Shown in pieces: positions 1 to 63,732 of a DNA stretch of 63,732 nucleotides (its first letter is position 1; each line of letters begins with the position of its first letter). The notes beneath the pieces were generated by a model. The model had not been told where the DNA came from, did no database searches, and was given only the letters and a program-made list of their open reading frames with translations. The stretch comes from a virus. The stretch is taken from positions 1 to 63,732 of the IMG/VR virus record IMGVR_UViG_3300036770_004125; one strand, written 5' to 3'. The translations under genes and the position numbers were made by a program.

Positions 1-34
1 TTATTGAGTTTTAGTTCGTTATTTATATTTATTA

Positions 35-289
35 TTATTGGTAAATTGGGTCATTATTTTCATCGTGACGCTGATAAGTTCCAATACCAATTATATTGTT
101 ATTTTCATCACGACGCTGATAAGTTCCAACACCTATTGGATTATTATTTTCATCATGACGAATATAATCCACATTCCAATCTTCATAAGATACAGCAGAC
201 CAACCCTCATTTTGTCCAAATTGAGTAACTGTAGTAAATCCAGGTTGTGGAGATACTGGTTGATTATTTTCGTCGCGTCTTATATACAT
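35..289 (-). CDS. Small repeat protein with 15-residue DENN repeats
   Basis: 84 aa, unrecognised. The C-terminal half is about three tandem 15-residue units of the form Y-x-R-(R/H)-D-E-N-N-x-x-I-G-x-G-T, and the N-terminus (MYIRRDENN) is a fourth partial unit. The ATG lies 8 bp below the stop of the 53-aa core-protein gene, so it is probably the next gene of the head operon. In T4 this position, between the gp67/68 genes and the gp21 protease, belongs to prohead components, but no homology to those is visible. The repeats are charged and lack hydrophobic segments, so a soluble or virion-surface protein is most likely. Function unknown. Confidence 0.65.
   Translation of the reverse strand: MYIRRDENNQPVSPQPGFTTVTQFGQNEGWSAVSYEDWNVDYIRHDENNNPIGVGTYQRRDENNNIIGIGTYQRHDENNDPIYQ
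53..187. repeat. 45-bp tandem coding repeat, about three copies
   Basis: A unit containing CATCRYGACG recurs at 61, 106 and 151, an exact 45-bp (15-codon) period. A diverged copy is near 271. It encodes the DENN repeats of the 84-aa protein. Confidence 0.8.
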
Positions 290-297
290 CTTTTATT

Positions 298-459
298 TTA
301 TTCTTCTTCTGAAGGTGAGTTGTCAAATAAGGATGCTGCAACAGAAGGTCTTAGAGCATCAATTTTTTCTGCTGACTTTGTAAACAAAATATCTTTAATT
401 TTGTCGCTGATTTGTGATGGTGACTCATCTGCCACAATCATATCCATAAGTTCGTCCAT
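298..459 (-). CDS. 67: Prohead core protein, gp67-like
   Basis: 53 aa, directly downstream of the portal gene. It begins MDELMDMIVADESPSQISD and ends in an acidic SPSEEE tail. Short acidic core proteins of this type follow gp20 in T4-like cyanophages, and T4 gp67 (PIP) is an internal scaffold peptide cleaved during head maturation. The assignment rests on synteny (20-67) and the remembered N-terminal pattern, since T4 gp67 itself is poorly conserved. There is no strong Shine-Dalgarno sequence, and a second in-frame ATG four codons in is possible. The 26-bp gap to gp20 contains a TCTAAATA late-promoter-like element. Confidence 0.65.
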   Translation of the reverse strand: MDELMDMIVADESPSQISDKIKDILFTKSAEKIDALRPSVAASLFDNSPSEEE

Positions 460-482
460 AGTATTTAAAATTAACTATAATT

Positions 483-490
483 TATTTAGA
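483..490 (-). promoter_or_regulatory. Possible late promoter (TCTAAATA)
   Basis: A TAAATA-containing octamer about 24 bp upstream of the gp67-like ATG, matching the T4 late consensus TATAAATA at 6 of 8 positions. Weak. Confidence 0.3.
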
Positions 491-2153
491 TTCCTTTTTC
501 TGTAGGAGGTTCAACACCTTTTTCATTTACACCAGGGTCTACTGGAACCTGACCAGACGCTCCATTTATAGTATCCATAGGCATTCCAGTTTCTGGATCT
601 ATTGGAGCATTTGGATCAGGTATCACTCCACTTTCAATTTCTTTCTTAATTAGAATATCTTGCTCAACAATTTCTTCATCAGTTTGACGAAGAATCTTTC
701 TTCTTACATAGTCTTGAGAGTAATATTTACCGATATAAGGTTCTGCAGTTGCAGCCATATTTAATCTTTCAGTCATCAACTCTGCTTCTTTTAATTCGGA
801 GAAATGATTATCGTACAAGAAGTCATACTGTATATGCTCTCTCATCAATTTCCAATCTTCTGGAGTAATAATATTTTTAAGAATTAATTGAGTTCTCAAC
901 ATGTCATTGAACATGTTAGAAAATCTTTTCCTTAATCTTCCTACGAATTTTGTAAATTTTAATTCGTCTCTTAGAATTTCAGATGAACGACCTAAGTTAA
1001 ATCCACCTTCTCCACCAATTCTTGTTGGAGGTACATTTAGTGAGCGATAAAGTTTTTCTTGGAAATACTTAATATCAGTAATTTCTCCAAGATTTTGTCC
1101 TCCAGGAAGAGTTGAAATTTCAGTTCCTCTACCACCTTCACGACGAGGCAACCAGAAATCTTCAAGCATACTCATAAACTTCTTATCGTCACGAAGTTCT
1201 CCAGTGCTTGCATCATAAACTAGTTTATTACGATAGCGCATCATAACATCACGAAGATATTGTTCTGCCTTTACTTTTGGAAGATTGCCTACATCAATAT
1301 AGAAAATTCTTCTTTCTGGTGCTCTGGACAAGCGATAAATTACAAGAGAATCCTCAATCATTCTAAGTTGATTGAGTGACTTGATTGCCTTATGTAAATA
1401 AGAAAGACAAGTTCCTTTATTTCTATCTACTAATCCAGAAGTACAGTATGTAATTGAATCTCTTGCAATTCTCATTCCTCCATTTTGTGTTGGAGAAGTA
1501 GTTCCTGGTTGCTGCCCTCCAAGTGCTCCTACAGGATAGGATGCTTTTGGATTGTATACAAAGTATTCCTCAATTTCTGGGAAATCATAATCCATAGGAT
1601 TGTCAGTTGCTTTAATATAATTTGATCTATCATTTTTTGTTTTTTTCTGTTGACGCACATATCTCATCTTCATTGCGTCAATATAACGAAGTTCTTGAAT
1701 ACCTTCTTGTGGTTTTTTGATATCTATTACCTTATGATAATATAATCTTCCATCAATGTACCAGTTTCTATAAATTTCGTGCGATTTTTTGTCAAAATCT
1801 AATAACTCTAAAATATATTTAAATTCTTCTCTAATTTTTTCTTTTATACCATCACTGGCATTTAAATTTGATAACTCAATTTTTATCGGAGAGTCATTAG
1901 TATCCGATACAATTGCTTCATTTACAATATCTTCAATAGCACTATCAACTTCTGGATGAAGTGCCATCTCCCGATATCTTTTAATCATATCAAATTCGGT
2001 TCTATAGACACCTTCAATGTCTACATAAGAACCGAAAAATCCGCTAGTTAAATAATGATCAACCCCGTCCTCATTATTCTGAGGAACGGGGGATACCACA
2101 TTCGGGGATTGATTTTGATTATCATCAATTGAAAATCCAAATAGTCTTGCCAT
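486..2153 (-). CDS. 20: Portal vertex protein gp20
   Basis: 555 aa (T4 gp20 is 524). It forms the dodecameric portal at one capsid vertex, the channel for DNA packaging and the joint for the neck. It shows the recognisable gp20 region (YREMALHPEVDSAIEDIVNE, about residues 62-81) and the helical C-terminal half with FQEKLYRSLNVP and GRSSEILRDELKF. The last 60 residues are a low-complexity Pro/Gly/Glu tail. It follows gp19 and gp18 as in T4. A GCTAAATA late-type element and a short 34-bp spacer precede the ATG. Identification is firm. Confidence 0.96.
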   Translation of the reverse strand: MARLFGFSIDDNQNQSPNVVSPVPQNNEDGVDHYLTSGFFGSYVDIEGVYRTEFDMIKRYREMALHPEVDSAIEDIVNEAIVSDTNDSPIKIELSNLNASDGIKEKIREEFKYILELLDFDKKSHEIYRNWYIDGRLYYHKVIDIKKPQEGIQELRYIDAMKMRYVRQQKKTKNDRSNYIKATDNPMDYDFPEIEEYFVYNPKASYPVGALGGQQPGTTSPTQNGGMRIARDSITYCTSGLVDRNKGTCLSYLHKAIKSLNQLRMIEDSLVIYRLSRAPERRIFYIDVGNLPKVKAEQYLRDVMMRYRNKLVYDASTGELRDDKKFMSMLEDFWLPRREGGRGTEISTLPGGQNLGEITDIKYFQEKLYRSLNVPPTRIGGEGGFNLGRSSEILRDELKFTKFVGRLRKRFSNMFNDMLRTQLILKNIITPEDWKLMREHIQYDFLYDNHFSELKEAELMTERLNMAATAEPYIGKYYSQDYVRRKILRQTDEEIVEQDILIKKEIESGVIPDPNAPIDPETGMPMDTINGASGQVPVDPGVNEKGVEPPTEKGI

Positions 2154-2178
2154 TATTAAAGATTGATTGTACTTTATC

Positions 2179-2186
2179 TATTTAGC
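2179..2186 (-). promoter_or_regulatory. Possible late promoter (GCTAAATA) for gp20
   Basis: Matches TATAAATA at 6 of 8 positions, about 26 bp upstream of the portal ATG. Similar TAAATAGAT strings precede gp8 and gp15. Confidence 0.35.
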
Positions 2187-2187
2187 A

Positions 2188-2763
2188 TTAAGTGCCAGCA
2201 TTGCCAGCACCACCGCCACCAGTTCTTTCCCAATATTGAACTTGGAATTCTACAGTAAACTCCTCAATTGTGTCTGAGGTATCATATGAAAGATCAATTT
2301 GAGAAATATTAGTTGGAAAAACATCATAAAATTTGTATACAGCTGAGGGAGTCAAACCACCTCCACTAACGCCTCCAGCTGATGCAAGTCTTTGAAGTTG
2401 TCTTACTTCAGCCTCTGCCATATAATCATTAGGATTATTTGCACCACTAGAATCTGAATATTGTCCAATAAGTTGCATCCATTTTTCCATTGCATTTCTA
2501 ATTTTAAAATCAATATCATTAATTACAGTGATAGTCCAAGTATCAAATGTTCTATCACCAGCAACTTTAAATATGCGCCCTCTAAATGGAACATCTATTG
2601 GTGCAATATTAGATGCAGGAAGAGCAGCTGCTTTACATAACATTGAAAATTCATTACCATCAAATGCTGCGCCACCTTTTGGAGTCATAGTGACCTCAAA
2701 TAAATTAGGTCTAGCACCTCCCCCTTTAAGTGTTGATTTGAACTGTGATAGTGTGTATGGCAT
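2188..2763 (-). CDS. 19: Tail tube protein gp19
   Basis: 191 aa (T4 gp19 is 163). Polymerises into the inner tube that the sheath contracts around. The N-terminus (MPYTLSQFKSTLKGGGARPN) and the central LCKAAALPAS and WTITVINDIDFKIRNAMEKW segments are typical of the family. It lies between gp18 and gp20 as in T4. A strong GGAGG ribosome site is 8 bp before the ATG, expected for a high-copy virion protein. The C-terminus is glycine-rich. Confidence 0.95.
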   Translation of the reverse strand: MPYTLSQFKSTLKGGGARPNLFEVTMTPKGGAAFDGNEFSMLCKAAALPASNIAPIDVPFRGRIFKVAGDRTFDTWTITVINDIDFKIRNAMEKWMQLIGQYSDSSGANNPNDYMAEAEVRQLQRLASAGGVSGGGLTPSAVYKFYDVFPTNISQIDLSYDTSDTIEEFTVEFQVQYWERTGGGGAGNAGT

Positions 2764-2797
2764 TTTAGAATTCCTCCGTTTTAATTAGTTATAAAAA

Positions 2798-5365
2798 TCA
2801 GACTGTTCCAGCAACTTCTTCAAAGGAAACCCCAGTTCTAGTTGCTACGAATGTGAGAGTTACATAGTTAATGGATTTAGTTGGTTTTAGGAAAATATCC
2901 GCTCTAAATTCATTATTGTCAATAACATCTGGAGTGTTGTTAGTTTCATCACATCTTACGAAGAAACCATACAATCCTCTCTTTGCTTCAACATCACGGA
3001 GATATGGTTCAACAATGTTTATGAAGTTCAATCTTGTAATTTCATCGTTCAATTCAAAGAGTTGTGCCTGAGCAGTTCTTTCAAGCGCCTGTTCTACAGT
3101 TAGGAAGAGGCGACGAACATTAATTCTATCAAATGCGGAAGGATATCCAAGTGCAGTTTTATCTCCGAAGAGAAGTATTCCGATTCCAGGTTGATTTATA
3201 ATGGAATTTACTCTTTGAGTATAAAGTTGATCTCTTTGGAATTTATTTGGACTGTATGCTAACTTAATAGCGTTATTTAAAATTCCTCTTTGCTGACCAG
3301 CAGGAGAGAACCAAGGATATGCAAAAATACTGGTACGAACCATCAATCCAGCAACATCAGCATTGCATGGGATATAACGGAATTTATTATTAAAGCGATC
3401 ATAAGTGTACTTATATCCGGTATCAAATACCGCATAAGATGAAGAAGGTAAAGGTGAGAAGAACTCTATGATATTGTCAGTAATTTGATCTGTAGTTAGA
3501 TATTGTCTCAGTCCTGTGTCTTGATTTGCTTCAGAAACTACATCAAGTCTGTGTGGGGAAATAACCGCGACACAATCCTTTCTTTGACCAGCAACTGAGA
3601 TCAAATGAGCAGCTTTGGCTTGAGATTCAAACTTGTTTCCAAGACCAGGGCCCATGATTAAGTAATCAATTGCAATTTCATCTCTATTAGAGAATAGATC
3701 ATATGAATTTAGAAGATCACCTAATTGTGCGGTCATTGTACCTGTTTCTCCAGGTAAAGCATCAATATCACCGTAGTCTCTACCACCACCTAAGACATAT
3801 ACAGCATTTCCGATTGCGCTGAATACCTTATCTTGGGCAATTTCATTCCACAATCCTTCTGCAACAGTATATGGAGTAAATCCTTCGGAGAATCCGGTTT
3901 GGAATACTTCCTCATTATTTTGATTATCAGATGGATTATCTCCAGCATAAATGTAACTTGAATAAAGAGCAAGGAATTCTTTATACCAAATTCTTTGCTG
4001 TGGATTTACTGTAGAAAGTGTATCAGTTGCCTTAGAAAGATTAGTGAATTTTTCTAGAAGGTTTCCTTGAATTCCAGTAACACTTCCAGTGTCATCTACC
4101 ACAACAATATGCATTGCATCATTTTTTCCATTGCGATCTAATACATACTCGTTTGTATTAGGTCTTGGCGCAATAGATCTCCAAAGAATGTCTGCATTTA
4201 CTAGATCTAGATATTGGTTATCGTACCAATCTTTTACGAAAGATCCTCCAACAGGAAGAGTTCTTGAAGTTACAATTCCAGTTTCACTTACTATATTTAC
4301 AGTAGTTGAAGATGTAGAACTAGATGCTCTAATTGATGATGCACGATCTCTTGGTCTATAGGTAATGAAAGTATCTGCATCAGTTCCAATAGCAACTCTA
4401 GATACAATTTTTACATCAATAGCATCATCTTGAACACCAGTAATAATTCCTTTTAGGTATCCAGTAAATGTTGAATTAATTCCAGTTGGTAAAGTGTATG
4501 TTACATTGTTTAGGGATACTGTTACTCCCATACCAACTTCACATTGAGCAGCAGCTGTTGACCCTATGGTTACAATCTGATCTGCTTTATTATCAATAAT
4601 ACAAACCTTAAGATTATTTGACCAAGATCCTGGAGTTTTTGCTGAGAACATATATCCAGCAATATCATCGGCATAATTTAATGAATAATCATCAAAGTTT
4701 TTAATTTTAAGATCTGGTTCTGCAACTACAGAAGTTCCGCCTGTAGTGTAAATATCAGTAATATCAAATTCAAAATCTACTCCAAATGTTGCAGTAGTTC
4801 CTAAACCAACATTACTCGCTAAAATAGTAATGCTCTCATTTTCATTAAATCCATTTCCTCCATTGGTAATGGAAACTGTGACGGTAGAACCTAAACCTGC
4901 CCCATTATCTGCAACTACAACAGTAAAGACTGCACCAGTTCCGTCTGCATCAGTAGTTGTATATCCAGTAGAAATACCTGTATTTTGAACAATATATGTT
5001 CCAGGTGTTCTTAATGTACTAGCAGCACTGACATTAGCAACTTCTATAATTTCACCACTTCTAACTCTTCTTGCATTTGCATTTCTTAATGCATCTCCAT
5101 CCGTTCTTACAACTTTAAGAACACCTCCATAAGAAAGGTATGAAGAAGCACTCATCCAATACTCATATTGCCCATCTAATGAAAGAGGTTTGCCATACAC
5201 GCTAATTAACTCTTTTTCATTGGTGATGTCAACAGCCTCATCTACAGGGCCTGTGGGGAAAGGACCCGCAATCGCCCCGATGTTATCTAAAACATTATCA
5301 GCTCTTCCTACTGTTAGGTCAACCTCACGGATCAGTACGCCGGGAGATAATTGAGGAGTCGCCAT
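2798..5365 (-). CDS. 18: Contractile tail sheath protein gp18
   Basis: 855 aa, about 200 longer than T4 gp18 (659). The N-terminus (SPGVLIREVDLT) and the C-terminal third (GDKTALGYPSAFDRINVRRL, TRTGVSFEEVAG) are the conserved sheath core. Extra length sits near residues 120-200, where a Gly-rich module (NGGNGFNENESI) like those in gp14, gp8 and the giant baseplate proteins is inserted. Such inserts are expected to be exposed on the sheath surface. A ribosome site (TAGGAG) and an AATAAATA late promoter lie upstream. Cotranscribed with gp19 and gp20. Confidence 0.95.
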   Translation of the reverse strand: MATPQLSPGVLIREVDLTVGRADNVLDNIGAIAGPFPTGPVDEAVDITNEKELISVYGKPLSLDGQYEYWMSASSYLSYGGVLKVVRTDGDALRNANARRVRSGEIIEVANVSAASTLRTPGTYIVQNTGISTGYTTTDADGTGAVFTVVVADNGAGLGSTVTVSITNGGNGFNENESITILASNVGLGTTATFGVDFEFDITDIYTTGGTSVVAEPDLKIKNFDDYSLNYADDIAGYMFSAKTPGSWSNNLKVCIIDNKADQIVTIGSTAAAQCEVGMGVTVSLNNVTYTLPTGINSTFTGYLKGIITGVQDDAIDVKIVSRVAIGTDADTFITYRPRDRASSIRASSSTSSTTVNIVSETGIVTSRTLPVGGSFVKDWYDNQYLDLVNADILWRSIAPRPNTNEYVLDRNGKNDAMHIVVVDDTGSVTGIQGNLLEKFTNLSKATDTLSTVNPQQRIWYKEFLALYSSYIYAGDNPSDNQNNEEVFQTGFSEGFTPYTVAEGLWNEIAQDKVFSAIGNAVYVLGGGRDYGDIDALPGETGTMTAQLGDLLNSYDLFSNRDEIAIDYLIMGPGLGNKFESQAKAAHLISVAGQRKDCVAVISPHRLDVVSEANQDTGLRQYLTTDQITDNIIEFFSPLPSSSYAVFDTGYKYTYDRFNNKFRYIPCNADVAGLMVRTSIFAYPWFSPAGQQRGILNNAIKLAYSPNKFQRDQLYTQRVNSIINQPGIGILLFGDKTALGYPSAFDRINVRRLFLTVEQALERTAQAQLFELNDEITRLNFINIVEPYLRDVEAKRGLYGFFVRCDETNNTPDVIDNNEFRADIFLKPTKSINYVTLTFVATRTGVSFEEVAGTV

Positions 5366-5398
5366 TTTTTTCTCCTAAGTCTCAGTTTATCTAAAAAA

Positions 5399-5406
5399 TA
5401 TTTATT
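5399..5406 (-). promoter_or_regulatory. T4-type late promoter (AATAAATA) for gp18
   Basis: Seven of eight matches to TATAAATA, 33 bp upstream of the gp18 ATG in an AT-rich 66-bp gap. No -35 box, as expected for late promoters read by the gp55-type sigma factor with a sliding clamp. Confidence 0.6.
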
Positions 5407-5431
5407 AAAAACTTAATTTACAAAAGATAAA

Positions 5432-7084
5432 CTAACTTAAGTATTCCCACATATAAGATCTATCTCCATATTCATCTGCATACCATCTATCTCCATCACT
5501 GTCTACAAATGTACTTTCATCATTTATTCCATCTACTATAAATCCAAATGGTGACATGTCTTGCTCTACTTGATTTTTTTGTTCTTCGTATATTCTTTTC
5601 CGAATATCTTGATCTGTCAATTCTTTAAAATAATCTTGCAATATTAACCAAGAATACATTACAAGACACATCACTAAATCATCATTTCTTCCCTCTTCTG
5701 CCTCAAAAGAATTTGCTTTTTGTATAAAAGTAGTCAGTTCATTAATGATTTCAAAATCATTAAAAATTAACTTATTATCTTCTATTAAAGTTTTTAAATT
5801 TAAACAACCAACTTTTTTGGTTGTTTTAGACATCTTTACTCCAAGTTGAACTTTTTTACCAGAAAATCCTTGACCTAAAATTTGACCTGCTCTACCTCGC
5901 ATTGAACTCATCAAAAGATTTGGGTATTCTAAATCATAGTGAAGTCCTGCAGCCACTTGGTCCCCAACATCATTAACTTCACAAAGGACATATGCATTAT
6001 TATAAGATTTTGCTACATCTTTAATTATATTTGGGAACAGTATTGGTCTTATTTGATTATTTCTATACTTTGCTACTACTTTGTGAGGAAACTGTGACAC
6101 ATCAATCACTACAAAGGCAGAAAAGTCTTTTTCAACTCCACGAGCAACATCTACAGTAACGACATATGTATGCTCTTCTTGAGGATCTTCATAAACATCT
6201 AATCCTGCATTTGAAGTTTTTGGTTTATCAAATATTAATCTGTTTAATACGGGACCAGAAATTAAGGTATCGGATGAACCAAGGAACAAACATTCAAACT
6301 CTTGCCTCCATTGTGCTTCTGAGGTATTTGCAATTGTAGTCCTTTTAAATTCTTCATCTCTTCCAGGAACATCAGTCCAATGAACTTCAATTGGAACATA
6401 TTCGTTTCTACCTTTTTGTGCATCATCCCAAAGACGATAAAAATGATTCATTCCGTAAGGTGTACTTACGACGATAACCTTTGAAGATTTACCTGAAGTA
6501 ATTACAGGATATACAGAACTAAAAAAGTTATCAGCAACTGTATTTGGAACGAATGCAAATTCGTCCAAGAAAATAATATTATAAGTACCACCTCGGATAG
6601 AAGATGCTGAAGTAGAAGCTGCAGTTATCTTGGACTTATTTTCAAGTTCTAAGGATCCCTTGTTCCACGATAAGACCCCTTGCTGTAACCACTTGGGCAA
6701 ATTCTCATATCCTGTCTGGAGACGGGTTAGAAGGTCTCTGGCAGTGTTTGCTTTGTTTGCAAGAATAGCAATATTTACATTGTCATTGAATATTGCATAA
6801 TGAAGAAGATATGAAACTACTGTAGTACTTTTTCCAGACTGACGGGGAAGTTTACATATACTAAATCTATTCTCATGAAAAGTTTTTACCATATTTTCCT
6901 GAAAAGGATACATGTCAAATTCAGACAATCCATAATCAAGAGTTGTAATTTTTATATATTTTTTTGCAAAATAAACAGGATCTTGAGCACATTTAATCCA
7001 CTCAAGAACCTGTTCTTCTGTAAATTCAATTTTGGTATTTGCTTTTTTTAGAAGTGGATTACCAAGATAATGTTCTTCAGACAT
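5432..7084 (-). CDS. 17: Terminase large subunit gp17
   Basis: 550 aa (T4 gp17 is 610). The packaging motor ATPase and headful nuclease. Walker A PRQSGKST is at about residues 80-87 after an adenine-binding YPFQENM (59-65). Walker B IIFLDEF is at about 170-176 and the coupling motif VVSTPYG at about 205-211. The RNase H-fold nuclease carries D312 (VDVARG), E369 (CEV) and D468/D469 (GRNDDL). All key residues are present and no intron or split is visible. It sits between gp16/accessory genes and gp18. Confidence 0.97.
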   Translation of the reverse strand: MSEEHYLGNPLLKKANTKIEFTEEQVLEWIKCAQDPVYFAKKYIKITTLDYGLSEFDMYPFQENMVKTFHENRFSICKLPRQSGKSTTVVSYLLHYAIFNDNVNIAILANKANTARDLLTRLQTGYENLPKWLQQGVLSWNKGSLELENKSKITAASTSASSIRGGTYNIIFLDEFAFVPNTVADNFFSSVYPVITSGKSSKVIVVSTPYGMNHFYRLWDDAQKGRNEYVPIEVHWTDVPGRDEEFKRTTIANTSEAQWRQEFECLFLGSSDTLISGPVLNRLIFDKPKTSNAGLDVYEDPQEEHTYVVTVDVARGVEKDFSAFVVIDVSQFPHKVVAKYRNNQIRPILFPNIIKDVAKSYNNAYVLCEVNDVGDQVAAGLHYDLEYPNLLMSSMRGRAGQILGQGFSGKKVQLGVKMSKTTKKVGCLNLKTLIEDNKLIFNDFEIINELTTFIQKANSFEAEEGRNDDLVMCLVMYSWLILQDYFKELTDQDIRKRIYEEQKNQVEQDMSPFGFIVDGINDESTFVDSDGDRWYADEYGDRSYMWEYLS

Positions 7085-7098
7085 AATATAACTCTACA

Positions 7099-7353
7099 CT
7101 ACCATTTAACTTTATTCGCCCAATAAGCCGCTGACATTTTTCCTTTTGCTATATTTTTCGCATGTCTTGCCTTAAATCTTTCACGACGATTTGCATATGC
7201 TTCAGATTCACCTTTCTTTTTGGGTGATCCTTTTACACCTCTTTGGCCAAAGCGAATAATTTTCTCTTTTCCACTTTCACATGCTTTAACTACATGAGAT
7301 TTTCCAGTTTGAGAATCACCAACTGCTTGTGCTTTAGGTTTATTGCAAGGCAT
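7099..7353 (-). CDS. Conserved basic cyanophage protein next to terminase
   Basis: 84 aa, strongly basic in the second half (GSPKKKGESEAYANRRERF, then KGKMSAAYWANKVKW). I recognise it as a small protein conserved among T4-like cyanophages, but no function is known to me. The charge suggests nucleic-acid binding. The gap to gp17 is only 14 bp, so it is in the same operon and probably late. Confidence 0.8.
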   Translation of the reverse strand: MPCNKPKAQAVGDSQTGKSHVVKACESGKEKIIRFGQRGVKGSPKKKGESEAYANRRERFKARHAKNIAKGKMSAAYWANKVKW

Positions 7354-7364
7354 CTCTGCCTTAT

Positions 7365-8930
7365 TTACTTTTTTTCTTCAGATATTTCAACCTCTTCACC
7401 CATAGGTTTTACATAATTTTTATTAGAACCCATTTTTGCACCACTACCACCTCTATATGCATAAACTAGAGGTTCTCCTTGTTTAAAATCTGCAACTCTG
7501 TAATTAATTACATTTGAACCTGGATAGATTTTTTGAATTTCGTCTGCAATTTCAATTCTTGAGGGAACTTTTGCTTGAGGGAAAAATATTTGAATAGTAT
7601 AATACTTACCTCTCCAAGATAAGGTTACAAAGACATTATTGCCAGTTTGTGCGGGCATTCTGCTTGCTTCATCAATACTTTCTTTTTGATATCCCTTTGC
7701 TTTTTTCACTCCCTTTTTAACTGGAACGCAATTTGGAACTTCTCTTCCATTTTTCATTTTCATTCCAACTTGAGTATATCCTTTCCAGCAAGGATTCTCT
7801 TCTTCTATAGACCCAGATTTAATAATATCAATAAACTCAGCATAATAATTACCATTTGCATCTCTTACTATAGAACTTTCTTTTTGAGTTTCCATTTTTT
7901 TGAGTTTACTGTAATAATTGGGAAGTTCATCCAAATGCTGAAGAGCAGTTATTCTTGCCTTACTTTTATCTGAAGTATGTTCAAATTCAACTTTTGTTCC
8001 GATTTCAACTTGCTTATGGATTTGATCTAAAGAAACCCCGTGCTTTTTAGCAAGTTCTTCTGGTGACTTATATGATTTTGTTGGACCCTTTGGATCCTTT
8101 TCTTCTGACATTGGACACTTATGTTTTCCATGAACAGGACAAGGTTTTCCTTCTCCAGTATGAGCACATGATTCTCCAACTGGTTTACCTATTCCAACCT
8201 CAGTTGGTTTAATTTTTTGTCCAGGAACTTTCATTCCCTCTGGAATTGGTTTACATACCCGATCAGTATTGCACCAATACATTCCTTTTCCACACTTTTC
8301 TTCGCCAAGAATTTTTTCAACTAAAGAAATTTCTTCTCCTAATTTTGGTTTTTGCCATTTAACACCAGTTCCTCCAAGATTTTTAGCAATATTACTTGCC
8401 GCTGCAGTTTCACCTGCCGTTCTTCCCTTTCCTGTTAATCCTTTTTGGGCAACTTTATTTCTCTTTACTTCTTTTTTATATGTATCTGGATTGATAGATG
8501 AACTTACTTCTTCTTCAACCTTTTCATCACTCTGTAAATATTCTGCTGCAGTGTCAATATAATCTGCTGCTTTTGTGATTTTTGATTGAACCCAAGCAGG
8601 AAGTTGTTGATTGCCAGACTTTATGGATTTTCTGAGGTTTTTTACTGCATTTTCAATTGAATCAAGTTCATTTCTTGCCATATAACCTTCATCATCTGTT
8701 TGTTTCCCAGAAGCAACTTCTTTGTGATCCTCGTGAATTTTTTTCATTTTTTCCTTAATCCAATCGTCTGGTGTCTTTTTATATTTATTTTTAAAAGAAT
8801 TATGAAGATCCTTTGCAGTCACATCATAAGATTTCATAATCTTTCTCATTAAACTATCAATAGAATCATAAGAAATATCATCTAATTTTAGTAACTTATT
8901 TTCTAGTTCTTTTACTGCTTTAGATAACAT
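7365..8930 (-). CDS. Multidomain virion-associated protein with DUF5661-like region
   Basis: 521 aa. N-terminal helical region (about 1-150). A Cys/His-rich middle with CGKGMYWCNTDRVC (about 213-226) and HTGEGKPCPVHGKHKC could bind metal. Next comes a segment with the pattern of DUF5661 (ELAKKHGVSLDQI ... ARITALQHLDELPNYYSKLK, about 290-345), then NPCWKGYTQVGMK. The last about 90 residues (FVTLSWRGKYYTIQIFFP ...) look like a separate beta-rich domain. It lies between gp16 and gp17, where T4 has nothing but cyanophages often carry an extra protein. A structural role is inferred from position. Confidence 0.65.
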   Translation of the reverse strand: MLSKAVKELENKLLKLDDISYDSIDSLMRKIMKSYDVTAKDLHNSFKNKYKKTPDDWIKEKMKKIHEDHKEVASGKQTDDEGYMARNELDSIENAVKNLRKSIKSGNQQLPAWVQSKITKAADYIDTAAEYLQSDEKVEEEVSSSINPDTYKKEVKRNKVAQKGLTGKGRTAGETAAASNIAKNLGGTGVKWQKPKLGEEISLVEKILGEEKCGKGMYWCNTDRVCKPIPEGMKVPGQKIKPTEVGIGKPVGESCAHTGEGKPCPVHGKHKCPMSEEKDPKGPTKSYKSPEELAKKHGVSLDQIHKQVEIGTKVEFEHTSDKSKARITALQHLDELPNYYSKLKKMETQKESSIVRDANGNYYAEFIDIIKSGSIEEENPCWKGYTQVGMKMKNGREVPNCVPVKKGVKKAKGYQKESIDEASRMPAQTGNNVFVTLSWRGKYYTIQIFFPQAKVPSRIEIADEIQKIYPGSNVINYRVADFKQGEPLVYAYRGGSGAKMGSNKNYVKPMGEEVEISEEKK

Positions 8931-8935
8931 TGTTT

Positions 8936-9373
8936 TTATGAATCTGTATTATTTAACTTATTTTTTAATAACTTTGAGAGTTCGGCAGTTGATCCTACAA
9001 AAAGTGCATTTGTAACATTAGTAGGACCATTTGAAGATTTAACCTCTTCAATATCTTTAAGTTTCTTCTGAAGTTCCATCAATTTATCTGTGGCATCGGA
9101 AACATTTTTAATCAATTGACCAACAACTTCATATGCTCTAGGAGATTCTGTTTCTTGAGCAAGTTCAAGAACACTGTTAATTGCTTCTTGACCCTTTTCA
9201 ATAATTGAATAAAAATTTGCTCTAGAATAATCATAATCTTTTTTTATATCGTTTGTTATTGAAACATTCTTTTTTTGTTCAACAACATCAATGTCAACAG
9301 AATTATCACTCTGTTGCACGATTTCGCTAGTAACATTAAACACTTCGTCAAGTTTATCAAATTTTTTTGCCAT
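8936..9373 (-). CDS. 16: Terminase small subunit gp16
   Basis: 145 aa (T4 gp16 is 164). Recognises DNA and regulates the gp17 motor. A helical core (about 50-110, with AYEVVGQLIKNVSDATDKLM) and a C-terminal region with NVTNALFVGSTAELSKLLK match the cyanophage gp16 pattern. I start at the ATG giving MAKKFDKLDEV. The longer reading begins with TTG inside the end of gp15 and is less likely. Gene order gp15-gp16-gp17 supports the call. Confidence 0.9.
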   Translation of the reverse strand: MAKKFDKLDEVFNVTSEIVQQSDNSVDIDVVEQKKNVSITNDIKKDYDYSRANFYSIIEKGQEAINSVLELAQETESPRAYEVVGQLIKNVSDATDKLMELQKKLKDIEEVKSSNGPTNVTNALFVGSTAELSKLLKNKLNNTDS

Positions 9374-9377
9374 AGTT

Positions 9378-10382
9378 TTAACCAAGACTTAATCCACTAA
9401 ATCCAAAATCGTCCCCAGGTATAATAAGACTATTATCCTCTTCAGTTATTAGTTTAACTTCTGTGCCAGAAACATGATTAGTTATAGAAGTCCCATAAGA
9501 ACCTCTAATTACAGTAAGAGAATTTCCACTCTTTTGAGCAACGAACAGTGTTTCTGTATTCAAAGTAAAATATGAATTTAAAGGTATGTTTGAAGCATCT
9601 TCTACTTCAACTACTACATCACCTCTTTCTAAGTCTCTACTTAAAATTGTAGTAACTTCTCCCGTATAATTTTTAGTTGCAACTGGAGTAGTTGAAAAAG
9701 TAAGATCTCTATTAGTAGATCTACTATCTCCAGATACAAATCCAAGAGAAACTTTTTTGATGATATCCTTGTCTGCTCCAGAAGATACTGGACCAAAAAG
9801 ATATATTTTTGCGATAAACTTGAATGTATAGATTAGTGCTCTTCTTGTTGTAAAATCTCCCTCATAATCATCCTCCATTGATACTGATTCTAAAACAATG
9901 GGAATATCTCTTTTTTCGCCTATAGTGTCTATTAAATTTATTGTTAAAGTATAAGCAGGTTGAAAATATGGTAAAATTTGCTCAACTATTTGCAACATGT
10001 CATCATTCAATTTAGTCATCACACTTAATTCAAAATCCATATTATATGGAACTGGCATATATGTTTTTCTTACATCAGAAGGATCTGATACTGTTCTTGA
10101 AACAAATGTTTGAGTAGTTGTTAGTTTTCTAGCTGGATCATAAGATAATCCATTAAATTCAAACGACATTCTTGGTAATGTAATTTGAACTGCACTATTT
10201 AAATTTGGTTGTTGTTCTACTCTTGCTAGAAATTTTTGAATGGGTCCGTATGCTAAAGGAACATTAATAATAGAAAATACTTCCCCTTCATCGTTCTTTT
10301 GCTGTATTTTAATATTATTGAATAATGTACCAAATCCAATAATAGTTTTTCGTAAAATTTCGTGATAAAAATACTCAAACAT
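9378..10382 (-). CDS. 15: Tail completion / sheath stabiliser protein gp15
   Basis: 334 aa (T4 gp15 is 272). Caps the tail tube and sheath and connects to the neck. Typical features are the N-terminal MFEYFYHEILRKTIIGFGTL, then LPRMSFEFNGLSYD and VPYNMDFELSVMTKLNDDML. The C-terminal about 60 residues (DLERGDVVVEVEDASNIPLN ... VIRGSYGTSITNH) form an extra module also seen in the giant baseplate proteins, where it reads like a small beta domain. A GTTAAATA late-type element precedes it. Confidence 0.93.
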   Translation of the reverse strand: MFEYFYHEILRKTIIGFGTLFNNIKIQQKNDEGEVFSIINVPLAYGPIQKFLARVEQQPNLNSAVQITLPRMSFEFNGLSYDPARKLTTTQTFVSRTVSDPSDVRKTYMPVPYNMDFELSVMTKLNDDMLQIVEQILPYFQPAYTLTINLIDTIGEKRDIPIVLESVSMEDDYEGDFTTRRALIYTFKFIAKIYLFGPVSSGADKDIIKKVSLGFVSGDSRSTNRDLTFSTTPVATKNYTGEVTTILSRDLERGDVVVEVEDASNIPLNSYFTLNTETLFVAQKSGNSLTVIRGSYGTSITNHVSGTEVKLITEEDNSLIIPGDDFGFSGLSLG

Positions 10383-10403
10383 TTTTCTTACCCATTTGTA
10401 ATC

Positions 10404-10411
10404 TATTTAAC
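10404..10411 (-). promoter_or_regulatory. Possible late promoter (GTTAAATA) for gp15
   Basis: TAAATA core 21 bp upstream of the gp15 ATG, followed by GAT as before gp8 and gp20. Confidence 0.35.
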
Positions 10412-10414
10412 ATA

Positions 10415-11845
10415 TTATGGAGTTCCAAAAGGATTTTTCTCATCAAAATCTAAAATTTTATCTGCTTCTTCTTCAATTATATCATTTTGACCAAACCCAT
10501 CATTTACATTATTTAAGTCTGCAGATCTTACGGTATAATTGGCATTTGATGTTTGTCCAACTATTATTTCTCCAGGAACAAAAATTCCAGTTGAATTTGA
10601 AACTTCTAGTATTTTTGTAATGGAATTCCAAGATTTGACTCTTGCTTTAGCATTACTTATACTTCCAGTTACAACCTCATTAAACTGATAAGTTCCAAAT
10701 CCAACAATAACATTTGGAGGTGCAATATTTATTTGCGGAACTGAGGTATATCCTAAACCAGAATTTATGATTCTTATTTCAGTAACAGATCCTGCATCAT
10801 TGATAGATGAAACTGCTTGTGCTTGAATAGAAGAAATACCAACAAAACTGACTGTAGGAGGAATTGTATATCCAGATCCACCTTCAGTTACTGTTATAAT
10901 TCCGACAATTCCATCTCCAATAGTTGCTACTGCTTCAGCACCAGAACCGCCACCACCTAAAAATGAAACTCTTGGGGCAACAGTATAACCAAATCCTGGA
11001 TTTGTTAATTGAACCCCCTGAACTCGGAATAAAGTTTCATCTGGTTCGCATAAGTCTACAATTCCACCTATCATTGTTGCTATTCCAGTAGCTGTTCCTC
11101 CTCCAGAAGGAGCAGATGAAAATGCTACATTTGGCGCAGATCTATATCCAGATCCTCTATTTTTAATAGTTACAAATCTAACACCACCATTGACAATAGT
11201 AGTAATTGCAGATGCAGTAATTCCCATTCCTACTAACTGAATTGATTGAGTTACTGAGAATTGTGGTCTATCTGTCACATCATCTCCAGTTCCATCTCCA
11301 TCAGATCCACCACCATCTGGGTTATCAATAAAGTCAATACCAGTATCAATAATTTCATTCTGATATCTAAAGAGTTCACATCGTAATTCATAAACATAAT
11401 TTTTTCTTAATTGATAGAATGGTTTTTCATGCTCAACATATTTAATTTCAAATAATCTATTTCCATATGGAAAATAAATTAGATCTCCTTCTTTAGGTCT
11501 TTTTGATAATTTTATATCTGGAATATTTTGAATTAATATTGAAATATAAGTATCATACCTTTCCTTAGAAATTATAAGATTTAAATCATCTAATTCTTGA
11601 ATGCCAAATTTTGAAAGAATAGTTCCCTGACCACCATATCCTTCATATGAATCTACATACGCTTCTATAGGGTATGCAAAATTAAAATGTGATTCTATTA
11701 CTTCTTTTATAACTGTTTTTTCAGTTACATATCTTCTTGGAAGATAATAAACATCCACTCCATACATTCTCAAATGTTCATTGATAAGATCTTGTACAAG
11801 ACCTTGTTCAGTTGGTGAACCTTGAAGAAAAAATGGATTTAACAT
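10415..11845 (-). CDS. 14: Neck protein gp14 with glycine-tyrosine repeats
   Basis: 476 aa, nearly twice T4 gp14 (256). The first about 170 residues are the gp14 core (MLNPFFLQGSPTEQGLVQDL, then VDVYYLPRRYV). The rest carries at least four units with the pattern G-x-G-Y-x-x-x-P-x-(V/I), for example RGSGYRSAPNVAF and GGSGYTIPPTVSF, between about 205 and 375. A different module with GEIIVGQTSNANYTV follows near 420. These repeats recur in gp18, gp8 and three giant proteins here. The neck core is confidently identified. The function of the repeats is unknown. Confidence 0.92.
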   Translation of the reverse strand: MLNPFFLQGSPTEQGLVQDLINEHLRMYGVDVYYLPRRYVTEKTVIKEVIESHFNFAYPIEAYVDSYEGYGGQGTILSKFGIQELDDLNLIISKERYDTYISILIQNIPDIKLSKRPKEGDLIYFPYGNRLFEIKYVEHEKPFYQLRKNYVYELRCELFRYQNEIIDTGIDFIDNPDGGGSDGDGTGDDVTDRPQFSVTQSIQLVGMGITASAITTIVNGGVRFVTIKNRGSGYRSAPNVAFSSAPSGGGTATGIATMIGGIVDLCEPDETLFRVQGVQLTNPGFGYTVAPRVSFLGGGGSGAEAVATIGDGIVGIITVTEGGSGYTIPPTVSFVGISSIQAQAVSSINDAGSVTEIRIINSGLGYTSVPQINIAPPNVIVGFGTYQFNEVVTGSISNAKARVKSWNSITKILEVSNSTGIFVPGEIIVGQTSNANYTVRSADLNNVNDGFGQNDIIEEEADKILDFDEKNPFGTP

Positions 11846-11849
11846 ATTT

Positions 11850-12692
11850 TTATCCGATCATATCAAGAGGTGGAAGTTCATAAGTAGAGAACATTTTTTC
11901 TGTTATTGAATCTAATTCTCTTTGTCCATCATCATAAAGTTGTCTACCATTTAATTCAACTCCACCTGGAAGTTTTACTCCTTGGAATTTAATTAAGTTT
12001 TGTCCCCATTGTTTTTTAATTAAAGCAGTTGTATATTGCTTTAAAAATGAATCATTCCAAACTCTAGAATAATCATTTGGATCCATCATTCTATAACAAT
12101 CTATGACTAAATATTCTCCCGCTTTCAAAGAACTCCAATCAATATCTAGATAAAGTCTATTTTGTCTTCTATTAAAACGAATTTGTTTTTGAGTTGTTAA
12201 TAACCAATCAATATCCTCAAGATATGTTTTTACCATTGAATATGTTAAAAGTTCAGTAGATCCCCAATAGTAAATGTCATTTAAAAATAACTGATATTTA
12301 ATGCTGAACATTCCACTTGCAATTGAGTTAGATCCTTCAAAGTGGAATATCTTATTGACACCTATAATATGATTTGGGATTTTTAAATAATTACCATTTT
12401 CATAATAATTGAAAGTAGTTTCAACTCCTCCTATATTTTCTGTTGCAGAAGTTGATGTAATTCCTACGCCATCAATTCCTTTTGCTCTACCTCTATCAAT
12501 ATCATCTTGAGTAATTTGATACTTTAAGTATGTCTGATAAACACCATCAAAATGCCTACTTTGAAATAATTGCAATGCATCATCAACTAGGTCATCTATT
12601 TGTTCCTGTGCAACATTAATTTCTAATACAGGAGCACCTAGTTTTCTTAAACAATAATCAATAAATTCTTGTCTTGATGATGGTTTTGCCAT
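11850..12692 (-). CDS. 13: Neck protein gp13
   Basis: 280 aa (T4 gp13 is 309). Joins the portal vertex to the tail with gp14. The conserved N-terminus MAKPSSRQEFIDYCLRKLG and the AQEQIDDLVDDALQLFQSRH segment are typical. The C-terminus has LPGGVELNGRQLYDDG. The stop of the upstream 54-aa gene overlaps its ATG (TAATG), indicating translational coupling. Only 4 bp separate it from gp14. Confidence 0.95.
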   Translation of the reverse strand: MAKPSSRQEFIDYCLRKLGAPVLEINVAQEQIDDLVDDALQLFQSRHFDGVYQTYLKYQITQDDIDRGRAKGIDGVGITSTSATENIGGVETTFNYYENGNYLKIPNHIIGVNKIFHFEGSNSIASGMFSIKYQLFLNDIYYWGSTELLTYSMVKTYLEDIDWLLTTQKQIRFNRRQNRLYLDIDWSSLKAGEYLVIDCYRMMDPNDYSRVWNDSFLKQYTTALIKKQWGQNLIKFQGVKLPGGVELNGRQLYDDGQRELDSITEKMFSTYELPPLDMIG

Positions 12693-12856
12693 TAGAGTTT
12701 AGATACAACTTCTTGCTGTTTTAAGTATAATCTTGCAAAAGATTTTGCAAAATTTCTAACCGTATCAATATTATCTATATTATCTATATCTCTTGAGATT
12801 TTTTCATATTCAAACATTTTATTGACATCTTCAAGAATAATATCATTTGGGTTCAT
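12692..12856 (-). CDS. Small conserved cyanophage protein
   Basis: 54 aa, starting MNPNDIILEDVNKMFEYEK and ending LYLKQQEVVSKL. Predicted helical and mixed-charge. The pattern is familiar from the same position (before gp13) in T4-like cyanophages, function unknown. It overlaps the end of the 76-aa gene by 14 bp, and its TAA shares bases with the gp13 ATG. Confidence 0.75.
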   Translation of the reverse strand: MNPNDIILEDVNKMFEYEKISRDIDNIDNIDTVRNFAKSFARLYLKQQEVVSKL

Positions 12857-13073
12857 TTAAAATTCTCCTTAATAAATCTTTAATTTCATTAATATCATTT
12901 TTGACTTCTAAAAGTTCCTTTTCAAAATTAACACTATTTTTCTTTTCTCTTTCTTTTTGTTCTTTTAATCTCATATAGTTATTATATTGAGATCTATTAC
13001 TGTTTATAATAGAATTTGTTTCTGGGTCTCTTAAAAGACCCATATGATCTTTTACTGGTATTAAATCTGACAT
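12843..13073 (-). CDS. Small conserved structural-region protein with coiled coil
   Basis: 76 aa. The N-terminus (MSDLIPVKDHMGLLRDPET) matches a recurring cyanophage family. The C-terminal 45 residues form a heptad-like coiled coil (EKELLEVKNDINEIKDLLRR). Located in the gp8-gp13 interval where T4 has gp9-gp12 and wac, so a small neck or fibre accessory protein is possible. Function unknown. Two bp below the 2510-aa gene. Confidence 0.75.
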   Translation of the reverse strand: MSDLIPVKDHMGLLRDPETNSIINSNRSQYNNYMRLKEQKEREKKNSVNFEKELLEVKNDINEIKDLLRRILNEPK

Positions 13074-13075
13074 AA

Positions 13076-16000
13076 TTATGCTAAAGCTATTGCTCTAATA
13101 TCTTTTAATTGAGGTACATATGACTGACTTGTACTAGTCATAATTAGTTTTATTCTATAGTGAGTAAATGAGGGTAAACTATTAGCAGTAAATTCATATT
13201 CTTTGAAGTTATTATTTTCAAAATCTAAAATTGAATTTCTTTCTACAAAGGAATCGGGTCTACCATCACTATTTTCAGGATCTATTGTTTCAAATAAATT
13301 ATTTAAATTATTAAATCCTGGGAACAATTCAAAAATAGGATCTGAATTTTCCTTATTATCTATTGAATAAAGTGCTCTAATATCAGAGAAAATATTAATG
13401 TCAGCAGAAACATAAAGTTTTAAAGATGTTGCTGGGTTCTGCAATCTTATAGTCTTAGATACATATAAGAAAGCATTTTGATCTCTAGTTAAAGAATTTA
13501 CTCTATTATCTCCAGGATATTCATCATCATTTACTATTTTATTGACTCTATTGGTTGTAGTAACAACACTTGCTCTAGTCAAATCTACACATGGAGATAT
13601 TCTAGAATCATTAGTTGATAAAGTTAGTGCTATATTAAAAGATTTATTTCCAGGCAAATCTGATAGAAGATTAGTTTCATTTACTGAAGAGCAAATCAGT
13701 CTTGGAGTTGAAAAGTAGTTATATTCACCTAAAGAAATAGGCGAGAATCCTTGATCAATAAAAGATTCTTCATTTCCAGAAATACTCTTTCCAGAAACTG
13801 TTCTAACCTGTGCTGATACATTAGTTTCATTTGGTGTAAATGTTTCAATTAATGGAGTAAGAACTTCAAATTGCATATTTTGTGTTGAAGAAACTTCAAA
13901 TCCTCCATCAAATTTACTACTTAAAAAGTATAAAGCAGGTGTCAGAGATGAGGATGGAGTTCTATCAGTAATTTCTAAATCTCCATCAATAAAACTTTCT
14001 TGGCTTACCTTTAAAGTATAATAGTCTAATCCTACAGGATTATCTATTGTCGCATCTTCTAATCTATGTGTTTTGTTTATTCTTAAAAGTGAAACACCAT
14101 TTATTTCATATTTTCTAATTTCACTATCTTGGTTATGTGAAGAAACGACAGTATTTTTTATTCCTCTTGTTATATCAATTAAAGATCCATTAGATACACC
14201 GAGATATTTAATAATTTCTCCGTTAAGTATTGCATATCCAGGATTTGATGGAGAAACTGCCAATCCTTCAAAATTTACAAATATGGTAGAATTAGTGACA
14301 GGTAAAGATCCTACAAAATCATTTGATATTGTTTGAGTTATTTTACTTGGTGGAACATCTGGAGTTACACCGGACAATTCAACATAATTTAATGATGAAT
14401 GCATACCATGATTTAAATGTCTAACTCTAAAATGTAATCCATCATTTTCAACTGTTATTGGAGAAACTGGTAAAACATTTCCTCCACTACCAGAATTTAA
14501 GTTAACAGTTAATCCACTGGAATTAATAAATGTAATAGTATTACCTGCACCAATATTAAAATTACCCTGAACATCTTCTAAAATAATTTCATTAAATTGA
14601 TTTATTTCTCCAATAGAGATTCTCAAGTTTCTTCCAAGATTATCAACCCCCAAATTATCTACAGTTAATACATCACCAATTTGGTATCCAAATCCACCAG
14701 AAACTATAGTAGCACCAATTGCAACTCCATCTTCAATTGTAATATTGGCAGTTGCTCCATTACCTGTTCCAGTTATTGCTATCAATGGAACATTTGGATA
14801 TGTAAAATATCCTAGTGAAGGAGTATATCCTATTCCAACATTATCTATAGAAATTCCAGTTTTAGGAGAAGTCCCTCCAGTAGCAATTCCAACCTTTCCT
14901 GCATATATTCCAAATGCGCCACTACTTGCTTGAGTAACCTCACTTCCTATTGGGAAATTAGATTCACTTTCTGTTATTGTTTTTGATAAACCTACTCTAA
15001 TCTTTCTAGAAATAAAATCTAGTGGGTTACTTATAAGAGTTGGAACTTGATTATTTCCTTTAGTTAGTTTTGGATTATAGAAATTGACACTTCCTGGATT
15101 TGTAGTAAACTCGGCACGATATAAAGTAAACTTCAAATCTTCATATTGGCTTGGAGTCCAAGTTGATGCATTTTGAGACTTAAATAGTGAACCCAAGATT
15201 GGTTGAGTAGTTATTCTTTCTCCAGTAAGAGTATCTAATGGGGGTGCAAAAGGTTCTTCCGCCACCTCAGGATCTCTTCCTAAGATTGAAGAAATCCAAA
15301 CAAAATAGGATGTAGAATTAGATAATAATACTATTGCATATTCTTGATTTCCTTCAATGTAAACGGGACTTTCAAATTCAAATGTAGTTGGAACTGATGC
15401 ATCATCAGATACATTAACTTGATCTGGATTTAACGAAACAGTACTAAATGGTAGTATAGTTTGGGTTGGGAACCCAAGATCCATAGTTCTAATCTGACAA
15501 GTTACTGGGATGGAAGCATCTTTTGTTTCAAAATAAACATCAAGTTTAGTTAAATAAACTCCATTTGGTTCATCACAAGCAAATGATTGTGCGAGTGGGT
15601 CAATATAAAGACCAGTAAATTGAGGTTCACCTGTTTTAGTATCATTAACTGTAATTACATCAATTTTAGCATTTCTGATTGAAATAATTTTTTCTTGAAT
15701 TTTTTGTGTTTTTCCTTCAGCAAAATAATCACTTTCTCCAGAAGTTCCTACAGTAACAGGTTGGTTTGTAGGATCGCTAGTTAATACAAATTTTCTTATT
15801 CCAGAATTAAACTTGGGATTTTGAATTATATTTGGATTTGGAATAAAGAATGATCCAATAATATCTCCAAATTTATCAGGTATCAAAGTAGTTGAAGATA
15901 CTACAGCAATTGCTCCACTTGTTCTTCCAACCAAAATATAATCTGGTCTTATTAATCCATAATAAGAAGTATCAGACATTAAGGACAATGATGATGTATC

Positions 16001-19000
16001 AATATTCAACAAAGTAGAAGATGAAGAATAATTTGAAATACTTTGTCCTGGAGAATATGGATTTTCTGTAAATGTTTCTGTGGGAGAATTAAATGGTCCT
16101 TTTTTGTGCGCCGGAGCAGCTACTCTGAAAGATCCTTCAACTGTAGATCCTTCAGATTTTTTAAAGTCAACAGTTTCTCCAATAATAAATGTACCGGAGT
16201 TCATAGTTATATTGATTAATTTGGGGAAGCATTGATTTGTTACATCAACACCATCAAAAAATGCATAAATTGTTGAATATGGTTTAAAGTTACTTGCTCT
16301 AAATTCAACATTTCTGGACCTTATATAAGGTTGTATATCTACAGAAGCAACTGAATCTCCTAGGGATCTGGTCTCAAAAGATTCAGTTACTGACAATCTA
16401 GTACCACTTCTTCCATATAAAGCATCTACAACTTGAACATAAAGACCACCAGTAGGAACTACTCCTGGTTCGGGTTTTACTTTAGAGAATGCTGAAGGAT
16501 TGGATGATTTAGCATCCATGAAATCATTTCTAACAGATTCAGACTCTGCTGTACCTCCACCTCTTCTACCTGTTCCACTTTTTCTAGCATCTACCCATCT
16601 TGGATTTCCATATCCCAATAAAGACCAAGATCCCCAAACTATTGGACCTAATCCAGTTTGCGGATCAAATCCTTGAGTCTTTGATAGTTGATTTAATGTT
16701 GACAAATAGTTTCCTTCTATTTGAACAGTTAATGGATCCAATCTAACAGTATCAATCCAAATGTCTGAAGAAGGATTAAGTTTAATATCTCCTTTCCAGA
16801 AAGTTAAGATATATGGTTGAACATTTTCAGTCCTAGTAGCATAAGGTTGTTTAATAAATTCAATATCTGAATAATTTAGTGTTACAATATCTCCACTTTT
16901 TCTTATATTTGTTCCTATTATATCGCTAGTTGATATATTTTGAATATCTTCATTTGTAGTAGATCCAATTCCTAATCCACCTCTTGTCGCAAGTAAAAGG
17001 TCTATTGAGGTAGTGTAGTGTGATGGTCTTAAAATATTTAAAAATGGATCAACTGAGTTTCTAATGCCAATTTTATCTTCTTGGGTAGATAAAGAACTAA
17101 AATTATCTACAAAGAAACCTGACTTAAATCTATTGATACCTGCGGAATCCAATATTTGTAAATTTGAAGTTTCAGTTTCTAATAAAGATAAAGTTGTATA
17201 ATATTCTAAATTTTTAATTCTAGTTTCTAATTTTGAGATATCAGACATTTGATATCTCTTGTGTTCAAATATTGTTATTGATGCTTTCTTAGTATCATAA
17301 AGATATGGAGGAAGAAAAACAGTAGCAATTTCTAAAGAATCCTCTACTGGTTGTGGTGCCTTGGGATTTTCATCAGGTATACCAGTTTTAACTATAAAAT
17401 TTTTATTTTTATCAACAAAAATTCTATCTATTCTTGGCAAATAAAAATCATAATCTAAAGGTATTGACTCATCGGATGCTAAAATATCAGATGCACTGTT
17501 TCCCTGCTGATTAAATTTTCTACCTTGAAACTCAAATGGAGATCTTGCCCCTTCAGAAACAACATAATCAGAAACTCTAGGTCTTATATCAATTATATCA
17601 GTCACCCTATACCCATTATGGACAGGTATATCATTTTTATAATCAAACAATTGATATGAACTTGCAGTTGTTATATCTCCATCATCTTGCGAATCATAAT
17701 ATGCATATTCAAAGAATATTTTTATCTTTGCTTGAGGTTCTAAAATTCCTTCTTTTCTTACAATTTTACCATAATCATAAAAAGTATCATTTTGACCAGT
17801 ATCATATGTAAAAGATTTTGTAATATTTTTACTAGGAGTTTCTAAAGAACTTATTACAGCAATAGTTCCAGATTCTTTAAACTCAACTATTTCTCCAACC
17901 TGGAAAACCGCATCATTTTGATATATTAAAGTTATTTGATTAAAAGAAATTCTTTCTGCAAAAATAGCAACTGCATTACTACGCTTACCTACAATTTTTT
18001 CTCCAATAACCAAGTCAGATGTTGTTGAAGTTGAATTTATTATTGTGGATAAAACTGCTTTAGGGGCAGAAGGGTCAGAAATTCCTAAAGACTCAAAAAT
18101 TCCATGGACTTTTATTACATCAGGAACATTTAAACATATTTCTCTGTCTTGAACTCTAGTTCCATATGGATAATTCCCATATTCTAAACCATCGTTTCTA
18201 GTTGCTGTTCCAATTCCAGATGTAGTAACTGTAGATTTATCAACGATTAAGGTTTTAACTCTAGTTTTTTTCTTAACTTTAGATTTAATATTTGTCTTTC
18301 TTAAGGTTGCAATTAAGATTGCTCCAGTATCATTTTCTGCAGTCAATCCTTTTATTTGCAATTCTTTACCATCAGTAGAAACTTGAACTCTATCTTCGGA
18401 TAGTGGTTCTATAGATCCACCAGAAGTGAATAAAGCATATCTTTCTTCATCATAAGGCAAAAATGCTTGATTTGATCCAGATGGAATAGTTTCTGTTGCA
18501 TAATTTGTTATGTTAACATTATACTGTTTTCTAATAATTAAACTAGAATTTGTAAGATTTACATTAGATACATTTTTCTTTGATAAAGGCGCATATAATG
18601 TATTGCTTAATCCTGGTAAATAATTACTATTCAATACAGATAAATCTAAAACTGAAATATTTTGATCGGGAAGACCTCCTTCGCAAACACCTACGACAGT
18701 AGATACTCCAACAATTTTTACTAATGTAGACAAATTATTATTGTCTGTTACTTCAGTAACTTTCGCATATTTTTTGACACCTAAAATATCAGAATCAGTA
18801 AAACTAACTATATCATTTACTTTTAAATTATCTAAGTATTCAACGCCAGGTATTACAATTGTGGAAATTCCTGCAGAACTTGCAGTAATTGAACAAATTC
18901 CAATAATATAAGAACTTGACAGTACTGTGTCGGCATTAAAAAATGAAGAAGAATTTGAAGAATATATTGATTTTACATCTGATATGCCATAAGAAGTAAC

Positions 19001-20608
19001 AGCAACAGCAACCCTACTATTTCTTATTCCATCAAAAGTAAATGATTCATTCTTCAAAAATTTACCATTGACATTATAAAGAGTAAGAGAAGTTGTATTT
19101 GTTGCAGTGTCTTTCAAATATCCAGTTGCACCACTTGAATTGCCTATTACATAAGTTGGTACAGTTAATGATATTGGTTGATTTAGTGTAATTTTTGTAT
19201 ATGTTTGAATATCATAAAGAGATAGATCCCATCGGTTTAAATCTAGAAAAGAACTATAAGATCCTTCTTCTAAAGCAAAATCAAATACTCTAGCAACTCC
19301 AATTTCATCTCCAGAAGATGAAGATGCTACTTCTCCAATTCTACTATCTCTTAAACTAACAGTATATGTATTTCCAATGCCAATAGTTGGAGATCCATTA
19401 ACTCTATTAACTGCCACTGTAGGGCCAGTATAATATAAAACAGATTCAACACCAGAATTTTTTATCGTTCTTGTTTTTGGAATATCTAAAAATGTAGGAG
19501 AATTTATTTCAACTTCATATCCTCTTACATATGCTTTTCCTGGTGAAACTTTATATATTGCAAGTTCTTCTGAAGCTGCATTACCTTGATAAGTTCTTTT
19601 ACCCTCAGAAAAAATGCCATTATTTCCTAATCTATCATTCAAAGACTCTTCACAACTTACTTGGAATCTTTTTACATAATAATCACCAGATTCTTCAAAT
19701 GTTCTCTTTGCGAATTTATCATTAATTAAATTATATAAAGTATCATTTGGAGTATCTCTTAATATACCCCCTTGAACTCTAGCAATTTCTATAAAGTTTT
19801 GATTATTATTATCATCTAATGGTTTTTTATCTAAAAATGCAGTTATTTTTAATCTATCTGCTCCAGGAGCCGCATAATTATTAAATCCTCGTGCATTGTC
19901 AGTTAAAGTTTCATCAAAAGAAGATGATATAATTTCCTCTAATACAGTAAATCCAACTCTATAGTCTGGAGTATTAGTGTATTGATCTAGTATTAAAGTT
20001 TGAGTAGGTACAGTTACAAAATGCCCTCTGAGATAATATACCCCAGTTGAAACTGTAAATGATGAACCAAATGAATTAGAATTTAAAATAACTGTAGAAG
20101 CAAAAGCATCTCCAGAAACAAAAGCACTATTTGATGTTACTAAATTTTCCTCAACAATTAAATTTTCTCCATCCTCAAAGAAAAAACTTTGATTATTTTG
20201 AGTACTTGCATTTAGATAACTAACATATATGGTTGCATTTCCTCTTTCCGATTCATTTGAGGTTAAAGTCTTATCTACAATTGCAGTTATTCCAGATCTT
20301 TCTCCTCTTATTTTTACACCGACCAATGCATCAATATATGATGATACATTGACACCTAAAAATTCATTATTGAGTTCTACCGCATTATAAAAACTATTGT
20401 AACTAGTTTGCCCAGGAATGACTTTGGCACCTTCTTTGAAGATGTGATCGCCAAATTTTTCAATTTGATTTTGTAGTATTGACTGTAATGTAGTTAATTC
20501 TCTAGCTTGAACAGGATATCCAGGTTTAAAAAGAACCCTGTAATAATTTTTATTTTGATCAAAATCATCAAAATATGGTGATACATTAAGATTAGTTTCC
20601 TGTGGCAT
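13076..20608 (-). CDS. Giant baseplate/tail structural protein, DUF4815-type
   Basis: 2510 aa. The N-terminal about 400 residues (PYFDDFDQNKNYYRVLFKPG ... QARELTTLQSILQNQIEKFG) have the DUF4815 pattern found in large phage tail proteins. The middle holds many beta-rich segments and an AIVLLSNSTSYFVWIS-type jelly-roll-like region (about 1760). A Gly-rich repeat GGFGYQIGDVLTVDN occurs near 1955 and an FEGLAVSPSNPGYAILNGEI module near 2120. By position it replaces T4 gp9-gp12 (wedge extension and fibres). There are no transmembrane segments. A host-receptor or baseplate-periphery role is inferred. Size is unusual even for cyanophages. Confidence 0.8.
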   Translation of the reverse strand: MPQETNLNVSPYFDDFDQNKNYYRVLFKPGYPVQARELTTLQSILQNQIEKFGDHIFKEGAKVIPGQTSYNSFYNAVELNNEFLGVNVSSYIDALVGVKIRGERSGITAIVDKTLTSNESERGNATIYVSYLNASTQNNQSFFFEDGENLIVEENLVTSNSAFVSGDAFASTVILNSNSFGSSFTVSTGVYYLRGHFVTVPTQTLILDQYTNTPDYRVGFTVLEEIISSSFDETLTDNARGFNNYAAPGADRLKITAFLDKKPLDDNNNQNFIEIARVQGGILRDTPNDTLYNLINDKFAKRTFEESGDYYVKRFQVSCEESLNDRLGNNGIFSEGKRTYQGNAASEELAIYKVSPGKAYVRGYEVEINSPTFLDIPKTRTIKNSGVESVLYYTGPTVAVNRVNGSPTIGIGNTYTVSLRDSRIGEVASSSSGDEIGVARVFDFALEEGSYSSFLDLNRWDLSLYDIQTYTKITLNQPISLTVPTYVIGNSSGATGYLKDTATNTTSLTLYNVNGKFLKNESFTFDGIRNSRVAVAVTSYGISDVKSIYSSNSSSFFNADTVLSSSYIIGICSITASSAGISTIVIPGVEYLDNLKVNDIVSFTDSDILGVKKYAKVTEVTDNNNLSTLVKIVGVSTVVGVCEGGLPDQNISVLDLSVLNSNYLPGLSNTLYAPLSKKNVSNVNLTNSSLIIRKQYNVNITNYATETIPSGSNQAFLPYDEERYALFTSGGSIEPLSEDRVQVSTDGKELQIKGLTAENDTGAILIATLRKTNIKSKVKKKTRVKTLIVDKSTVTTSGIGTATRNDGLEYGNYPYGTRVQDREICLNVPDVIKVHGIFESLGISDPSAPKAVLSTIINSTSTTSDLVIGEKIVGKRSNAVAIFAERISFNQITLIYQNDAVFQVGEIVEFKESGTIAVISSLETPSKNITKSFTYDTGQNDTFYDYGKIVRKEGILEPQAKIKIFFEYAYYDSQDDGDITTASSYQLFDYKNDIPVHNGYRVTDIIDIRPRVSDYVVSEGARSPFEFQGRKFNQQGNSASDILASDESIPLDYDFYLPRIDRIFVDKNKNFIVKTGIPDENPKAPQPVEDSLEIATVFLPPYLYDTKKASITIFEHKRYQMSDISKLETRIKNLEYYTTLSLLETETSNLQILDSAGINRFKSGFFVDNFSSLSTQEDKIGIRNSVDPFLNILRPSHYTTSIDLLLATRGGLGIGSTTNEDIQNISTSDIIGTNIRKSGDIVTLNYSDIEFIKQPYATRTENVQPYILTFWKGDIKLNPSSDIWIDTVRLDPLTVQIEGNYLSTLNQLSKTQGFDPQTGLGPIVWGSWSLLGYGNPRWVDARKSGTGRRGGGTAESESVRNDFMDAKSSNPSAFSKVKPEPGVVPTGGLYVQVVDALYGRSGTRLSVTESFETRSLGDSVASVDIQPYIRSRNVEFRASNFKPYSTIYAFFDGVDVTNQCFPKLINITMNSGTFIIGETVDFKKSEGSTVEGSFRVAAPAHKKGPFNSPTETFTENPYSPGQSISNYSSSSTLLNIDTSSLSLMSDTSYYGLIRPDYILVGRTSGAIAVVSSTTLIPDKFGDIIGSFFIPNPNIIQNPKFNSGIRKFVLTSDPTNQPVTVGTSGESDYFAEGKTQKIQEKIISIRNAKIDVITVNDTKTGEPQFTGLYIDPLAQSFACDEPNGVYLTKLDVYFETKDASIPVTCQIRTMDLGFPTQTILPFSTVSLNPDQVNVSDDASVPTTFEFESPVYIEGNQEYAIVLLSNSTSYFVWISSILGRDPEVAEEPFAPPLDTLTGERITTQPILGSLFKSQNASTWTPSQYEDLKFTLYRAEFTTNPGSVNFYNPKLTKGNNQVPTLISNPLDFISRKIRVGLSKTITESESNFPIGSEVTQASSGAFGIYAGKVGIATGGTSPKTGISIDNVGIGYTPSLGYFTYPNVPLIAITGTGNGATANITIEDGVAIGATIVSGGFGYQIGDVLTVDNLGVDNLGRNLRISIGEINQFNEIILEDVQGNFNIGAGNTITFINSSGLTVNLNSGSGGNVLPVSPITVENDGLHFRVRHLNHGMHSSLNYVELSGVTPDVPPSKITQTISNDFVGSLPVTNSTIFVNFEGLAVSPSNPGYAILNGEIIKYLGVSNGSLIDITRGIKNTVVSSHNQDSEIRKYEINGVSLLRINKTHRLEDATIDNPVGLDYYTLKVSQESFIDGDLEITDRTPSSSLTPALYFLSSKFDGGFEVSSTQNMQFEVLTPLIETFTPNETNVSAQVRTVSGKSISGNEESFIDQGFSPISLGEYNYFSTPRLICSSVNETNLLSDLPGNKSFNIALTLSTNDSRISPCVDLTRASVVTTTNRVNKIVNDDEYPGDNRVNSLTRDQNAFLYVSKTIRLQNPATSLKLYVSADINIFSDIRALYSIDNKENSDPIFELFPGFNNLNNLFETIDPENSDGRPDSFVERNSILDFENNNFKEYEFTANSLPSFTHYRIKLIMTSTSQSYVPQLKDIRAIALA

Positions 20609-20614
20609 AATTCG

Positions 20615-22201
20615 TTAAAATTGCAAGACAATTTTGATATTTTCTCTTTGATTTTGTGATCTGGTAATGGAAGGTCTATTATCTACATAGATAATATTTC
20701 CAGAATTTTTTTTAACTTCTGGGTTTGACACCCCATTCACAAAAGACTGTCCAAGTTGATATGTCCTATTATTTATTACCGTAGCAATACCTGCATTTGT
20801 ACTAGATCCAAAATTAGTATCAATTTGCAAGTTAATTGTTCCTCCTTGAATAATCAATGAACCTCCTGAATTTGGACTGGAAGTAAACTTATTTACTTGA
20901 AATCCGTATGTTGGAGATTCATCTTTACTCCCATCATAATTAAATCCATACAGGGATCTATCCTGCCAATACTTTAATACTCCAGTATTTGAATCATAAG
21001 AAATTACTTTCCCCACAGCAGTAACACCGACACCAATAGTTTGTGTTATTAGAGAATCTGGAGTAAATCTTGCATTTTTAAAATCATCTGGGTCAGATAT
21101 TCCAACCAATTTCAATGCATTTAATGCGCTTGCTTTTTCTATGCTTAAGTAAGAAACAGAACCATATTGCTCAGGATTTTGAATTATACCTATTCTTGAA
21201 ATTTCATTTCCAACAATAAAATCTGGATTTTCTGTGTCATTTTCAATCTTAGAATAAACCATAGCATAATATGCACCTAGTTCTCTTTCAATGTCATATC
21301 CATGACCACCTTTAGGGGGTATGATTACATCAAATGAGGGTAATACAGTATTTGATTCTATGTTGATTCCACTATTTTCAATATCAACAGTTCCGTAGGT
21401 ATATCCAGATCCTCCATTTGAAACTGTTATTGATTGAACTTTTGAGTCATTATCAATTAATATAATAGCAGTAGCTCCAGTTCCATCTCCTTTGATTGGA
21501 ACATCTGTATAAATTGTATTTCTTGTGCCTATTTTTTGTCCTCTATCTTTTATTAAAATAGTTTTTAATTGCCCACTAGTCATTGCATTATTTTTTATCA
21601 ATGAAGTTTGTGGATCTAATCCCCAATTTTTAGGAACAGGAATAAAATTGGTGCTATCAAATCTAATAATATCGGATGGATTGACAGTGAACAAATATTT
21701 CCAAATATAACCATCGCCACTATCACCAGCAGCCCTTGGTTCTAGGTCTGTAAAAACTGGTTCATCCAAAGAAGGTCTTCCATTTGGATTTTCTGGACTT
21801 ATACCATTATTTAAACATACATAAACACGATATTCACTATTTAAAACATAAAAATTTGATGAATATAGACTAGTTGCTAGTGAAGGAATTGATCTATTCT
21901 TTCTACTTATATCATGTCTATACATGTCATAAGTAACTCCACTTTCCCAAGTGACTTTTCTAACACATTGTTTTACATCTTCTTCCTTTATCTTTTTTAA
22001 GGATATCATTGTATCCCAATAATCATTTTCATCATCAAAAGAATCTTTTGGTGCAGGAGGACTATCATTCCAATCTGAATCATAATCAGATGAATTTGGA
22101 AGTCCTACAAATACATAATATGATTCACTTTCCGAAGAAAATCTATTGACAAAATTTTTTGCCTTTGATATTCTTAATTGATCGGTAATTATAGCTGGCA
22201 T
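20615..22201 (-). CDS. 8: Baseplate wedge protein gp8
   Basis: 528 aa (T4 gp8 is 334). Typical gp8 features are the N-terminal NRFSSESESYYVFVGLP, RHDISRKNRSIPSLATSLY at about 115-133, and GDGYIWKYLFTVNPSD at about 180. The C-terminal half adds a Gly-Tyr repeat (NGGSGYTYGTVDI, about 275) and another beta module, explaining the excess length. It lies in the gp6-gp7-gp8 order of T4. A CATAAATA late promoter is just upstream. Confidence 0.9.
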   Translation of the reverse strand: MPAIITDQLRISKAKNFVNRFSSESESYYVFVGLPNSSDYDSDWNDSPPAPKDSFDDENDYWDTMISLKKIKEEDVKQCVRKVTWESGVTYDMYRHDISRKNRSIPSLATSLYSSNFYVLNSEYRVYVCLNNGISPENPNGRPSLDEPVFTDLEPRAAGDSGDGYIWKYLFTVNPSDIIRFDSTNFIPVPKNWGLDPQTSLIKNNAMTSGQLKTILIKDRGQKIGTRNTIYTDVPIKGDGTGATAIILIDNDSKVQSITVSNGGSGYTYGTVDIENSGINIESNTVLPSFDVIIPPKGGHGYDIERELGAYYAMVYSKIENDTENPDFIVGNEISRIGIIQNPEQYGSVSYLSIEKASALNALKLVGISDPDDFKNARFTPDSLITQTIGVGVTAVGKVISYDSNTGVLKYWQDRSLYGFNYDGSKDESPTYGFQVNKFTSSPNSGGSLIIQGGTINLQIDTNFGSSTNAGIATVINNRTYQLGQSFVNGVSNPEVKKNSGNIIYVDNRPSITRSQNQRENIKIVLQF

Positions 22202-22217
22202 TTTTTATTTTTTTATC

Positions 22218-22225
22218 TATTTATG
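22218..22225 (-). promoter_or_regulatory. T4-type late promoter (CATAAATA) for gp8
   Basis: Seven of eight matches to TATAAATA, 17 bp upstream of the gp8 ATG and overlapping the stop of the 1087-aa gene. Confidence 0.55.
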
Positions 22226-25200
22226 CAAAATAATTTGAATATTTTAATGGATTGTATCTTCTAACAATTGTAGAAGATGTTATTCCAACTGGATAAGATT
22301 TAAATTCTTTTGGAGATCTTCTTCTTAAGGATATAATCTTACCCCAACTATAATCTCCAAAGTATTCTCCAAATGATTCGTCTATTCCATCTAAATTACT
22401 AACTTTAGTTAAAATAGTATTTACATAAGTAACACCTATTCCAGGTATATTTTTCAATCCTATACTATAATCATACACTTGGTAAACATTATCAATAAAA
22501 TTCGTACTAACTCCAATAGAGGTATCATCATTTTTTAATGAATCTATATTATTACCTATATTTGAATTAGAAATTGTAAAATAGTAATCGGTTTTAATTC
22601 CACTGATTCCTGTAGTTGCTATTCCAACTCTATTTACTAATTGATCTCTAATATAAGAATCTACAGGAATATAAAAGTCAAAATAAATGCCAAAGATTCC
22701 TCCACCCATTGAAGTTGTTCCAATACCAATTATAGATCCAAAATCACCTTCATATGAAATATCATCAATTAGTTCATATGAAATTGAAGGTTCTTCTATG
22801 ATAGCAGTTGGAGGATTAGTTGGAGTATATCCAGATCCTGGATTAACTATAGTTATCGTTGTTATTTCTCCATTGGAGTTTATACTTGTAGATGCAGTAC
22901 ATGTAGATCCACTTCCTATAGGTATAGGTGATGAAATTGTAATGGATGGACTTTCAGTATAACCAGTTCCAGAATCTATAATTTGTATATTACTTACGGA
23001 GTTTGAAACTACTACAGGAGATGCAATTGCAGGTCTAAGTGTTTCTTGAGAAAGCAGTAAAATTTTATCTTGAAAATTTTCTGATAATTCATATTCATTA
23101 GAACTATCAAAAAATGTTTTAATATTTTCTACAAAAAATTCAGTACTTGAAGAACTTACTGGTTGGATTAAATAGGTTTCTGGGAAAATTAAAGGTTCAT
23201 AAATTATCCTATCTTTTGTAACTTCATTTCCATTAATAAATTTGTCATCAGTTTGGCGACACCAGATCATAGGTCTACTTAAATCTTGATCTGTTGATAT
23301 GCCTTCACCTCCATATATGTTTGTTCTGATAGTATCTGAAGTTATCACTTCTTCTACTGTTCTAAAGTCTTGATTCAGTTCATCTAATCTATCATAAATT
23401 CTGACATTATCACCTTCCTTTATGGTCTCTAAAATATCAAAATCTCTAGTGTCAACATCTTTAGTTCCTCTATAGAACAAGATCCTACATTTATCTTCTT
23501 TCTTAGGAGGTTCAGTAAAACTAATAAGACTTCCTCCTCTTATATCATAAGATTTTTTAGGAGTTTGTAGAATATTATTAATTGTAATAATTAAATTTGC
23601 TGAAAGGTCAATATCATAACCAATTCTAGGTCTAATTGAAACTCTATTTCCATTTATTGATATCGGAAATATCTTTCTTTCTCCATCAAAAAAAGTATCA
23701 ATATTATCTATTACTTGCAACTCTCCCAATGACCATCCATTAAATTCATCATTCCTAACATCAGTTACAAATATTTTAAATTCTTCAAATTGTAAATCAG
23801 TGTTAGTGGGAACTCCAACCTGGCCACCAATATCAAAAGTCAATATATCACCAGATTTATATCCAAATCCCAAATTTCTAATATCAAAACTTATTACACT
23901 TGATCCTTGTCCAACAACTACATCTATTGTTGCTTCTGTTCCAACTCCAGGTTGAGAAGAAGAACTATATCTTAATGGTAAATTCCAATATGATAGAGGT
24001 GAATCAAAAATCACTTGTGGAGGACTTGACATTGTATACCCAGACCCAGGATTTGTTATATTAACACTTATAATAGTTCCATTTTGTATTGAACCTATAC
24101 CAATATACTCAATTTGACTGCTTTCAGTTCTTACCCCAACCCTCACAGAAGTTTGAATTCCAGATCTATAACCAGATCCATTATTTCCAATAACAATTGA
24201 TTGTATAGTTCCTGCAACTGAAACTATTGCTGTTCCACCAGCAGATACTAAAGGTTGATACCCAAATCCTTCAGTTGAACCTACTGAGAATATTATCCCA
24301 CCCCTAGGTAATTGTGAGGTATTTACATCATATGATACAGAAGCGGCTGCGCCCACGAAAGTAACTGAACTAATTCCAGCACTTTCTTCAATGAAGAAAT
24401 CATTTTCTAATGGTACTCCTGACAATCTAGATGGAGTTTGTATTATATCATTAATTAAAATAATTGAATTATCTGTAGAAAAATCGGAAATATTTTCTCC
24501 GTTTGAAGTTAAAGTGAAAGATCTCTTATATCCATCAAAGGATTCATTTAAAGAGTCAAATAAGTAATTAGTTTTATATGCTTCCTCATTTCCTAAAGGA
24601 ATTCCAGATCTTAAAAATACTCTTCCACTAAATTTTGATCTTACATCAAGATTAGTATATTCTAAATCTGATCCAGAAATATTTTCATTCAATCTATCAA
24701 GTTCATTTCCATATGGAGCAGATATGAAATATAAAATATTTTCAATAATATTATAATTACCTTGAAATTTTGTAATGGTTGATCCTATGGAGTGAGCAGT
24801 TGCAGGAGTTCCTAATACCGCTCTTTCTACTTTTATCTTACTTTCAGAAATACCACCAGTAGTTGTTACTCCAACCGAATATATTTTCATATATTCGTTA
24901 TCAATTTTAATTAAATCACCTCCCTTAAAATTAGAAATATTATCTAATTCAAAAATAGGACTAAATCTTGTAATTGTTTCATTTAAAGAAGCTGTTATTC
25001 CAGTAGAAACTACTGGAGATTGAATTACATTGTCTAATGTTATTAAACATTTTTTATTCTGATTTTTAGATATAAACTTGTGCTGACCCACTCCTAAAGA
25101 ATTTATAATTAGTGGTTTAGGTGGGTCTGAGAGTGCATTTTCTGCAGTAGATGCAACTCTAATATCAATATTAGATATTTTAATCACATATAGTTTTTTG

Positions 25201-25484
25201 GGAAGAATAGTTGTTGATACTCCAGAAATAATAGTAGAAGCAATTCCTATAGGAACATCTTCATTTTCCTCATCATAAAAATATTCTATTTCTTCTCCAT
25301 TTGAATAAAAATTATCAATAATTCTTATAGTATTTGAAGGTATTCTTACCACAGAAGAGGAGTCAGATTGTATTGGGCGTTCAAATATCAATAAATTATT
25401 ATAAGTTAATAAAAATGAGTTAACTTCTCCAAGTGTAGGATCTCTATATTCACCGGAAGAAGAAGAAAAAGAAAGATTACTCAT
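22221..25484 (-). CDS. Large baseplate structural protein, possibly gp7-like
   Basis: 1087 aa, close to the length of T4 gp7 (1032) and in the gp6-gp8 interval, but I see no clear gp7 motif. Start MSNLSFSSSSGEYRDPTLGE. It contains repeated modules of the form NNGSGYRSG (about 430), NPGSGYTMSSPPQVIFD (about 475) and DSGTGYTESPSITIS (about 840), plus DVRNDEFNGWSLGELQVIDN. ATGA overlap with the 3006-aa gene indicates coupled translation. Alternatively gp7 is the 3006-aa protein. Confidence 0.7.
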   Translation of the reverse strand: MSNLSFSSSSGEYRDPTLGEVNSFLLTYNNLLIFERPIQSDSSSVVRIPSNTIRIIDNFYSNGEEIEYFYDEENEDVPIGIASTIISGVSTTILPKKLYVIKISNIDIRVASTAENALSDPPKPLIINSLGVGQHKFISKNQNKKCLITLDNVIQSPVVSTGITASLNETITRFSPIFELDNISNFKGGDLIKIDNEYMKIYSVGVTTTGGISESKIKVERAVLGTPATAHSIGSTITKFQGNYNIIENILYFISAPYGNELDRLNENISGSDLEYTNLDVRSKFSGRVFLRSGIPLGNEEAYKTNYLFDSLNESFDGYKRSFTLTSNGENISDFSTDNSIILINDIIQTPSRLSGVPLENDFFIEESAGISSVTFVGAAASVSYDVNTSQLPRGGIIFSVGSTEGFGYQPLVSAGGTAIVSVAGTIQSIVIGNNGSGYRSGIQTSVRVGVRTESSQIEYIGIGSIQNGTIISVNITNPGSGYTMSSPPQVIFDSPLSYWNLPLRYSSSSQPGVGTEATIDVVVGQGSSVISFDIRNLGFGYKSGDILTFDIGGQVGVPTNTDLQFEEFKIFVTDVRNDEFNGWSLGELQVIDNIDTFFDGERKIFPISINGNRVSIRPRIGYDIDLSANLIITINNILQTPKKSYDIRGGSLISFTEPPKKEDKCRILFYRGTKDVDTRDFDILETIKEGDNVRIYDRLDELNQDFRTVEEVITSDTIRTNIYGGEGISTDQDLSRPMIWCRQTDDKFINGNEVTKDRIIYEPLIFPETYLIQPVSSSSTEFFVENIKTFFDSSNEYELSENFQDKILLLSQETLRPAIASPVVVSNSVSNIQIIDSGTGYTESPSITISSPIPIGSGSTCTASTSINSNGEITTITIVNPGSGYTPTNPPTAIIEEPSISYELIDDISYEGDFGSIIGIGTTSMGGGIFGIYFDFYIPVDSYIRDQLVNRVGIATTGISGIKTDYYFTISNSNIGNNIDSLKNDDTSIGVSTNFIDNVYQVYDYSIGLKNIPGIGVTYVNTILTKVSNLDGIDESFGEYFGDYSWGKIISLRRRSPKEFKSYPVGITSSTIVRRYNPLKYSNYFA

Positions 25485-28400
25485 ACAGTTGTGACTCCAT
25501 CTTGACTGTTAATTCCTATAATTGAACTTAATATTTTAATTTCATAACTAATATCTTCATATGGAGTAAAGTAAAGTTCAAAATTTCCATTGGTATTGTT
25601 AATTTCAGAAGTAAATTCACCTATAGAACCATCAAAATTCAATACACCATATTCAACGACTAAAGATTCTTGTATTGAATTATTTAATAGAGTAGTCATT
25701 TCAATAAATTCAAATTTATTATTTGTTTTATCTTCAATTAAAATAATATTATAAGTTGCCGAATATCTAGTAGAATGATTAAAGACTAGTTTTTCTTCTG
25801 GAGTTCCTCCAGTCATTGAAGTTGAAATAAAATTGGAAGTTAAATCATTTCCTAAAATATCCAAACTTCCTTCAGTAGTATTAGTAGAGTCAATAGAAGT
25901 AATAATAGCATTCACGAATAGTGAATTTCCAACTCCAACACTTGGATGTAATTTTAATACTAGTTCATTACTCTCAATAGATGAACTAAATGTAACTATT
26001 CCAGATGTATGACTTGAACTAAAATTTGTATTATTTAAATCGCCATAATCATTAATCAAAACATCTGTATTATTGTGAAGTAAACTTATCTCATCAAATT
26101 GATAATAAGAATCTTCTTTATCTGAAATAGTAATTAGTATTTTATATGATCTTTGAGATGTAGATATTCCAGGAAGAGAAATAGGATCAGTCTCATTTTC
26201 TGCAATGATTGTATTTACATACTGAATTTTAGCAATGTCACCAATTTCTAGTGTGGTATTACCAACACCAACCAAGGTATCGCCAATTCCGAATGAAAAT
26301 GTGTTATATTTGTAAATCTTTCTTTCTGTAATTGAAGGGTAATAAAGCAATTGCCCAAATCTATCAATTTCGGTTTGGAAGTCAAAATAACCCAATGAAT
26401 CTTCACTAGAAATTATAGCATATTGATTTAAAAATCCATTTACATCATCATGCAACAAAGAAACAAGTAAACATTCTGATCTAGTTGGATCTAAAATATC
26501 ATAGACATATACAAAATATTTTTTGTAACGAATATCTGCTAATTCAAAATTATCAATAACTTGGAAATTTCTTGGTTCTGTTGTAGTAAATTTATCAGAG
26601 ATATCATCTATTACTAAAACTCTATTTCCTATAGATTCAATATAATCCTGAAGTATTCTAGAATCAAAATAAATTTCATTAGATTTTATTTTATTATTTG
26701 TTATGAAATAATTTTCAGATACGAGGTCAAAGTCATGGACACAATTAAAATTAATAAATTCTGATGATACACTTTCCGAATAATAATTTCCGAGATCTTG
26801 TGATGTAGATATTCCTGTATTAAAATTCTCATCTTGTACTAAAAGATCACTAAATCTTTTGAAACCAGAAGTATGAGTTATGTTACCAACAACATCATTC
26901 CACTTATTGATGTCAATCGGAGATTCTACGGAATATGAAAAATACTGATAATAATCACTATCATATATTCTTTGATTATTGTTATTTAAAAATCCGGTTT
27001 CTAATTTCCATCCCTGTTTTACAGTTGCATTTGATTTGATATCCAGATAAGTGTCAAATGATATTATATTCTCAATAATTGCCTTTACATTAGATGATTG
27101 TCCAACTAAAATATCACCAACAGTAAAATCTTTATTTGAAATAACTTTTAAGTAGTTATTTTCATTATCCCACCCCTTTACTATACCAGAATTATTAGAT
27201 GAGACTACCGTTTCATCTTTACTAAATTCAATAACTTTTAAGTTTGAATTAAATTCTGGAAGATAATTTTTAGGTATTACAGTTCCTTTAGAAAATCTAG
27301 TATCATAATCTCCGGGGATTTCTTCAGATCCTAAAAGATTTTCTAGACTATATGTGAAATTAGCACCACTTCCTCCAAAATTTGGAGTTAAAGTTTTAAT
27401 TTTAAATAACCTATATCCATAGTTTTCAGAGTTGTATCCTTTATCATTCTCAGATTCTACACTAACATTTTCAATTAATACTTCTTCTCCAATAGAAAAT
27501 GGGAAAGTAGATGGATCATTATATTGACCTTCAAGTATAACTGTAACATCTTTAGAGATATTATCATAAAAAATATCATTGATTAAAAATCCATTATCAT
27601 TATTGATAGGAATTATTGATGGTTCTAATTCACTAATACCCTTTGTATTTTGTATTATGGAAACCTTATTAGAATCAATGTCATATTTCAACTGCACATC
27701 ATCAACAACCTCATTTGTTATTCCATCCAATACAATTAAATCAGGATTAGATATGTAATTTTTTCCTCTGCTTGTAACTTCAATATAGTCAAAAGTATTA
27801 AAAGGTAAAATCTTAAGTATTGATGGGAATATGCACTTTGGTCTGACAGTAGTATCAAGAGAATAATTAAATCCAATATCTTTAATCTTCACATTATTGG
27901 AACTTACATTTCCAATAGTACTAGTAAAGATTTCTAAAATAGCACCACTACCATTTTCACTAATAATTTCTTTTACTTTTGGTACTTTTTTGTATAATTT
28001 TTTAGAATTATTTACGGAAACTTTTGATATTCCTCCAGATGTATTTGGAGAATCAGTTTCATAACTAATAATAGAATTATCACTGTCATAAACTAAAGAT
28101 TCTACCGGATTGGTTGTATTAAACAAGAATGTATTTGTAGTATAATCTATAATTTGCTGTTTACCTTGAATTTCACTATTAATTAATAAAATTTTATTAT
28201 GCTCTATTTGCTCTTTATCAATATAAATTTCCTTTTTATTTGGAGGGGTATTCAGCAAATCAATTGGAATCAATGAATAGTATAGATCATTTGGTAAATT
28301 TTTGGTTTTTAAAGTAATTGTTGAAGTACTTCCTATTCCAATAGATCCCGATTTTATCAGATCAAAAGTTCCAAATTCATTTTTAAAATTCTTATCATAG

Positions 28401-31400
28401 AATAATTTTAGATCAAATGCAGACTTACTTAATTGTCCAGATCCATATGATAAAGAAGAATCTGAAACATCAAATATAATATCTTGATATTTTATAATTT
28501 CTATTCTTGGATTTATAAGGGATAATTTTCCTTGACCAAGTGAAGTCAAATCTATTAAATTTGGCAACTCTTTTCTAGATTCAAATAAATTATCACACAA
28601 ACCTATAGTATTAGTGTCTATTATGACAGCATAATACATTTTATTATTCACTAATCCTCCAATAGGAGAATCTTCAGTATAAATTAATTTTTCTCCAGTC
28701 TTAAATTTATGGTTTGAAATTTGAAGAGTATTATTTTCTAGGTTTATATCTTCAACTATTCTAGGATTTACTACAAATCTTCTATTTTCTTCATTATAAA
28801 TTAATTTTATCGTAGTTGAAATTCCAGATTCTACATTAATGTCTACTATTTCTTCTAAAGTTAGTTCATGTGGTTCTGATGTAGAAACAATACTAATGTT
28901 TTGAGATAAGACACCACTCAAAATATTTGGATAATCAGTTTTAAAACTATGATAAGTATTGGTTCCAATTCCAGAAAAATAAACAATACTATTAGTTGTT
29001 GTTCCTATTCCACTAACTTCTCCATCTTCATTAATTGAAACTGGTTGTGTTGAAATTCCTATTAAGTCATCACTTAATCTTACTGCATATACGACACTAT
29101 TTGATTCTAATTCAAAACTATTTACTGAGTCTATAGAAATTGATATTGGAGATCCTTCATAGGAATTGTAAATAAGTTTATCGTTTGTGTTTATTCTATT
29201 TTTAGGTAAGTATATGGATTTTGTTGGAATATTTAAAACATTCCACTTATTCAAATTAGCAGTAATAACTGTTCCTGGAAAAGATGATGAATCAAAATCA
29301 ATTTTTATTAAAGTACTTCCTATTGAAACAATTTCTTTTCTTGTTGTGTTGTACTCTACATTTGAAGCATTTACTATATCAACATACCCACCAGAAGAAT
29401 ACTTACTTATGTCTGATTGATTTTTAAAGTAAATTGTTGTTTCTACACCTTTCTCTATTGTAATAGGAGTATTAAATGCATTTACTGAGAAAAATAAAGT
29501 TGATGATATCCCTACTCCAGAGGTTAATCCCAATCCAACAGAAATTTTAGGATCAAAATAATACTCATCATTTGCTCTATAATTATGAAAATTAGATGTT
29601 ATTCCAGTATTGAATATAACCTTTCTTGACAAAGAGGTTAATTCATCTCCAGCACTATGAGATGTGCTAATACTTGAGTTTACTGATCTTAAAACTCTTA
29701 ATTGATAATTGACACGATCAACATTTAAAATCTTAACTACTTCAGATCCAATTGAGTATAAATCATTTTCTTTTATTATAAAATCTAGATCTCCATAAAT
29801 TCTAAAACTTGTTACAAACCCAGTAACATTAACATCATTTACATCTTCTGCCAAAGATAGAGTATTTTGTATGACCTGAATTCTGTCTACTTTTTTATAC
29901 TCATACTTTGAAGTTAATGTAACTAAAGAATTATTATACAAATTATGAGGAACTGAGGAAATTCCTATAAATTCTCCTGTAATCTCATATGGATAAAATT
30001 CAAAAATATCAGTGGTAGTTGTGTATGATGTTATTGAAGATATATTTTTTCCTTTGATTTTAGTTACTCTTCCATTAATAAACCCATCGTCAAATATAAT
30101 GGGATCACGAACTTTATAGTCATCTCCAGGATTAACAATATTAATGAAATCAATAGTTCCTGAAGTTGTAAACTCAACTTCAAGATCTTGTTTTTTATCT
30201 TCAAATGGTTTGGGAATATATTCATAACCACTTCTATCATTTAAGAGATTGTAAGGAGTAGTATTTCTTAGTAACTTTTTATCTCCAAAAATAGTCTCAT
30301 CAAGAATTGTTTGTTGATTGAAATTAAATTGTATTTGTTCACTTCTATAAAAATTTCCTATAACATAAGGAAAAACCGGAGTTTTATAGTTTAAAAATGG
30401 ACCCTCGCCAGTTCTTTCTGTGAAAGTGGAAAAATATGCATAAGTCCCATCAGGGAACTCTGGTGTTTTACAGTATCTTCCATTAGATTCATCCAAATCA
30501 CCACTATTTGTAAATTCATAGTCTTCAATAAAAAATCCTAATGGATATATTTCAGCACTTGGTCCAAATAACCTAGTACTCTTTTTAGTATATCCACTCT
30601 TCATCAATTTAATAGGACCAGAATTTCCCGATGCAAATCCATAAGGACCATATATGGGATTTCCATCATATGCCCATCCAATTATTGGAGAGTGTATAAT
30701 TGAGTTTATTTCTTTATTTGAAGTGTCTAGTTGTAAATCAGCAATATAATTTTGGTTAGTATTTTCTGAGGTTTTTAAATATACTGATGATCTTAAAGAT
30801 CTAGATGGATATAAATGAACATATTGAAGGCCATTTAATCCATTAATTATTATTCCATCATCCGAATATATTTTTTCTTTTTTGATATACTTTTCTACTA
30901 AATTAATTCTCCATGATTTAATAATAGATTTAAATTTTGCATTATTCCCAGGAACAAGTACACTTAAAAAAGTACCTTTTTGAGTATATCCAAATCCTCC
31001 AGAAATAACCTTAACCTCTACAATAGATCCATTTGAAACAACGGGAACTAAAACAGCACCAAATCCATCTCCATTAATAATTATGTCAGGAACTCCTTTA
31101 TAATTTAATCCAGGTGATTGAATAATAACCTTTTTTATTGCTCCATTATCAATTATGGGGGTCAATTGTGCCCCACTGCCCTCAAGTAAAGAAATACTTG
31201 GTTGCCTATCAAAATTTATAATATCAGGAGATCCATAACCTACTCCACCATTTTCTACAAATACAGACTGTATTTTTCCTCTAAAAACAGGAACCACTTT
31301 TCCATAATACTCCTGTGCCAATGTGGAGGAAGTTCCAACTTTACCATTAAGAATTACAGTTATTGGAGGATAATTAAAATAATGATTAAAAGATTCTGGA

Positions 31401-34400
31401 TTAATAGTAAAATTAATATATTTTTTATTATTAAAATATAGTTGTGGATTATTATCTGGTCCAGTTTCTGATAATTTTACTTCATTATTTGAAATTTTTG
31501 TAACATAATATGATTGCGAAGAAGTCAATCCAACAATCGGGGAATTTTGCGGATAATATACAATTATTTCACCATCAGAGTATCCATGATTAACTATAGT
31601 TAAAGTGTCAGATGCCGTGCTTATCCCTGAAATTTTAGTTTTTTTATTTTGATAACCTATTCCTGAAGATATTATCTCAACAGAACTTATTTTTTTATTG
31701 GAAGAAGTTGATCTAAAAGAATGAACACCAAAACCTTCTTCATAAAATATGACGGTGTTTATTCCTGAAATGGCATCTTGTAAACTATTATGCAATTTAA
31801 CTTTAAAAGAATCTACTATGGAAACATAGTATTCTGAATTTGTGTTTATTCCAAGAACACTTTTTTGATTATTTGTGGTATAAATTACCCTTTCATAATT
31901 TTTAAACCTATGATGTTCAGAAAAATCAATAATATTATTCGTAATATCAACAGTTTGTGAATTAAACTCCGGAGAATTGATTGAGTCAATTAGTCTAACT
32001 TTCGCCTGAGCACCAAAACCATTACCACCACTTATGGTTATCTTTGGTTCTTCAATATAATCAAATCCAGGATCAATAACATCTATTCGTTTTAATTCTC
32101 CTATTACCGAACAATATGCATTACATCCAGTACCAATCAAATCAGTTACTGATAATTGAGGTGGGTTAATTACATCATAATCATTACCTTGTGATGTAAC
32201 AACTATTTCTTCTATTGGACCATAAAAAATCTTATCTGTAGACTTATAATTTAATAATTCAACACCATTTACAAAAATCCCAGTAGTACCGTTATCAGTT
32301 TCTTTTCTATCCGAAACTAGTTCTGTTTTTGTTATTTTTTTGAATAGATTTTGTGACTTCAACTTAAATGAATTCAAGTTGACATCAGCAAATCTTAAAA
32401 GTTCTAATCTAGATTGGTTTAAATTTCCAGTAATGGTGATATAATTTTCTTTAAAAATATTTTCTTTACTTCTTGATAATTTGATTGTATTAGTATCTTC
32501 AACTTTTACATAATAAACTGATGTTGTTAGTCCAACTCCGTCTATCTTAATATTACTCTCAGGAGAAGGTCTAAAAATTATAGCATCTCCAGTATAATAA
32601 CTATGATTTAAAACATTACTATTTCCAGTCGTAATAGAATCAATTACTATTATTTCATTAGATTCTGGTAAAGTTACATCAACAAATCGGTAAGAAAAAT
32701 CATCTATATTAATCGGAGTATTTAAATAACTTGGTAAAGAAGAGGAACTGACATATAAAGAATTGTCAAAATCAATATATGTATTTTGTACATTTGTATT
32801 ATAAGTTTTATAGGTTTCTATTGTATCTGGATCAGAATTAAATACTGTATTTTGATTAACATTGAGTTTTGATATTCTTTTTCTTATTTTAGATGCTAAA
32901 CTTAAAGAGGGAAATTCCTGTTCATTTTCAGGATTTATTTTTGTTACTTTAGAAATAATTTGCTTTGAATTATTAATTTCAGAAACTATTCCATAATATT
33001 TTGTATTAGTAGAGAAAAATATTTCTAATTCATCTCCTTTAACAAAATTATGATTATCAAATAAAGTTATTTTTAAATCAAGAATATTTGTATTTTGTGT
33101 GGGACTTAAATCCTCAATACTTTTAATATCATAATTTGTTGAAATATTAAAGAACCAGTTATTTTCTCTTACTCCCTTACAGTCTTCTCCAAGAGTTTTA
33201 ATGCTTATCACATCACCTTGCTCATAATAAGCATTCGTATTAAAAGAATCAATTCCCGATATAACACCAGTTATTCTTACTCTAACTTCTTCATTATTTG
33301 AATTAAAACCATATGCATAATTATTAATTTTTACTTCTGTACCTTCAGGTATTTCAATGGAAGGTATACCGCTACATCCTAAAAATTGATTTATAACTTT
33401 TGAAGTGTAAGTGATAATATACCTTGTTTCAAAATCACCTTCTAAATTTAAATCAACAACTAATTCTCCGGAGTCTGGAAATCCTATTGTAGAATCTACA
33501 TCCAAATAAGTTAAATTTGGAAAAACTCTACTAGTTAAAATTGTTTTAGGGTGAATTTTAAAATCACTTTTAATTGATCCAAAAACATCAATATCTTTAT
33601 CATAACCAGAATCTAAACTTATAGTGTAATAAATTTTTCCGTTTCTAGAAATTCTTTTCACATCTGATATGGTTCCTCTAGAATCGGAAAATATTCCACT
33701 AGAATCTTTATCTTGATAAAGAGTACCATTAATTAATTCTAAAGGGTCTCCAGAAACAGACTCTACGACTAGATCTTGTGTTACTCTAAATTGAGCATCG
33801 GATGGTTGTATAAGGTAATCTCTTGGTAAGATTATTTTTGGAATAACTCCATATAATGCTCCAAATAAAATTTTAAAAGAACCTTCAGTTCCCTTTGAAG
33901 TATAAAGATTGTTTGATTGTTTTATAAAAAGTCTTTCATTTAAAGATTCATAGAAATCTTTATTTTCTAATCCAGGAACAATTTGCTTTTTAATTTTAAT
34001 AAAAAACTCTTTTAAAAATAAAATGCTGAGATTGAATACTTTAGTTTTTTCTTCAGAAACAATAGATAAATGTTCGGAAGATTCACTTTCAGTAAAAATT
34101 AATTGATCTTCCCTTATGTTATCTTTAAGTGATGTTATTCCACTAAATCCTCTAATACACCCCAAAAATGAGGAAGAAGTTTTATTTGTATAGGTAATAA
34201 TCTCATCATCAATTAAAAGTAATCCATAAGAATCTGGAAATCCTTCAGTTGAATCTACTAAAATTTCAGTATCAAATAAAGTAAGATCGGCATTTAAATT
34301 AGTAAATTCGGTTAAATTTGTTAAATTATCAATTTTTATATAATTATCAATATTTTGAATTATATCTGAAGCACTACCTTGAGATTCTAAGGACAAATAA

Positions 34401-34501
34401 TATTGAGATAGAAACTCAGATACAAGAGGATATTCTTCTCTTATAAATTCTGGAAGTTGATTTTCAATAATTGAACTAATTTTAATTCTGTTTTCTAGCA
34501 T
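25481..34501 (-). CDS. Giant 3006-aa baseplate protein with YHYH-like domain
   Basis: 3006 aa, the longest gene here. The N-terminus has a wedge-like helical start (PEFIREEYPLVSEFLSQYY) and a repeated small beta module (SSFLGCIRGFSGI and FLGCSGIP). Near residues 1280-1370 lies a segment with WAYDGNPIYGPYGF and DLDESNGRYC, the signature of the YHYH domain, followed by FPYVIGNF. Gly-Tyr repeats (SGGFGYTQKG, NGGVGYGSP, SPGLNYKGVP) cluster at about 1060-1180. It is 2 bp downstream of gp6, so by T4 order it is the gp7 candidate or an added component. Cell-surface contact is inferred. Confidence 0.75.
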   Translation of the reverse strand: MLENRIKISSIIENQLPEFIREEYPLVSEFLSQYYLSLESQGSASDIIQNIDNYIKIDNLTNLTEFTNLNADLTLFDTEILVDSTEGFPDSYGLLLIDDEIITYTNKTSSSFLGCIRGFSGITSLKDNIREDQLIFTESESSEHLSIVSEEKTKVFNLSILFLKEFFIKIKKQIVPGLENKDFYESLNERLFIKQSNNLYTSKGTEGSFKILFGALYGVIPKIILPRDYLIQPSDAQFRVTQDLVVESVSGDPLELINGTLYQDKDSSGIFSDSRGTISDVKRISRNGKIYYTISLDSGYDKDIDVFGSIKSDFKIHPKTILTSRVFPNLTYLDVDSTIGFPDSGELVVDLNLEGDFETRYIITYTSKVINQFLGCSGIPSIEIPEGTEVKINNYAYGFNSNNEEVRVRITGVISGIDSFNTNAYYEQGDVISIKTLGEDCKGVRENNWFFNISTNYDIKSIEDLSPTQNTNILDLKITLFDNHNFVKGDELEIFFSTNTKYYGIVSEINNSKQIISKVTKINPENEQEFPSLSLASKIRKRISKLNVNQNTVFNSDPDTIETYKTYNTNVQNTYIDFDNSLYVSSSSLPSYLNTPINIDDFSYRFVDVTLPESNEIIVIDSITTGNSNVLNHSYYTGDAIIFRPSPESNIKIDGVGLTTSVYYVKVEDTNTIKLSRSKENIFKENYITITGNLNQSRLELLRFADVNLNSFKLKSQNLFKKITKTELVSDRKETDNGTTGIFVNGVELLNYKSTDKIFYGPIEEIVVTSQGNDYDVINPPQLSVTDLIGTGCNAYCSVIGELKRIDVIDPGFDYIEEPKITISGGNGFGAQAKVRLIDSINSPEFNSQTVDITNNIIDFSEHHRFKNYERVIYTTNNQKSVLGINTNSEYYVSIVDSFKVKLHNSLQDAISGINTVIFYEEGFGVHSFRSTSSNKKISSVEIISSGIGYQNKKTKISGISTASDTLTIVNHGYSDGEIIVYYPQNSPIVGLTSSQSYYVTKISNNEVKLSETGPDNNPQLYFNNKKYINFTINPESFNHYFNYPPITVILNGKVGTSSTLAQEYYGKVVPVFRGKIQSVFVENGGVGYGSPDIINFDRQPSISLLEGSGAQLTPIIDNGAIKKVIIQSPGLNYKGVPDIIINGDGFGAVLVPVVSNGSIVEVKVISGGFGYTQKGTFLSVLVPGNNAKFKSIIKSWRINLVEKYIKKEKIYSDDGIIINGLNGLQYVHLYPSRSLRSSVYLKTSENTNQNYIADLQLDTSNKEINSIIHSPIIGWAYDGNPIYGPYGFASGNSGPIKLMKSGYTKKSTRLFGPSAEIYPLGFFIEDYEFTNSGDLDESNGRYCKTPEFPDGTYAYFSTFTERTGEGPFLNYKTPVFPYVIGNFYRSEQIQFNFNQQTILDETIFGDKKLLRNTTPYNLLNDRSGYEYIPKPFEDKKQDLEVEFTTSGTIDFINIVNPGDDYKVRDPIIFDDGFINGRVTKIKGKNISSITSYTTTTDIFEFYPYEITGEFIGISSVPHNLYNNSLVTLTSKYEYKKVDRIQVIQNTLSLAEDVNDVNVTGFVTSFRIYGDLDFIIKENDLYSIGSEVVKILNVDRVNYQLRVLRSVNSSISTSHSAGDELTSLSRKVIFNTGITSNFHNYRANDEYYFDPKISVGLGLTSGVGISSTLFFSVNAFNTPITIEKGVETTIYFKNQSDISKYSSGGYVDIVNASNVEYNTTRKEIVSIGSTLIKIDFDSSSFPGTVITANLNKWNVLNIPTKSIYLPKNRINTNDKLIYNSYEGSPISISIDSVNSFELESNSVVYAVRLSDDLIGISTQPVSINEDGEVSGIGTTTNSIVYFSGIGTNTYHSFKTDYPNILSGVLSQNISIVSTSEPHELTLEEIVDINVESGISTTIKLIYNEENRRFVVNPRIVEDINLENNTLQISNHKFKTGEKLIYTEDSPIGGLVNNKMYYAVIIDTNTIGLCDNLFESRKELPNLIDLTSLGQGKLSLINPRIEIIKYQDIIFDVSDSSLSYGSGQLSKSAFDLKLFYDKNFKNEFGTFDLIKSGSIGIGSTSTITLKTKNLPNDLYYSLIPIDLLNTPPNKKEIYIDKEQIEHNKILLINSEIQGKQQIIDYTTNTFLFNTTNPVESLVYDSDNSIISYETDSPNTSGGISKVSVNNSKKLYKKVPKVKEIISENGSGAILEIFTSTIGNVSSNNVKIKDIGFNYSLDTTVRPKCIFPSILKILPFNTFDYIEVTSRGKNYISNPDLIVLDGITNEVVDDVQLKYDIDSNKVSIIQNTKGISELEPSIIPINNDNGFLINDIFYDNISKDVTVILEGQYNDPSTFPFSIGEEVLIENVSVESENDKGYNSENYGYRLFKIKTLTPNFGGSGANFTYSLENLLGSEEIPGDYDTRFSKGTVIPKNYLPEFNSNLKVIEFSKDETVVSSNNSGIVKGWDNENNYLKVISNKDFTVGDILVGQSSNVKAIIENIISFDTYLDIKSNATVKQGWKLETGFLNNNNQRIYDSDYYQYFSYSVESPIDINKWNDVVGNITHTSGFKRFSDLLVQDENFNTGISTSQDLGNYYSESVSSEFINFNCVHDFDLVSENYFITNNKIKSNEIYFDSRILQDYIESIGNRVLVIDDISDKFTTTEPRNFQVIDNFELADIRYKKYFVYVYDILDPTRSECLLVSLLHDDVNGFLNQYAIISSEDSLGYFDFQTEIDRFGQLLYYPSITERKIYKYNTFSFGIGDTLVGVGNTTLEIGDIAKIQYVNTIIAENETDPISLPGISTSQRSYKILITISDKEDSYYQFDEISLLHNNTDVLINDYGDLNNTNFSSSHTSGIVTFSSSIESNELVLKLHPSVGVGNSLFVNAIITSIDSTNTTEGSLDILGNDLTSNFISTSMTGGTPEEKLVFNHSTRYSATYNIILIEDKTNNKFEFIEMTTLLNNSIQESLVVEYGVLNFDGSIGEFTSEINNTNGNFELYFTPYEDISYEIKILSSIIGINSQDGVTTV

Positions 34502-34502
34502 T

Positions 34503-36404
34503 TTAACTTCTTACAAGATCTCCATTTGTATAACTTGATGTAATGATAAAATCTGATCCGGAAATATTAGAACCAGATGATATATTATCAGAAATCATAT
34601 TAACTATACTATTATTAATATCTATCACGATGTACAATTCGTTTTTTCCAATAATATCATTTGACCTAGGTGTTACTGATATTTGAATTACCGAATCTTC
34701 CCCATTAATTTTTGAGGTTCTTGAGATATTTACTGGATTTAAATTAATATCACCCTTTTCATAATCAATTGTTCCAACATTTCTTCTTACAATTTCGTAT
34801 TCAGTGTCACTTATTAATCTAAAAAATGAAATTGATCCAGTTTTTCCATCAGAATTTGGAAAATCTGTCATGTACAAGGTATTAGAATTACCATTAACAT
34901 TAAATCCAGAAGATTTAATGTTAAATCCTCTTTGATTTGCATATATTGGATTTCCATAGCAAATTAAATAACTAGCAAATTTGTTTATAGAGATTTTTAC
35001 GTCTCTTCTCACTTTAATTTTTGTAATATTTGAAGTTATTGCTTGATTGCTATCATCAATTAGTTTTAAAAATTTACTATATTTAAATCTAGCTGCATAA
35101 TTATTTAAATTTTCTTTTGAATATTTGACAATATTATTCATAATAATAGTTTTTAATTCACTTGGTTCTGAAAATAAATTTTGATTGTAGTATACTGAAC
35201 TATCAATTTCAATATAAAGAAATTTCAAATCAAGTATTTCTGTAACTATTCCTGCTACACTATATTTTCTTAATTCTCTTTTAAGATTATCTTTTATTAA
35301 ATTTGGAACAAATGGCCCAAATTTTGGTTTTATTGATATAAAAACCTTACCAAAATTTGGAGGATCTAATTCTTCTCCACCAAAAGCAGAAACAGTTTCA
35401 GTTTCTGGATAAATTCTTGGAATTAATGCCTCATAGTCATTTGCAGTTACTGCTCTATTTTGAGAAGAATAAATTCTTGGAGCATAATTTCGGATTGAAT
35501 TTACAGATTCAAGTTCACTTCCACTTTGAGATGGAGAAATTGTAGTAACCAAAGAAATTCCACTAAAAACACGATTGTTATTATTAGTAACTATTCTGCC
35601 AGCAAAATTGAATGATGATATTCCATTTCCAGATTCTCCATTAGTAACCACATATGAAGCATCAATATAATTTTGATTATCTAATTTCTTCCCAAAAATA
35701 TCATCACCAAATATTAATTCATATCTTTGATCTTCTATTTCTTGAATAAAGAATACTTTTGATTTGGGAGTTACATCAAATAAATTATTAGATAATGTAA
35801 ATTTTCTTTTTATTGTACTCGTTTGAGTATCACTAACATTAATTCTAATAGTTGATGTATCAATATTTGCATTATTCAAAATAAATTTTTGATTTGGATT
35901 ATTTGCATCTACAGTAAAATTTTGTGTAATATATACACCCTCTACTACCTGAATATTATCAAATAATGCAACATTGCCGACTACTGGAACTGTAATATCA
36001 TCTGTGATTGAAAATGTATAACTTTGATTTCCAAAGGTATTTGAAGTGCAGACAAGACCCTTTTTGAGAGTTAGACTTACAGGATTCTCAGTCAATAAGG
36101 TAGTATCTACAAAGAATGAAATTGATGCTCTTGATGCTGTTCTTGATCTGGGAACATATCCGATGTTTCGTGCGAGAGAAACAACATTTTCACGAAGAGT
36201 AGCACTATCAATAAAAACCTCATTGCTAATCATATTAGCATTATATGAGGTTATATAAGTGTTATATGCTAAAACATCAATTAGAGTGGATAAATTTGAT
36301 CCTTCAAAGTCATAGTCAGTAAAATTTGAATTCGCTCGTAAATACTCACGAATAGTGCTTTTTATCTGATCAAAATCTAAATTAGTAAAGTTAACTAATG
36401 CCAT
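34503..36404 (-). CDS. 6: Baseplate wedge protein gp6
   Basis: 633 aa (T4 gp6 is 660). Core wedge protein of the baseplate, gpJ-like fold. Typical motifs are DFDQIKSTIREYLRANSNFTD (about 9-29 in part), YNTYITSYNANMISNEVFID (about 50-69) and NYAPRIYSSQNRAVTANDYE (about 308-327). Its ATG shares a base with the gp25 stop (TAATG), so translation is coupled. Firm by sequence and order. Confidence 0.94.
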   Translation of the reverse strand: MALVNFTNLDFDQIKSTIREYLRANSNFTDYDFEGSNLSTLIDVLAYNTYITSYNANMISNEVFIDSATLRENVVSLARNIGYVPRSRTASRASISFFVDTTLLTENPVSLTLKKGLVCTSNTFGNQSYTFSITDDITVPVVGNVALFDNIQVVEGVYITQNFTVDANNPNQKFILNNANIDTSTIRINVSDTQTSTIKRKFTLSNNLFDVTPKSKVFFIQEIEDQRYELIFGDDIFGKKLDNQNYIDASYVVTNGESGNGISSFNFAGRIVTNNNNRVFSGISLVTTISPSQSGSELESVNSIRNYAPRIYSSQNRAVTANDYEALIPRIYPETETVSAFGGEELDPPNFGKVFISIKPKFGPFVPNLIKDNLKRELRKYSVAGIVTEILDLKFLYIEIDSSVYYNQNLFSEPSELKTIIMNNIVKYSKENLNNYAARFKYSKFLKLIDDSNQAITSNITKIKVRRDVKISINKFASYLICYGNPIYANQRGFNIKSSGFNVNGNSNTLYMTDFPNSDGKTGSISFFRLISDTEYEIVRRNVGTIDYEKGDINLNPVNISRTSKINGEDSVIQISVTPRSNDIIGKNELYIVIDINNSIVNMISDNISSGSNISGSDFIITSSYTNGDLVRS

Positions 36405-36805
36405 TATCGTGTTGGCTGAAGTGCGAATGATAACTGTTGTGGAAGAACATCAATTCCTACAATTCTATATTGTATTGTTACATTAAATTCATTTTCTTCA
36501 TAATTTGGAGAAACTATCACATCAATTAATTGTACTCTTGGTTCATAATTATTAATCGTGTTAATGATCTCATCCTGAATAATTGATGCTGATAGCCCAT
36601 CAATATTTTCAAATAGGGTTTTACCTACTCGTGATCCCAGATTTTCATTAAAAAATCGTTCTCCTGGTTGGGTAAGTATAAGATTTCTCACCGATCTTGC
36701 AATTGCAGTCTCATTTCTGAGCGCAATTAGATCAAAATTCAGGGGATTTACCTGAAAAGTCATGCTTAAATCTTTAAATCCTTTACTTACCCTTTCTAAA
36801 GGCAT
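36404..36805 (-). CDS. 25: Baseplate wedge protein gp25
   Basis: 133 aa (T4 gp25 is 132). A small wedge protein that helps trigger sheath contraction; its family is related to acidic lysozyme-like baseplate proteins. Conserved TQPGERFFNENLGSRV at about 44-59 and NYEPRVQLIDVIV at about 88-100. An AATAAATA late promoter precedes it, and it is the first T4 wedge gene of the operon. Confidence 0.95.
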   Translation of the reverse strand: MPLERVSKGFKDLSMTFQVNPLNFDLIALRNETAIARSVRNLILTQPGERFFNENLGSRVGKTLFENIDGLSASIIQDEIINTINNYEPRVQLIDVIVSPNYEENEFNVTIQYRIVGIDVLPQQLSFALQPTR

Positions 36806-36824
36806 GAATTGTTATAAATCTATC

Positions 36825-37583
36825 TTATTTATTCATTTTATAAAAGGGTTCTGTACCATATTCCCAGTCATCATAGTCGTCATCATTACGAATTTTCTCA
36901 TGAATTTCATTTTGAATGGAAAAATCATGCTTTTTGGGCACCATATCGTCATTTGCGATCTCACGAAGCATCTTTTTAGATTCAACTTTGGATTCCCAAC
37001 CATATTCACTTGACAAATATTGGGTTCCCCAGGCAGATTTCATGAAATCTTGGTCTTTGTCTACTTTTTTGGTCATTTTTAACTCCTGATTTTGTAAATC
37101 AGAACTTTTTACGGGGTTGCTATCCCGTGTTTTAATGACATCATAATCATTTTCCAGTATTTCTTGCAAATAATCATCCTCCCAAAGGTCATAATAGGAG
37201 GTTTTTGCTAATTTTTCTCTAAATTTTCTTAATTTTTGTGTTGGTTGACCTAAAATCAGATTATATTTTCCATTATTAGTCTGAACACCATTTATATAAG
37301 TGTCATATGACTTACAATCCTCAAAAAACTTCCAAGAAGGATACTTTTTATTATAAATGTCCACCCAATTTAAAATTTGCTCATGAGTTAACTCAGATTC
37401 AACAATGTAAATGATCACATCATACTCTGATTCTGGTATAATTTCACTCGCACTACATTGAATAATTTTGTATTTGGATTGAGAGGCAAACGGACAGATC
37501 GCAAATCCATTTAATTCTTTTCTTATTTGAGAGACACGATGAATCCAATGTAAAACATAAGACTCTGTATCAGAAAAGGACAT
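36825..37583 (-). CDS. Conserved hypothetical protein upstream of gp25
   Basis: 252 aa, unrecognised beyond similarity to a protein I associate with this spot in cyanophages. Features are an N-terminal ESYVLHWIHRVSQIRKELNG, an alpha/beta-like first half with SEYDVIIYIVES, and a hydrophilic acidic C-terminus (NDDDYDDWEYGTEPFY). The ATG immediately follows the T-run of a terminator at 37592-37623, so it probably has its own late transcript or is read through. Confidence 0.65.
   Translation of the reverse strand: MSFSDTESYVLHWIHRVSQIRKELNGFAICPFASQSKYKIIQCSASEIIPESEYDVIIYIVESELTHEQILNWVDIYNKKYPSWKFFEDCKSYDTYINGVQTNNGKYNLILGQPTQKLRKFREKLAKTSYYDLWEDDYLQEILENDYDVIKTRDSNPVKSSDLQNQELKMTKKVDKDQDFMKSAWGTQYLSSEYGWESKVESKKMLREIANDDMVPKKHDFSIQNEIHEKIRNDDDYDDWEYGTEPFYKMNK
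36826..36833 (-). promoter_or_regulatory. T4-type late promoter (AATAAATA) for gp25-gp6 operon
   Basis: Seven of eight matches to TATAAATA, 21 bp upstream of the gp25 ATG, inside the last codons of the preceding gene. Confidence 0.55.
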
Positions 37584-37591
37584 AAAGACAT

Positions 37592-37623
37592 AAAAAAAGT
37601 GCTCATACTATATAAGCACTTTG
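37592..37623 (-). terminator. Rho-independent terminator
   Basis: Minus-strand hairpin AAAGTGCT/AGCACTTT with an 11-nt loop followed by a run of T. It ends transcripts of the 46-aa gene 6 bp upstream and separates the 38-kb genes from the virion operon. Confidence 0.85.
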
Positions 37624-37629
37624 TAAGTT

Positions 37630-37770
37630 TTATTTTCCCTGACCCCTATATTTTTTTCTTGCACCATTCCGAGAGGTAGCGGCATACTTTGTGTGCTTCC
37701 CAAGACCCTGACGGGTAGACTTGGGTTTTGATTCAATTTGCTGTCCGTTTAGATTCGGTCGTTTTGCCAT
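37630..37770 (-). CDS. Very basic small conserved protein
   Basis: 46 aa, beginning MAKRPNLNGQQIESKPKSTR and ending ARKKYRGQGK. Highly basic and disordered, likely binding nucleic acid. The pattern is familiar among cyanophages, with no known function. GGAGACTTTG places a GGAG site before the ATG. A strong terminator follows. Confidence 0.75.
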   Translation of the reverse strand: MAKRPNLNGQQIESKPKSTRQGLGKHTKYAATSRNGARKKYRGQGK

Positions 37771-37825
37771 TCAAAGTCTCCTTTCAAACTATAAGTATCA
37801 TACTACAAAGTTATTTGCATGTCAA

Positions 37826-38593
37826 TCAGATCACACGAGTCTTTTCGTGTCCAACTCTGATACGAGGATCACACCAAATCTCAAATCCTGCCTCTTTTGC
37901 ATCAAGACAGAAAGAAACATCCTCTCCACACATATCCTGAACTGCACCAGATTCAAAGACTTGCATCTTTGGCGCAAACCAAGGATATTCAAGATTTTCA
38001 AAGACTCCATTTTTAATTAGAACCCAACCAAATCCAGTATAATCAACTGTAAATGGTTTCTTTCTCTTTGAAAGACTTTCAACGGTCTCATGATTCATGA
38101 CACCACCATTACTACGAAAATCATCTTCTTCCAACCAGTGAGCAACTGATGAGGTGTGACCATCTTCGGTTGCATACCATCCAGCAGAAATTGGTCTTTC
38201 ATCACCTTCTGCAGGTAGTGCTAGATCGCAAAGTTGCCAGAATTTTTCAGTATTGAATACAATATCACTATCAATCCAGAGTTGATAGTCATAATTCAGT
38301 TTTCCATCCCAAGGAATTTGTTTTGGGCCCCTGAGAACATTCGCCCCGAGTACTTTGCATCTTGCAAAGTTTACCATGGATGAGTAATCTTGTGAGATTT
38401 GAATACTCATACCATTTTGAACGAGATCAAAACAGAGTTGTACGAATGCCTTGAGAAATATAAAGGAACATCCTCGTCCAGGAAGACAGAAGACGATTGA
38501 TTTTCCTCTCATTCTTTCTTTGATTGCATCAAAGTCCCATTCTTGTTCTTTGGGTTTTGGTGCAGTTGCTTTTACAGTGAATCCTTTTGCCAT
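37826..38593 (-). CDS. Putative glycosyltransferase (GT-A type)
   Basis: 255 aa. IVFCLPGRGCSFIFLKAF at about 33-50 resembles the start of a nucleotide-sugar-binding fold. QLWIDSDIVF (about 105-113) contains the D-x-D metal site typical of GT-A transferases. C-terminal CGEDVSFCLDAKEAGFEIWC resembles the acceptor-side ED region. Phages use such enzymes to glycosylate DNA, virions or host surface; the substrate cannot be read from sequence. A sigma70-like promoter sits just upstream, so expression is probably early. Confidence 0.75.
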   Translation of the reverse strand: MAKGFTVKATAPKPKEQEWDFDAIKERMRGKSIVFCLPGRGCSFIFLKAFVQLCFDLVQNGMSIQISQDYSSMVNFARCKVLGANVLRGPKQIPWDGKLNYDYQLWIDSDIVFNTEKFWQLCDLALPAEGDERPISAGWYATEDGHTSSVAHWLEEDDFRSNGGVMNHETVESLSKRKKPFTVDYTGFGWVLIKNGVFENLEYPWFAPKMQVFESGAVQDMCGEDVSFCLDAKEAGFEIWCDPRIRVGHEKTRVI

Positions 38594-38617
38594 AAAATTA
38601 ATAAAACCTCAGATCAA

Positions 38618-38646
38618 TTTTAACAGTCTATATATCATTCTGTCAA
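38618..38646 (-). promoter_or_regulatory. Sigma70-type early promoter for the glycosyltransferase
   Basis: TTGACA (38641-38646), a 17-bp spacer, and TTAAAA (38618-38623) on the minus strand, 25 bp above the ATG. The -35 overlaps the stop of the upstream gene. Confidence 0.7.
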
Positions 38647-38828
38647 TGAGAAGAATTTAGAGAAATCTCTTTATCTAAGACAATCTCCTCATATGAAAGG
38701 TCTGCATTGTCCGTTATAAATCCTGCAAGTTGATTCAGAGAACTCCAGAGATTATTGAATTCGTCCTCATTGAGTGAATGGAAAATGCATCTATTGTCAG
38801 AGTATATGTGATATATTTTCTGTTTCAT
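38643..38828 (-). CDS. Small conserved hypothetical protein
   Basis: 61 aa, MKQKIYHIYSDNRCIFHSLN with an acidic C-terminal half (NADLSYEEIVLDKE). Mixed alpha/beta. It resembles a small family common in cyanophages, role unknown. Two bp from the 60-aa membrane protein gene, so cotranscribed. Confidence 0.7.
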   Translation of the reverse strand: MKQKIYHIYSDNRCIFHSLNEDEFNNLWSSLNQLAGFITDNADLSYEEIVLDKEISLNSSH

Positions 38829-38830
38829 GT

Positions 38831-39013
38831 TTACTTCGTGACTGCATTATATATCATGACGATCAGAAATCCGATGGGCAGTCCGATAATTCTCAGAGTT
38901 TGTTTTGGATAACGAATTAACCACCCAGCAAGCACCGCCCTCCAAAAATTCCAATAGGGGGTTTTTCGTGAATTTTTTTGCCGGGCGATTTTTTTATATA
39001 CAGGGTAGTTCAT
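38831..39013 (-). CDS. Small membrane protein
   Basis: 60 aa. A basic N-terminus (KKIARQKNSRKTPYWNFWR) followed by one hydrophobic segment (IIGLPIGFLIVMIYNAV, about 42-58), suggesting an inner-membrane anchor with the N-terminus in the cytoplasm. Function unknown. Last AT-rich gene before the composition change near 39.2 kb. Confidence 0.65.
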   Translation of the reverse strand: MNYPVYKKIARQKNSRKTPYWNFWRAVLAGWLIRYPKQTLRIIGLPIGFLIVMIYNAVTK

Positions 39014-39121
39014 TTTCTTTTTTCGTTTGATATCTTATGTGTCTTATTTACTTTTGTAGGTTAGGGGATCCATTGATTTTTTATGGGGTCGCATGGGTTT
39101 TTACATTAGCATTACTAATCG

Positions 39122-39200
39122 TTCACATACTGTCATATAAGACGAACGAATGCATCAGTATCGCTAATGGGTCACACACTGTTACATAAGACGAACTAAT
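39122..39200. repeat. Two 29-bp direct repeats, 50-bp period
   Basis: TCACA-Y-ACTGT-Y-A-Y-ATAAGACGAAC-K-AAT occurs at 39122-39150 and 39172-39200, with similar flanks (ACTAATCG and GCTAATGG). It lies in the 242-bp gap between the structural and small-gene regions. A plus-strand TATAAT follows at about 39204. Confidence 0.75.
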
Positions 39201-39215
39201 AGGTATAATTTGCGA

Positions 39216-39244
39216 GGGTGCTAAGCATAAAGAACTCAGCACCC
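39216..39244 (-). terminator. Hairpin after the 54-aa gene
   Basis: GGGTGCT/AGCACCC stem of 7 bp, 12 bp past the stop. No T-run on either strand, so it may stabilise the mRNA end rather than terminate. Confidence 0.35.
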
Positions 39245-39255
39245 CTAAGTGTAGC

Positions 39256-39420
39256 CTACTGTCTGTCCAGTTTCTCCTCAATAAAGACCATAAGTTCCCC
39301 GAGGTCAATTCTACAATCCTGCCAGCGAATGGCGGAACCGTACTCACTCAGGAACTCCTCAGCAACGTTGCAGCAGTTGGCAAAGTTGAACGCTTGGGAG
39401 TAAGGAATGGTGCCGAACAT
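39256..39420 (-). CDS. Small hypothetical protein
   Basis: 54 aa, MFGTIPYSQAFNFANCCNVA then an acidic helical end (DLGELMVFIEEKLDRQ). Unrecognised. First gene of the small-gene region on this side. The mRNA leader crosses the inverted repeat at 39479-39518. No clear dyad module above it. Confidence 0.6.
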   Translation of the reverse strand: MFGTIPYSQAFNFANCCNVAEEFLSEYGSAIRWQDCRIDLGELMVFIEEKLDRQ

Positions 39421-39478
39421 GAGAATCAAGAGAGTGTGAAAGTGAGGCAGTTTAGTGTCATGCCTCAGGACAGAATTT

Positions 39479-39518
39479 GTAGAAACTAGTACCCTGCCAC
39501 GGCGGCGGCAGTTTCTAC
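39479..39518. repeat. Inverted repeat at the end of the 56-aa gene
   Basis: GTAGAAAC (39479-39486) pairs with GTTTCTAC (39511-39518), with an inner CTGCC/GGCAG stem. It spans the stop of the 56-aa gene. A possible RNA end structure; no T-run. Confidence 0.55.
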
Positions 39519-39656
39519 GATTGCCTCAGTGCTCACGCCCCAGTGAATATAGGGCGAAGGGCGGGAACCGTTACGCTCCTGATCAGCGGTGATGACCCAC
39601 TTGAGAGTGCGGGTGGCAAGGTCGGAGCAGGGAGTGTAGAGGGCGAAGATCGGCAT
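39486..39656 (-). CDS. Small hypothetical protein
   Basis: 56 aa, MPIFALYTPCSDLATRTLKW ... ending TAAAVAGY. Its N-terminal CSDLATRTLKWV resembles CDIATRQLVWVW of the 37-aa protein at 40293-40406, hinting at a local duplication. Own dyad promoter at 39681-39742. No known family. GC-rich codons. Confidence 0.6.
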   Translation of the reverse strand: MPIFALYTPCSDLATRTLKWVITADQERNGSRPSPYIHWGVSTEAIVETAAAVAGY

Positions 39657-39680
39657 CGGTCTCTTGCGGTTGACTCTTGA

Positions 39681-39742
39681 ATTCTACAGGATAGGAGGGG
39701 ATTTGGGAACCCCCCCCTTGTGCCAGTTGTCAGACTGCCACC
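39681..39742 (-). promoter_or_regulatory. Dyad promoter for 39486-39656
   Basis: Dyad 39719-39742 (TGTGCCAGTT...), 32 bp, then TAGAAT (39681-39686). The dyad contains the stop codon of the next gene. Confidence 0.6.
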
Positions 39743-39972
39743 CAGTAAGTGTTGACCTGAGTAGGGGTCGCCTCACCGATCTCCCGCTGCTCTGCCATGA
39801 TCCACTGATCACGAGGGCGGGCGGAACGCCAACCCATCAACTGATGGTAGCACTCCTCAAGAGTCCGGGGATAGGCGACGGTGGAGACGATCTTGCCATT
39901 CTTCACCATCGCCACAGCGAACGGGTAGCGGGTGGAGCAGAGGATGGTCTTAAGGGGGGTGGGGTTGGTCAC
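39730..39972 (-). CDS. Small hypothetical protein
   Basis: 80 aa, beginning at GTG (MTNPTPLKTILCSTRYPFA). It has a beta-hairpin-like VAMVKNGKIVSTVAYPRTLE and a helical HQLMGWRSARPRDQWIMAEQ. Unrecognised. AAGG 9 bp before the GTG may serve as ribosome site. Dyad promoter at 40000-40059; the stop lies in the next dyad. Confidence 0.6.
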   Translation of the reverse strand: MTNPTPLKTILCSTRYPFAVAMVKNGKIVSTVAYPRTLEECYHQLMGWRSARPRDQWIMAEQREIGEATPTQVNTYWVAV

Positions 39973-39999
39973 GGGTGGTTCCCTTTGGTTGACTCTTGA

Positions 40000-40059
40000 A
40001 TTCTACAGGATGGGGGTCGCTTCCGCAACCCCCTCAGTGGGCGGTTTAGAAAGCGACCT
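40000..40059 (-). promoter_or_regulatory. Dyad promoter for 39730-39972
   Basis: Diverged dyad 40036-40059, 30 bp, TAGAAT (40000-40005). Confidence 0.5.
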
Positions 40060-40210
40060 GAGACCAGTAGAGGTCATAAAGAGCGGCGAGGGTCTCACGC
40101 TCCCGCTGCTGGCGGTAGTGTGCCCAGGACTGATGCTCAACGGGGCGCAGGGCGCGGATGCGGCGGGCGCTGCAGCGCATCGCGTTCTCTGCCCAGGTGT
40201 GGTTGATCAT
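40046..40210 (-). CDS. Small basic hypothetical protein
   Basis: 54 aa, MINHTWAENAMRCSARRIRA then RQQRERETLAALYDLYWSQV. Basic and helical, possibly nucleic-acid or protein binding. A longer in-frame reading upstream runs through the promoter, so the ATG after TAGAAT is preferred. No family recognised. Confidence 0.6.
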   Translation of the reverse strand: MINHTWAENAMRCSARRIRALRPVEHQSWAHYRQQRERETLAALYDLYWSQVAF

Positions 40211-40236
40211 GGTGTCTCTTGCGTGTTGACTTCTGA

Positions 40237-40297
40237 ATTCTACAGGATGGGGAGACCGTTTCCAATCCCCCCGTGTGCAGGTTAACCAACTGTCACA
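40237..40297 (-). promoter_or_regulatory. Dyad promoter for 40046-40210
   Basis: Dyad 40274-40297 (TGTGCAGGTTAACCAACTGT...), 31 bp, TAGAAT (40237-40242). Confidence 0.6.
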
Positions 40298-40406
40298 GTT
40301 GACCTTTGCGACCCAGTGCAGCGATCTCAGCAGCGGTGGCGATGAGATCACCCCAGACCCACACCAGTTGGCGGGTGGCGATGTCGCAGGCGGCGGAGAA
40401 AATCAT
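40293..40406 (-). CDS. Very small hypothetical protein
   Basis: 37 aa, MIFSAACDIATRQLVWVWGD ... ending LGRKGQL. Amphipathic and Trp-containing, similar at the N-terminus to the 56-aa protein at 39486-39656. The stop sits inside the dyad of the next promoter, as in neighbours, which supports it as a real gene. A TACAAT box is 27 bp above the ATG, but no dyad is obvious above it. Confidence 0.5.
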   Translation of the reverse strand: MIFSAACDIATRQLVWVWGDLIATAAEIAALGRKGQL

Positions 40407-40475
40407 GGTGTCGTTTGCGTGTTGACTGAATCATTGTAGCAGGTCGGGGGAGGGGGTCAACCCTCCCCGTGGGGA

Positions 40476-40706
40476 TCACGCCCAGGACGGGATCGCCATC
40501 CACGCCTCTGCCTGCCCGATCTCCTCCGCTTCCAGCGCCTCGGCAGCAGCAGCGGGGATCGGGGTGCCAGCATTGAACAGACCCACCAAGATGTCCAGCA
40601 TCACGCCATCATCCCAGCAGTAGCGGTGGTCAATCTCAACCTGGATGCCCTCCCAGAAGGCGACGAAGGCGGGGAAGTCAAAGCAGGTCTCGGTGGTGAC
40701 GGTCAC
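40476..40706 (-). CDS. Acidic small hypothetical protein
   Basis: 76 aa, GTG start (MTVTTETCFDFPAFVAFWEG). Acidic and Ala-rich C-terminus (AAAAEALEAEEIGQAEAWMA). Unrecognised. Preceded by a TACAAT box inside a TTGACTGAATCATTGTAGCA (plus-strand) string that also precedes the 37-aa gene. Confidence 0.6.
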   Translation of the reverse strand: MTVTTETCFDFPAFVAFWEGIQVEIDHRYCWDDGVMLDILVGLFNAGTPIPAAAAEALEAEEIGQAEAWMAIPSWA

Positions 40707-40776
40707 GGGTCGCGTTGCGTGTTGACTGAATCATTGTAGCAGGTGGGAGGGCACCGTTGCGGGTGCCCTCTGGGGA

Positions 40777-40956
40777 TCATCCCCCCATCGCCTCTTTAAG
40801 GGCATCGTATGCTGCCAGGTAGTGGTCAGCGTCTTTGTAGTTGCCCTTGATTTGTTCCTCACAGGCAAGGGAAAGCACTGCAACCCGGATGGTGTCCCAC
40901 TTGCCCTGGGGAAGGGTGATGGTGGCGGGGGTGGCGGGGTTCCAGGTGGCGGTCAT
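40777..40956 (-). CDS. Small hypothetical protein
   Basis: 59 aa, MTATWNPATPATITLPQGKW then CEEQIKGNYKDADHYLAAYD. A short beta strand followed by a helix pair. Found by reading codons below the usual length cutoff. Own dyad promoter at 40981-41041. Confidence 0.6.
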   Translation of the reverse strand: MTATWNPATPATITLPQGKWDTIRVAVLSLACEEQIKGNYKDADHYLAAYDALKEAMGG

Positions 40957-40980
40957 GAGGTCTCTTGCGTTGACTTCTGA

Positions 40981-41041
40981 ATTCTACAGGATGCGGTGGG
41001 GGATCTGAGTCCCCCCTTGTGCCAGTCGCTCAACCGTCCAC
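40981..41041 (-). promoter_or_regulatory. Dyad promoter for 40777-40956
   Basis: Dyad 41018-41041, 31 bp, TAGAAT (40981-40986). Confidence 0.55.
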
Positions 41042-41326
41042 CAACTGCCTAGCGCACTCCTTCATAATACAAACTGCGCCAGCGAGAGTAGGATAGTCTC
41101 CGCATTCTCTCAGGAGTTTGGCACTCTCAGCGGGGACAGGAATTGAGATAGCATCCCAAATCTCAAGCGGAATGTCATTAAAATACTTTTCCTTTGACTG
41201 CTCCAATCGGTGAATTCCGATGTTATTGATCAACCGCAGTTTATGCGCGTTAGTGACAAACTGGGCGTAGTATGCACGATGGACTTGATGACCGCCAGTG
41301 GCAAGATACTCTTTGCGGGTGATCAT
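41030..41326 (-). CDS. Hypothetical protein
   Basis: 98 aa, MITRKEYLATGGHQVHRAYY, middle NDIPLEIWDAISIPVPAESA, end MKECARQLVDG. Probably helical and soluble, no family recognised. The ATG after the TACAAT box is chosen over an in-frame start nine codons up. The stop lies in the next dyad. Confidence 0.65.
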   Translation of the reverse strand: MITRKEYLATGGHQVHRAYYAQFVTNAHKLRLINNIGIHRLEQSKEKYFNDIPLEIWDAISIPVPAESAKLLRECGDYPTLAGAVCIMKECARQLVDG

Positions 41327-41352
41327 GGTGTGGGTTCGTTTGAACTGAGTCA

Positions 41353-41413
41353 ATTGTAGCGGGTCGGTGGGGGGATCTGAGTCCCCCCGTGTGCCAGTTT
41401 AGGCAGTGACCTC
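41353..41413 (-). promoter_or_regulatory. Dyad promoter for 41030-41326
   Basis: Dyad 41390-41413 overlapping the next gene's stop, 31 bp, TACAAT (41353-41358). Confidence 0.6.
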
Positions 41414-41566
41414 CATCCACTCTTGATCGTTGCAGAAGATCACGATGGGGGCACCGTGCAGTTCCACCGACCAGTCGAAGGCAACATCGACTGCGTGATC
41501 CTCAGAGGTGAAGAACTCACGATCCTCGGGGGATGCCTTGGGGGCAGCAGACCAGGAAACGAACAT
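41399..41566 (-). CDS. Small acidic hypothetical protein
   Basis: 55 aa, MFVSWSAAPKASPEDREFFT then DWSVELHGAPIVIFCNDQEW. Unrecognised. I start at ATG 41566 because the -10 box (TAGGAT) is only 26 bp above and an upstream in-frame ATG would lie at the transcript start. AGGGA precedes the ATG, and the same leader (AGGGATTCCTCCC) precedes the GP88 gene at 45591. Confidence 0.6.
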   Translation of the reverse strand: MFVSWSAAPKASPEDREFFTSEDHAVDVAFDWSVELHGAPIVIFCNDQEWMEVTA

Positions 41567-41591
41567 GGGAGGAATCCCTGACGACTCGATC

Positions 41592-41644
41592 ATCCTACAG
41601 CATGGTGGGCACCGTTGGGGGTGCCCAGTTCACAAACTGTCACA
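41592..41644 (-). promoter_or_regulatory. Dyad promoter with short spacing for 41399-41566
   Basis: Dyad 41621-41644 but TAGGAT at 41592-41597, a 23-bp gap, the clearest exception to the 29-31-bp rule. Confidence 0.45.
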
Positions 41645-41888
41645 TCATCGAAACAACCCGCATGATGGTAGAAACCTGCACCGGAGTTTGCCACCCGATT
41701 ACATCTTCCAACATGTTGTTGTCGGGTCTGATGATAGCAACCTCAAAAGTGTCGTTTTCGATGTTACCGTACAGACCAGAACCTTTCGGACCTGAAACTA
41801 CACTCACTGCCCACTTGTTGGGGAAAGTGTGCAGTGCAACCGTAGCACCTTCGATAACATGATCCCGAAAGTTCAGAGTGGAGAACAT
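41640..41888 (-). CDS. Small hypothetical protein
   Basis: 82 aa, MFSTLNFRDHVIEGATVALH then VSVVSGPKGSGLYGNIENDT and MLEDVIGWQTPVQVSTIM. Beta-rich pattern. No family recognised. The upstream 25 in-frame codons belong to the promoter, so ATG 41888 is chosen. Stop inside the neighbouring dyad. Confidence 0.65.
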   Translation of the reverse strand: MFSTLNFRDHVIEGATVALHTFPNKWAVSVVSGPKGSGLYGNIENDTFEVAIIRPDNNMLEDVIGWQTPVQVSTIMRVVSMM

Positions 41889-41912
41889 TGTCCTGTCCGA
41901 TTGACTGAAACA

Positions 41913-41972
41913 ACTATAAGGGGTGGGAGGGGGCAGTGTGCCCCCCAGGTGGACACCTATCAAACTGTCACA
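41913..41972 (-). promoter_or_regulatory. Dyad promoter for 41640-41888
   Basis: Dyad 41949-41972, 30 bp, TATAGT (41913-41918). Confidence 0.55.
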
Positions 41973-42277
41973 AGATCCTGCCAGGCACGGTAGGTTTCAG
42001 TAACCTTGCGGGCGAACTTGATCAGTTGAGGATAACCCTCAGTGCGACACCAAACATAACAAATTTGAAGAAAGTTCCAAACTTTCGTGAGAGTTTGAAT
42101 GGTAGCATCCTTGCCACCTTGCTGATACCATTGAACAAACTTTTCAGTGAGAACATAAACAACGGCAGCGATGGTGAGAATAATGGTCACAAACTGTTTC
42201 AGGAGTTTGTGATAATCAACCTTTGAAAGTTGCTGAATCAGGGCATCAGCGGGCGGGAAGTTGGCGGTGGTTTGCAT
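41960..42277 (-). CDS. Single-pass membrane protein, unknown
   Basis: 105 aa, MQTTANFPPADALIQQLSKV. One hydrophobic segment at about 33-52 (VTIILTIAAVVYVLT) then an amphipathic helix-rich, aromatic C-terminus with TQTLTKVWNFLQICYVWC. Likely in the host membrane. The start after the TAACTT box is chosen over 67 extra codons that would run through the divergent promoter. Confidence 0.65.
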   Translation of the reverse strand: MQTTANFPPADALIQQLSKVDYHKLLKQFVTIILTIAAVVYVLTEKFVQWYQQGGKDATIQTLTKVWNFLQICYVWCRTEGYPQLIKFARKVTETYRAWQDLVTV

Positions 42278-42326
42278 TGTTCTGGGGTGGCGAGGGAAAA
42301 TGTAGAGGCGTCTCAACCACCCCCAT

Positions 42327-42421
42327 AAGTTACCAGCATCGTGGGCGATCCGCAAGGGGGTCTGTGCCAGTTTGGAAAGTGGCACAGTGGTGGTTGCCAG
42401 GGGGTCGTGGGGTGCTATGAT
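42327..42421. promoter_or_regulatory. Divergent dyad promoter A
   Basis: Near-perfect dyad 42363-42386. Minus side: 30 bp to TAACTT (42327-42332) for the membrane protein. Plus side: 29 bp to TATGAT (42416-42421) for ncRNA A. Confidence 0.65.
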
Positions 42422-42427
42422 ATGTTC

Positions 42428-42540
42428 ATAAGCAAAGGGGAGCGGGGGCGCCGCGATGATACAAACCAAGTCACTCACCCTGCCTTAAAATAAGTTAGTA
42501 TAAAGTATAAAAAAAGAGGGCGATTGTGCCCTCTTGATTA
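42428..42540 (+). ncRNA. Putative small RNA A of a five-member family
   Basis: Plus-strand transcript predicted from the TATGAT box to the terminator at 42508-42540. It has a hairpin GCGG-GGGCG-CCGC near nt 25-40, then GATGATACAAACCAAG and a CCCTGC stretch shared with RNAs B and C. It contains a 10-codon ORF (MIQTKSLTLP). No protein-length ORF or tRNA features. Convergent with the 152-aa gene. Confidence 0.5.
42508..42540. terminator. Bidirectional terminator A
   Basis: AGAGGGC/GCCCTCT stem (42515-42534) with seven T on the minus strand after the 152-aa gene. The plus side has a weaker T-rich tail. Confidence 0.8.
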
Positions 42541-42543
42541 TAT

Positions 42544-43002
42544 TCACCAGAGACCTTCGTTCACCAGGCGATTGTAAAGAGTGTTAGCAAGTTTGCCGCA
42601 GTGATCACATGCCTTAGCGTACTTAATCTCAGACTTGAGAGCATACTTATCGGTGGTTTTGTAACCGCCGAACTTGTAACGATGTACTGCACTTACCAGT
42701 TTGAGCAGTTGGCGCTTTTTCAGATCTTCGCCCGCCATTTTATAGATGGGGATGAAGAAACGATAATCCTTAATTTCACGGCACTTGGCAAGTTTGTCAA
42801 CGATAACCTTAGATTCTTTGCCCCCAAAATAGGGAGTAAGTTCAACCATCAGGAAAGCATTGAAAGGTGCCAGTTGATCTGCCTTTTTCTTTTGATCCTC
42901 TTGAATCTCATTCAGTGCCTCACTGATAGTTTCAACACTCTTGAGAAAACTATCCTGCAGTTGCTGCAGTTGGGCGGTCAGAGTTTCAATGGTCGCAGTC
43001 AT
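42544..43002 (-). CDS. Coiled-coil protein with CxxC motif
   Basis: 152 aa. N-terminal coiled coil (about 1-45: TLTAQLQQLQDSFLKSVETI and EDQKKKADQL), a middle alpha domain with YFGGKESKVIVDKLAKC, and a C-terminal KACDHCGKLANTLYNRL that may hold a partial zinc site. Unknown function. Its transcript leader is long (TATCTT at 43059-43064), and it ends in a strong terminator. Confidence 0.65.
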   Translation of the reverse strand: MTATIETLTAQLQQLQDSFLKSVETISEALNEIQEDQKKKADQLAPFNAFLMVELTPYFGGKESKVIVDKLAKCREIKDYRFFIPIYKMAGEDLKKRQLLKLVSAVHRYKFGGYKTTDKYALKSEIKYAKACDHCGKLANTLYNRLVNEGLW

Positions 43003-43058
43003 GATAGACTCTTGGGTTGGTGGTGGGTCGGGGCGTTTCGTTTCCCCCCGATGCACAT

Positions 43059-43153
43059 AAGATACGGCAGATTCCGGGGCACCACAAGGGGGTGTGTGCC
43101 AGTTCAGAAACTGTCCCCTAAGACGGTCTTAGGGGTGCCCGATGCCTTACAAT
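43059..43153. promoter_or_regulatory. Divergent dyad promoter B
   Basis: Dyad 43095-43118. Minus side: 30 bp to TATCTT (43059-43064). Plus side: 29 bp to TACAAT (43148-43153) for ncRNA B. A CTAAGAC/GTCTTAG inverted repeat lies in the plus-side gap. Confidence 0.65.
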
Positions 43154-43159
43154 AAGATC

Positions 43160-43270
43160 ACAAGGGAAGGGAACGCGGGCGGCGTGATGATACAAACCAA
43201 GACACTTACCCTGCGATAAAATAATACAATTATAAAGTATAAAAAAAGGGGGCGATTGTGCCCCCATTTG
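43160..43270 (+). ncRNA. Putative small RNA B
   Basis: Same layout as RNA A. The hairpin is ACGC-GGGCG-GCGT: loop kept, stem changed on both sides, which is compensatory relative to RNAs A and C. Shares GATGATACAAACCAAGACAC and a 10-codon ORF (MIQTKTLTLR). Ends at the terminator hairpin 43248-43265. Confidence 0.55.
43241..43265. terminator. Bidirectional terminator B
   Basis: GGGGGC/GCCCCC stem with seven T on the minus strand, just past the 45-aa gene. Confidence 0.8.
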
Positions 43271-43271
43271 A

Positions 43272-43409
43272 TCACTCTTCAGGGCCATAAGCACACTCCA
43301 GAGAGTATGCTTCCAGTTCCTGATCATCCTCATAATAGGATGCCCAATCCTCCTCGGTGGGGATATACTCCTCGTCAATCTGCTGGTAGTCGGTGAAGGA
43401 ATAGGTCAT
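43272..43409 (-). CDS. Tiny acidic tyrosine-rich protein
   Basis: 45 aa, MTYSFTDYQQIDEEYIPTEE then DWASYYEDDQELEAYSLE. Strongly acidic with seven tyrosines and no basic residue. It could mimic nucleic acid or bind a basic host protein (inference). Own promoter (TAATCT) and terminator make it a one-gene unit. Confidence 0.6.
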   Translation of the reverse strand: MTYSFTDYQQIDEEYIPTEEDWASYYEDDQELEAYSLECAYGPEE

Positions 43410-43435
43410 GGGGTGTTCCCTTGGTTGACTCTCTT

Positions 43436-43494
43436 AGATTAGGGGATGGGGGGTGGAAAGTCAACCCCCCTGTGCCAGTTCAGAAAGCGACCAG
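43436..43494 (-). promoter_or_regulatory. Dyad promoter for 43272-43409
   Basis: Dyad 43471-43494, 29 bp, TAATCT (43436-43441). Confidence 0.5.
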
Positions 43495-43719
43495 TTGATC
43501 AATCTCCCACTGGGGGACAGTGTATACTGTGCCGCCGCAGTTCTTTTTCAACCACGCATTGATGTGCTTAGTGGTGGTGGTGCTGTAGGACTGCTCAGTC
43601 CGCATCCAACCCCGACCAGGCACCAGTGCCGCAACTGGGGTGCTGTAGGAGAACAGAACGCAGGTTCCGTTTGCCAGTTCAACCTCAGTGCTGGTGGTGG
43701 TGACTTGATTGACTTTCAT
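43480..43719 (-). CDS. Conserved phage protein (VELANGT family, DUF8033-like)
   Basis: 79 aa, MKVNQVTTTSTEVELANGTC, then LFSYSTPVAALVPGRGWMRT and SYSTTTTKHINAWLKK. I recognise this as a small family widespread in phages (I believe DUF8033), predicted beta sheet plus helix, function unknown. TATAAT promoter with dyad 31 bp upstream. Confidence 0.75.
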   Translation of the reverse strand: MKVNQVTTTSTEVELANGTCVLFSYSTPVAALVPGRGWMRTEQSYSTTTTKHINAWLKKNCGGTVYTVPQWEIDQLVAF

Positions 43720-43742
43720 GGTTCTGGTGGTGAACTGAGATC

Positions 43743-43803
43743 ATTATAAGGGCACCAAGGGAACCACTGCGAGTCCCCTTGTGCCACTTGTCAGGGTGTC
43801 ACA
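43743..43803 (-). promoter_or_regulatory. Dyad promoter for 43480-43719
   Basis: Dyad 43780-43803, 31 bp, consensus TATAAT (43743-43748). Confidence 0.7.
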
Positions 43804-44035
43804 CTGCGGCGAGTGCTTCCACGGGGATCAGCACTTGCTCGCGGATCCAGCGGTGATAGGTTTGACCGATGGATGCCTCAGGATTGCTCAGGAAACTAAT
43901 CAGTTCCTGCTCATCATCAGTGACAAAATTATACACAGCATCAGGATTGCTCCGGAAAGAAACCTTAACATCCTGACCATCAATCTCAACGGAAGCGATG
44001 GCGGAAGATTGAGACTCGGTGAAAGTGAACAGCAT
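43799..44035 (-). CDS. KTSC-like domain protein
   Basis: 78 aa. SSAIASVEIDGQDVKVSFRS (about 10-29) followed by AVYNFVTDDEQELISFLS and GQTYHRWIREQV matches the KTSC pattern (Ser-rich strand, Y-x-F, terminal I-R), a small domain found alone in phages and fused to lysyl-tRNA synthetases. Role in phage unknown. No dyad in the 67-bp gap above, so likely cotranscribed with the 53-aa gene. Confidence 0.65.
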   Translation of the reverse strand: MLFTFTESQSSAIASVEIDGQDVKVSFRSNPDAVYNFVTDDEQELISFLSNPEASIGQTYHRWIREQVLIPVEALAAV

Positions 44036-44102
44036 AATAGAATAAGACCTGTAAGGTTTGTAAGATTGAGCAGTTTAGAGTCTTACTCAGGACTGTTTAA
44101 TC

Positions 44103-44264
44103 TTACGATTCTGCCCAGAGTTGGTGAATCTTACTCATGACATTGCTATAGTCATCAATGGGATCATGTTCATCATCCTCGCAAAACTCACGATTGTTTG
44201 CGACCAAAGAGTAGATCAGATCCCACTCAGATTCAGTAAAGAACTCTTTGATGGTTTGACTCAT
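44103..44264 (-). CDS. Small acidic conserved protein
   Basis: 53 aa, MSQTIKEFFTESEWDLIYSL then CEDDEHDPIDDYSNVMSKIH. Helical and acidic. Proteins with the KEFFT-x-SEWD start recur in T4-like cyanophages, function unknown. Promoter TACAAT with dyad. Confidence 0.7.
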   Translation of the reverse strand: MSQTIKEFFTESEWDLIYSLVANNREFCEDDEHDPIDDYSNVMSKIHQLWAES

Positions 44265-44286
44265 GGGGTTCGTTTGAACTGAGGTT

Positions 44287-44346
44287 ATTGTAGGGGGTGG
44301 GGGGATCTTATGGCATCCCCCCTGTGTCAGTTTCTAGAGTGTCACA
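44287..44346 (-). promoter_or_regulatory. Dyad promoter for 44103-44264 and the KTSC gene
   Basis: Dyad 44323-44346, 30 bp, TACAAT (44287-44292). Confidence 0.65.
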
Positions 44347-44614
44347 CCCCCATCAGAATGGCACGGATGCGGTCACGCTTGCGGGGAGGATTGACCAGAC
44401 TCCAGCGGTTGCGCTGGAGTCGCTGCCCGTGGCGCTTCATAGATGCCCACAGGATGCCCTCTTGCTCCATCTCAACCATAATGGCATGGATGGTGCCCTT
44501 GTGGGAGCGGGGATCCATCCCCAGCATCCACACCAGATCGGAGCAGGTCGTCTCGGGGTTCACCGCCAGCACGGCACGGATGCGGGAACGGATGGAGGAG
44601 TTCAGGGAGCGCAT
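44342..44614 (-). CDS. Winged-helix-like DNA-binding protein
   Basis: 90 aa. SSIRSRIRAVLAVNPETTCS (about 5-24), DLVWMLGMDPRSHKGTIHAI and MVEMEQEGILW fit a winged helix-turn-helix, with the recognition helix near residues 33-49. Very basic C-terminus (KRHGQRLQRNRW, PPRKRDRIR). A candidate transcription factor for the dyad promoters, and it is itself controlled by one (44639-44734). The start after TATACT is chosen; 58 upstream codons run through the promoter. Confidence 0.65.
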   Translation of the reverse strand: MRSLNSSIRSRIRAVLAVNPETTCSDLVWMLGMDPRSHKGTIHAIMVEMEQEGILWASMKRHGQRLQRNRWSLVNPPRKRDRIRAILMGV

Positions 44615-44638
44615 TTGGGGTTCGTTTGAACTGAAGTC

Positions 44639-44734
44639 AGTATAGGGGGCAGGATGGGGGCAGTGCTGGGGTCGGTGTGCCAGTTCATAAGGTGGCACAG
44701 CAGGGTGGCACAGTGCCCCATGATGCCCTATACT
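44639..44734. promoter_or_regulatory. Divergent dyad promoter C
   Basis: Dyad 44676-44699. Minus: 31 bp to TATACT (44639-44644) for the winged-helix gene. Plus: 29 bp to TATACT (44729-44734) for ncRNA C. Confidence 0.65.
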
Positions 44735-44740
44735 AAGATC

Positions 44741-44853
44741 ACAAGGGAAGAGGGAGCGGGGGCGCCGCGATGATACAAAACAAGACACTTACCCTGTCAA
44801 ATTATATTATTAGAATTATAATGAAAAAGAGGGCGATTGTGCCCTCTTGTTTA
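44741..44853 (+). ncRNA. Putative small RNA C
   Basis: Hairpin GCGG-GGGCG-CCGC as in RNA A, then GATGATACAAAACAAGACAC and CCCTG. The ORF starting MIQNKTLTL is not closed here and would run on, so coding of the short peptide is not strictly conserved. Ends at the hairpin 44828-44847 with a T-rich tail. Confidence 0.5.
44824..44853. terminator. Bidirectional terminator C
   Basis: AGAGGGC/GCCCTCT stem. Minus side TTTTTCAT tail after the GP88-like gene; plus side TTGTTTATA. Confidence 0.75.
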
Positions 44854-44856
44854 TAC

Positions 44857-45591
44857 TCAGGCGGTCACGAGTTTCTTACTGTAACCGCTGAACTGTTTGT
44901 TAGCACGACGGGCGCGAATCGCCTTGCCCCATTCAGAACCTGCTTTCTGAGTTCCGTGTACTAACAGCGCAAACGGTTTGTCACCAAAACAGTGAGAATC
45001 GTCGTGATCAACTTCCAAACCTGCGGCGTTAGCATCATCATCCGTCATAAACACTTTGCTATAACGGGTGAAGAATCCTTCATCAATTAGATGATCCCAC
45101 TTGCCACCATAGGATGCGGTCAGGTAGAAGTTGGCAGGCAACTTAAAGTTGAGAAAGAGTTGCAAACTCTTGCTGTAGCAATAGAATTTCAGATCAGGAT
45201 TGCGGTGAGCAACTTCAATCCAGGCATCCAAATAAGCACCGGAGAAAAAGTCACCAGACTCGTGAATCCGCACGAGTTTGGTATTTTTAGTGCGATGATG
45301 TTGGATGCTGTCGTTGATCAGATCCGCAGCAGATCCATTCTGGATTGCATCAACAATCATCTTAAGATTGCTGGCACGATTCTCAAAAACCGCATCATAC
45401 TGCACCTCAGATGATGCAGCAAAACAACGAAACTCGGTGTGTTCGCCATCTTGAATGGTGCGCTTTCCGTTAGCATCAACCACGGCAAAACTCTTGCAAA
45501 ACATAGCACCGGGGCAAGTCTTGCCAGCGGGCAGGTTGAAGATCAGAGTTTGCTTGCCGAGTTTGGCGTTACCTTTGGAAAAGTTCAGCAC
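44857..45591 (-). CDS. GP88-family phage protein
   Basis: 244 aa, GTG start (MLNFSKGNAKLGKQTLIFNL). It has the family hallmarks: PAGKTCPGAMFCKSF (about 21-35), LVRIHESGDFFSGAYLDAWI (about 107-126) and FYCYSKSLQLFL (about 135-146), with a Cys cluster that could bind metal. I recognise it as the mycobacteriophage gp88-type domain, biochemical function unknown. AGGGA lies 9 bp before the GTG. Divergent promoter D above, terminator C below: a one-gene unit. Confidence 0.75.
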   Translation of the reverse strand: MLNFSKGNAKLGKQTLIFNLPAGKTCPGAMFCKSFAVVDANGKRTIQDGEHTEFRCFAASSEVQYDAVFENRASNLKMIVDAIQNGSAADLINDSIQHHRTKNTKLVRIHESGDFFSGAYLDAWIEVAHRNPDLKFYCYSKSLQLFLNFKLPANFYLTASYGGKWDHLIDEGFFTRYSKVFMTDDDANAAGLEVDHDDSHCFGDKPFALLVHGTQKAGSEWGKAIRARRANKQFSGYSKKLVTA

Positions 45592-45616
45592 GGGAGGAAT
45601 CCCTGACGACTTCCAT

Positions 45617-45710
45617 AAGTTACAGCAGAATCAGCACCAGTGCCAGGGTGTTGTGTCAGTTTGGAAAGTGGCACAGCGACTGCCCAATGGTGCTGGCGAT
45701 GCCTTAGAAT
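45617..45710. promoter_or_regulatory. Divergent dyad promoter D
   Basis: Dyad 45652-45675. Minus: 29 bp to TAACTT (45617-45622). Plus: 29 bp to TAGAAT (45705-45710) for ncRNA D. Confidence 0.65.
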
Positions 45711-45716
45711 ATAGGA

Positions 45717-45826
45717 AAGAAAGAAAGGGACGGGAATCCCGACGACGACAACTTATAAGTAACCTGCCCTACCATAAAATAATCTAATATAAAGAATAAA
45801 AAAAGGAGAGTATAACTCTCCTCTTT
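45717..45826 (+). ncRNA. Putative small RNA D
   Basis: Same position and length as the others but the sequence has diverged: hairpin CGGG-AAT-CCCG, the palindrome ACTTATAAGT, then CCTGCCC and ATAAAATAATC. No ATG in the first 60 nt, so this member cannot encode the short peptide. Confidence 0.45.
45797..45826. terminator. Bidirectional terminator D
   Basis: AGGAGAG/CTCTCCT stem, seven T on the minus strand, CTCTTTGTGTT on the plus strand. Confidence 0.8.
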
Positions 45827-45829
45827 GTG

Positions 45830-46018
45830 TTAGAATTCAATCTCCCAATCAGTGTCCCGATTCAGATTGACCCAGAAGTGGTATTTGTGATTCATGGATG
45901 TAACAAATACCTTGTCACCTTTGTTCTGTTCAATGATAACTTCATCCACAGAATCCATCAGGTTAGCAAACCGATTCTTTGCTTTCTTAGACTTAGGAAT
46001 GACAAATGCGGTTTCCAT
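45830..46018 (-). CDS. Small hypothetical protein
   Basis: 62 aa, METAFVIPKSKKAKNRFANL then DEVIIEQNKGDKVFVTSMNH and FWVNLNRDTDWEIEF. A basic start and a beta-strand-rich end. Resembles small proteins seen in cyanophages; role unknown. GAGG 6 bp before the ATG decides the start over one 19 codons up. Terminator D follows. Confidence 0.65.
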   Translation of the reverse strand: METAFVIPKSKKAKNRFANLMDSVDEVIIEQNKGDKVFVTSMNHKYHFWVNLNRDTDWEIEF

Positions 46019-46039
46019 GAGAACCTCATCAACAGTGGT

Positions 46040-46099
46040 AGTATGGCAGGGGATCATGAGAATCACAACCCCCATTGTGCCAGTTTGGAAAGTGTCACA
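46040..46099 (-). promoter_or_regulatory. Dyad promoter for 45830-46018
   Basis: Dyad 46076-46099, 30 bp, CATACT (46040-46045). Confidence 0.5.
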
Positions 46100-46273
46100 T
46101 CAGAAGACCATTTCTTCCAGTGTGGGTTGATCTTGCATTGCATCAGCATAACCACCAGCGATGTCAGCATCAACATCAGAATCAAAATCGCTCGTGATTG
46201 TGTCAAGAATTGACAGAATCTGTTCGCCATTCTGACCAGCGCGAAGCATACCGAGAAGCATTTCTTTAGTCAT
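46100..46273 (-). CDS. Small acidic conserved protein
   Basis: 57 aa, MTKEMLLGMLRAGQNGEQIL then SILDTITSDFDSDVDADIAG. A helical start and acidic tail. The ML-x-M-(L/I)-R-x-G-x-NG-x-(Q/E)IL start is common in cyanophage small ORFs. A GTAAGA/ATAAGA-rich 54-bp leader separates it from the 35-aa gene. Confidence 0.65.
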   Translation of the reverse strand: MTKEMLLGMLRAGQNGEQILSILDTITSDFDSDVDADIAGGYADAMQDQPTLEEMVF

Positions 46274-46327
46274 GATAAGAAAGAATAAGATGGTAAGGTG
46301 TGTAAGATGTGTAAGACTATAAGATTA
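46274..46327. repeat. GTAAGA/ATAAGA short-repeat leader
   Basis: Contains ATGTGTAAGACTATAAGATT, also nearly present at 50383-50417 in the large intergenic region. Confidence 0.6.
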
Positions 46328-46435
46328 TCAGTTTCCGTCAGATTCTTCAGAAACTTCCACGACTTCAATCAGAGGAATGGGAATCCCATCAGGAGTCCAT
46401 TGAATGAGTTCAGATTCAAACAGAATGTCAAACAT
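46328..46435 (-). CDS. Very small hypothetical protein
   Basis: 35 aa, MFDILFESELIQWTPDGIPI then PLIEVVEVSEESDGN. Acidic. Starts 2 bp after the stop of the 45-aa gene (TGATCATG), so translation is coupled. No family recognised. Confidence 0.5.
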   Translation of the reverse strand: MFDILFESELIQWTPDGIPIPLIEVVEVSEESDGN

Positions 46436-46437
46436 GA

Positions 46438-46575
46438 TCAGAAGTCGTTACCAGAGTTGAGAAAGTCAGCGAAAGAAGCATCATCATAAGAATCCTCATC
46501 ATCATCAAAGATGGTAGGATCCTCTACCAATGCCTCATAAGGATCGTAATACAGTTCTTCGGTGTAAGCAGTCAT
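46438..46575 (-). CDS. Tiny highly acidic protein
   Basis: 45 aa, MTAYTEELYYDPYEALVEDP then TIFDDDEDSYDDASFADFLN. Almost no basic residues, similar in character to the 45-aa protein at 43272-43409. A DNA-mimic or adaptor role is speculation. Promoter TATAAT at 46599-46604. Confidence 0.6.
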   Translation of the reverse strand: MTAYTEELYYDPYEALVEDPTIFDDDEDSYDDASFADFLNSGNDF

Positions 46576-46598
46576 GAGAGTGAGTTGCGAACAAAAGA

Positions 46599-46659
46599 AT
46601 TATAGCAGGCAGTTTAGAGACTTGCCTAGGTCTGATGTGCCAGTTAATCAGATGGCACT
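46599..46659 (-). promoter_or_regulatory. Dyad promoter for the 46328-46575 pair
   Basis: Dyad 46636-46659, 31 bp, TATAAT (46599-46604). The gap is nearly identical to that at 46858-46888. Confidence 0.65.
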
Positions 46660-46827
46660 CGTGCCCTTGCTGACCCAGAGTGCCAGTCGCATCGTGCTCG
46701 CTTTCTTCACGGATTGCGAAGGGCGACCAGTAGCGTGGGCGAAGGCTTGCAGATCTTTACGGGTCACATCGGACACCATACCGATCAGAATCTTACGGGC
46801 ACCAGTCAGGAGTTGCTGTTGAGTCAT
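46648..46827 (-). CDS. Small basic hypothetical protein
   Basis: 59 aa, MTQQQLLTGARKILIGMVSD, VTRKDLQAFAHATGRPSQSV, KKASTMRLALWVSKGTSAI. Helical, basic, with a helix-turn-helix-like LQAFAHATGRPSQSVKKA stretch (about 26-43); could bind DNA. Own dyad promoter; stop inside the next dyad. Confidence 0.6.
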   Translation of the reverse strand: MTQQQLLTGARKILIGMVSDVTRKDLQAFAHATGRPSQSVKKASTMRLALWVSKGTSAI

Positions 46828-46851
46828 GGAAGTTCGGTGTTGAACAAGAGA

Positions 46852-46912
46852 ATTGTAGCAGGCAGTTTAGAGACTTGCCTAGGTCTGGTGTGCCAGTTGT
46901 CAAAGTGTCCTT
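46852..46912 (-). promoter_or_regulatory. Dyad promoter for 46648-46827
   Basis: Dyad 46889-46912, 31 bp, TACAAT (46852-46857). Confidence 0.65.
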
Positions 46913-47075
46913 ATGACCTACTTTCCATAAACTCTGCCCAAGCATTAGCATCTGACTCAAATTGAAACAGAGCAATGCCTCCACCCATTTCTTCATCTAT
47001 AACCTGATACCATTGCATCAGAACTTCATTGTCAAGATGATAAACAGAATCAACAGAAAAACGAGGTTCAGTCAT
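46911..47075 (-). CDS. Small hypothetical protein
   Basis: 54 aa, MTEPRFSVDSVYHLDNEVLM then QWYQVIDEEMGGGIALFQFE and DANAWAEFMESRS. Acidic alpha/beta. Overlaps the 49-aa gene by 8 bp, so coupled. Unrecognised. Confidence 0.6.
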   Translation of the reverse strand: MTEPRFSVDSVYHLDNEVLMQWYQVIDEEMGGGIALFQFESDANAWAEFMESRS

Positions 47076-47217
47076 TGAGATAAGGTTCACGGAGGTCTTC
47101 TACGAATGCAAGTGCCTGCATCAATTCAGGGTCTTCATACTGTCTCCATTGTTTCAATGAATCCATTGCCTCTTGAATTGCGAAATGAATGTATTCAAGT
47201 TTTTCGTAGTCAGTCAT
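47068..47217 (-). CDS. Small helical hypothetical protein
   Basis: 49 aa, MTDYEKLEYIHFAIQEAMDS then LKQWRQYEDPELMQALAFVE. All-helical. The ATG at 47217 follows a TACATT box; 17 extra in-frame codons upstream enter the promoter. First gene of a two-gene unit. Confidence 0.6.
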   Translation of the reverse strand: MTDYEKLEYIHFAIQEAMDSLKQWRQYEDPELMQALAFVEDLREPYLND

Positions 47218-47239
47218 GAGTTTCCTCAGGAACAAATAC

Positions 47240-47299
47240 AATGTAGTAGGGATCTTATGAGAACACAAGACCCCTTGTACCAGTTTCTCAACTGTCCAT
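47240..47299 (-). promoter_or_regulatory. Dyad promoter for the 46911-47217 pair
   Basis: Dyad 47276-47299, 30 bp, TACATT (47240-47245). Confidence 0.55.
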
Positions 47300-47713
47300 T
47301 TTCACATGCTGCTCCAGAATACCATAAACATCATCAGAACCAATGAATGTGCCATCTTTCTTATAATAAGAAGTGCTACATTCAACACCAGAACGAGAAT
47401 CAATGGTAGCAGAATTGATCTCCATGATGTTAGAAGTCATCACAGGAAGAAACTGATCAATCAACCAATCCCACACTTCACTGTTGCTATTGAGTTCTTC
47501 AGTGTCACATTCAATCAGAAGTTTGCCACCACTGATGCGAACATAATCAGCAAAGTCTAGATCAAGGTTATCATTAGAATCAAGACCATAAAACTCAAAG
47601 ATAGAGTTTTCCTCTTGCACACAACGAACAGAAAGTCCATCCAGATAGGATTGAAGATCAAAATTGTCAACAACTTCACACTTAGCGGTGGCAACAAATT
47701 GAGTGTAGGACAT
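47288..47713 (-). CDS. Hypothetical acidic protein
   Basis: 141 aa, MSYTQFVATAKCEVVDNFDL, middle VRISGGKLLIECDTEELNSN, end DDVYGILEQHVKMDS. Alternating strand/helix pattern, acidic. No family recognised. Nine bp below the 53-aa gene and sharing its leader string CCTGAGACACCAC before the ATG; no Shine-Dalgarno match in that leader. Confidence 0.65.
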   Translation of the reverse strand: MSYTQFVATAKCEVVDNFDLQSYLDGLSVRCVQEENSIFEFYGLDSNDNLDLDFADYVRISGGKLLIECDTEELNSNSEVWDWLIDQFLPVMTSNIMEINSATIDSRSGVECSTSYYKKDGTFIGSDDVYGILEQHVKMDS

Positions 47714-47722
47714 AGTGGTGTC

Positions 47723-47884
47723 TCAGGAAAGAAGTTGGGAAAAGTTGTCAACAACAATTTGGCAGGCAATTCTTTGAACTTCATCCATTTGCCCCTCATC
47801 ATCAAACTGTGTTGCGAGAAGACAAATCAAATCCTCCTGGATTTGTTCACGGACAGAAAGAAGATCCGTTTGAGAAAGTGACAT
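47723..47884 (-). CDS. Small helical hypothetical protein
   Basis: 53 aa, MSLSQTDLLSVREQIQEDLI then FDDEGQMDEVQRIACQIVVD. Two amphipathic helices. Heads a two-gene unit with the 141-aa gene. Unrecognised. Confidence 0.6.
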   Translation of the reverse strand: MSLSQTDLLSVREQIQEDLICLLATQFDDEGQMDEVQRIACQIVVDNFSQLLS

Positions 47885-47908
47885 GGTGGTGTCTCAGGAA
47901 CGAATGTA

Positions 47909-47967
47909 ATGTAACAGGAATCTTGGGGTCTTACAAGGTCTGATGTGCCAGTTTCTTAAGTGTCCAC
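47909..47967 (-). promoter_or_regulatory. Dyad promoter for the 47288-47884 pair
   Basis: Dyad 47944-47967, 29 bp, TTACAT (47909-47914). Confidence 0.5.
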
Positions 47968-48018
47968 AGATACAACAAATTGACTCCTAAGTGATTGAAT
48001 TTAAACACAGCAATCCAA

Positions 48019-48138
48019 TCAGGAATCGTCCTTCTTTTTGTTATTCATCTGTGTCACTTTTGATTTATTATGTCCTGTTTTATTGCGCCGGAGACAGGAA
48101 TACCAACTCCCTCTTTTATAATAATCATAAGAACACAT
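48019..48138 (-). CDS. Tiny basic conserved cyanophage protein
   Basis: 39 aa, MCSYDYYKRGSWYSCLRRNK ... VTQMNNKKKDDS. The GSWYSCLRRN core is familiar from small cyanophage proteins. Two Cys and many basic residues, function unknown. No dyad upstream; it may be read with the 42-aa gene. Confidence 0.65.
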   Translation of the reverse strand: MCSYDYYKRGSWYSCLRRNKTGHNKSKVTQMNNKKKDDS

Positions 48139-48251
48139 AATGCATGTAAGAATCTTAATTCCTTATCAGATTGACTCTTTATCCCGTAGGAGAGTTCAAG
48201 TGCTGATGATAAGAATTATGAATTCTTATGATTTATTTATAAAATTATATC

Positions 48252-48380
48252 TTACATAAACTCCATCAGATAGTAATCAACTGTAATCTCCAGTTCTGCT
48301 GCCTTCTGTTCAATATCTTCTCCTGTGAGTTCCATAACCCAATAGGAGAGCATCTGCTGTTCTTCGGAGGTGAATTCCAT
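48252..48380 (-). CDS. Tiny acidic protein
   Basis: 42 aa, MEFTSEEQQMLSYWVMELTG then EDIEQKAAELEITVDYYLME. Helical; the ending resembles a small HTH-like turn (DIEQKAAELEITVDYY). GAGG-like site absent. Unrecognised. Confidence 0.55.
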   Translation of the reverse strand: MEFTSEEQQMLSYWVMELTGEDIEQKAAELEITVDYYLMEFM

Positions 48381-48462
48381 GGGTTTCAGTGGTTACAACC
48401 TATCTTCAAAGGGGACAAACCTAGTCTAGCAGGAATCTTAGAGTCTTGTCAAGCCCCCCCCC

Positions 48463-48669
48463 TCAGAGTGCCATGACAAGAGTGGTTTCTCTATCTTCAC
48501 CAGGAAGATCTTGGAGTTTCTGATGAATCTTATCAAACTTATTGGCAAGATTCCAATAATAAGCAGATACATGAGTATCCTGACCATTCTTTTGTGCCTG
48601 TTCTTCTCTTACATACAGAACATGCATAATGTCCAGAATCTCACCAGAAGTCAAAGAAATAGAAGTCAT
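48463..48669 (-). CDS. Small helical hypothetical protein
   Basis: 68 aa, MTSISLTSGEILDIMHVLYV then VSAYYWNLANKFDKIHQKLQ. All-helical. Start after the TAAGAT box; 18 further in-frame codons upstream are promoter. Unrecognised. Confidence 0.6.
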   Translation of the reverse strand: MTSISLTSGEILDIMHVLYVREEQAQKNGQDTHVSAYYWNLANKFDKIHQKLQDLPGEDRETTLVMAL

Positions 48670-48691
48670 GGGGTCTTTGTATGACTCTGAT

Positions 48692-48785
48692 ATCTTAAGG
48701 GTCTTCCTGGCGATCCTAGGCACCTCTCAGACAGTTTCCAAAGTGGCACAGCATCTCCACATGAGACCCTGCCATGCCTTAGAAT
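48692..48785. promoter_or_regulatory. Divergent dyad promoter E
   Basis: Dyad 48727-48750. Minus: 29 bp to TAAGAT (48692-48697). Plus: 29 bp to TAGAAT (48780-48785) for ncRNA E. Confidence 0.6.
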
Positions 48786-48791
48786 ATGATC

Positions 48792-48905
48792 ACAAGCAAA
48801 GGAGGTCTGGGGTAAGACCTGATGTAAACCATCGCCACCGCCCCTGCAATGAAATAATTGTAAATAAACATAAAAAAAGAGTGCCCATAAGACACTCTTA
48901 TATTT
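48792..48905 (+). ncRNA. Putative small RNA E
   Basis: Hairpin AGGTCT-GGGGTA-AGACCT at the position of the GGGCG hairpin in RNAs A-C, then GATG, CCCCTGC and ATAATTG, ending at the hairpin 48878-48898. The ATG here is followed directly by TAA, so no peptide. Confidence 0.45.
48871..48905. terminator. Bidirectional terminator E
   Basis: AGAGTG/CACTCT stem, seven T on the minus strand after the 134-aa gene, TTATATTT on the plus strand. Confidence 0.8.
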
Positions 48906-48912
48906 GGAATTC

Positions 48913-49317
48913 TTATACTGCCAATGCTGCCTCAGGAATCTCTACAATCTCTGGGTACTTATCCTCAAACTGGTGCATATGATAGCAGATCCATTCACCA
49001 TCCTTATAAAGATATGCATATTCTTCACCATATTGAAGATACATATCCACACTGGGATCAAGACGAGGAGGACAATCTTCACCCCGTTGAGAGTAGTATT
49101 CAGGGCCATAAGTTCCATCAGCACTATCATCCCAACGTGATTCAGTCCAGCAAGAACTCATATCTCCACCATCAATGAGTTCTTCTACCTTTTCCTGAGT
49201 ATTATAGTGGGTCTTGAGAATACGACCCAACCACTCAGGATAACCATCCCAGTGATGATACACAGAAAGCACAGATTCGTCGGAGAGTTGAATACCAATG
49301 CGAGAACGAGTTGCCAT
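48913..49317 (-). CDS. Conserved phage protein of unknown function
   Basis: 134 aa, MATRSRIGIQLSDESVLSVY, then HWDGYPEWLGRILKTHYN and LYKDGEWICYHMHQFEDKYP. The MATRSRIGI start and HHWDGYPE core are shared by a family common in many phages; function not known to me. Single-gene unit with own promoter (TATACT) and terminator E. Confidence 0.8.
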   Translation of the reverse strand: MATRSRIGIQLSDESVLSVYHHWDGYPEWLGRILKTHYNTQEKVEELIDGGDMSSCWTESRWDDSADGTYGPEYYSQRGEDCPPRLDPSVDMYLQYGEEYAYLYKDGEWICYHMHQFEDKYPEIVEIPEAALAV

Positions 49318-49341
49318 GAGAGTTCAGTGGTGAACGAGTTC

Positions 49342-49400
49342 AGTATAAGGTGGATCTGATGGGTCTGAAGGGTCTTATGGACACTCAGTAAAGTGTCACA
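49342..49400 (-). promoter_or_regulatory. Dyad promoter for 48913-49317
   Basis: Half-degenerate dyad 49377-49400 (distal half AAGTGTCACA intact), 29 bp, TATACT (49342-49347). Confidence 0.55.
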
Positions 49401-49639
49401 CAAGCACCCAGACGAACCTGAGTATAACCTTTCTGCCAACGGATTGCTTCACCATTGACATGATGAATCCCATAGTAATACCTACGGGCATTCGTCTCAC
49501 TCAGACCCAGATGATCCGCCATTCGCTTAAAGGAATGAGTAGGATACAGTCTCTTATAAGCATTGGTCATCTCAGTCCAAAACTTAGCATCTTTGGTAAA
49601 ATTGATGCTGTTGGTGGGATGAACCTTGACAGTTTTCAT
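49385..49639 (-). CDS. Small protein with helix-turn-helix-like region
   Basis: 84 aa. KRMADHLGLSETNARRYYYG (about 38-57) reads as a helix-turn-helix with a recognition helix TNARRYYY. Preceded by SINFTKDAKFWTEMTNAYKR. A second candidate regulator of the dyad regulon. Own dyad promoter. Confidence 0.6.
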   Translation of the reverse strand: MKTVKVHPTNSINFTKDAKFWTEMTNAYKRLYPTHSFKRMADHLGLSETNARRYYYGIHHVNGEAIRWQKGYTQVRLGACVTLY

Positions 49640-49663
49640 GAGGTCTCTGATGACGACTCGTTT

Positions 49664-49723
49664 AATATAAGGGAAATCTGATGCCTGTCCAGGGTCTTAT
49701 GTGCAACTTTTTGAACTGGCACA
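49664..49723 (-). promoter_or_regulatory. Dyad promoter for 49385-49639
   Basis: Dyad 49700-49723, 30 bp, TATATT (49664-49669). On the plus side TATTAT (49753-49758) is also 29 bp from the dyad. Confidence 0.6.
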
Positions 49724-49754
49724 CATAAGACCTTCTGATGCGTAATTTATGTTA

Positions 49755-49916
49755 TTATAGAGAAAAATCCTCTACATAAACCTCAACATTCTCTGCTGGT
49801 TCCAGTTGAAATAACTTATCAAAATCAATCTGACGAGCATCAAAATCAGGAAATACATCAAATTCCAGTGTTACTCTGACTTTCTTTTTTTGTGCCTGAA
49901 GAAATGCGACTGACAT
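49755..49916 (-). CDS. Small hypothetical protein with sigma70 promoter
   Basis: 53 aa, MSVAFLQAQKKKVRVTLEFD then DFDARQIDFDKLFQLEPAEN. Beta strand plus acidic tail. The only gene near here driven by a consensus TTGACA-17-TATACT promoter rather than a dyad promoter, so it may be among the first genes expressed. AGGAG upstream. Confidence 0.65.
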   Translation of the reverse strand: MSVAFLQAQKKKVRVTLEFDVFPDFDARQIDFDKLFQLEPAENVEVYVEDFSL

Positions 49917-49948
49917 AAGACCTTGAACTCCTGAGGAACTATGAGTAT

Positions 49949-49977
49949 AGTATAGGGTATTATGAGGCGGTTGTCAA
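49949..49977 (-). promoter_or_regulatory. Consensus sigma70 promoter (minus)
   Basis: TTGACA (49972-49977), 17 bp, TATACT (49949-49954), 33 bp above the ATG of the 53-aa gene. Confidence 0.85.
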
Positions 49978-49999
49978 GTGGTAATATTTAGGACATAAG

Positions 50000-50041
50000 A
50001 AAAAAGACCCGAAGGGGTTTCACTGCTCCCCATCAGGTCTT
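50000..50041 (-). terminator. Leftward terminator in the intergenic region
   Basis: AAGACC/GGTCTT outer and GGGG/CCCC inner stems, with six T on the minus strand. It would stop leftward transcripts entering from beyond 51 kb before the 53-aa promoter. Confidence 0.7.
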
Positions 50042-50188
50042 CGTGCCCACCAACATAAGAATCATAAGGCATCGGAGGTATTCTGTCAACTGGGCGGGGT
50101 ATTATGAGATCTTATGTGTGAGTTTGGAAATATTTGGAGTCCTTATGTGTATTTTTGTGTCGGAGTCTTATGATTTTTTGCGGGGGTC

Positions 50189-50217
50189 TTGACAAAAAAT
50201 GGTCAGCGTGTTAGGAT
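50189..50217 (+). promoter_or_regulatory. Consensus sigma70 promoter (plus)
   Basis: TTGACA (50189-50194), 17 bp, TAGGAT (50212-50217). It would give a leader of about 360 nt ahead of the plus-strand HNH gene. Confidence 0.8.
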
Positions 50218-50232
50218 AAAACATCCAAGATC

Positions 50233-50495
50233 ACATAAGAATCTGGTGTTTTTTATAAGAACTCAGTGTTTTTCATAAGAATGTCGGTGAAATCTAATAA
50301 GTTTCATAAGAACTCGGTGTTTACTGATGTTTTTTATAAGAATTCATAAGAACCATCAAATGTGTAAGATTCATCAGAACCATCAGATGTGTAAGATTAT
50401 AAGACTATAAGATTATAAGAATGTAAGATCATAAGAACAATTAGAATCATAAAGACTATATGATCCATAAGACTTTATGACTGTAAAAACATAAG
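50233..50495. repeat. ATAAGA / GTAAGAT short-repeat array
   Basis: About a dozen copies of (C/T)ATAAGA(A/C/T) plus several TGTAAGAT, many all on the plus strand and some spaced 10-20 bp, for example CATAAGAACTCGG and TATAAGACTATAAGATTATA. Confidence 0.75.
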
Positions 50496-50552
50496 CAACT
50501 TTTCCACAACTACTAATTTATCACGATTTGCCCACAAAGTTTCTCATACTCT

Positions 50553-50576
50553 GCCCTATATAAAAAATCGTAGGGC
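50553..50576 (+). promoter_or_regulatory. Hairpin over HNH ribosome site with late-promoter-like loop
   Basis: GCCCTA (50553-50558) pairs with TAGGGC (50571-50576). The 12-nt loop begins TATAAAAA. The ribosome site AGGG (50572-50575), 7 nt from the ATG, is buried in the right arm. Confidence 0.6.
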
Positions 50577-50582
50577 AATCCA

Positions 50583-51119
50583 ATGAAAATAACATCACGG
50601 AAAGTATCAGAAATTGAAGGTCTAGAGAATTATAAAGACTACTTCGTTACAATTAAAGGAGAAGTCTATTCTTCAAAGTATAATAAGATTCGTAAGTTAA
50701 AACCTTGTTACCTTACTACAAAAGGTTCTTATCAGATTGTTCGTTTATCTGATGGTAAGGGTAAAACAAAGAACTTTTATGTACATAGACTCGTTGCACA
50801 ATTGTTCTTATTAAATGTAAATGAATCTTGGGCAGTAGAACATATCAATGGGGATCTTGAAGATAACTCTGTTGACAATCTAAGATGGGCAGGTAGAAAA
50901 ATATCTAAAGATTCTGATGAGTTGGATAGTGAAAGAATCTATCTTGGTGATGACATCAGTAATTACATTAAACTTGTTCATTCTGCCTCAGTGCAAAAGG
51001 GAATCCCAGTACCAGGAAAACTTGAGTTCTTTCATGGTATGATCAATCAGGCAATGGAAGATTATATTAACAGATTTGGTCTAAAGAAGACAATGTACCA
51101 GATAGAGCATTCTTCATGA
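50583..51119 (+). CDS. HNH homing endonuclease with NUMOD4-like region
   Basis: 178 aa, the only gene on the plus strand in the window. The N-terminal IEGLENYKDYFVTIKGEVYS resembles NUMOD4. The HNH core is FYVHRLVAQLFL (H68) and VEHINGDLEDNSVDNLRWA (H87, N95, N99). The C-terminal LEFFHGMINQAMEDYINRF is helical. Likely a free-standing homing endonuclease that cuts related phage genomes lacking it. Tail-to-tail overlap of 6 bp with the next gene, consistent with insertion of a selfish gene. Confidence 0.85.
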   Translation: MKITSRKVSEIEGLENYKDYFVTIKGEVYSSKYNKIRKLKPCYLTTKGSYQIVRLSDGKGKTKNFYVHRLVAQLFLLNVNESWAVEHINGDLEDNSVDNLRWAGRKISKDSDELDSERIYLGDDISNYIKLVHSASVQKGIPVPGKLEFFHGMINQAMEDYINRFGLKKTMYQIEHSS

Positions 51120-51572
51120 GATTACTTCCTTATAAAGATCAACAAGATCATCAGCAAACCAACAACGTTTATCTGATTGTCTCATAAGAACTCTCATTTG
51201 ATTTTGAATTTCAGTCCATTCAGTGAGAGTTGTTTCCATATTCACATTCTCAACATGAGTAAGAATAAAACCAATAAAAGTATAAGGGCAAGTTAGGGTT
51301 TCTTGCATATCTTGCCTTCTCCAGTATTCACGACACAGAGCATTGATTGCAAGTGAAGACTGGAGTTTTTCAACAATAGAGTAAATTCCGACTCGCTTAA
51401 AACAGTATTGCGGTTCTCCGTGACTATAACCTTTTGAATGATAATTTTGAATATCTTCTTTCCATTCCATTAGATCTCTCTTACTCATTTGAAATGGATT
51501 CCAGGTTTTTTGAACCAGTTCTTGGCAAATCAATTCCCATTCAGAGAATGACAACCAGACATTACGAGACAT
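51114..51572 (-). CDS. Hypothetical protein
   Basis: 152 aa, MSRNVWLSFSEWELICQELV, middle YCFKRVGIYSIVEKLQSSLA, end CWFADDLVDLYKEVIS. Helical, aromatic-rich. No family recognised. Near-perfect dyad and consensus TATAAT above. No terminator between it and the HNH gene, so its transcript runs antisense into HNH. Confidence 0.6.
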   Translation of the reverse strand: MSRNVWLSFSEWELICQELVQKTWNPFQMSKRDLMEWKEDIQNYHSKGYSHGEPQYCFKRVGIYSIVEKLQSSLAINALCREYWRRQDMQETLTCPYTFIGFILTHVENVNMETTLTEWTEIQNQMRVLMRQSDKRCWFADDLVDLYKEVIS

Positions 51573-51595
51573 AAGAGTTTGTTGCGTATGAGAGT

Positions 51596-51655
51596 ATTAT
51601 AAGGTGCTGGTGAGAGTGGTGGTGATGTGACTGTGCCACTTTTCAAACTGGCACA
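51596..51655 (-). promoter_or_regulatory. Dyad promoter for 51114-51572 (best dyad)
   Basis: Dyad 51632-51655, with TGTGCCA and TGGCACA arms perfect and TT/AA inside, 30 bp, TATAAT (51596-51601). Confidence 0.75.
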
Positions 51656-51657
51656 TT

Positions 51658-52302
51658 TTATTTTAGCGAATAGATGTAGATATGTTTACCTGGAGTTTGA
51701 ATATATTGTGCTTCACCAGATTCAAGAGCATCTTTGACTCTTTGAGCAAATGGTTTTAATTTCTTGTTTCCATGAGTATCTACATGATAAGTACGAATAC
51801 ACTTATCATGATAGATCTTACCATTATAATCTATGACTCTACCTTTTGCAGTAAGACCATGATATTCAAAATTTGATGCTTTATAAATCGTTCCTTGATG
51901 ATTATGAAATGTATCTGCATAAGAAATTACCATTTTATAATTGGTATTTCTTTTTAACCATTTTAAAGTTTTACCAATAAAAAAAGATTCGGTATTTCTT
52001 GGAGTATGATCAATACAGCAAAGGCGACGGAGTTCTATAATTTCACTTTCAGAATCTACATATTTCTTCCAGGTGTTCGCCATTCCAAGGGGGCCGTAGA
52101 TCATTGCTCCGATCAGTTCATGATCATGAAATAAACCAAAAACATGAGAAATGCGTAGACCATTGACACTCGATGAATAATGCCATTTTTCCACAAAATC
52201 CCTGACATATTGAATTGTAGTTGGTTTTACTACAAAATCCTTGACATTTGCATTTCTACAATCAATATCTTCATAAAGTAGGGATGATAGTGGATTCAAC
52301 AT
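51658..52302 (-). CDS. Mom-family DNA modification protein (GNAT fold)
   Basis: 214 aa. WHYSSSVNG (40-48), HVFGLFHDHELIGAMIYGP (53-71), ELRRLCCIDHTPRNTESFFI (90-109), VISYADTFHNHQGTIYKASN (125-144) and FEYHGLTAK match the pattern of Mu Mom and its phage relatives. Mu Mom converts adenine to a carbamoylmethylated base that blocks restriction; these use an acetyl-CoA-type fold. Overlaps the nuclease-like gene by 32 bp, so translation is coupled. The modification and its sequence context here are inferred. Confidence 0.78.
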   Translation of the reverse strand: MLNPLSSLLYEDIDCRNANVKDFVVKPTTIQYVRDFVEKWHYSSSVNGLRISHVFGLFHDHELIGAMIYGPLGMANTWKKYVDSESEIIELRRLCCIDHTPRNTESFFIGKTLKWLKRNTNYKMVISYADTFHNHQGTIYKASNFEYHGLTAKGRVIDYNGKIYHDKCIRTYHVDTHGNKKLKPFAQRVKDALESGEAQYIQTPGKHIYIYSLK

Positions 52303-52825
52303 CGTAATATGTTTCTTGAATGACCTTTAATATTGTATCATAAACATCGGAATAATTCATCTCAATTTTTGACCAGAATGCTTCTCCACCAAGATATAAA
52401 ATTCCATTTTTTTCAAACTCATAGGAAGAACTCAGAGCAGTTGCAAAAAATGGTTTTGTTCCGTTTTTTGTAGTTGTATTCAAAAGTTTTTGAATTGAAT
52501 CGTCTTTGTGAGTACCCGTCTGAGTGTTAATATTTAACTTAATTTGTCCTTCTCCAAAATCTGTGTGAAGATCAATACCAGAAATTCTTTTGTTTTTTGA
52601 ATCAGTATTGATGACATTTTTTCCACACTTGGCAGCGATTTCCTGAATGGTATTACCAAGACAAGTTGTGAAAGTTCTCTCAAAGGTACAATATACATTG
52701 AGTTGTGGAAATGCCGCCTTGATGATATTCAGGTTTTGTTTGTCTTCCTTTATATTTTTAAGAATCTTTGCGATTGTTTTCTTCTTGATTGGAAGAAGAA
52801 TTTGATAAATCTCATTTTTAATCAT
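52271..52825 (-). CDS. Putative PD-(D/E)xK restriction endonuclease
   Basis: 184 aa. CLGNTIQEIAAKCGKNVINT (55-74) gives a helix with E62. ISGIDLHTDFGEGQIKLNIN (81-100) gives D85 and Q94-I-K96, the layout of the nuclease core with Gln replacing the usual Asp/Glu before the Lys. TQTGTHKDDSIQKLL follows, as in some Type II enzymes. Paired with a Mom-type protein, which suggests cleavage of unmodified DNA. The call rests on motif spacing only; alternatives are another DNA-binding nuclease or an inactive relative. Confidence 0.55.
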   Translation of the reverse strand: MIKNEIYQILLPIKKKTIAKILKNIKEDKQNLNIIKAAFPQLNVYCTFERTFTTCLGNTIQEIAAKCGKNVINTDSKNKRISGIDLHTDFGEGQIKLNINTQTGTHKDDSIQKLLNTTTKNGTKPFFATALSSSYEFEKNGILYLGGEAFWSKIEMNYSDVYDTILKVIQETYYDVESTIIPTL

Positions 52826-52831
52826 AAAACC

Positions 52832-53287
52832 TCAACGACGATAGAGATAAGACCCAGCCCAATCGGCATATTCAAGCAACCATTCACGATCCTTGATCAA
52901 TCGCAGATCATATCGCACACCTTTTGCAGGTGCTTTCCAACTCGCAGACTTATAAACCTCACCAGTCTTCTTATCAACAAAGGCATGGACTGATTTGGCA
53001 CCACGAGCACTCATAATGATCTTGTGATACTTGCGACCAGATTCAATGAAGAACTCATAATCACATTTACCATTCTTGAGTTTTTCAATTTGTTCCTGAT
53101 GATAGGAAACATAACTTGCATCCACAATACCATTATTGTCAATGGCGTGTTGATGCGAACGAATGGAATACTGAATGAAGTTCTGCCGCAGTGCCTCACA
53201 GAGAGCATAGGTATGTCCCAGCACGGCAAGTTCAATGTCCTTTCGTGCTTCTTGATTGGCGGCGTAGTCAGAGAAGGTGGTGGTCAT
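52832..53287 (-). CDS. Conserved cyanophage protein
   Basis: 151 aa. FFIESGRKYHKIIMSARGAK, SVHAFVDKKTGEVYKSASWK and LEYADWAGSYLYRR. The SVHAFVDKKTG core with a W-K-A-P-A-x-G-V-R-(Y/F) continuation is common in T4-like cyanophages, function unknown. Six bp above the nuclease gene, so it heads a three-gene operon with nuclease and Mom. Confidence 0.75.
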   Translation of the reverse strand: MTTTFSDYAANQEARKDIELAVLGHTYALCEALRQNFIQYSIRSHQHAIDNNGIVDASYVSYHQEQIEKLKNGKCDYEFFIESGRKYHKIIMSARGAKSVHAFVDKKTGEVYKSASWKAPAKGVRYDLRLIKDREWLLEYADWAGSYLYRR

Positions 53288-53310
53288 GAGAATTGATTGC
53301 GTATGAGAGT

Positions 53311-53369
53311 ATGATAGGGCACTGGGAAGTGCCCTGGAGTGGTCAGTGGACAGTTGTGAAAGTGTCAGT
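53311..53369 (-). promoter_or_regulatory. Dyad promoter for the Mom operon
   Basis: Dyad 53346-53369, 29 bp, TATCAT (53311-53316). Confidence 0.6.
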
Positions 53370-53940
53370 CCTCCATGCCAACAAGATACATTTTAGGTGC
53401 AAGATGAGAAGTCAGATTCTCAGTAACTTCAGTGTTCACATCGCCAAGATGCTCTTGAATTGCCTCAGGAATCAGTTGAAGAATCAGTTTTTGGAAACGC
53501 TCATCTTCCCTGATGTAAGTTGCTACATCATCAGCAAGTGCTTCGGCAAGTTTTGCGTAACTGATTGCAGAAAGTCCCATTGATTTTTTCTCCTGTTTTG
53601 GTGTTTCAATAGTGTGCTTAACCCATTTTTCATTCTTCTTCTCTGCTCTCAGAGAAAGATTTGCCCAACGATCAATGCTGCTACCATAATACTTGTTGAT
53701 GATGTTGGTAGTGCATTGATCACCTTCAGAATCACGGAAACCATATCCACGATACTTTTCATTTGCAGCAATTGTATCATAAATGATCTTCTGTGCAATC
53801 ACAGGATCAGTATTGGTCGTGATTACTTCATAAACAAGCGCATTGATCTCATCAATGATATACTCAGGAGTGAAAGAAAAGCACTCCCATTCATCACGAT
53901 CACAGAAGAGTTTGTGATTGGTGTGGTCAAAAGTAATCAT
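53365..53940 (-). CDS. Hypothetical protein
   Basis: 191 aa, MITFDHTNHKLFCDRDEWEC, middle YRGYGFRDSEGDQCTTNIIN and SSIDRWANLSLRAEKKNE, C-terminal AISYAKLAEALADDVATYIR and EHLGDVNTEVTENLTSHLAP. Unrecognised, mixed alpha/beta. Single-gene unit with consensus TATAAT. Confidence 0.65.
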   Translation of the reverse strand: MITFDHTNHKLFCDRDEWECFSFTPEYIIDEINALVYEVITTNTDPVIAQKIIYDTIAANEKYRGYGFRDSEGDQCTTNIINKYYGSSIDRWANLSLRAEKKNEKWVKHTIETPKQEKKSMGLSAISYAKLAEALADDVATYIREDERFQKLILQLIPEAIQEHLGDVNTEVTENLTSHLAPKMYLVGMED

Positions 53941-53963
53941 GAGGTGTCTGTGTGTATGAAAGT

Positions 53964-54022
53964 ATTATAGGGCATCATGGGGCACTGGGAAGTGCCCTTG
54001 TGCCAGTTGTTCAAGTGTCACC
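53964..54022 (-). promoter_or_regulatory. Dyad promoter for 53365-53940
   Basis: Dyad 53999-54022 overlapping the next gene's stop, 29 bp, TATAAT (53964-53969). Confidence 0.7.
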
Positions 54023-54494
54023 AGGATGCATGATACTCAAATTCCCAAGATTCGGGAGCATGACTGAGAATCTTTTTCAGAACGGGAATGGTATTCTCCA
54101 GATCCCGAAAATACCATTCATCATACTCAGTCCCTCCAAAGAAGAAACCTGACTGAGAAGGCAGCAGTTCTTCTGCACGACTCCTATCTTTCAGGATAGT
54201 TTCACACCTCCACAGAAGATCTTTCAGATGATCCCGGTCAACATAAGTATCCTGACATTCATCTTTACCATCAGCACACTTATCCACAAAATACTTGTGA
54301 ATTTGATTTGCTTTTCGCCAATATGCGACTTGCAGTTTCACTTCTGCAAATTGAACATCACCTTCTTCAGTCATGAAAAACTTGTTGCCCTTCATCAGAC
54401 GAGCAACAGATTTCACCTTTTTAACATCGTCTTCCTTTGCCCAAGAAGATGAAGAAACAAATTCCTTGGCATAGAGATACATGTCAAGACCCAT
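54018..54494 (-). CDS. Conserved phage/bacterial protein, MGLDMYL family
   Basis: 158 aa. The start MGLDMYLYAKEF, the core AYWRKANQIHKYFV (about 76-89) and the end SGFFFGGTEYDEWYFRDLEN (about 114-133) are the marks of a family widespread in phages and some bacteria, function unknown. No dyad just above it; the 33-bp gap to the 65-aa gene suggests one operon. Confidence 0.8.
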   Translation of the reverse strand: MGLDMYLYAKEFVSSSSWAKEDDVKKVKSVARLMKGNKFFMTEEGDVQFAEVKLQVAYWRKANQIHKYFVDKCADGKDECQDTYVDRDHLKDLLWRCETILKDRSRAEELLPSQSGFFFGGTEYDEWYFRDLENTIPVLKKILSHAPESWEFEYHASW

Positions 54495-54527
54495 GATAAT
54501 GCTCCTGTGTGTGTAAGTAAGTTTAAA

Positions 54528-54725
54528 TCAGATACCTTGATAATTGTTGATGATGCGACGAGCAAACTTCATAAAACCATATGAAGTCACATTGCCATCA
54601 TCATAACCATCCAGCATGTCAGTCTGATTGTAGGTGTTCACAATCAGCAGGCAGGCATCGTAGAGTGCTGCCTGATGCTCCTCCTCAGAGTGAAAGGAGA
54701 TTGCGTTGTGGGATGGGAGAACCAT
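54528..54725 (-). CDS. Small hypothetical protein
   Basis: 65 aa, MVLPSHNAISFHSEEEHQAA then LYDACLLIVNTYNQTDMLDG and MKFARRIINNYQGI. Helical. Heads an operon with the 158-aa gene. The leader CGGACACCACCA has no Shine-Dalgarno match. Confidence 0.6.
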   Translation of the reverse strand: MVLPSHNAISFHSEEEHQAALYDACLLIVNTYNQTDMLDGYDDGNVTSYGFMKFARRIINNYQGI

Positions 54726-54751
54726 TGGTGGTGTCCGTTGATTACCTTGTT

Positions 54752-54811
54752 ATTATAGGGGCATTCATGGGAGTGCTGGATGCTCCTTGTGCCAGTTGTC
54801 AAAGTGGCATA
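54752..54811 (-). promoter_or_regulatory. Dyad promoter for the 54018-54725 pair
   Basis: Dyad 54788-54811, whose centre contains the stop of the 52-aa gene, 30 bp, TATAAT (54752-54757). Confidence 0.7.
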
Positions 54812-54957
54812 TTAGAGTCTGCCAATTCTCTGACACCATCTTCCCAACCATTATGGTAAGCATCGTGCATCAGTTCCAGAATGTAACACTCAACATTTGG
54901 TGAAACATCCCACGATTGACACATTTCTGTGAGTGAATCGTAGAGTTCTTGTTTCAT
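54799..54957 (-). CDS. Small acidic hypothetical protein
   Basis: 52 aa, MKQELYDSLTEMCQSWDVSP then ILELMHDAYHNGWEDGVREL. Helical, acidic; resembles small cyanophage proteins with an N-x-x-x-x-G-x-x-DG ending. ATGA overlap with the membrane-protein gene. Confidence 0.6.
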   Translation of the reverse strand: MKQELYDSLTEMCQSWDVSPNVECYILELMHDAYHNGWEDGVRELADSNMPL

Positions 54958-55151
54958 TTAATCCTCTTGCCAAATTTAAGAAATAGTTCTCCAATAGCAA
55001 AATCCAACGGTCGCAAAGTTTCTCCAATTGCATTAAGAACTTCAGACAGAAAAAAACAAAGACCGTAGATGATTTGAAGTGAAAGTGAAACTGGAATCAA
55101 AGGCAAAAATACAAGCATAGAAATGATTTGTTGTTTTTTTGTGAGTTTCAT
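54954..55151 (-). CDS. Small membrane protein
   Basis: 65 aa, MKLTKKQQIISMLVFLPLIP. A hydrophobic stretch at about 9-37 (LVFLPLIPVSLSLQIIYGL), basic N-terminus, positive C-terminus (LKFGKRIK). Probably one or two membrane passes. Middle of a four-gene overlapping operon. Confidence 0.65.
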   Translation of the reverse strand: MKLTKKQQIISMLVFLPLIPVSLSLQIIYGLCFFLSEVLNAIGETLRPLDFAIGELFLKFGKRIK

Positions 55152-55400
55152 TCAACCTCCACCATAAACATAAGACACAACTTCTTCCTTCTCATAAGGA
55201 ACATTCTCAATCACCTTGATTTTTGCAGCATTAAACTCTTTTTTCTTACCATCGTTATGTGCTTTGTGATAAACAGAATCTCCATCAGATCCAAATTCTT
55301 TCACAAAGATTTGTTCGCAACGGGGAAGAGATTCAGCAGCGATCACACACATTCCATCGGTGTAATCGTAAAGAACTTCGTTGATAATGTACAGATTCAT
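55152..55400 (-). CDS. Small hypothetical protein
   Basis: 82 aa, MNLYIINEVLYDYTDGMCVI then AAESLPRCEQIFVKEFGSDG and NAAKIKVIENVPYEKEEVVS. Alpha/beta. ATG 55400 is chosen because GGAG lies 6 nt before it; a GTG two codons earlier is possible. Its family looks common in cyanophages, role unknown. Confidence 0.65.
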   Translation of the reverse strand: MNLYIINEVLYDYTDGMCVIAAESLPRCEQIFVKEFGSDGDSVYHKAHNDGKKKEFNAAKIKVIENVPYEKEEVVSYVYGGG

Positions 55401-55402
55401 TT

Positions 55403-55564
55403 TCACTCCTCAGGATAAAGTTTCCAACCATCAGGACGAATGCCCATCTCTTCACAACGCACTTCATATACAATGCGTTTCAGAAGACGCAGAGGCATTT
55501 CACCTTCAATGGTTCTCTGAATGGAACGACGAATCTGAGCGTCTTGAGTGATGTCAGTGACCAT
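55403..55564 (-). CDS. Small hypothetical protein
   Basis: 53 aa, MVTDITQDAQIRRSIQRTIE then CEEMGIRPDGWKLYPEE. Helical; its last codons supply the GGAG ribosome site for the next gene. First gene of the four-gene unit 54799-55564. Confidence 0.65.
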   Translation of the reverse strand: MVTDITQDAQIRRSIQRTIEGEMPLRLLKRIVYEVRCEEMGIRPDGWKLYPEE

Positions 55565-55590
55565 TGTGGTGTCCTGTGAATTACTCAGTC

Positions 55591-55650
55591 ATTATAGGGG
55601 CACACAGGAGGGTCTGGTGGTGTCTGGTGGACAGTTTGAGAGGTGGTTCA
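55591..55650 (-). promoter_or_regulatory. Dyad promoter for the 54799-55564 operon
   Basis: Diverged dyad 55627-55650 (GGACAGTTT core), 30 bp, TATAAT (55591-55596). Confidence 0.55.
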
Positions 55651-55959
55651 ATAAGAGTATGCAGAAGAAACCCAATCGTCGTATGCTGCCTCTCCGAGAG
55701 CATCGCAGATTTCTTCTACAATCTTTTTTGGTTCTGGAAGAGGAGAATCTACTCGGTTCCAATGATACATGATTACATCAAGAGGAATAGTTGAATCCAC
55801 ATCCCAACTGTAAGTATAACTGGGATACAATGGATCATTCATTTCCTTACTTTCGGCATCTTGTCGTGCCTCATCAATCTCATCAAGATACTGATGAAAC
55901 TCAACAGGAAGATTGTCCCATTCTGATTGGGATTGAGGTTCAGTGAGAACTTGACGCAT
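55648..55959 (-). CDS. Hypothetical acidic protein
   Basis: 103 aa, MRQVLTEPQSQSEWDNLPVE, middle YPSYTYSWDVDSTIPLDVIM, end CDALGEAAYDDWVSSAYSY. Acidic, Tyr/Trp-rich. GGAG site before the ATG. Unrecognised. Confidence 0.6.
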   Translation of the reverse strand: MRQVLTEPQSQSEWDNLPVEFHQYLDEIDEARQDAESKEMNDPLYPSYTYSWDVDSTIPLDVIMYHWNRVDSPLPEPKKIVEEICDALGEAAYDDWVSSAYSY

Positions 55960-55984
55960 TGAACTGCTCCTGGATTACTTGGTC

Positions 55985-56044
55985 ATTATAGGGTCACGGA
56001 AATGCCTCTGGTGAGGTTTGGTGGACAGTTTAATAACCGACCTT
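55985..56044 (-). promoter_or_regulatory. Dyad promoter for 55648-55959
   Basis: Dyad 56021-56044 overlapping the stop of the 501-aa gene, 30 bp, TATAAT (55985-55990). Confidence 0.6.
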
Positions 56045-57535
56045 TATGTACGCTGGAGGTTCGGACAGATGCTTTTGGTAGAAATCATTTTGTGAAAATT
56101 TTCTTCTATTGATAATAATATAACCTCTTCCTGATGCAGCTGCCATCCATGTCAATAAAATTTGATGTTTAACGATTTCTTTTATCAATTTTTGATTATT
56201 TGAGAAAAAGTAACCAAATTCATATGATGATAATAACCAACCATTTTTTAAATCATTTGCATTATTGATTTTTATATTTTCTTTTGACAATTCTGAGGCA
56301 TAATTTTGATAAAAATCAATTGCTTGTTGTGTTTCACCATTTTTTACCATATGTTTAAATAACTCAATATAATGAGAACCTGGATAAAACATTTTTTCTA
56401 AAGAATAATGATTGAAATTTTTTGACTTAGTAATGTTTTTAAAATATTCATCTAAATCAACATCATTGAGTGCATTTTTAAAATTCTTCAATCTAATTTC
56501 TTTTAGTCCTTTAAAAAATCTTCTTAATGAAATATATTGATTTGAAAGTTCTTCAAAATAAAATGAAGTTAATCCACCTTCTCCACTACTTGATTTAGAT
56601 GGTGATGGAGTAAAGGCACTTTTTTCTTCTGAAATATGAATAGAATTACCTCCAGCACTATAATTTGTCCAAATTGAATAATTTTTAGACATTTTTTGAT
56701 ATTGAACTTTGAAATATATTTTCCATCTGGCATCTTTTTTATTAAAATTAATAGGATATGAGATTTCAATCATATCCTCCAATTTTTTTAGAAACTTTGC
56801 TTTTTGTCCACTTGATGCTAATTGTTGAAGAATCATCATTTCTTCATTAAATTCATCTTGAACATCTTCTTTAAGTGTAATAGATGTTGGTGCATTAATG
56901 AATTTTACTCTTGGATTTTTGGTATTAATCTCTTTAAGTGAGACTGGAATAACATTTTTATTTTCAAACTCTGTGTTCATTAACTTTTTCTGTTCGGATA
57001 AAGTTAATTTTTTAGTTCTGATTCCTTCTTTTAAATTGTCTATTAAATCTGATCTTTCATCATACAAAATGAGGTCTGCAATTATCCATTTATCTGGTCT
57101 CATTCCCATAAGAGTTGAACTTTTCCCACCAGATTGTTTGAATATTTTTTTAATTCCAGATAAACAAGTAGTTTTAATATAAAACCCTTTTTTACTATCA
57201 CTTTCTGAAGTTCTCAATATTTTATAGCGAGATAGAGATACACCAATATTTCTTTCTATTGCTTTTGCTGTAAAATAACTAACGGCAAACCAATTGTTTA
57301 CTGTTTCATTTTTAATTGTTTTATCTGTTGGTTTTGGATATACCTTGGTGTATGTGCTTTTTGATTTATTTTGTATCTCGCATTTCTTTACTACATCATT
57401 AAATTTTTTAACTGCATCCGATCCAGTATCGTAAAATAGATCAATAAATTCTTTTAAAGATGCTCTTGGATACTTTCCAACAAAAGCAATTGCGATTGCA
57501 GATAATGATTCATTTAATTGTGTTGATGCTGCCAT
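56030..57535 (-). CDS. Large protein of unknown function
   Basis: 501 aa, AT-rich like the virion genes. A possible catalytic-looking segment is DKWIIADLILYDERSDLIDN (about 146-165) with VIPVSLKEINTKNPRVKF later (about 195-212); the D...S-L-K arrangement recalls nuclease-like folds, but this is weak. A Ser/Gly linker (SPSKSSSGEGG) near 310 separates a helical C-terminal half. I start at ATG 57535 (MAASTQLN); an in-frame TTG two codons up overlaps the zincin stop. Third gene of an operon with the repeat protein and zincin. Virion or capsid-internal protein possible. Confidence 0.6.
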   Translation of the reverse strand: MAASTQLNESLSAIAIAFVGKYPRASLKEFIDLFYDTGSDAVKKFNDVVKKCEIQNKSKSTYTKVYPKPTDKTIKNETVNNWFAVSYFTAKAIERNIGVSLSRYKILRTSESDSKKGFYIKTTCLSGIKKIFKQSGGKSSTLMGMRPDKWIIADLILYDERSDLIDNLKEGIRTKKLTLSEQKKLMNTEFENKNVIPVSLKEINTKNPRVKFINAPTSITLKEDVQDEFNEEMMILQQLASSGQKAKFLKKLEDMIEISYPINFNKKDARWKIYFKVQYQKMSKNYSIWTNYSAGGNSIHISEEKSAFTPSPSKSSSGEGGLTSFYFEELSNQYISLRRFFKGLKEIRLKNFKNALNDVDLDEYFKNITKSKNFNHYSLEKMFYPGSHYIELFKHMVKNGETQQAIDFYQNYASELSKENIKINNANDLKNGWLLSSYEFGYFFSNNQKLIKEIVKHQILLTWMAAASGRGYIIINRRKFSQNDFYQKHLSEPPAYIKVGY

Positions 57536-57537
57536 AT

Positions 57538-57909
57538 TCAATACCCGTGATTTGGAATTTTCTGAGAATACTGTCTTAAAAGAACAGCGGCCACTGCATT
57601 TGCTTCATTTTCAATCTCACTACCATCATTACCATTCATTTCTTTGCCGTCAGTCTTTTGCTTATAATGCACCAGTTCGTGTGCTAGTGTGCGATAGATG
57701 TCCATTGGGTGCCTTTGAGCAACTTGAACTCTTATCACATCATTATCTAGTTCATAACAACCAAAAGTCTTATTGGATGCAGAAAACTTTGGATCATCAA
57801 TCACAATGATTTTAGGAGTACCTGATAGTTTCAGATACTGCTTTGCGAAGGAAACAAAGTCCTGAATATGTGATTTTTTGGATTCAGTCAGGAATTGTTG
57901 AAGGTTCAT
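57538..57909 (-). CDS. Small zincin-like metalloprotease
   Basis: 123 aa. TLAHELVHYKQ (about 74-84) is an H-E-x-x-H zinc site (H77, E78, H81) and SEIENEANAVA (about 97-107) offers the usual downstream Glu ligand. Resembles minimal phage zincins. ATGA overlap with the SEEW-repeat gene and 2 bp from the 501-aa gene; the neighbours are plausible substrates or partners (inference). No signal peptide, so cytoplasmic or virion-packaged. Confidence 0.75.
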   Translation of the reverse strand: MNLQQFLTESKKSHIQDFVSFAKQYLKLSGTPKIIVIDDPKFSASNKTFGCYELDNDVIRVQVAQRHPMDIYRTLAHELVHYKQKTDGKEMNGNDGSEIENEANAVAAVLLRQYSQKIPNHGY

Positions 57910-59153
57910 CTTGGTTGTCTTCTTGTTCTAACACCTCTGCTATCTCTATGTCTTTGTTGTCTTATTGGTTCTCCTTGAGTTTTCCAATCAGCAGGATGTA
58001 AAACACCTCGTAAGTCTCGTTCTAACCTACGACGTTGCTTGGCTGATTTAATATCTACATCACTCGTATACATGTTTGATGTCACAAACTCATCTGCTTT
58101 GTTTGCTTCTTTTAATCCTCTCTTCTTTTTAACTCCTCTTGCCTGAGTGTGATTATCTCTTATATCACCTCTTGAATCTTGCCAATCTCTTTCTTGTGCA
58201 TCCCACTCATCTGACGGATTTCTTTCGTCTCTATGATTTTTTTGATGATACTCTTTATAATCTTTTGGATCAAATTTTTCTATAATATCATTCGCCCATT
58301 CTTCACTAATATTCTCTGCCATTTCTTCAGCATTTTCCATAGTATCAGCATATCCTTCATTATAAAGATAATGTGCAACAATTACCTTTGATAAATCAGT
58401 GGTTCTTCTTCTTGGTGGTTGAGCAGGAGTTTCAACTTTTCTTGCAGATCTTGGTGCTTTTGGTTCTTCAGAACCTCTTCCTCTTGCACCTATTTTTGCC
58501 ACAAGTTTTTTTTCTTCTGGTGAAAGTGGAAACTTATGTGCAAGTTTTTCCATAATATCATTAACCCATTCCTCACTGATACTCTCTGCCATGAGTTCAG
58601 CACCTTCAAAGGTATCAGCAAATCCTTCTACGAAAAGATATTCTACAATTGATTCAAAATCATCTTTTTCTTCTTTTCTCAAATACTTTGGAAGATGTTC
58701 TGCTCTTACCCCTGCCCTTTCTGCTTGTTTTGTTGCAGGATGCTCTGGGCCTACACCAGATTGAAAAACCAATCTTGCCATTTTTGTTCTTTTCTTTCTA
58801 ATATCTGCAATATTTTTTGCTCTTTGACGAACTTCTGGTGATACTACCTTTGCTTCTTTTACTTCTGCTTCTTGATTTTTTTGTTGCAGTTTAGCAATTC
58901 TCTTCTTATTTCTATCTACAGCAAATTGTCTTAACCCACGCACAATTTTCCCTCTTCTTGAAAATTGGGGAGCACCTTGAAGTCTATTTGCAATTGCAAG
59001 AGCAATCTCTTGAGGTATATCTTTTGCCTCAAGAAGTTGCTCAAATTCCTCATCAGTCATTTCCTCAAGAATTTGTTCTGCTTCTTCATAAGAATCAGCG
59101 AATCCTTCAAAATACAAAAATTTGAGAAGTTGGTTATATTCGTAAGAAGACAT
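57906..59153 (-). CDS. Structural-type protein with three SEEW repeats
   Basis: 415 aa. Three copies of a unit with Y-L-(F/Y)-x-E-G-(F/Y)-A-D-(T/S)-x-E-x-A-E then an acidic/SEEW helix, at about residues 11-40, 172-200 and 263-292, joined by basic linkers (RKKRTKMARLV, PPRRRTTD) and a very basic Arg-rich end. The same unit occurs once in the 240-aa protein. Such motifs recur in cyanophage proteins near head genes. A DNA-binding internal head or scaffold-like role is inferred. Confidence 0.65.
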   Translation of the reverse strand: MSSYEYNQLLKFLYFEGFADSYEEAEQILEEMTDEEFEQLLEAKDIPQEIALAIANRLQGAPQFSRRGKIVRGLRQFAVDRNKKRIAKLQQKNQEAEVKEAKVVSPEVRQRAKNIADIRKKRTKMARLVFQSGVGPEHPATKQAERAGVRAEHLPKYLRKEEKDDFESIVEYLFVEGFADTFEGAELMAESISEEWVNDIMEKLAHKFPLSPEEKKLVAKIGARGRGSEEPKAPRSARKVETPAQPPRRRTTDLSKVIVAHYLYNEGYADTMENAEEMAENISEEWANDIIEKFDPKDYKEYHQKNHRDERNPSDEWDAQERDWQDSRGDIRDNHTQARGVKKKRGLKEANKADEFVTSNMYTSDVDIKSAKQRRRLERDLRGVLHPADWKTQGEPIRQQRHRDSRGVRTRRQPR

Positions 59154-59193
59154 TGGAAGATAAAAACACTACTTGTTTTTATTTAGTTTATAT

Positions 59194-59219
59194 AAAAAAA
59201 GAGGGTGGTGAGACCCTCT
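59194..59219 (-). terminator. Rho-independent terminator after the 240-aa gene
   Basis: AGAGGGT/ACCCTCT stem (59200-59219), seven T on the minus strand. Confidence 0.85.
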
Positions 59220-59240
59220 GTATCAAATTTGGAATGTTTA

Positions 59241-59963
59241 TTATCTACCAGATGCTCTTCTTCTGCGAGCAGCTTGATTGGTGCGACTCAAACTATAATG
59301 ACGTTCTCCTCCCGACGTATCATCATCTCCATGATAACCTGCATCATAACTTCCATCATCTGCCCCTGGTTTAGCATTTAGTCTCTTGATAGACTTTCTA
59401 TTCGCTTCTATTCTTTCACGATCTCTTCTATCATTAGTATTTTCAGTTTCTCCTTTTTTTCTTAACTGAGATCCACGTTGTACTTCATTTTCTGCAGCAT
59501 CTTTCCACTTTGGTTTTTTATATACATCTTTATTTCCTCTAGTTACCTTGCGAATATCATTTCCAGTAATTCTATCTGCAATAGACCTTTGTGATCCTCT
59601 AACTGCTTCATCAAGAATCTCTTCTCTCCACTCTTCACTCATATTTGCCATGATAGCAATGGCATTCTCATTGGTATCTGCATAACCTTCTGCGACCAGA
59701 TACTCAAGAAGATAATCAAAGAGATCATATGATTCATTTTGACCTCTTCCTTCTTGAGAAGATCCTCGATTCCAAGGATTAATTGTGTGCTTTTTACGAT
59801 ACTCAGGATCATTTGCCATCCTTTCTTGATGATCTTTCACACGTTTCATATGAGCATCTTGTTCTTGCTGTTTTCTCCAGTTTGTCATTCTTTGACCCGC
59901 CCCCCTGGATACTTCATCAAGTTCCTGATAAACACTTAAATACGCTTCTTGGAGATTGTCCAT
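59241..59963 (-). CDS. Basic protein with one SEEW repeat
   Basis: 240 aa. N-terminal MDNLQEAYLSVYQELDEVSR, then a basic region (RMTNWRKQQEQDAHMKRVKD), one repeat unit (YLVAEGYADTNENAIAIMAN, MSEEWREEILDEA, about 88-120), and an Arg/Gly/Asp-rich tail ending RRRRASGR. Likely a paralogue of part of the 415-aa protein; late promoter AATAAATA upstream, strong terminator downstream, so a single late unit. Confidence 0.65.
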   Translation of the reverse strand: MDNLQEAYLSVYQELDEVSRGAGQRMTNWRKQQEQDAHMKRVKDHQERMANDPEYRKKHTINPWNRGSSQEGRGQNESYDLFDYLLEYLVAEGYADTNENAIAIMANMSEEWREEILDEAVRGSQRSIADRITGNDIRKVTRGNKDVYKKPKWKDAAENEVQRGSQLRKKGETENTNDRRDRERIEANRKSIKRLNAKPGADDGSYDAGYHGDDDTSGGERHYSLSRTNQAARRRRASGR

Positions 59964-59989
59964 TACTCTTTAAACTATTATAAGTTTAT

Positions 59990-60199
59990 TTATTTATTGT
60001 ATGATTCTAAAGAGTAGAAATACTCTAATCTTGCCTTTTCTTCTTGTAACTTAAGGTCTTCTGTATAACGAATGAAATGCTCTTGAAGTTCCAGATCTTC
60101 CTCTGAAAAGGGAATATTATTTTCCCTTTTGTATCTAATATTCTGAGCAAATTGAGTGATGTAATTTACAGGTAAATCCAAAAATTCTTCGTAGGACAT
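59990..60199 (-). CDS. Small acidic helical protein
   Basis: 69 aa, MSYEEFLDLPVNYITQFAQN then RENNIPFSEEDLELQEHFIR and LQEEKARLEYFYSLESYNK. All-helical. Its end overlaps the late promoter of the 240-aa gene. Unrecognised. Confidence 0.6.
   Translation of the reverse strand: MSYEEFLDLPVNYITQFAQNIRYKRENNIPFSEEDLELQEHFIRYTEDLKLQEEKARLEYFYSLESYNK
59991..59998 (-). promoter_or_regulatory. T4-type late promoter (AATAAATA)
   Basis: 28 bp upstream of the 240-aa ATG within an AATAAATAAATAAAC string. Confidence 0.6.
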
Positions 60200-60222
60200 T
60201 TGCGATTCATTAGACCTCTATT

Positions 60223-60372
60223 CTAATTTATCTCTTTTTGTTTCTCCAATTCTTGCATAATTGCATCAATAAAATCCTGTTCCGTCCAAGTATTCAGGAT
60301 ACTTTCTTGTGGGTCATTCTCATCCCAGTAAATGGTAAATGACCCATCACCTTCTTCTTTAACCCCTATCAT
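60223..60372 (-). CDS. Tiny acidic protein
   Basis: 49 aa, MIGVKEEGDGSFTIYWDEND then WTEQDFIDAIMQELEKQKEI. Beta-hairpin followed by helix. Overlaps the 84-aa gene by 14 bp; last gene of the overlapping chain 60223-61601. Confidence 0.65.
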   Translation of the reverse strand: MIGVKEEGDGSFTIYWDENDPQESILNTWTEQDFIDAIMQELEKQKEIN

Positions 60373-60613
60373 TTTGAATTACCGAATGACGTTGTGAAGG
60401 ACAATCAAGGAAGAACTTATATTCCGCATAACTCCCACCATTCCACTTTACAACATTACAATTTCCATATTTATCCACCACTTCAAACCTATTCTCAAGT
60501 TCTTTTGGTTCAACAGTAATCGCAGTATTGATAAGAGTTAATGTTGTCGCACTTGTAAAACCAAGAACAAACCCAAGTAGAATAAACCGATAATAAGTGA
60601 GTTTCTGTTCCAT
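60359..60613 (-). CDS. Membrane-anchored small protein
   Basis: 84 aa, N-terminal anchor (about 9-31: FILLGFVLGFTSATTLTLI) then a short exterior domain with two Cys (GNCNVVKWNG, FFLDCPSQRH) that could form a disulfide outside the cytoplasm. Start shares a base with the upstream stop. Confidence 0.65.
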   Translation of the reverse strand: MEQKLTYYRFILLGFVLGFTSATTLTLINTAITVEPKELENRFEVVDKYGNCNVVKWNGGSYAEYKFFLDCPSQRHSVIQNDRG

Positions 60614-60771
60614 TAGGTCGTTTGCTCCTTTCTTTGAGTGTTAATGTATTCCCCAAGTTTAGTCAAAATCTCTCTACATTTCGTTTGAACGTATTGGTCT
60701 TGGAGTTGACTTTCCTTGTATCTTAGCACAGATTGAAAGACAATCTCTGCTTCTTGTTTAGTGAAGTTCAT
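60613..60771 (-). CDS. Small helical protein
   Basis: 52 aa, MNFTKQEAEIVFQSVLRYKE then YVQTKCREILTKLGEYINTQ. All-helical, basic end. TAATG overlaps at both ends. Similar small proteins occur in T4-like phages; role unknown. Confidence 0.65.
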   Translation of the reverse strand: MNFTKQEAEIVFQSVLRYKESQLQDQYVQTKCREILTKLGEYINTQRKEQTT

Positions 60772-61085
60772 TAGTTATCATCCCAAGGTGCTTTGCGGTT
60801 TAATATTTCCCTGAACCTTTCCATTACTTTAGGGTCTGGTGGTTCATTGATTCGTCGCACAAGTTCATCATATGCTTCTCTGGAAACATAGATCGTTTCA
60901 GGCTTTGCTCCAAAGTATGTCAACCACTTGCCATCTTCAACCATTTTAGAATATCCTTCATTTATAGAATTCCAAAAATCTTGATATAGAAATCTATTTT
61001 CATTATGAATGATGAGACGATACCAACACCAAAATGGAGTATATCGAAGAAACTTATTACCTATTATGATCTTATGAATATTCAT
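60771..61085 (-). CDS. Small hypothetical protein
   Basis: 104 aa, MNIHKIIIGNKFLRYTPFWC then GYSKMVEDGKWLTYFGAKPE and IYVSREAYDELVRRINEPPD. The C-terminal part (VSREAYDELVRRINEPPDP) resembles an antitoxin-like strand-helix motif, weakly. The start at 61085 is chosen because it overlaps (ATGA) the 29-aa gene; a longer reading would overlap two genes. Confidence 0.6.
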   Translation of the reverse strand: MNIHKIIIGNKFLRYTPFWCWYRLIIHNENRFLYQDFWNSINEGYSKMVEDGKWLTYFGAKPETIYVSREAYDELVRRINEPPDPKVMERFREILNRKAPWDDN

Positions 61086-61171
61086 TCTTTTGGTGGGGTA
61101 AGTAAAATCCATAACCATACAAACATCGTTATGAGAACAATAAGTTCTACAATCACTGGAGGTATATTCAT
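61082..61171 (-). CDS. 29-residue membrane peptide
   Basis: MNIPPVIVELIVLITMFVWL ... ending TPPKE. One hydrophobic helix with a charged C-terminus. ATGA overlaps on both sides fix it into the chain of coupled genes, the main evidence that it is real. Likely inserts in the host membrane. Could be mistaken for non-coding since it is so short. Confidence 0.55.
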   Translation of the reverse strand: MNIPPVIVELIVLITMFVWLWILLTPPKE

Positions 61172-61338
61172 TCGTCAAATCCCTCAAGATACATCTTTCT
61201 CCAACCATAGCACATTTCTTCGTAGAAAGCAAGTCGGTCTATTTCAAGGAAGTATTCATCAGTACTGAAATCCAGACGAAACATAATCGCAAAGTAGATG
61301 CTATAAAATCCGTACATAAAGTTCTTGAGTTTTTTCAT
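61168..61338 (-). CDS. Small hypothetical protein
   Basis: 56 aa, MKKLKNFMYGFYSIYFAIMF then RLDFSTDEYFLEIDRLAFYE and MCYGWRKMYLEGFDE. A basic-aromatic N-terminal amphipathic or membrane-associated helix, then an acidic helical part. TAATG overlap with the 87-aa gene. Confidence 0.6.
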   Translation of the reverse strand: MKKLKNFMYGFYSIYFAIMFRLDFSTDEYFLEIDRLAFYEEMCYGWRKMYLEGFDE

Positions 61339-61601
61339 TATGTTCCTCTATAGTATGATAAGTCCATAGGGCACCGATAGTTTAGTAAATTTATATTCAA
61401 ACTAAGTAATGAAATATGGAGATAAAACGAAAACAAACTGCCATCAAAGATGCCAAATCCAAATCTAATATTCGGTTCCCAATCGCAATATACACTTGCG
61501 TGAAATGAAATATCAAATAAATTAAACTTCCTAAATTGACCTAAGATAAAATATATGTCTCTTCCATAATCGTATTCTGTATAAAAATCAAAGAGTTTCA
61601 T
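61338..61601 (-). CDS. Aromatic-rich conserved phage protein
   Basis: 87 aa, MKLFDFYTEYDYGRDIYFIL, rich in Phe/Tyr and beta-like (GFGIFDGSLFSFYLHISLLS). The YTEYDYGR-(D/E)-IYF start recurs in cyanophage small proteins. First gene of the seven-gene chain; promoter TATAAT with dyad above. Confidence 0.7.
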   Translation of the reverse strand: MKLFDFYTEYDYGRDIYFILGQFRKFNLFDISFHASVYCDWEPNIRFGFGIFDGSLFSFYLHISLLSLNINLLNYRCPMDLSYYRGT

Positions 61602-61638
61602 GGTGTCTCATCACTCTCAGTCTGTTGTGTATGTAGTC

Positions 61639-61698
61639 ATTATACTACAAAAGGCATTTGATTTCAAGTGCCCCTGTTCCAGTTTGTAAAGTGTCCTA
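61639..61698 (-). promoter_or_regulatory. Dyad promoter for the overlapping gene chain
   Basis: Dyad 61675-61698, 30 bp, TATAAT (61639-61644). Confidence 0.65.
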
Positions 61699-62634
61699 TT
61701 TCTTTTTAATCCTCCCTCTTACCCACCCATCACTAGGATACTCTACTCCTCTTTTCTCAATTTCTCCATTATTCCACCAAAGTTGCCCCTTCATTTTTTC
61801 TTTGTTCTTTTCTCTAATTTTTTGTTTCGTTTCTTCATTATGAGTTCTACCATAGAAAGAATTTTTTTCACCTTTTCTATCTTCACTCATTTTATTTTTG
61901 ACTTCATCAGTATGAGTTTTTCCATAAAATGGATTTTTATCACCAAGTTTTGCCAATCTTATATTTTCTATTGCTTTTTCTGTATGTTTTAATCCAAGAT
62001 TTCTAGTAAAATGACTTATATCTAACTCTAATTCTTTTATCCATTTGTTTATACAATCATAAACAATCTCACTTTTCATTCTTCTTGCAACTTCATTTTT
62101 ACTATGAGAAGTTTTAACTACATCAATAAACATTTCTCTAAAATCTAAATCGTGAATTTTTAGGTAAGTTCCCCTTCTTCTTCCTTTTCTGGTTTTACTC
62201 ATTTTATCTTTGGTTTCTTGAGATGCTTTTCTTCCCAAGTGCTTTTCTCTTATTTTTTGTTTCCTTTCTTCACTACAAGGAACACCATAACTTGGATTAT
62301 TTTCACCACCCATTCTTTCTTTCATATTATCAATATATCTTTTCCTCACTTGCTCGTATAAGTGAGAATTATACTTTTCACTACGATTTCTCATTAAGAA
62401 ACACGCAAGGTTCATTTTCTTTGTTCTTTCATCATCAATTCCATACCGTTTGATGCAAATTTTTTCCAATAATAAATGTGCGATATAGTGTTCTCTTGGA
62501 GTAAAAATAACAATTCTATCATTTTTACCGAAAATACTTTTTGGAAATGTATGATGCTTTTCTATGTAACCTTCAGGAGGAGTTCTATTCTCTGCTTTCC
62601 TTATGAGGTTACAATAAACCTTTAGATAATTCAT
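61696..62634 (-). CDS. HNH homing endonuclease with NUMOD3 repeats
   Basis: 312 aa. The N-terminal HNH-like core YIEKHHTFPKSIFG and TPREHYIAHLLLEKI (about 23-58; H27, H28, H49). Then repeated NUMOD3 units, GENNPSYGVPCSEERKQKI (about 110-128), GDKNPFYGKTHTDE and GEKNSFYGRTHNEE, with basic DNA-contact linkers, and a C-terminal LWWNNGEIEKRG segment. A free-standing homing endonuclease, probably mobile between phages. Lower GC than flanking genes. The upstream hairpin with a TATAAATA loop likely delays translation. Confidence 0.88.
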   Translation of the reverse strand: MNYLKVYCNLIRKAENRTPPEGYIEKHHTFPKSIFGKNDRIVIFTPREHYIAHLLLEKICIKRYGIDDERTKKMNLACFLMRNRSEKYNSHLYEQVRKRYIDNMKERMGGENNPSYGVPCSEERKQKIREKHLGRKASQETKDKMSKTRKGRRRGTYLKIHDLDFREMFIDVVKTSHSKNEVARRMKSEIVYDCINKWIKELELDISHFTRNLGLKHTEKAIENIRLAKLGDKNPFYGKTHTDEVKNKMSEDRKGEKNSFYGRTHNEETKQKIREKNKEKMKGQLWWNNGEIEKRGVEYPSDGWVRGRIKKK

Positions 62635-62659
62635 TTTTATTCTATTGAGAGTGCATAGG

Positions 62660-62667
62660 TATTTATA
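62660..62667 (-). promoter_or_regulatory. Perfect T4 late promoter TATAAATA
   Basis: Eight of eight matches, 25 bp upstream of the HNH ATG. Confidence 0.75.
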
Positions 62668-62670
62668 ATA

Positions 62671-62692
62671 GAAAAGGTGCCCGAAAGCACCT
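62671..62692 (-). terminator. Hairpin with TTTTC, probable terminator
   Basis: AGGTGC-TTTCGG-GCACCT then TTTTC on the minus strand, after the 77-aa gene. Confidence 0.6.
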
Positions 62693-62733
62693 AATCTTAC
62701 CTATGAAATTGCACTCTCAATAGGTGTAAGTAT

Positions 62734-62967
62734 TTAGTAATGATGCTCAGGAACAATCGTAGGTTCTTCTACATTTAGACCTTTCACATTTCCAGTATTA
62801 CAACTATAAAGTGTTGAAAGTTTCTTTCCTTTACAGACGATGTTGAAATGGTCTATTTGTCCGTTTGGGTGAGTAAAGGAAAACCAAACAGCATCATCTC
62901 CCATTACTTCATAATGAACGCTCACATTATCCAAGAAGAGTTCATCAACATTTTGTAGTTCGTTCAT
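62734..62967 (-). CDS. Small hypothetical protein
   Basis: 77 aa, MNELQNVDELFLDNVSVHYE then VWFSFTHPNGQIDHFNIVCK and EPTIVPEHHY. Beta-rich, acidic start. ATGA overlap with the 64-aa gene. Unrecognised. Confidence 0.6.
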   Translation of the reverse strand: MNELQNVDELFLDNVSVHYEVMGDDAVWFSFTHPNGQIDHFNIVCKGKKLSTLYSCNTGNVKGLNVEEPTIVPEHHY

Positions 62968-63158
62968 TTTACCATAGTCCTAATAGCAATTTCCATACCT
63001 GCCCTAAATGCCTCATCAAGTGCTGATTTCATACAAAAAACAGAAACATCATAAAAATCCAAACCATCCCTTCCACGGGTTTCAAGAGTTTCAACATTAA
63101 ACCATTTCTTTGCGATGGTTTCAAGAAGTTGATTGTATTGTTCAGGAACAGTGGTCAT
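62964..63158 (-). CDS. DUF6900-like small protein
   Basis: 64 aa, MTTVPEQYNQLLETIAKKWF then VETLETRGRDGLDFYDVSVF and MKSALDEAFRAGMEIAIR. The LETLETR-x-x-D-x-LDF-x-x-VSV core matches a small family (DUF6900, from memory) found in phages and plasmids; unknown role. Confidence 0.7.
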   Translation of the reverse strand: MTTVPEQYNQLLETIAKKWFNVETLETRGRDGLDFYDVSVFCMKSALDEAFRAGMEIAIRTMVK

Positions 63159-63235
63159 TTCAGTGATGTATAAGAGTGTGGGAACCTTTTGTGCCTCTTT
63201 ATCGCACAGGCGTTCCCTGGTTCCCTTGTGAGTAT

Positions 63236-63294
63236 ATTATAAGGCATCAGGAGGCACTCTGGGAACCTCCTGTGCCAGTTCCTCAAGTGTCCTC
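63236..63294 (-). promoter_or_regulatory. Dyad promoter for the 62734-63158 pair
   Basis: Dyad 63271-63294, 29 bp, TATAAT (63236-63241). The gap is identical to that at 63578-63606. Confidence 0.7.
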
Positions 63295-63549
63295 AATAAT
63301 CAAACAATAACGACACTGGAAAGCAAAAGTTTCTTTTTGCCAAGTTTTCTTCGCACCATTTTCTTCCCAAGAATACACAACTTCATACCAAGGGTCTGTG
63401 CTCCCATAAGAATTGAAACCCTCAACGGTCACATAACCTTTGGAACCATCTGCCCGTGCCCAACGAGAACCAACTTGGATTTCGTGTGGTTTGAAGAAAT
63501 GACGGACAACTGCTTTGCGTCCATCTATGATTTCAGTTTCGTAGTCCAT
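63283..63549 (-). CDS. Small hypothetical protein
   Basis: 88 aa, MDYETEIIDGRKAVVRHFFK then VGSRWARADGSKGYVTVEGF and WYEVVYSWEENGAKKTWQKE. Beta-rich with an SH3-like feel (GSRW...V...YEVVYSWEENG). Unrecognised. Stop inside the dyad of the next promoter. Confidence 0.65.
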   Translation of the reverse strand: MDYETEIIDGRKAVVRHFFKPHEIQVGSRWARADGSKGYVTVEGFNSYGSTDPWYEVVYSWEENGAKKTWQKETFAFQCRYCLIIEDT

Positions 63550-63682
63550 CGGTTTGGTTGCTTATGAGAGTATTATAAGGCATCAGGAGGCACTCTGGGA
63601 ACCTCCTGTGCCAGTTCTTCAAGTGAACCATCTTCACATCTTCCAGAACAATCTCATCTGGGTTTTTGATAAATCTACTCAT
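63533..63682 (-). CDS. Possible small protein running through a promoter
   Basis: 49 aa, MSRFIKNPDEIVLEDVKMVH. The first 22 residues look genuine, and the ATG overlaps the upstream stop (TGAAATG). The rest (NWHRRFPECLLMPYNTLI) is translated from the dyad promoter of the next gene and its leader, so the C-terminus may be the by-product of a promoter insertion or duplication. No alternative stop in frame. Confidence 0.4.
   Translation of the reverse strand: MSRFIKNPDEIVLEDVKMVHLKNWHRRFPECLLMPYNTLISNQTDGLRN
63572..63630 (-). promoter_or_regulatory. Dyad promoter for 63283-63549
   Basis: Dyad 63607-63630, 29 bp, TATAAT (63572-63577). Confidence 0.65.
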
Positions 63683-63683
63683 T

Positions 63684-63732
63684 TCAGTTGTGCTCCTCAA
63701 GCCATTCAAACCATTCATCACCATAATTCTCA
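63684..63732 (-). CDS. Partial gene at window edge (C-terminus only)
   Basis: Reads ENYGDEWFEWLEEHN then stop. Acidic helical end of a gene that starts beyond 63732; coupled to the 49-aa frame through TGAAATG. Confidence 0.5.
   Translation of the reverse strand, partial: ENYGDEWFEWLEEHN

What the first reader, a model, noticed from the sequence alone, without database searches (positions are those of the whole stretch)
42363..48905. Five divergent dyads each also face a plus-strand small RNA with a shared terminator
At 42363, 43095, 44676, 45652 and 48727 the same dyad has a second -10 box on the other strand at exactly 29 bp. Each would start a roughly 110-nt plus-strand RNA that has a hairpin, an ACCCTGC-like and A/T-rich stretch, and ends at a hairpin that also terminates the converging minus-strand gene. 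The first hairpin keeps loop GGGCG in A, B and C while B's stem changes on both sides (GCGG/CCGC versus ACGC/GCGT); D and E have different sequences but still a hairpin there. That pattern suggests selected RNA structure. No tRNA or known RNA family is evident. This is the best candidate for an undescribed system: a family of phage small RNAs co-regulated with the early genes.
Basis: partly seen in the sequence, partly recalled or inferred. Interest (0 to 1): 0.87.

Follow-up and report, generated by a model that had tools for sequence, protein, structure and literature searches.

The report
Conserved small-RNA family in large cyanophages

Summary
All five sites have the early-promoter dyad and a plus-strand -10 box exactly 29 bp away. 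The downstream RNA is one family, not five loose resemblances. A covariance model built without D and E finds D and E; one built without A, B and C finds A, B and C. Neither finds any other credible site in the 63.7-kb window. The family recurs in at least 15 uncultured cyanophage records and in cultured phages B23 (7 copies), S-SRM01 (2), Prochlorococcus phage P-SSM2 (1) and, weakly, S-SSM7 (1). It was not found in 17 other phages tested (T4 included), in 151 Cyanobiaceae genomes or in Rfam. The 5' hairpin has compensatory changes in two independent alignments. The 3' part, ACCCUGC-N3-GAAAUAAU, also occurs without the hairpin in other phages, always 12 nt after a -10 box, so there it begins about 6 nt from the predicted RNA 5' end. 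Stop codons rule out a peptide. Expression, 3' ends and targets were not tested; plus-strand termination is weakly supported. Most likely these are trans-acting early RNAs using the C-rich tail, either by pairing with mRNAs or by binding a protein. No known family matches.

The parts
42363..42386 (.). Dyad A (operator-like inverted repeat shared by early promoters)
   Evidence: TGTGCCAGTTTGGAAAGTGGCACA
42416..42421 (+). -10 box of RNA A, 29 bp from dyad (TATGAT; TTGCCA -35-like 16 bp upstream)
42428..42535 (+). Predicted RNA A (class I): hairpin 42442-42454 (GCGG-gggcg-CCGC), linker 42455-42474, tail 42475-42483, bidirectional hairpin 42514-42535
   Evidence: R1 81.3 bits; held-out R3 51.2 bits, E 1.5e-9
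43095..43118 (.). Dyad B
43148..43153 (+). -10 box of RNA B (TACAAT)
43160..43265 (+). Predicted RNA B (class I): hairpin 43173-43185 (ACGC-gggcg-GCGT), linker 43186-43205, tail 43206-43214, hairpin 43248-43265 (terminator scored on minus strand only)
   Evidence: R1 81.5 bits; held-out R3 48.4 bits, E 7.5e-9
44676..44699 (.). Dyad C
44729..44734 (+). -10 box of RNA C (TATACT)
44741..44848 (+). Predicted RNA C (class I): hairpin 44756-44768, linker 44769-44788, tail 44789-44797 (ACCCTGT variant), bidirectional hairpin 44827-44848
   Evidence: R1 78.0 bits; held-out R3 42.3 bits, E 2.4e-7
45652..45675 (.). Dyad D
45705..45710 (+). -10 box of RNA D (TAGAAT)
45717..45826 (+). Predicted RNA D (class II): hairpin 45727-45740 (GGGA-cgggaa-TCCC), linker 45741-45763, tail 45764-45772, hairpin 45800-45826
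   Evidence: held out of R1: 27.1 bits, E 7e-5
48727..48750 (.). Dyad E
48780..48785 (+). -10 box of RNA E (TAGAAT)
48792..48899 (+). Predicted RNA E (class III): hairpin 48803-48820 (AGGTCT-ggggta-AGACCT), linker 48821-48838, tail 48839-48847, hairpin 48877-48899 (terminator scored on minus strand only)
   Evidence: held out of R1: 22.8 bits, E 0.0019
44857..45591 (-). GP88-family gene (PF17338): convergent with RNA C, divergent from RNA D
   Evidence: Pfam E 1.9e-46; a hypothetical protein annotated 'Gp37/Gp68-like' follows the first S-SRM01 copy

Best explanation
A multi-copy family of small noncoding RNAs made early in infection. Shown from sequence: each copy has a sigma70-type -10 box (fired divergently with an early gene through a shared dyad in this phage), a purine-rich leader, a selected 5' hairpin, a conserved unpaired linker and a C-rich tail (CAC-YYACCCUGC-N3-GAAAUAAU). 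Inferred: host RNA polymerase makes both transcripts at once; the hairpin protects the RNA or presents the tail; the unpaired tail is the active part, since it is the only part kept in the headless copies, where it lies about 6 nt from the predicted 5' end. The RNAs would act in trans, most likely by pairing the C-rich tail with G-rich translation-start regions of host or phage mRNAs, as the multi-copy LhrC RNAs of Listeria or 5'-seed RNAs such as RybB do (both recalled, not tested). That an RNA family is really there I put at about 0.9; the confidence below is for the whole statement including the mode of action.
For: Held-out recovery in both directions. Covariation: class I helix 100% paired, score 0.520 versus 0.151 +/- 0.039 shuffled; class II/III 92.6% paired, 0.787 versus 0.318 +/- 0.058; 18 distinct stems in 36 copies. 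G-U pairs in the plus-strand reading (5 in one column) point to RNA of that strand. Homologues in 15 IMG/VR records and in B23, S-SRM01, P-SSM2, all in unannotated gaps in B23. The dyad-29 bp-TATAAT layout recurs in P-SSM2. Headless copies: 31 of 31 have the -10 box exactly 12 nt before ACCCTGC. Stop codons in homologues exclude a peptide.
Against: No transcript data. No conserved complement of the tail in 31-41 Cyanobium genomes, and no excess of its complement in the window. The tail varies in B23 (TTCGCCTGC, TTTACCTGC, TTCTCCTGC), which a strict single-target seed should not. Plus-strand terminators are weak.
Confidence: 0.5

Rival explanations
1. Protein-binding RNAs: several early copies together bind and titrate, or serve as cofactor for, a host or phage RNA-binding protein (the principle of CsrB or 6S RNA).
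For: Several divergent paralogues keep the same fold and unpaired motifs while stems drift freely; purine-rich loops; AAAUAAU is reminiscent of the UAA triplets selected by RB69 RegA (title cited in PMC3014915); no mRNA target found.
Against: Headless copies lack the hairpin and linker altogether; the AAUAAU part is loose in B23; no partner identified.
Confidence: 0.3
2. DNA-level or transcriptional element: the hairpin and tail are operator or pause elements that set transcription near early promoters, and the short transcripts have no function of their own.
For: Fixed promoter-to-module spacing in headless copies; all copies sit between early genes, many next to bidirectional hairpins.
Against: A DNA-binding palindrome should keep its sequence, but the stems covary through many sequences and include G-U pairs; the module lies ~50 nt further downstream in classes I-III.
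Confidence: 0.12
3. R-loop replication origins: short transcripts prime replication in the A/T-rich stretch downstream, as in T4 (recalled).
For: Promoter plus short RNA plus A/T-rich DNA, clustered in one region.
Against: Five to seven structured copies per genome with a covarying hairpin are not needed for an origin; most copies end at terminator-like hairpins.
Confidence: 0.04
4. RNA anti-CRISPR (a phage RNA mimicking a host CRISPR repeat).
For: Small phage RNA with hairpin and conserved flank.
Against: The model finds no repeat arrays in 151 Cyanobiaceae genomes and the core pattern is absent from 84,980 genomes; the conserved tail is longer than a repeat handle.
Confidence: 0.02

Closest known systems
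Known cyanophage RNA motifs (manA, wcaG, PhotoRC-II, glnA, abiF RNA; Rfam)
   Same: Structured RNAs in T4-like cyanophages (PMC2864571, PMC9964418)
   Different: manA, wcaG and glnA are cis-regulatory; none matches this region in Rfam
CfrI of cyanophage S-PM2
   Same: Small noncoding RNA of a cyanomyovirus
   Different: A ~225-nt antisense to psbA (PMC12197685); ours is multi-copy, not antisense to a gene body, and S-PM2 has no convincing copy
LhrC family of Listeria (recalled)
   Same: Five to seven related small RNAs with an unpaired C-rich motif
   Different: No homology tested; chromosomal RNAs of Firmicutes; our targets are unknown
Yfr1 of picocyanobacteria (recalled)
   Same: Hairpin, conserved single-stranded core, 3' hairpin
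   Different: Different core sequence; no Rfam match even at E 5; host-encoded

Membership tests
Rfam RNA families, release 15 | Match at or above a family's gathering score | tested here: not met
   0 matches in the window; only chance-level hits at E up to 5
Trans-acting bacterial/phage small RNA (general kind) | Own promoter, noncoding, conserved structure | tested here: met
   by sequence only; reading frames broken in homologues
Trans-acting bacterial/phage small RNA (general kind) | Transcript detected | not testable with these tools
   no RNA data held
Trans-acting bacterial/phage small RNA (general kind) | Defined mRNA or protein partner | tested here: inconclusive
   no conserved complement in Cyanobium genomes; weak D/GP88-leader pairing
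Small protein gene | Conserved open reading frame | tested here: not met
   MIQTKSLTLP* in A becomes MIQNK* in L007 and MTQN* in L013
tRNA or tmRNA | ARAGORN hit | tested here: not met
RNA anti-CRISPR | Resemblance to host CRISPR repeats | tested here: not met
   no arrays in 151 Cyanobiaceae genomes; the true host of this phage is not known

The most novel reading that the evidence does not exclude
A modular RNA regulon of large cyanophages: many short early RNAs share one C-rich tail that acts on a common partner, some with exchangeable 5' hairpin heads of three classes and some headless with the tail near the 5' end, spread between early genes and, in part, driven divergently with them by a phage operator.
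Probability: 0.4. Interest if true: 0.85.

Novelty: new variant of a known kind. Interest (0 to 1): 0.73.

Why it matters
Few phage small RNAs are known, and most are single-copy. A conserved family with up to seven copies per genome, found in large cyanophages of lakes and ocean including the cultured P-SSM2, S-SRM01 and B23, would be an unannotated layer of early takeover of picocyanobacteria, and it can be tested at once by RNA sequencing in cultured phage-host pairs.

Tried and rejected
Peptide reading of GATGATACAAACC...TAA: stops in homologues. Pseudoknot between loop and tail, and an outer helix between leader and tail: self-pairing no better than permuted partners (p 0.37 and 0.29). 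Antisense to a conserved host sequence: 12-mer and 17-base complements show no conserved site. Antisense of D to the GP88 leader: -38.8 kcal/mol and the best non-self place in the window, but by only 0.3 kcal/mol over unrelated places; a lead only. Host copies: none. Nucleotide search of cultured phages finds only the dyad; profile models were needed. One row of a first tail alignment (A3) was taken at wrong coordinates and replaced in A4 before any model was built from it.

Full report
Setting. The window is a 63.7-kb virus record from a T4-like cyanophage; its nearest annotated relatives are Synechococcus phages of Kyanoviridae, first S-SRM01. In the 42-49 kb region the genes lie on the minus strand, many behind an inverted repeat TGTGCCAGTT-N4-AACTGGCACA with a -10 box 29-31 bp away.

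Check of the observation. At all five claimed sites the same dyad has a second -10 box on the plus strand at exactly 29 bp. Each is followed by a purine-rich leader, a hairpin, a linker, an ACCCTGC-like tail, an A/T-rich stretch and a hairpin shared with the converging gene. That last hairpin is a convincing terminator on the minus strand and a doubtful one on the plus strand.

One family, not five resemblances. Copies A, B and C are alike over 83 nt. IMG/VR pattern scans found the same core in other uncultured cyanophages; some loci from the loosest pattern are chance matches inside coding sequence (L016, L021, L025, L027, L028). From 20 ungapped class I sequences a model (R1) was built without D and E; over 234 kb it finds D at E 7e-5 and E at 0.0019, besides A-C. 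A second model (R3), built from class II and III copies without A-C, finds A, B and C at 1.5e-9 to 2.4e-7 in the window. Each model therefore recovers the copies it was not shown, and neither finds another credible site in the window.

Structure. The class I helix is paired in every sequence, with two of four pairs changed on both sides (G-C/A-U and G-C/C-G/U-A), covariation 0.520 against 0.151 shuffled and at most 0.209 when slid. The class II/III helix is independently supported: 92.6% paired, 0.787 against 0.318, at most 0.281 when slid. These sequences are related, so the shuffles are not a strict test, but two separate alignments agree. A table of 41 copies gives three loop types: GGGCG/AGAGA/AGAA, CGGGAA/CGGAAA and RGGGTA/GATGTA, with 17-23 nt of linker. 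The hairpins in that table were chosen by a search for the best stem, and one B23 copy (112667) was assigned a different stem from the one I judge homologous by eye. Loop or leader pairing with the tail is not supported.

Distribution. All 15 IMG/VR records searched whole with R1 have copies, clustered in one region, with 2-7 matches each at E up to 1, the weakest of which are uncertain; three of these records (G002-G004) are near-identical. Cultured phages: B23 has 7 copies, each in an unannotated gap on the strand opposite the genes; S-SRM01 has 2, each after a dyad; P-SSM2 has 1, with dyad, 29 bp, TATAAT and a class III-like hairpin (E 2.7e-9 with R3, whose training set included this copy, but E 0.0035 with R1, whose set did not); S-SSM7 has a weak one. 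The R3 scores of the class II/III B23 copies, the S-SRM01 copies, D and E are likewise of training sequences. Seventeen other phage genomes, including T4, syn9, S-PM2 and S-CRM01, have no match at the thresholds used with R3. Host genomes have none beyond chance.

A wider tail module. Weak hits of R1 showed that ACCCTGC-N3-GAAATAAT-TATAAA also occurs without hairpin or linker in other phages. In 31 such copies the -10 hexamer lies exactly 12 nt before ACCCTGC; the script allowed gaps of 9 to 15 nt and required a good -10 box, so the constancy is real within that range. The tail then begins about 6 nt from the predicted RNA start. The simplest reading is that the tail is the working part and the head is an addition. 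No headless copy was seen in the window itself.

Not a protein. The short frame in A and B is cut by stops in homologues.

Mechanism. Conservation shows a selected RNA; it does not show what the RNA does. I favour base pairing by the C-rich tail because it is unpaired in the consensus, conserved and near the 5' end in headless copies, and because multi-copy RNAs with C-rich motifs elsewhere work that way (recalled). Single-sequence folds of A-E do pair part of the tail with the leader in some copies, but that pairing has no comparative support. Against base pairing in trans, I found no conserved complement in Cyanobium genomes and the tail drifts in B23. Protein binding is nearly as likely. 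The D/GP88-leader complementarity is a weak lead.

Literature. Reviews and genome papers list manA, wcaG, PhotoRC-II, glnA, abiF and CfrI as cyanophage RNAs; none fits. The B23 genome paper mentions tRNAs but no other noncoding RNA. I found no description of this family in the open-access library, which misses most subscription journals.

Noticed in passing
window 45610 and 41585 (minus strand); L018:4020, L019:10232, L020:1435, L026:406: A conserved 5'-leader motif GTCGTCAGGGATTCCTCCC (GTCGTCAGGAATC in L020/L026) sits just before the start codon of early genes, including the GP88 gene, in several phages.
   Followed up: partly
window 49700-49723: A sixth divergent dyad with plus-strand TATTAT at 29 bp but no RNA of this family downstream; it would transcribe antisense into a minus-strand gene.
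   Followed up: partly
window 39719-63630: About 25 dyads TGTGCCAGTT-N4-AACTGGCACA act as a family of early-promoter elements with -10 boxes at 29-31 bp; similar dyads occur in S-SRM01, B23, S-SSM7 and P-SSM2. The activator is unknown.
   Followed up: partly
window 45715-45791 versus 45570-45625: RNA D is complementary to the leader of the divergent GP88 gene, marginally the best non-self site in the window.
   Followed up: partly
L005, L013, L015, L018-L020, L023: Long A/T-rich inverted repeats (AGTATAAAGAAT...ATTCTTTATACTTAGTT) follow many tail modules in the uncultured phages.
   Followed up: no
window 50583-51119: A plus-strand 178-aa gene that looks by eye like an HNH-type endonuclease, in a region rich in short TAAGA repeats.
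   Followed up: no

What the first reader, a model, noticed from the sequence alone, without database searches (positions are those of the whole stretch)
62642..62723. Second homing endonuclease with the same control layout, independent sequence
A perfect 14-bp inverted repeat encloses a perfect TATAAATA and a terminator hairpin directly before the HNH/NUMOD3 gene. Read-through RNA from upstream would be terminated or folded; late transcription from inside the loop would lack the pairing arm. Two unrelated endonuclease genes, on opposite strands, with convergent design in one window is striking.
Basis: partly seen in the sequence, partly recalled or inferred. Interest (0 to 1): 0.7.

Follow-up and report, generated by a model that had tools for sequence, protein, structure and literature searches.

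The report
RNA brake on phage homing endonucleases
The inverted repeat is half of a small, mobile control unit that freshwater cyanophages place in front of several unrelated gene-cutting enzymes, and its layout suggests that a short RNA made from the unit blocks translation of the enzyme's own message.

Summary
The 14-bp arms, the TATAAATA and the terminator are all present, directly before an HNH/NUMOD3 gene on the minus strand. All 80 protein-found relatives of this gene have the two arms. In 73 of 80 an upstream late-type box (P1, NTAAATA) is there too; the usual order is P1, 6 nt, a small hairpin whose loop carries the 5' arm, intrinsic terminator, second late promoter (P2, TATAAATA), 3' arm, ATG. 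The arms covary strongly and tolerate G-U, so pairing acts in RNA. The same module precedes at least five enzyme families, up to nine times in one phage record. It moves with the cassette: absent from 4 empty-site relatives at the window's locus and 79 at a second locus. P1 and terminator occur together (137 of 137); P1 is lacking in 10 of 10 simpler leaders. Best explanation: the known I-TevI/mobE-type late gate, upgraded. Read-through RNA folds over the start site, the P2 transcript escapes, and P1 makes a ~50-nt RNA antisense to the P2 message. The cis gate is a known kind; the P1 antisense RNA is inferred, without RNA data. No Rfam family matched.

The parts
62731..62737 (-). P1: late-type promoter CTAAATA, 6 nt before hairpin 1; predicted RNA start near 62725
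   Evidence: Located. TAAATA lies within 30 nt upstream of the 5' arm in 137 of 147 elements, against 1.6% of random 32-nt windows; spacing to hairpin 1 is 6 nt in 128 of 136. Cyanophage late consensus NATAAATA from PMC2984593, passages read. Start site inferred.
62699..62726 (-). Hairpin 1 (CCTAT/ATAGG, stem 62720-62724 with 62700-62704); its loop and 5' stem strand hold the 5' arm
   Evidence: Located. Complement scoring at least 4.5 of 5 found in 95 of 126 dereplicated elements; mean 17.8, max 30, with another element's stem. Compensatory changes.
62710..62723 (-). 5' arm CTATTGAGAGTGCA (antisense to the start region of the P2 message)
62668..62692 (-). Intrinsic terminator AGGTGCTTTCGGGCACCT plus TTTTCTAT
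   Evidence: Located; a terminator-like hairpin between 5' arm and P2 in 137 of 137 elements that have P1
62660..62667 (-). P2: late promoter TATAAATA; predicted RNA start near 62654
   Evidence: start site inferred
62642..62655 (-). 3' arm TGCACTCTCAATAG, 7 nt before the ATG
61696..62634 (-). HNH/NUMOD3 endonuclease gene, 312 aa, MobE-like
   Evidence: NUMOD3 E 4.9e-28; tblastn
61696..62736 (-). Inserted cassette, P1 to the endonuclease stop codon
   Evidence: Compared with the empty-site relative L208 and with L207, which has another endonuclease at the same place

Best explanation
This is the control leader of a mobile endonuclease cassette of T4-like freshwater cyanophages. Two RNAs are made from two late promoters in tandem. 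P2, inside the repeat, starts the endonuclease message at the 3' arm; alone, that leader is unstructured and can be translated. Any RNA that starts upstream and reads through folds the 5' arm onto the 3' arm, 7 nt before the start codon, and is not translated (cis gate, as in I-TevI, segB and Aeh1 mobE). In addition P1 starts, 6 nt after its box, a short RNA of roughly 50-60 nt that consists of hairpin 1, presenting the 5' arm in its loop, and a terminator. That RNA can pair in trans with the 5' end of the P2 message and hold endonuclease synthesis down even at late times, each cassette with its own arm sequence. Shown by sequence: anatomy, covariation, G-U tolerance, P1-terminator linkage, mobility. 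Inferred: that P1 and P2 fire, where they start, that pairing blocks ribosomes, and that the P1 RNA acts in trans.
For: 80 of 80 protein-found relatives have the arms; 73 also have P1 and 7 do not. Arms covary: in 71 distinct rows the seven variable core pairs are 98.6% paired (469 Watson-Crick, 21 G-U, 7 unpaired) and all seven show compensatory changes, against at most 43.9% when slid and 55.7% (max 62.8%) when arms are dealt between elements. Independent count: covariation score 0.494 against 0.204 in shuffles (0 of 500 as high) and at most 0.147 when slid. G-U 21 against A-C 1 in the core, as expected for RNA and not for a DNA repeat. P1 and terminator go together: 137 with both; 10 without P1, of which 9 have no terminator-like hairpin and 1 has only a weak match. 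All 107 P1-hairpin-terminator units found are followed by a second promoter, 105 TATAAATA and 2 CTAAATA. Energies, 126 elements: read-through leader median -36.3, late leader 0.0, P1 RNA -21.4 kcal/mol. Cognate P1 RNA/leader duplex median -22.9 against -8.4 for non-cognate pairs in the same record; cognate is the strongest in 45 of 47.
Against: No RNA data: neither promoter, start site nor short RNA is shown. P1 is often weaker than P2 (NCTAAATA rather than NATAAATA in 33 of 126, counted). No copy of the P1 unit without an endonuclease was found, as a purely cis element would also give. Simpler leaders (classes B and C) do without P1 and terminator, so these are not needed for the cis gate. 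Arms within one record are not significantly more distinct than chance (7 of 176 cross pairs at score 20 or more; permutation P 0.057), and two cassettes of one record share the same arm. Several S-SRM01 nuclease genes with a late-type box have no arms, for example 14565, 122512, 209850 and 211986. Most covariation sets were entered on an arm score that penalises mismatches; in the set without that filter (22 rows) G-U is 6, A-C 1, other unpaired 2.
Confidence: 0.6

Rival explanations
1. Cis gate only: the arms sequester the start region in read-through RNA, P2 RNA escapes, the terminator is extra insulation, and P1 is a weak or unused box. No trans-acting RNA.
For: The same logic is established for I-TevI, I-TevII, I-TevIII, segB and Aeh1 mobE (PMC2988022 section 12). 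Classes B and C do it without P1. No orphan P1 units.
Against: Does not explain why P1 is present in 137 of 137 leaders with terminator and 0 of 10 simpler ones, its 6-nt spacing, or why hairpin 1, which competes with the long helix in cis, is kept by compensatory change.
Confidence: 0.35
2. The repeat is a DNA element: terminal repeat, recombination or endonuclease binding site (operator) for the cassette.
For: I-TevI represses its own late promoter by binding an operator there (PMC2988022 passages). The module is shared by cassettes that sit in different places.
Against: Arm sequences vary freely while pairing is kept; G-U is tolerated and A-C is not; the same arm occurs with unrelated endonuclease families (12 of 62 arm cores); the arms are not at both cassette ends.
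Confidence: 0.08
3. P1 and the repeat are host sequence at a preferred insertion site.
For: In the window P1's TAA also ends the upstream gene.
Against: Absent from 4 of 4 empty relatives at the window's site and from 79 of 79 at the DUF1825/SSB site. P1 is in frame as a stop in only some elements.
Confidence: 0.02

Closest known systems
I-TevI / I-TevII / I-TevIII, segB, Aeh1 mobE hairpin with internal late promoter (T4-like phages)
   Same: Late promoter inside an RNA hairpin that covers the endonuclease start region; late transcripts lack the upstream arm (PMC2988022, section 12 read; the original mobE papers were not held).
   Different: Here there is a second late-type promoter upstream, a terminator in the loop and a separate hairpin presenting the 5' arm; the unit recurs before several endonuclease families; no strong Shine-Dalgarno sequence is seen in the arm.
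T4 late genes soc, e, 49 and others under hairpin control
   Same: Same sequestering logic (soc, e named in PMC2988022; gene 49 from a reference title there). Two endonuclease VII genes of S-SRM01 have the simple form.
   Different: Not mobile cassettes; no P1-terminator unit.
CfrI antisense RNA of cyanophage S-PM2
   Same: Phage RNA linked to a homing endonuclease gene (PMC2984593 passages).
   Different: Runs antisense to the endonuclease gene and psbA, about 225 nt; no module match in S-PM2.
Type I toxin-antitoxin and plasmid copy-control antisense RNAs (recalled)
   Same: Short structured RNA with a complementary loop, its own promoter and terminator, target leader next door.
   Different: Here target and antisense are in tandem on the same strand; no demonstration of a trans effect.

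Membership tests
I-TevI-type late-gated hairpin leader | Stable RNA hairpin over the translation start in upstream-initiated RNA | tested here: met
   -40.4 kcal/mol, z -9.1, pairing ends 7 nt before ATG
I-TevI-type late-gated hairpin leader | Late promoter placed so that its RNA lacks the 5' arm | tested here: met
   TATAAATA 62660-62667 between the arms; leader from it folds at 0 kcal/mol. Start site not mapped.
I-TevI-type late-gated hairpin leader | Reduced translation of early RNA, shown by experiment | not testable with these tools
   Needs reporter or infection data
MobE-like free-standing HNH homing endonuclease | Sequence similarity to the family and NUMOD3 repeats | tested here: met
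   NUMOD3 E 4.9e-28; T6 MobE 28.8% identity. Pfam gave no HNH model hit for the window protein.
MobE-like free-standing HNH homing endonuclease | Occupied and empty sites in relatives | tested here: met
MobE-like free-standing HNH homing endonuclease | Cleavage of the empty site and homing | not testable with these tools
   No experiment
Antisense small RNA control | Own promoter and terminator for a short RNA complementary to the target leader | tested here: met
   By sequence only; transcription not shown
Antisense small RNA control | RNA exists and acts in trans | not testable with these tools
   No RNA-seq of such a phage is held
Any Rfam 15 family | Match at gathering score | tested here: not met
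   0 matches in 10 loci; only sub-threshold matches in the window region

The most novel reading that the evidence does not exclude
A portable antisense-RNA gene has become the standard control part of mobile endonucleases in freshwater cyanophages. Each cassette carries its own arm sequence as an address tag, so that a short late RNA silences the cassette's own endonuclease in trans; unrelated endonuclease families have acquired the same part.
Probability: 0.42. Interest if true: 0.78.

Novelty: new variant of a known kind. Interest (0 to 1): 0.62.

Why it matters
Late gating of homing endonucleases by an RNA hairpin is known from a handful of T4-like cases. Here one RNA part with strong covariation serves at least five enzyme families, so control and enzyme are exchanged as modules. 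If the P1 RNA is real, these selfish elements carry their own antisense brake, which would be a new class of phage small RNA and a compact, tag-specific expression switch. S-SRM01, an isolated phage with six copies, makes it directly testable.

Tried and rejected
Terminal repeat or operator reading: rejected because arms covary and tolerate G-U, and are not at both cassette ends. Host-sequence reading: rejected by empty sites at two loci. P1 as a mere stop codon: not general (frame counts 37/27/5 among long open frames, with 57 others short). Orthogonality of arms within a genome as evidence for trans action: only a trend (permutation P 0.057 and 0.072, none at the strictest threshold, P 0.615), so not used as proof. 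The B23/S-SRM01 phoH-exonuclease junction did not align cleanly and was dropped. A search for relatives of the downstream gene 61338-61601 found none, and none for the first endonuclease at 50583. Score thresholds (20, 23, 25) were chosen after seeing the distributions; at 23 or more there are 9 S-SRM01 genes, all annotated nucleases or members by eye of the enzyme families; between 19 and 22 there are six other genes with chance-like arms. Two elements at 20 or more precede genes that do not look like endonucleases (L007, 930 aa; L105 plus strand, 68 aa). Assignment of the families beginning SPRIY and HYTYYSYEEY to GIY-YIG-like enzymes is by eye; Pfam gave no nuclease hit for them.

Full report
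What is there. On the minus strand, reading towards the gene, the order is: P1 box CTAAATA (62731-62737), six bases, hairpin 1 (62699-62726) with the 5' arm (62710-62723) in its loop and 5' strand, terminator (62668-62692), P2 box TATAAATA (62660-62667), 3' arm (62642-62655), seven bases, ATG of the 312-aa HNH/NUMOD3 gene (61696-62634). The perfect 14-bp repeat is beyond chance for the window. The window is a 63,732-base IMG/VR record with T4-like structural genes by inspection; the only phage matched by DNA with part of the region is freshwater Synechococcus phage S-SRM01.

Relatives. A protein search in viral contigs gave 80 relatives of the endonuclease. Without any filter on the leader, 80 of 80 have the two arms at score 20 or more; 73 also have P1 and 7 do not. 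A DNA pattern of P2, GC of the arm and the bases before ATG gave 120 more stretches, with the scan stopped at its limit. Over 201 sequences there are 195 distinct TATAAATA sites before an open frame of 60 aa or more; 157 have arms at 20 or more, against 20 of 195 when the halves are dealt between elements. Ordinary late genes such as those beginning MDAQELRNLQEAY lack arms.

RNA-level selection. In 71 distinct rows with a fixed register the seven variable core pairs are paired in 98.6% of cells, with compensatory change at all seven; sliding gives at most 43.9% and dealing arms 55.7% on average. The tool's own count on 46 sequences agrees: hairpin 1 68.3%, long helix 93.7%, terminator 89.1% of cells paired, covariation score 0.494 against 0.204. 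Hairpin 1 is misaligned in part of that alignment, which lowers its figure; counted directly, 95 of 126 elements have a complement of 4.5 or better out of 5 against 17.8 on average with a foreign stem. Non-Watson-Crick core cells are 21 G-U, 1 A-C and 6 others; in a small set without arm-score filter, 6, 1 and 2. G-U is tolerated and A-C is not, which points to RNA of the coding strand. The strand CCTGT/CCTAT serves two exclusive helices: hairpin 1 and the outer end of the long helix.

P1 and the terminator. Of 147 elements with arms at 25 or more, 137 have TAAATA in the 30 nt upstream of the 5' arm (background 1.6%). A terminator-like hairpin is present in all 137; the other ten lack P1 and nine of them lack such a hairpin, the tenth having only a weak match. 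Spacing from TAAATA to hairpin 1 is 6 nt in 128 of 136 (the pattern allowed 4-9). The base before TAAATA is A in 86 and C in 33 of 126 elements (counted); NATAAATA is the published S-PM2 late consensus (PMC2984593, passages). A late promoter six bases before a hairpin and a terminator can, short of read-through, only make a short RNA, and the visible complement of that RNA is the leader of the P2 message. I take this as the main new point, and it is inference from anatomy.

Simpler relatives of the design. Class B (L009, L032-L037, L079, L148, S-SRM01 77663) presents the arm in a stem GTGGGCAGCAA/GTAAGNCCCAC without P1; class C (for example L105 minus strand, L097, and the two endonuclease VII genes of S-SRM01 at 126172 and 142306) is a plain repeat around TATAAATA. 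These match the published cis gate.

Modularity. The 126 dereplicated class A elements fall into five clusters by the first 100 residues of the enzyme plus one singleton; 12 of 62 arm cores occur with two or more clusters. Pfam: NUMOD3 in clusters 0, 1 and 2, GIY-YIG in cluster 2, a below-cutoff PD-(D/E)XK match for the singleton, no nuclease model for clusters 3 and 4 (one representative each). A covariance model finds 54 places in 18 of 25 records: six in S-SRM01, three in Synechococcus phage B23, up to nine in one IMG/VR record, none in S-CRM01, S-PM2, syn9, P-SSM2, S-RSM4 or T4. The 17 IMG/VR records were chosen because I already held loci from them, 16 of them with a module, so these numbers are not a census.

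Mobility. At the window's site the same 77-aa gene is followed in L202, L203, L204 and L208 by no module; in L207 by a module with another arm and an enzyme of another cluster; L205 and L206 continue differently. L208 and L207 fix the junctions: CATCGTTAT|TGAGGACACTTG empty, CATCRTTAC|TAAATA... to the stop codon followed by GGACACTT or GACACTT when occupied. At a second site, between DUF1825 and the single-stranded-DNA-binding protein gene, S-SRM01 and L351 carry the cassette and 79 of 80 fetched relatives do not; none of the 79 has TAAATA there. Between S-SRM01 and L351 the 3' arm differs by one base that turns a U-A pair into U-G, so pairing is kept.

Mechanism. The cis gate is well supported by analogy: the review of T4 mobile elements describes the same logic for I-TevI, I-TevII, I-TevIII, segB and Aeh1 mobE (PMC2988022, section 12 read). 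Energies agree over 126 elements: read-through leaders median -36.3, late leaders 0.0 kcal/mol. For trans action, the cognate duplex is the strongest in 45 of 47 elements that have company in their record, but this follows from the arms alone and does not prove trans pairing; distinctness within records is only a trend.

Known or not. No Rfam family matched. Literature searches on homing endonucleases with hairpins, late promoters, antisense or small RNAs, and cyanophages listed no paper that, by title and abstract start, describes such a module; in the S-SRM01 genome paper a term search found no mention of promoters, terminators or hairpins (PMC8557907, passages). Most subscription papers are not held, so absence from print is not shown.

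Noticed in passing
L009, L032-L037, L079, L148; S-SRM01 (L210) near 77663 of the record: Class B leaders: a conserved stem-loop GTGGGCAGCAA-arm-TTGYGTAAGNCCCAC, often followed by TTTTAT, before TATAAATA and the matching arm. The internal loop is conserved beyond pairing needs and may be a protein site or a combined terminator.
   Followed up: partly
L211:27173-27583 and L211:43307-43762 (S-SRM01 126172 and 142306): Two endonuclease VII genes have a plain inverted repeat around TATAAATA, like T4 gene 49 control (gene 49 recalled and seen as a reference title).
   Followed up: partly
L209:17940-18773; L351: At the DUF1825/SSB site the cassette sits between a TTGAC (-35-like) and TATAAT of the downstream gene, and the sequence at the cassette's 3' end supplies TTGACA and TATAAT again, as if it replaces the promoter it splits.
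   Followed up: partly
window 50557-50585: First endonuclease (HNH_3): TGCCCTA-tataaaaaatcg-TAGGGCA shortly before the ATG; 7-bp repeat around a non-consensus TATAAAAA; no relatives found.
   Followed up: partly
window 48114-48242: 28-nt imperfect (79%) inverted repeat whose right arm overlaps a TATAAATA at 48234-48241 on the minus strand.
   Followed up: no
L213:9379-11041 (S-SRM01 psbA): psbA is annotated in two parts around a putative endonuclease gene; the genome paper suggests an intron.
   Followed up: no
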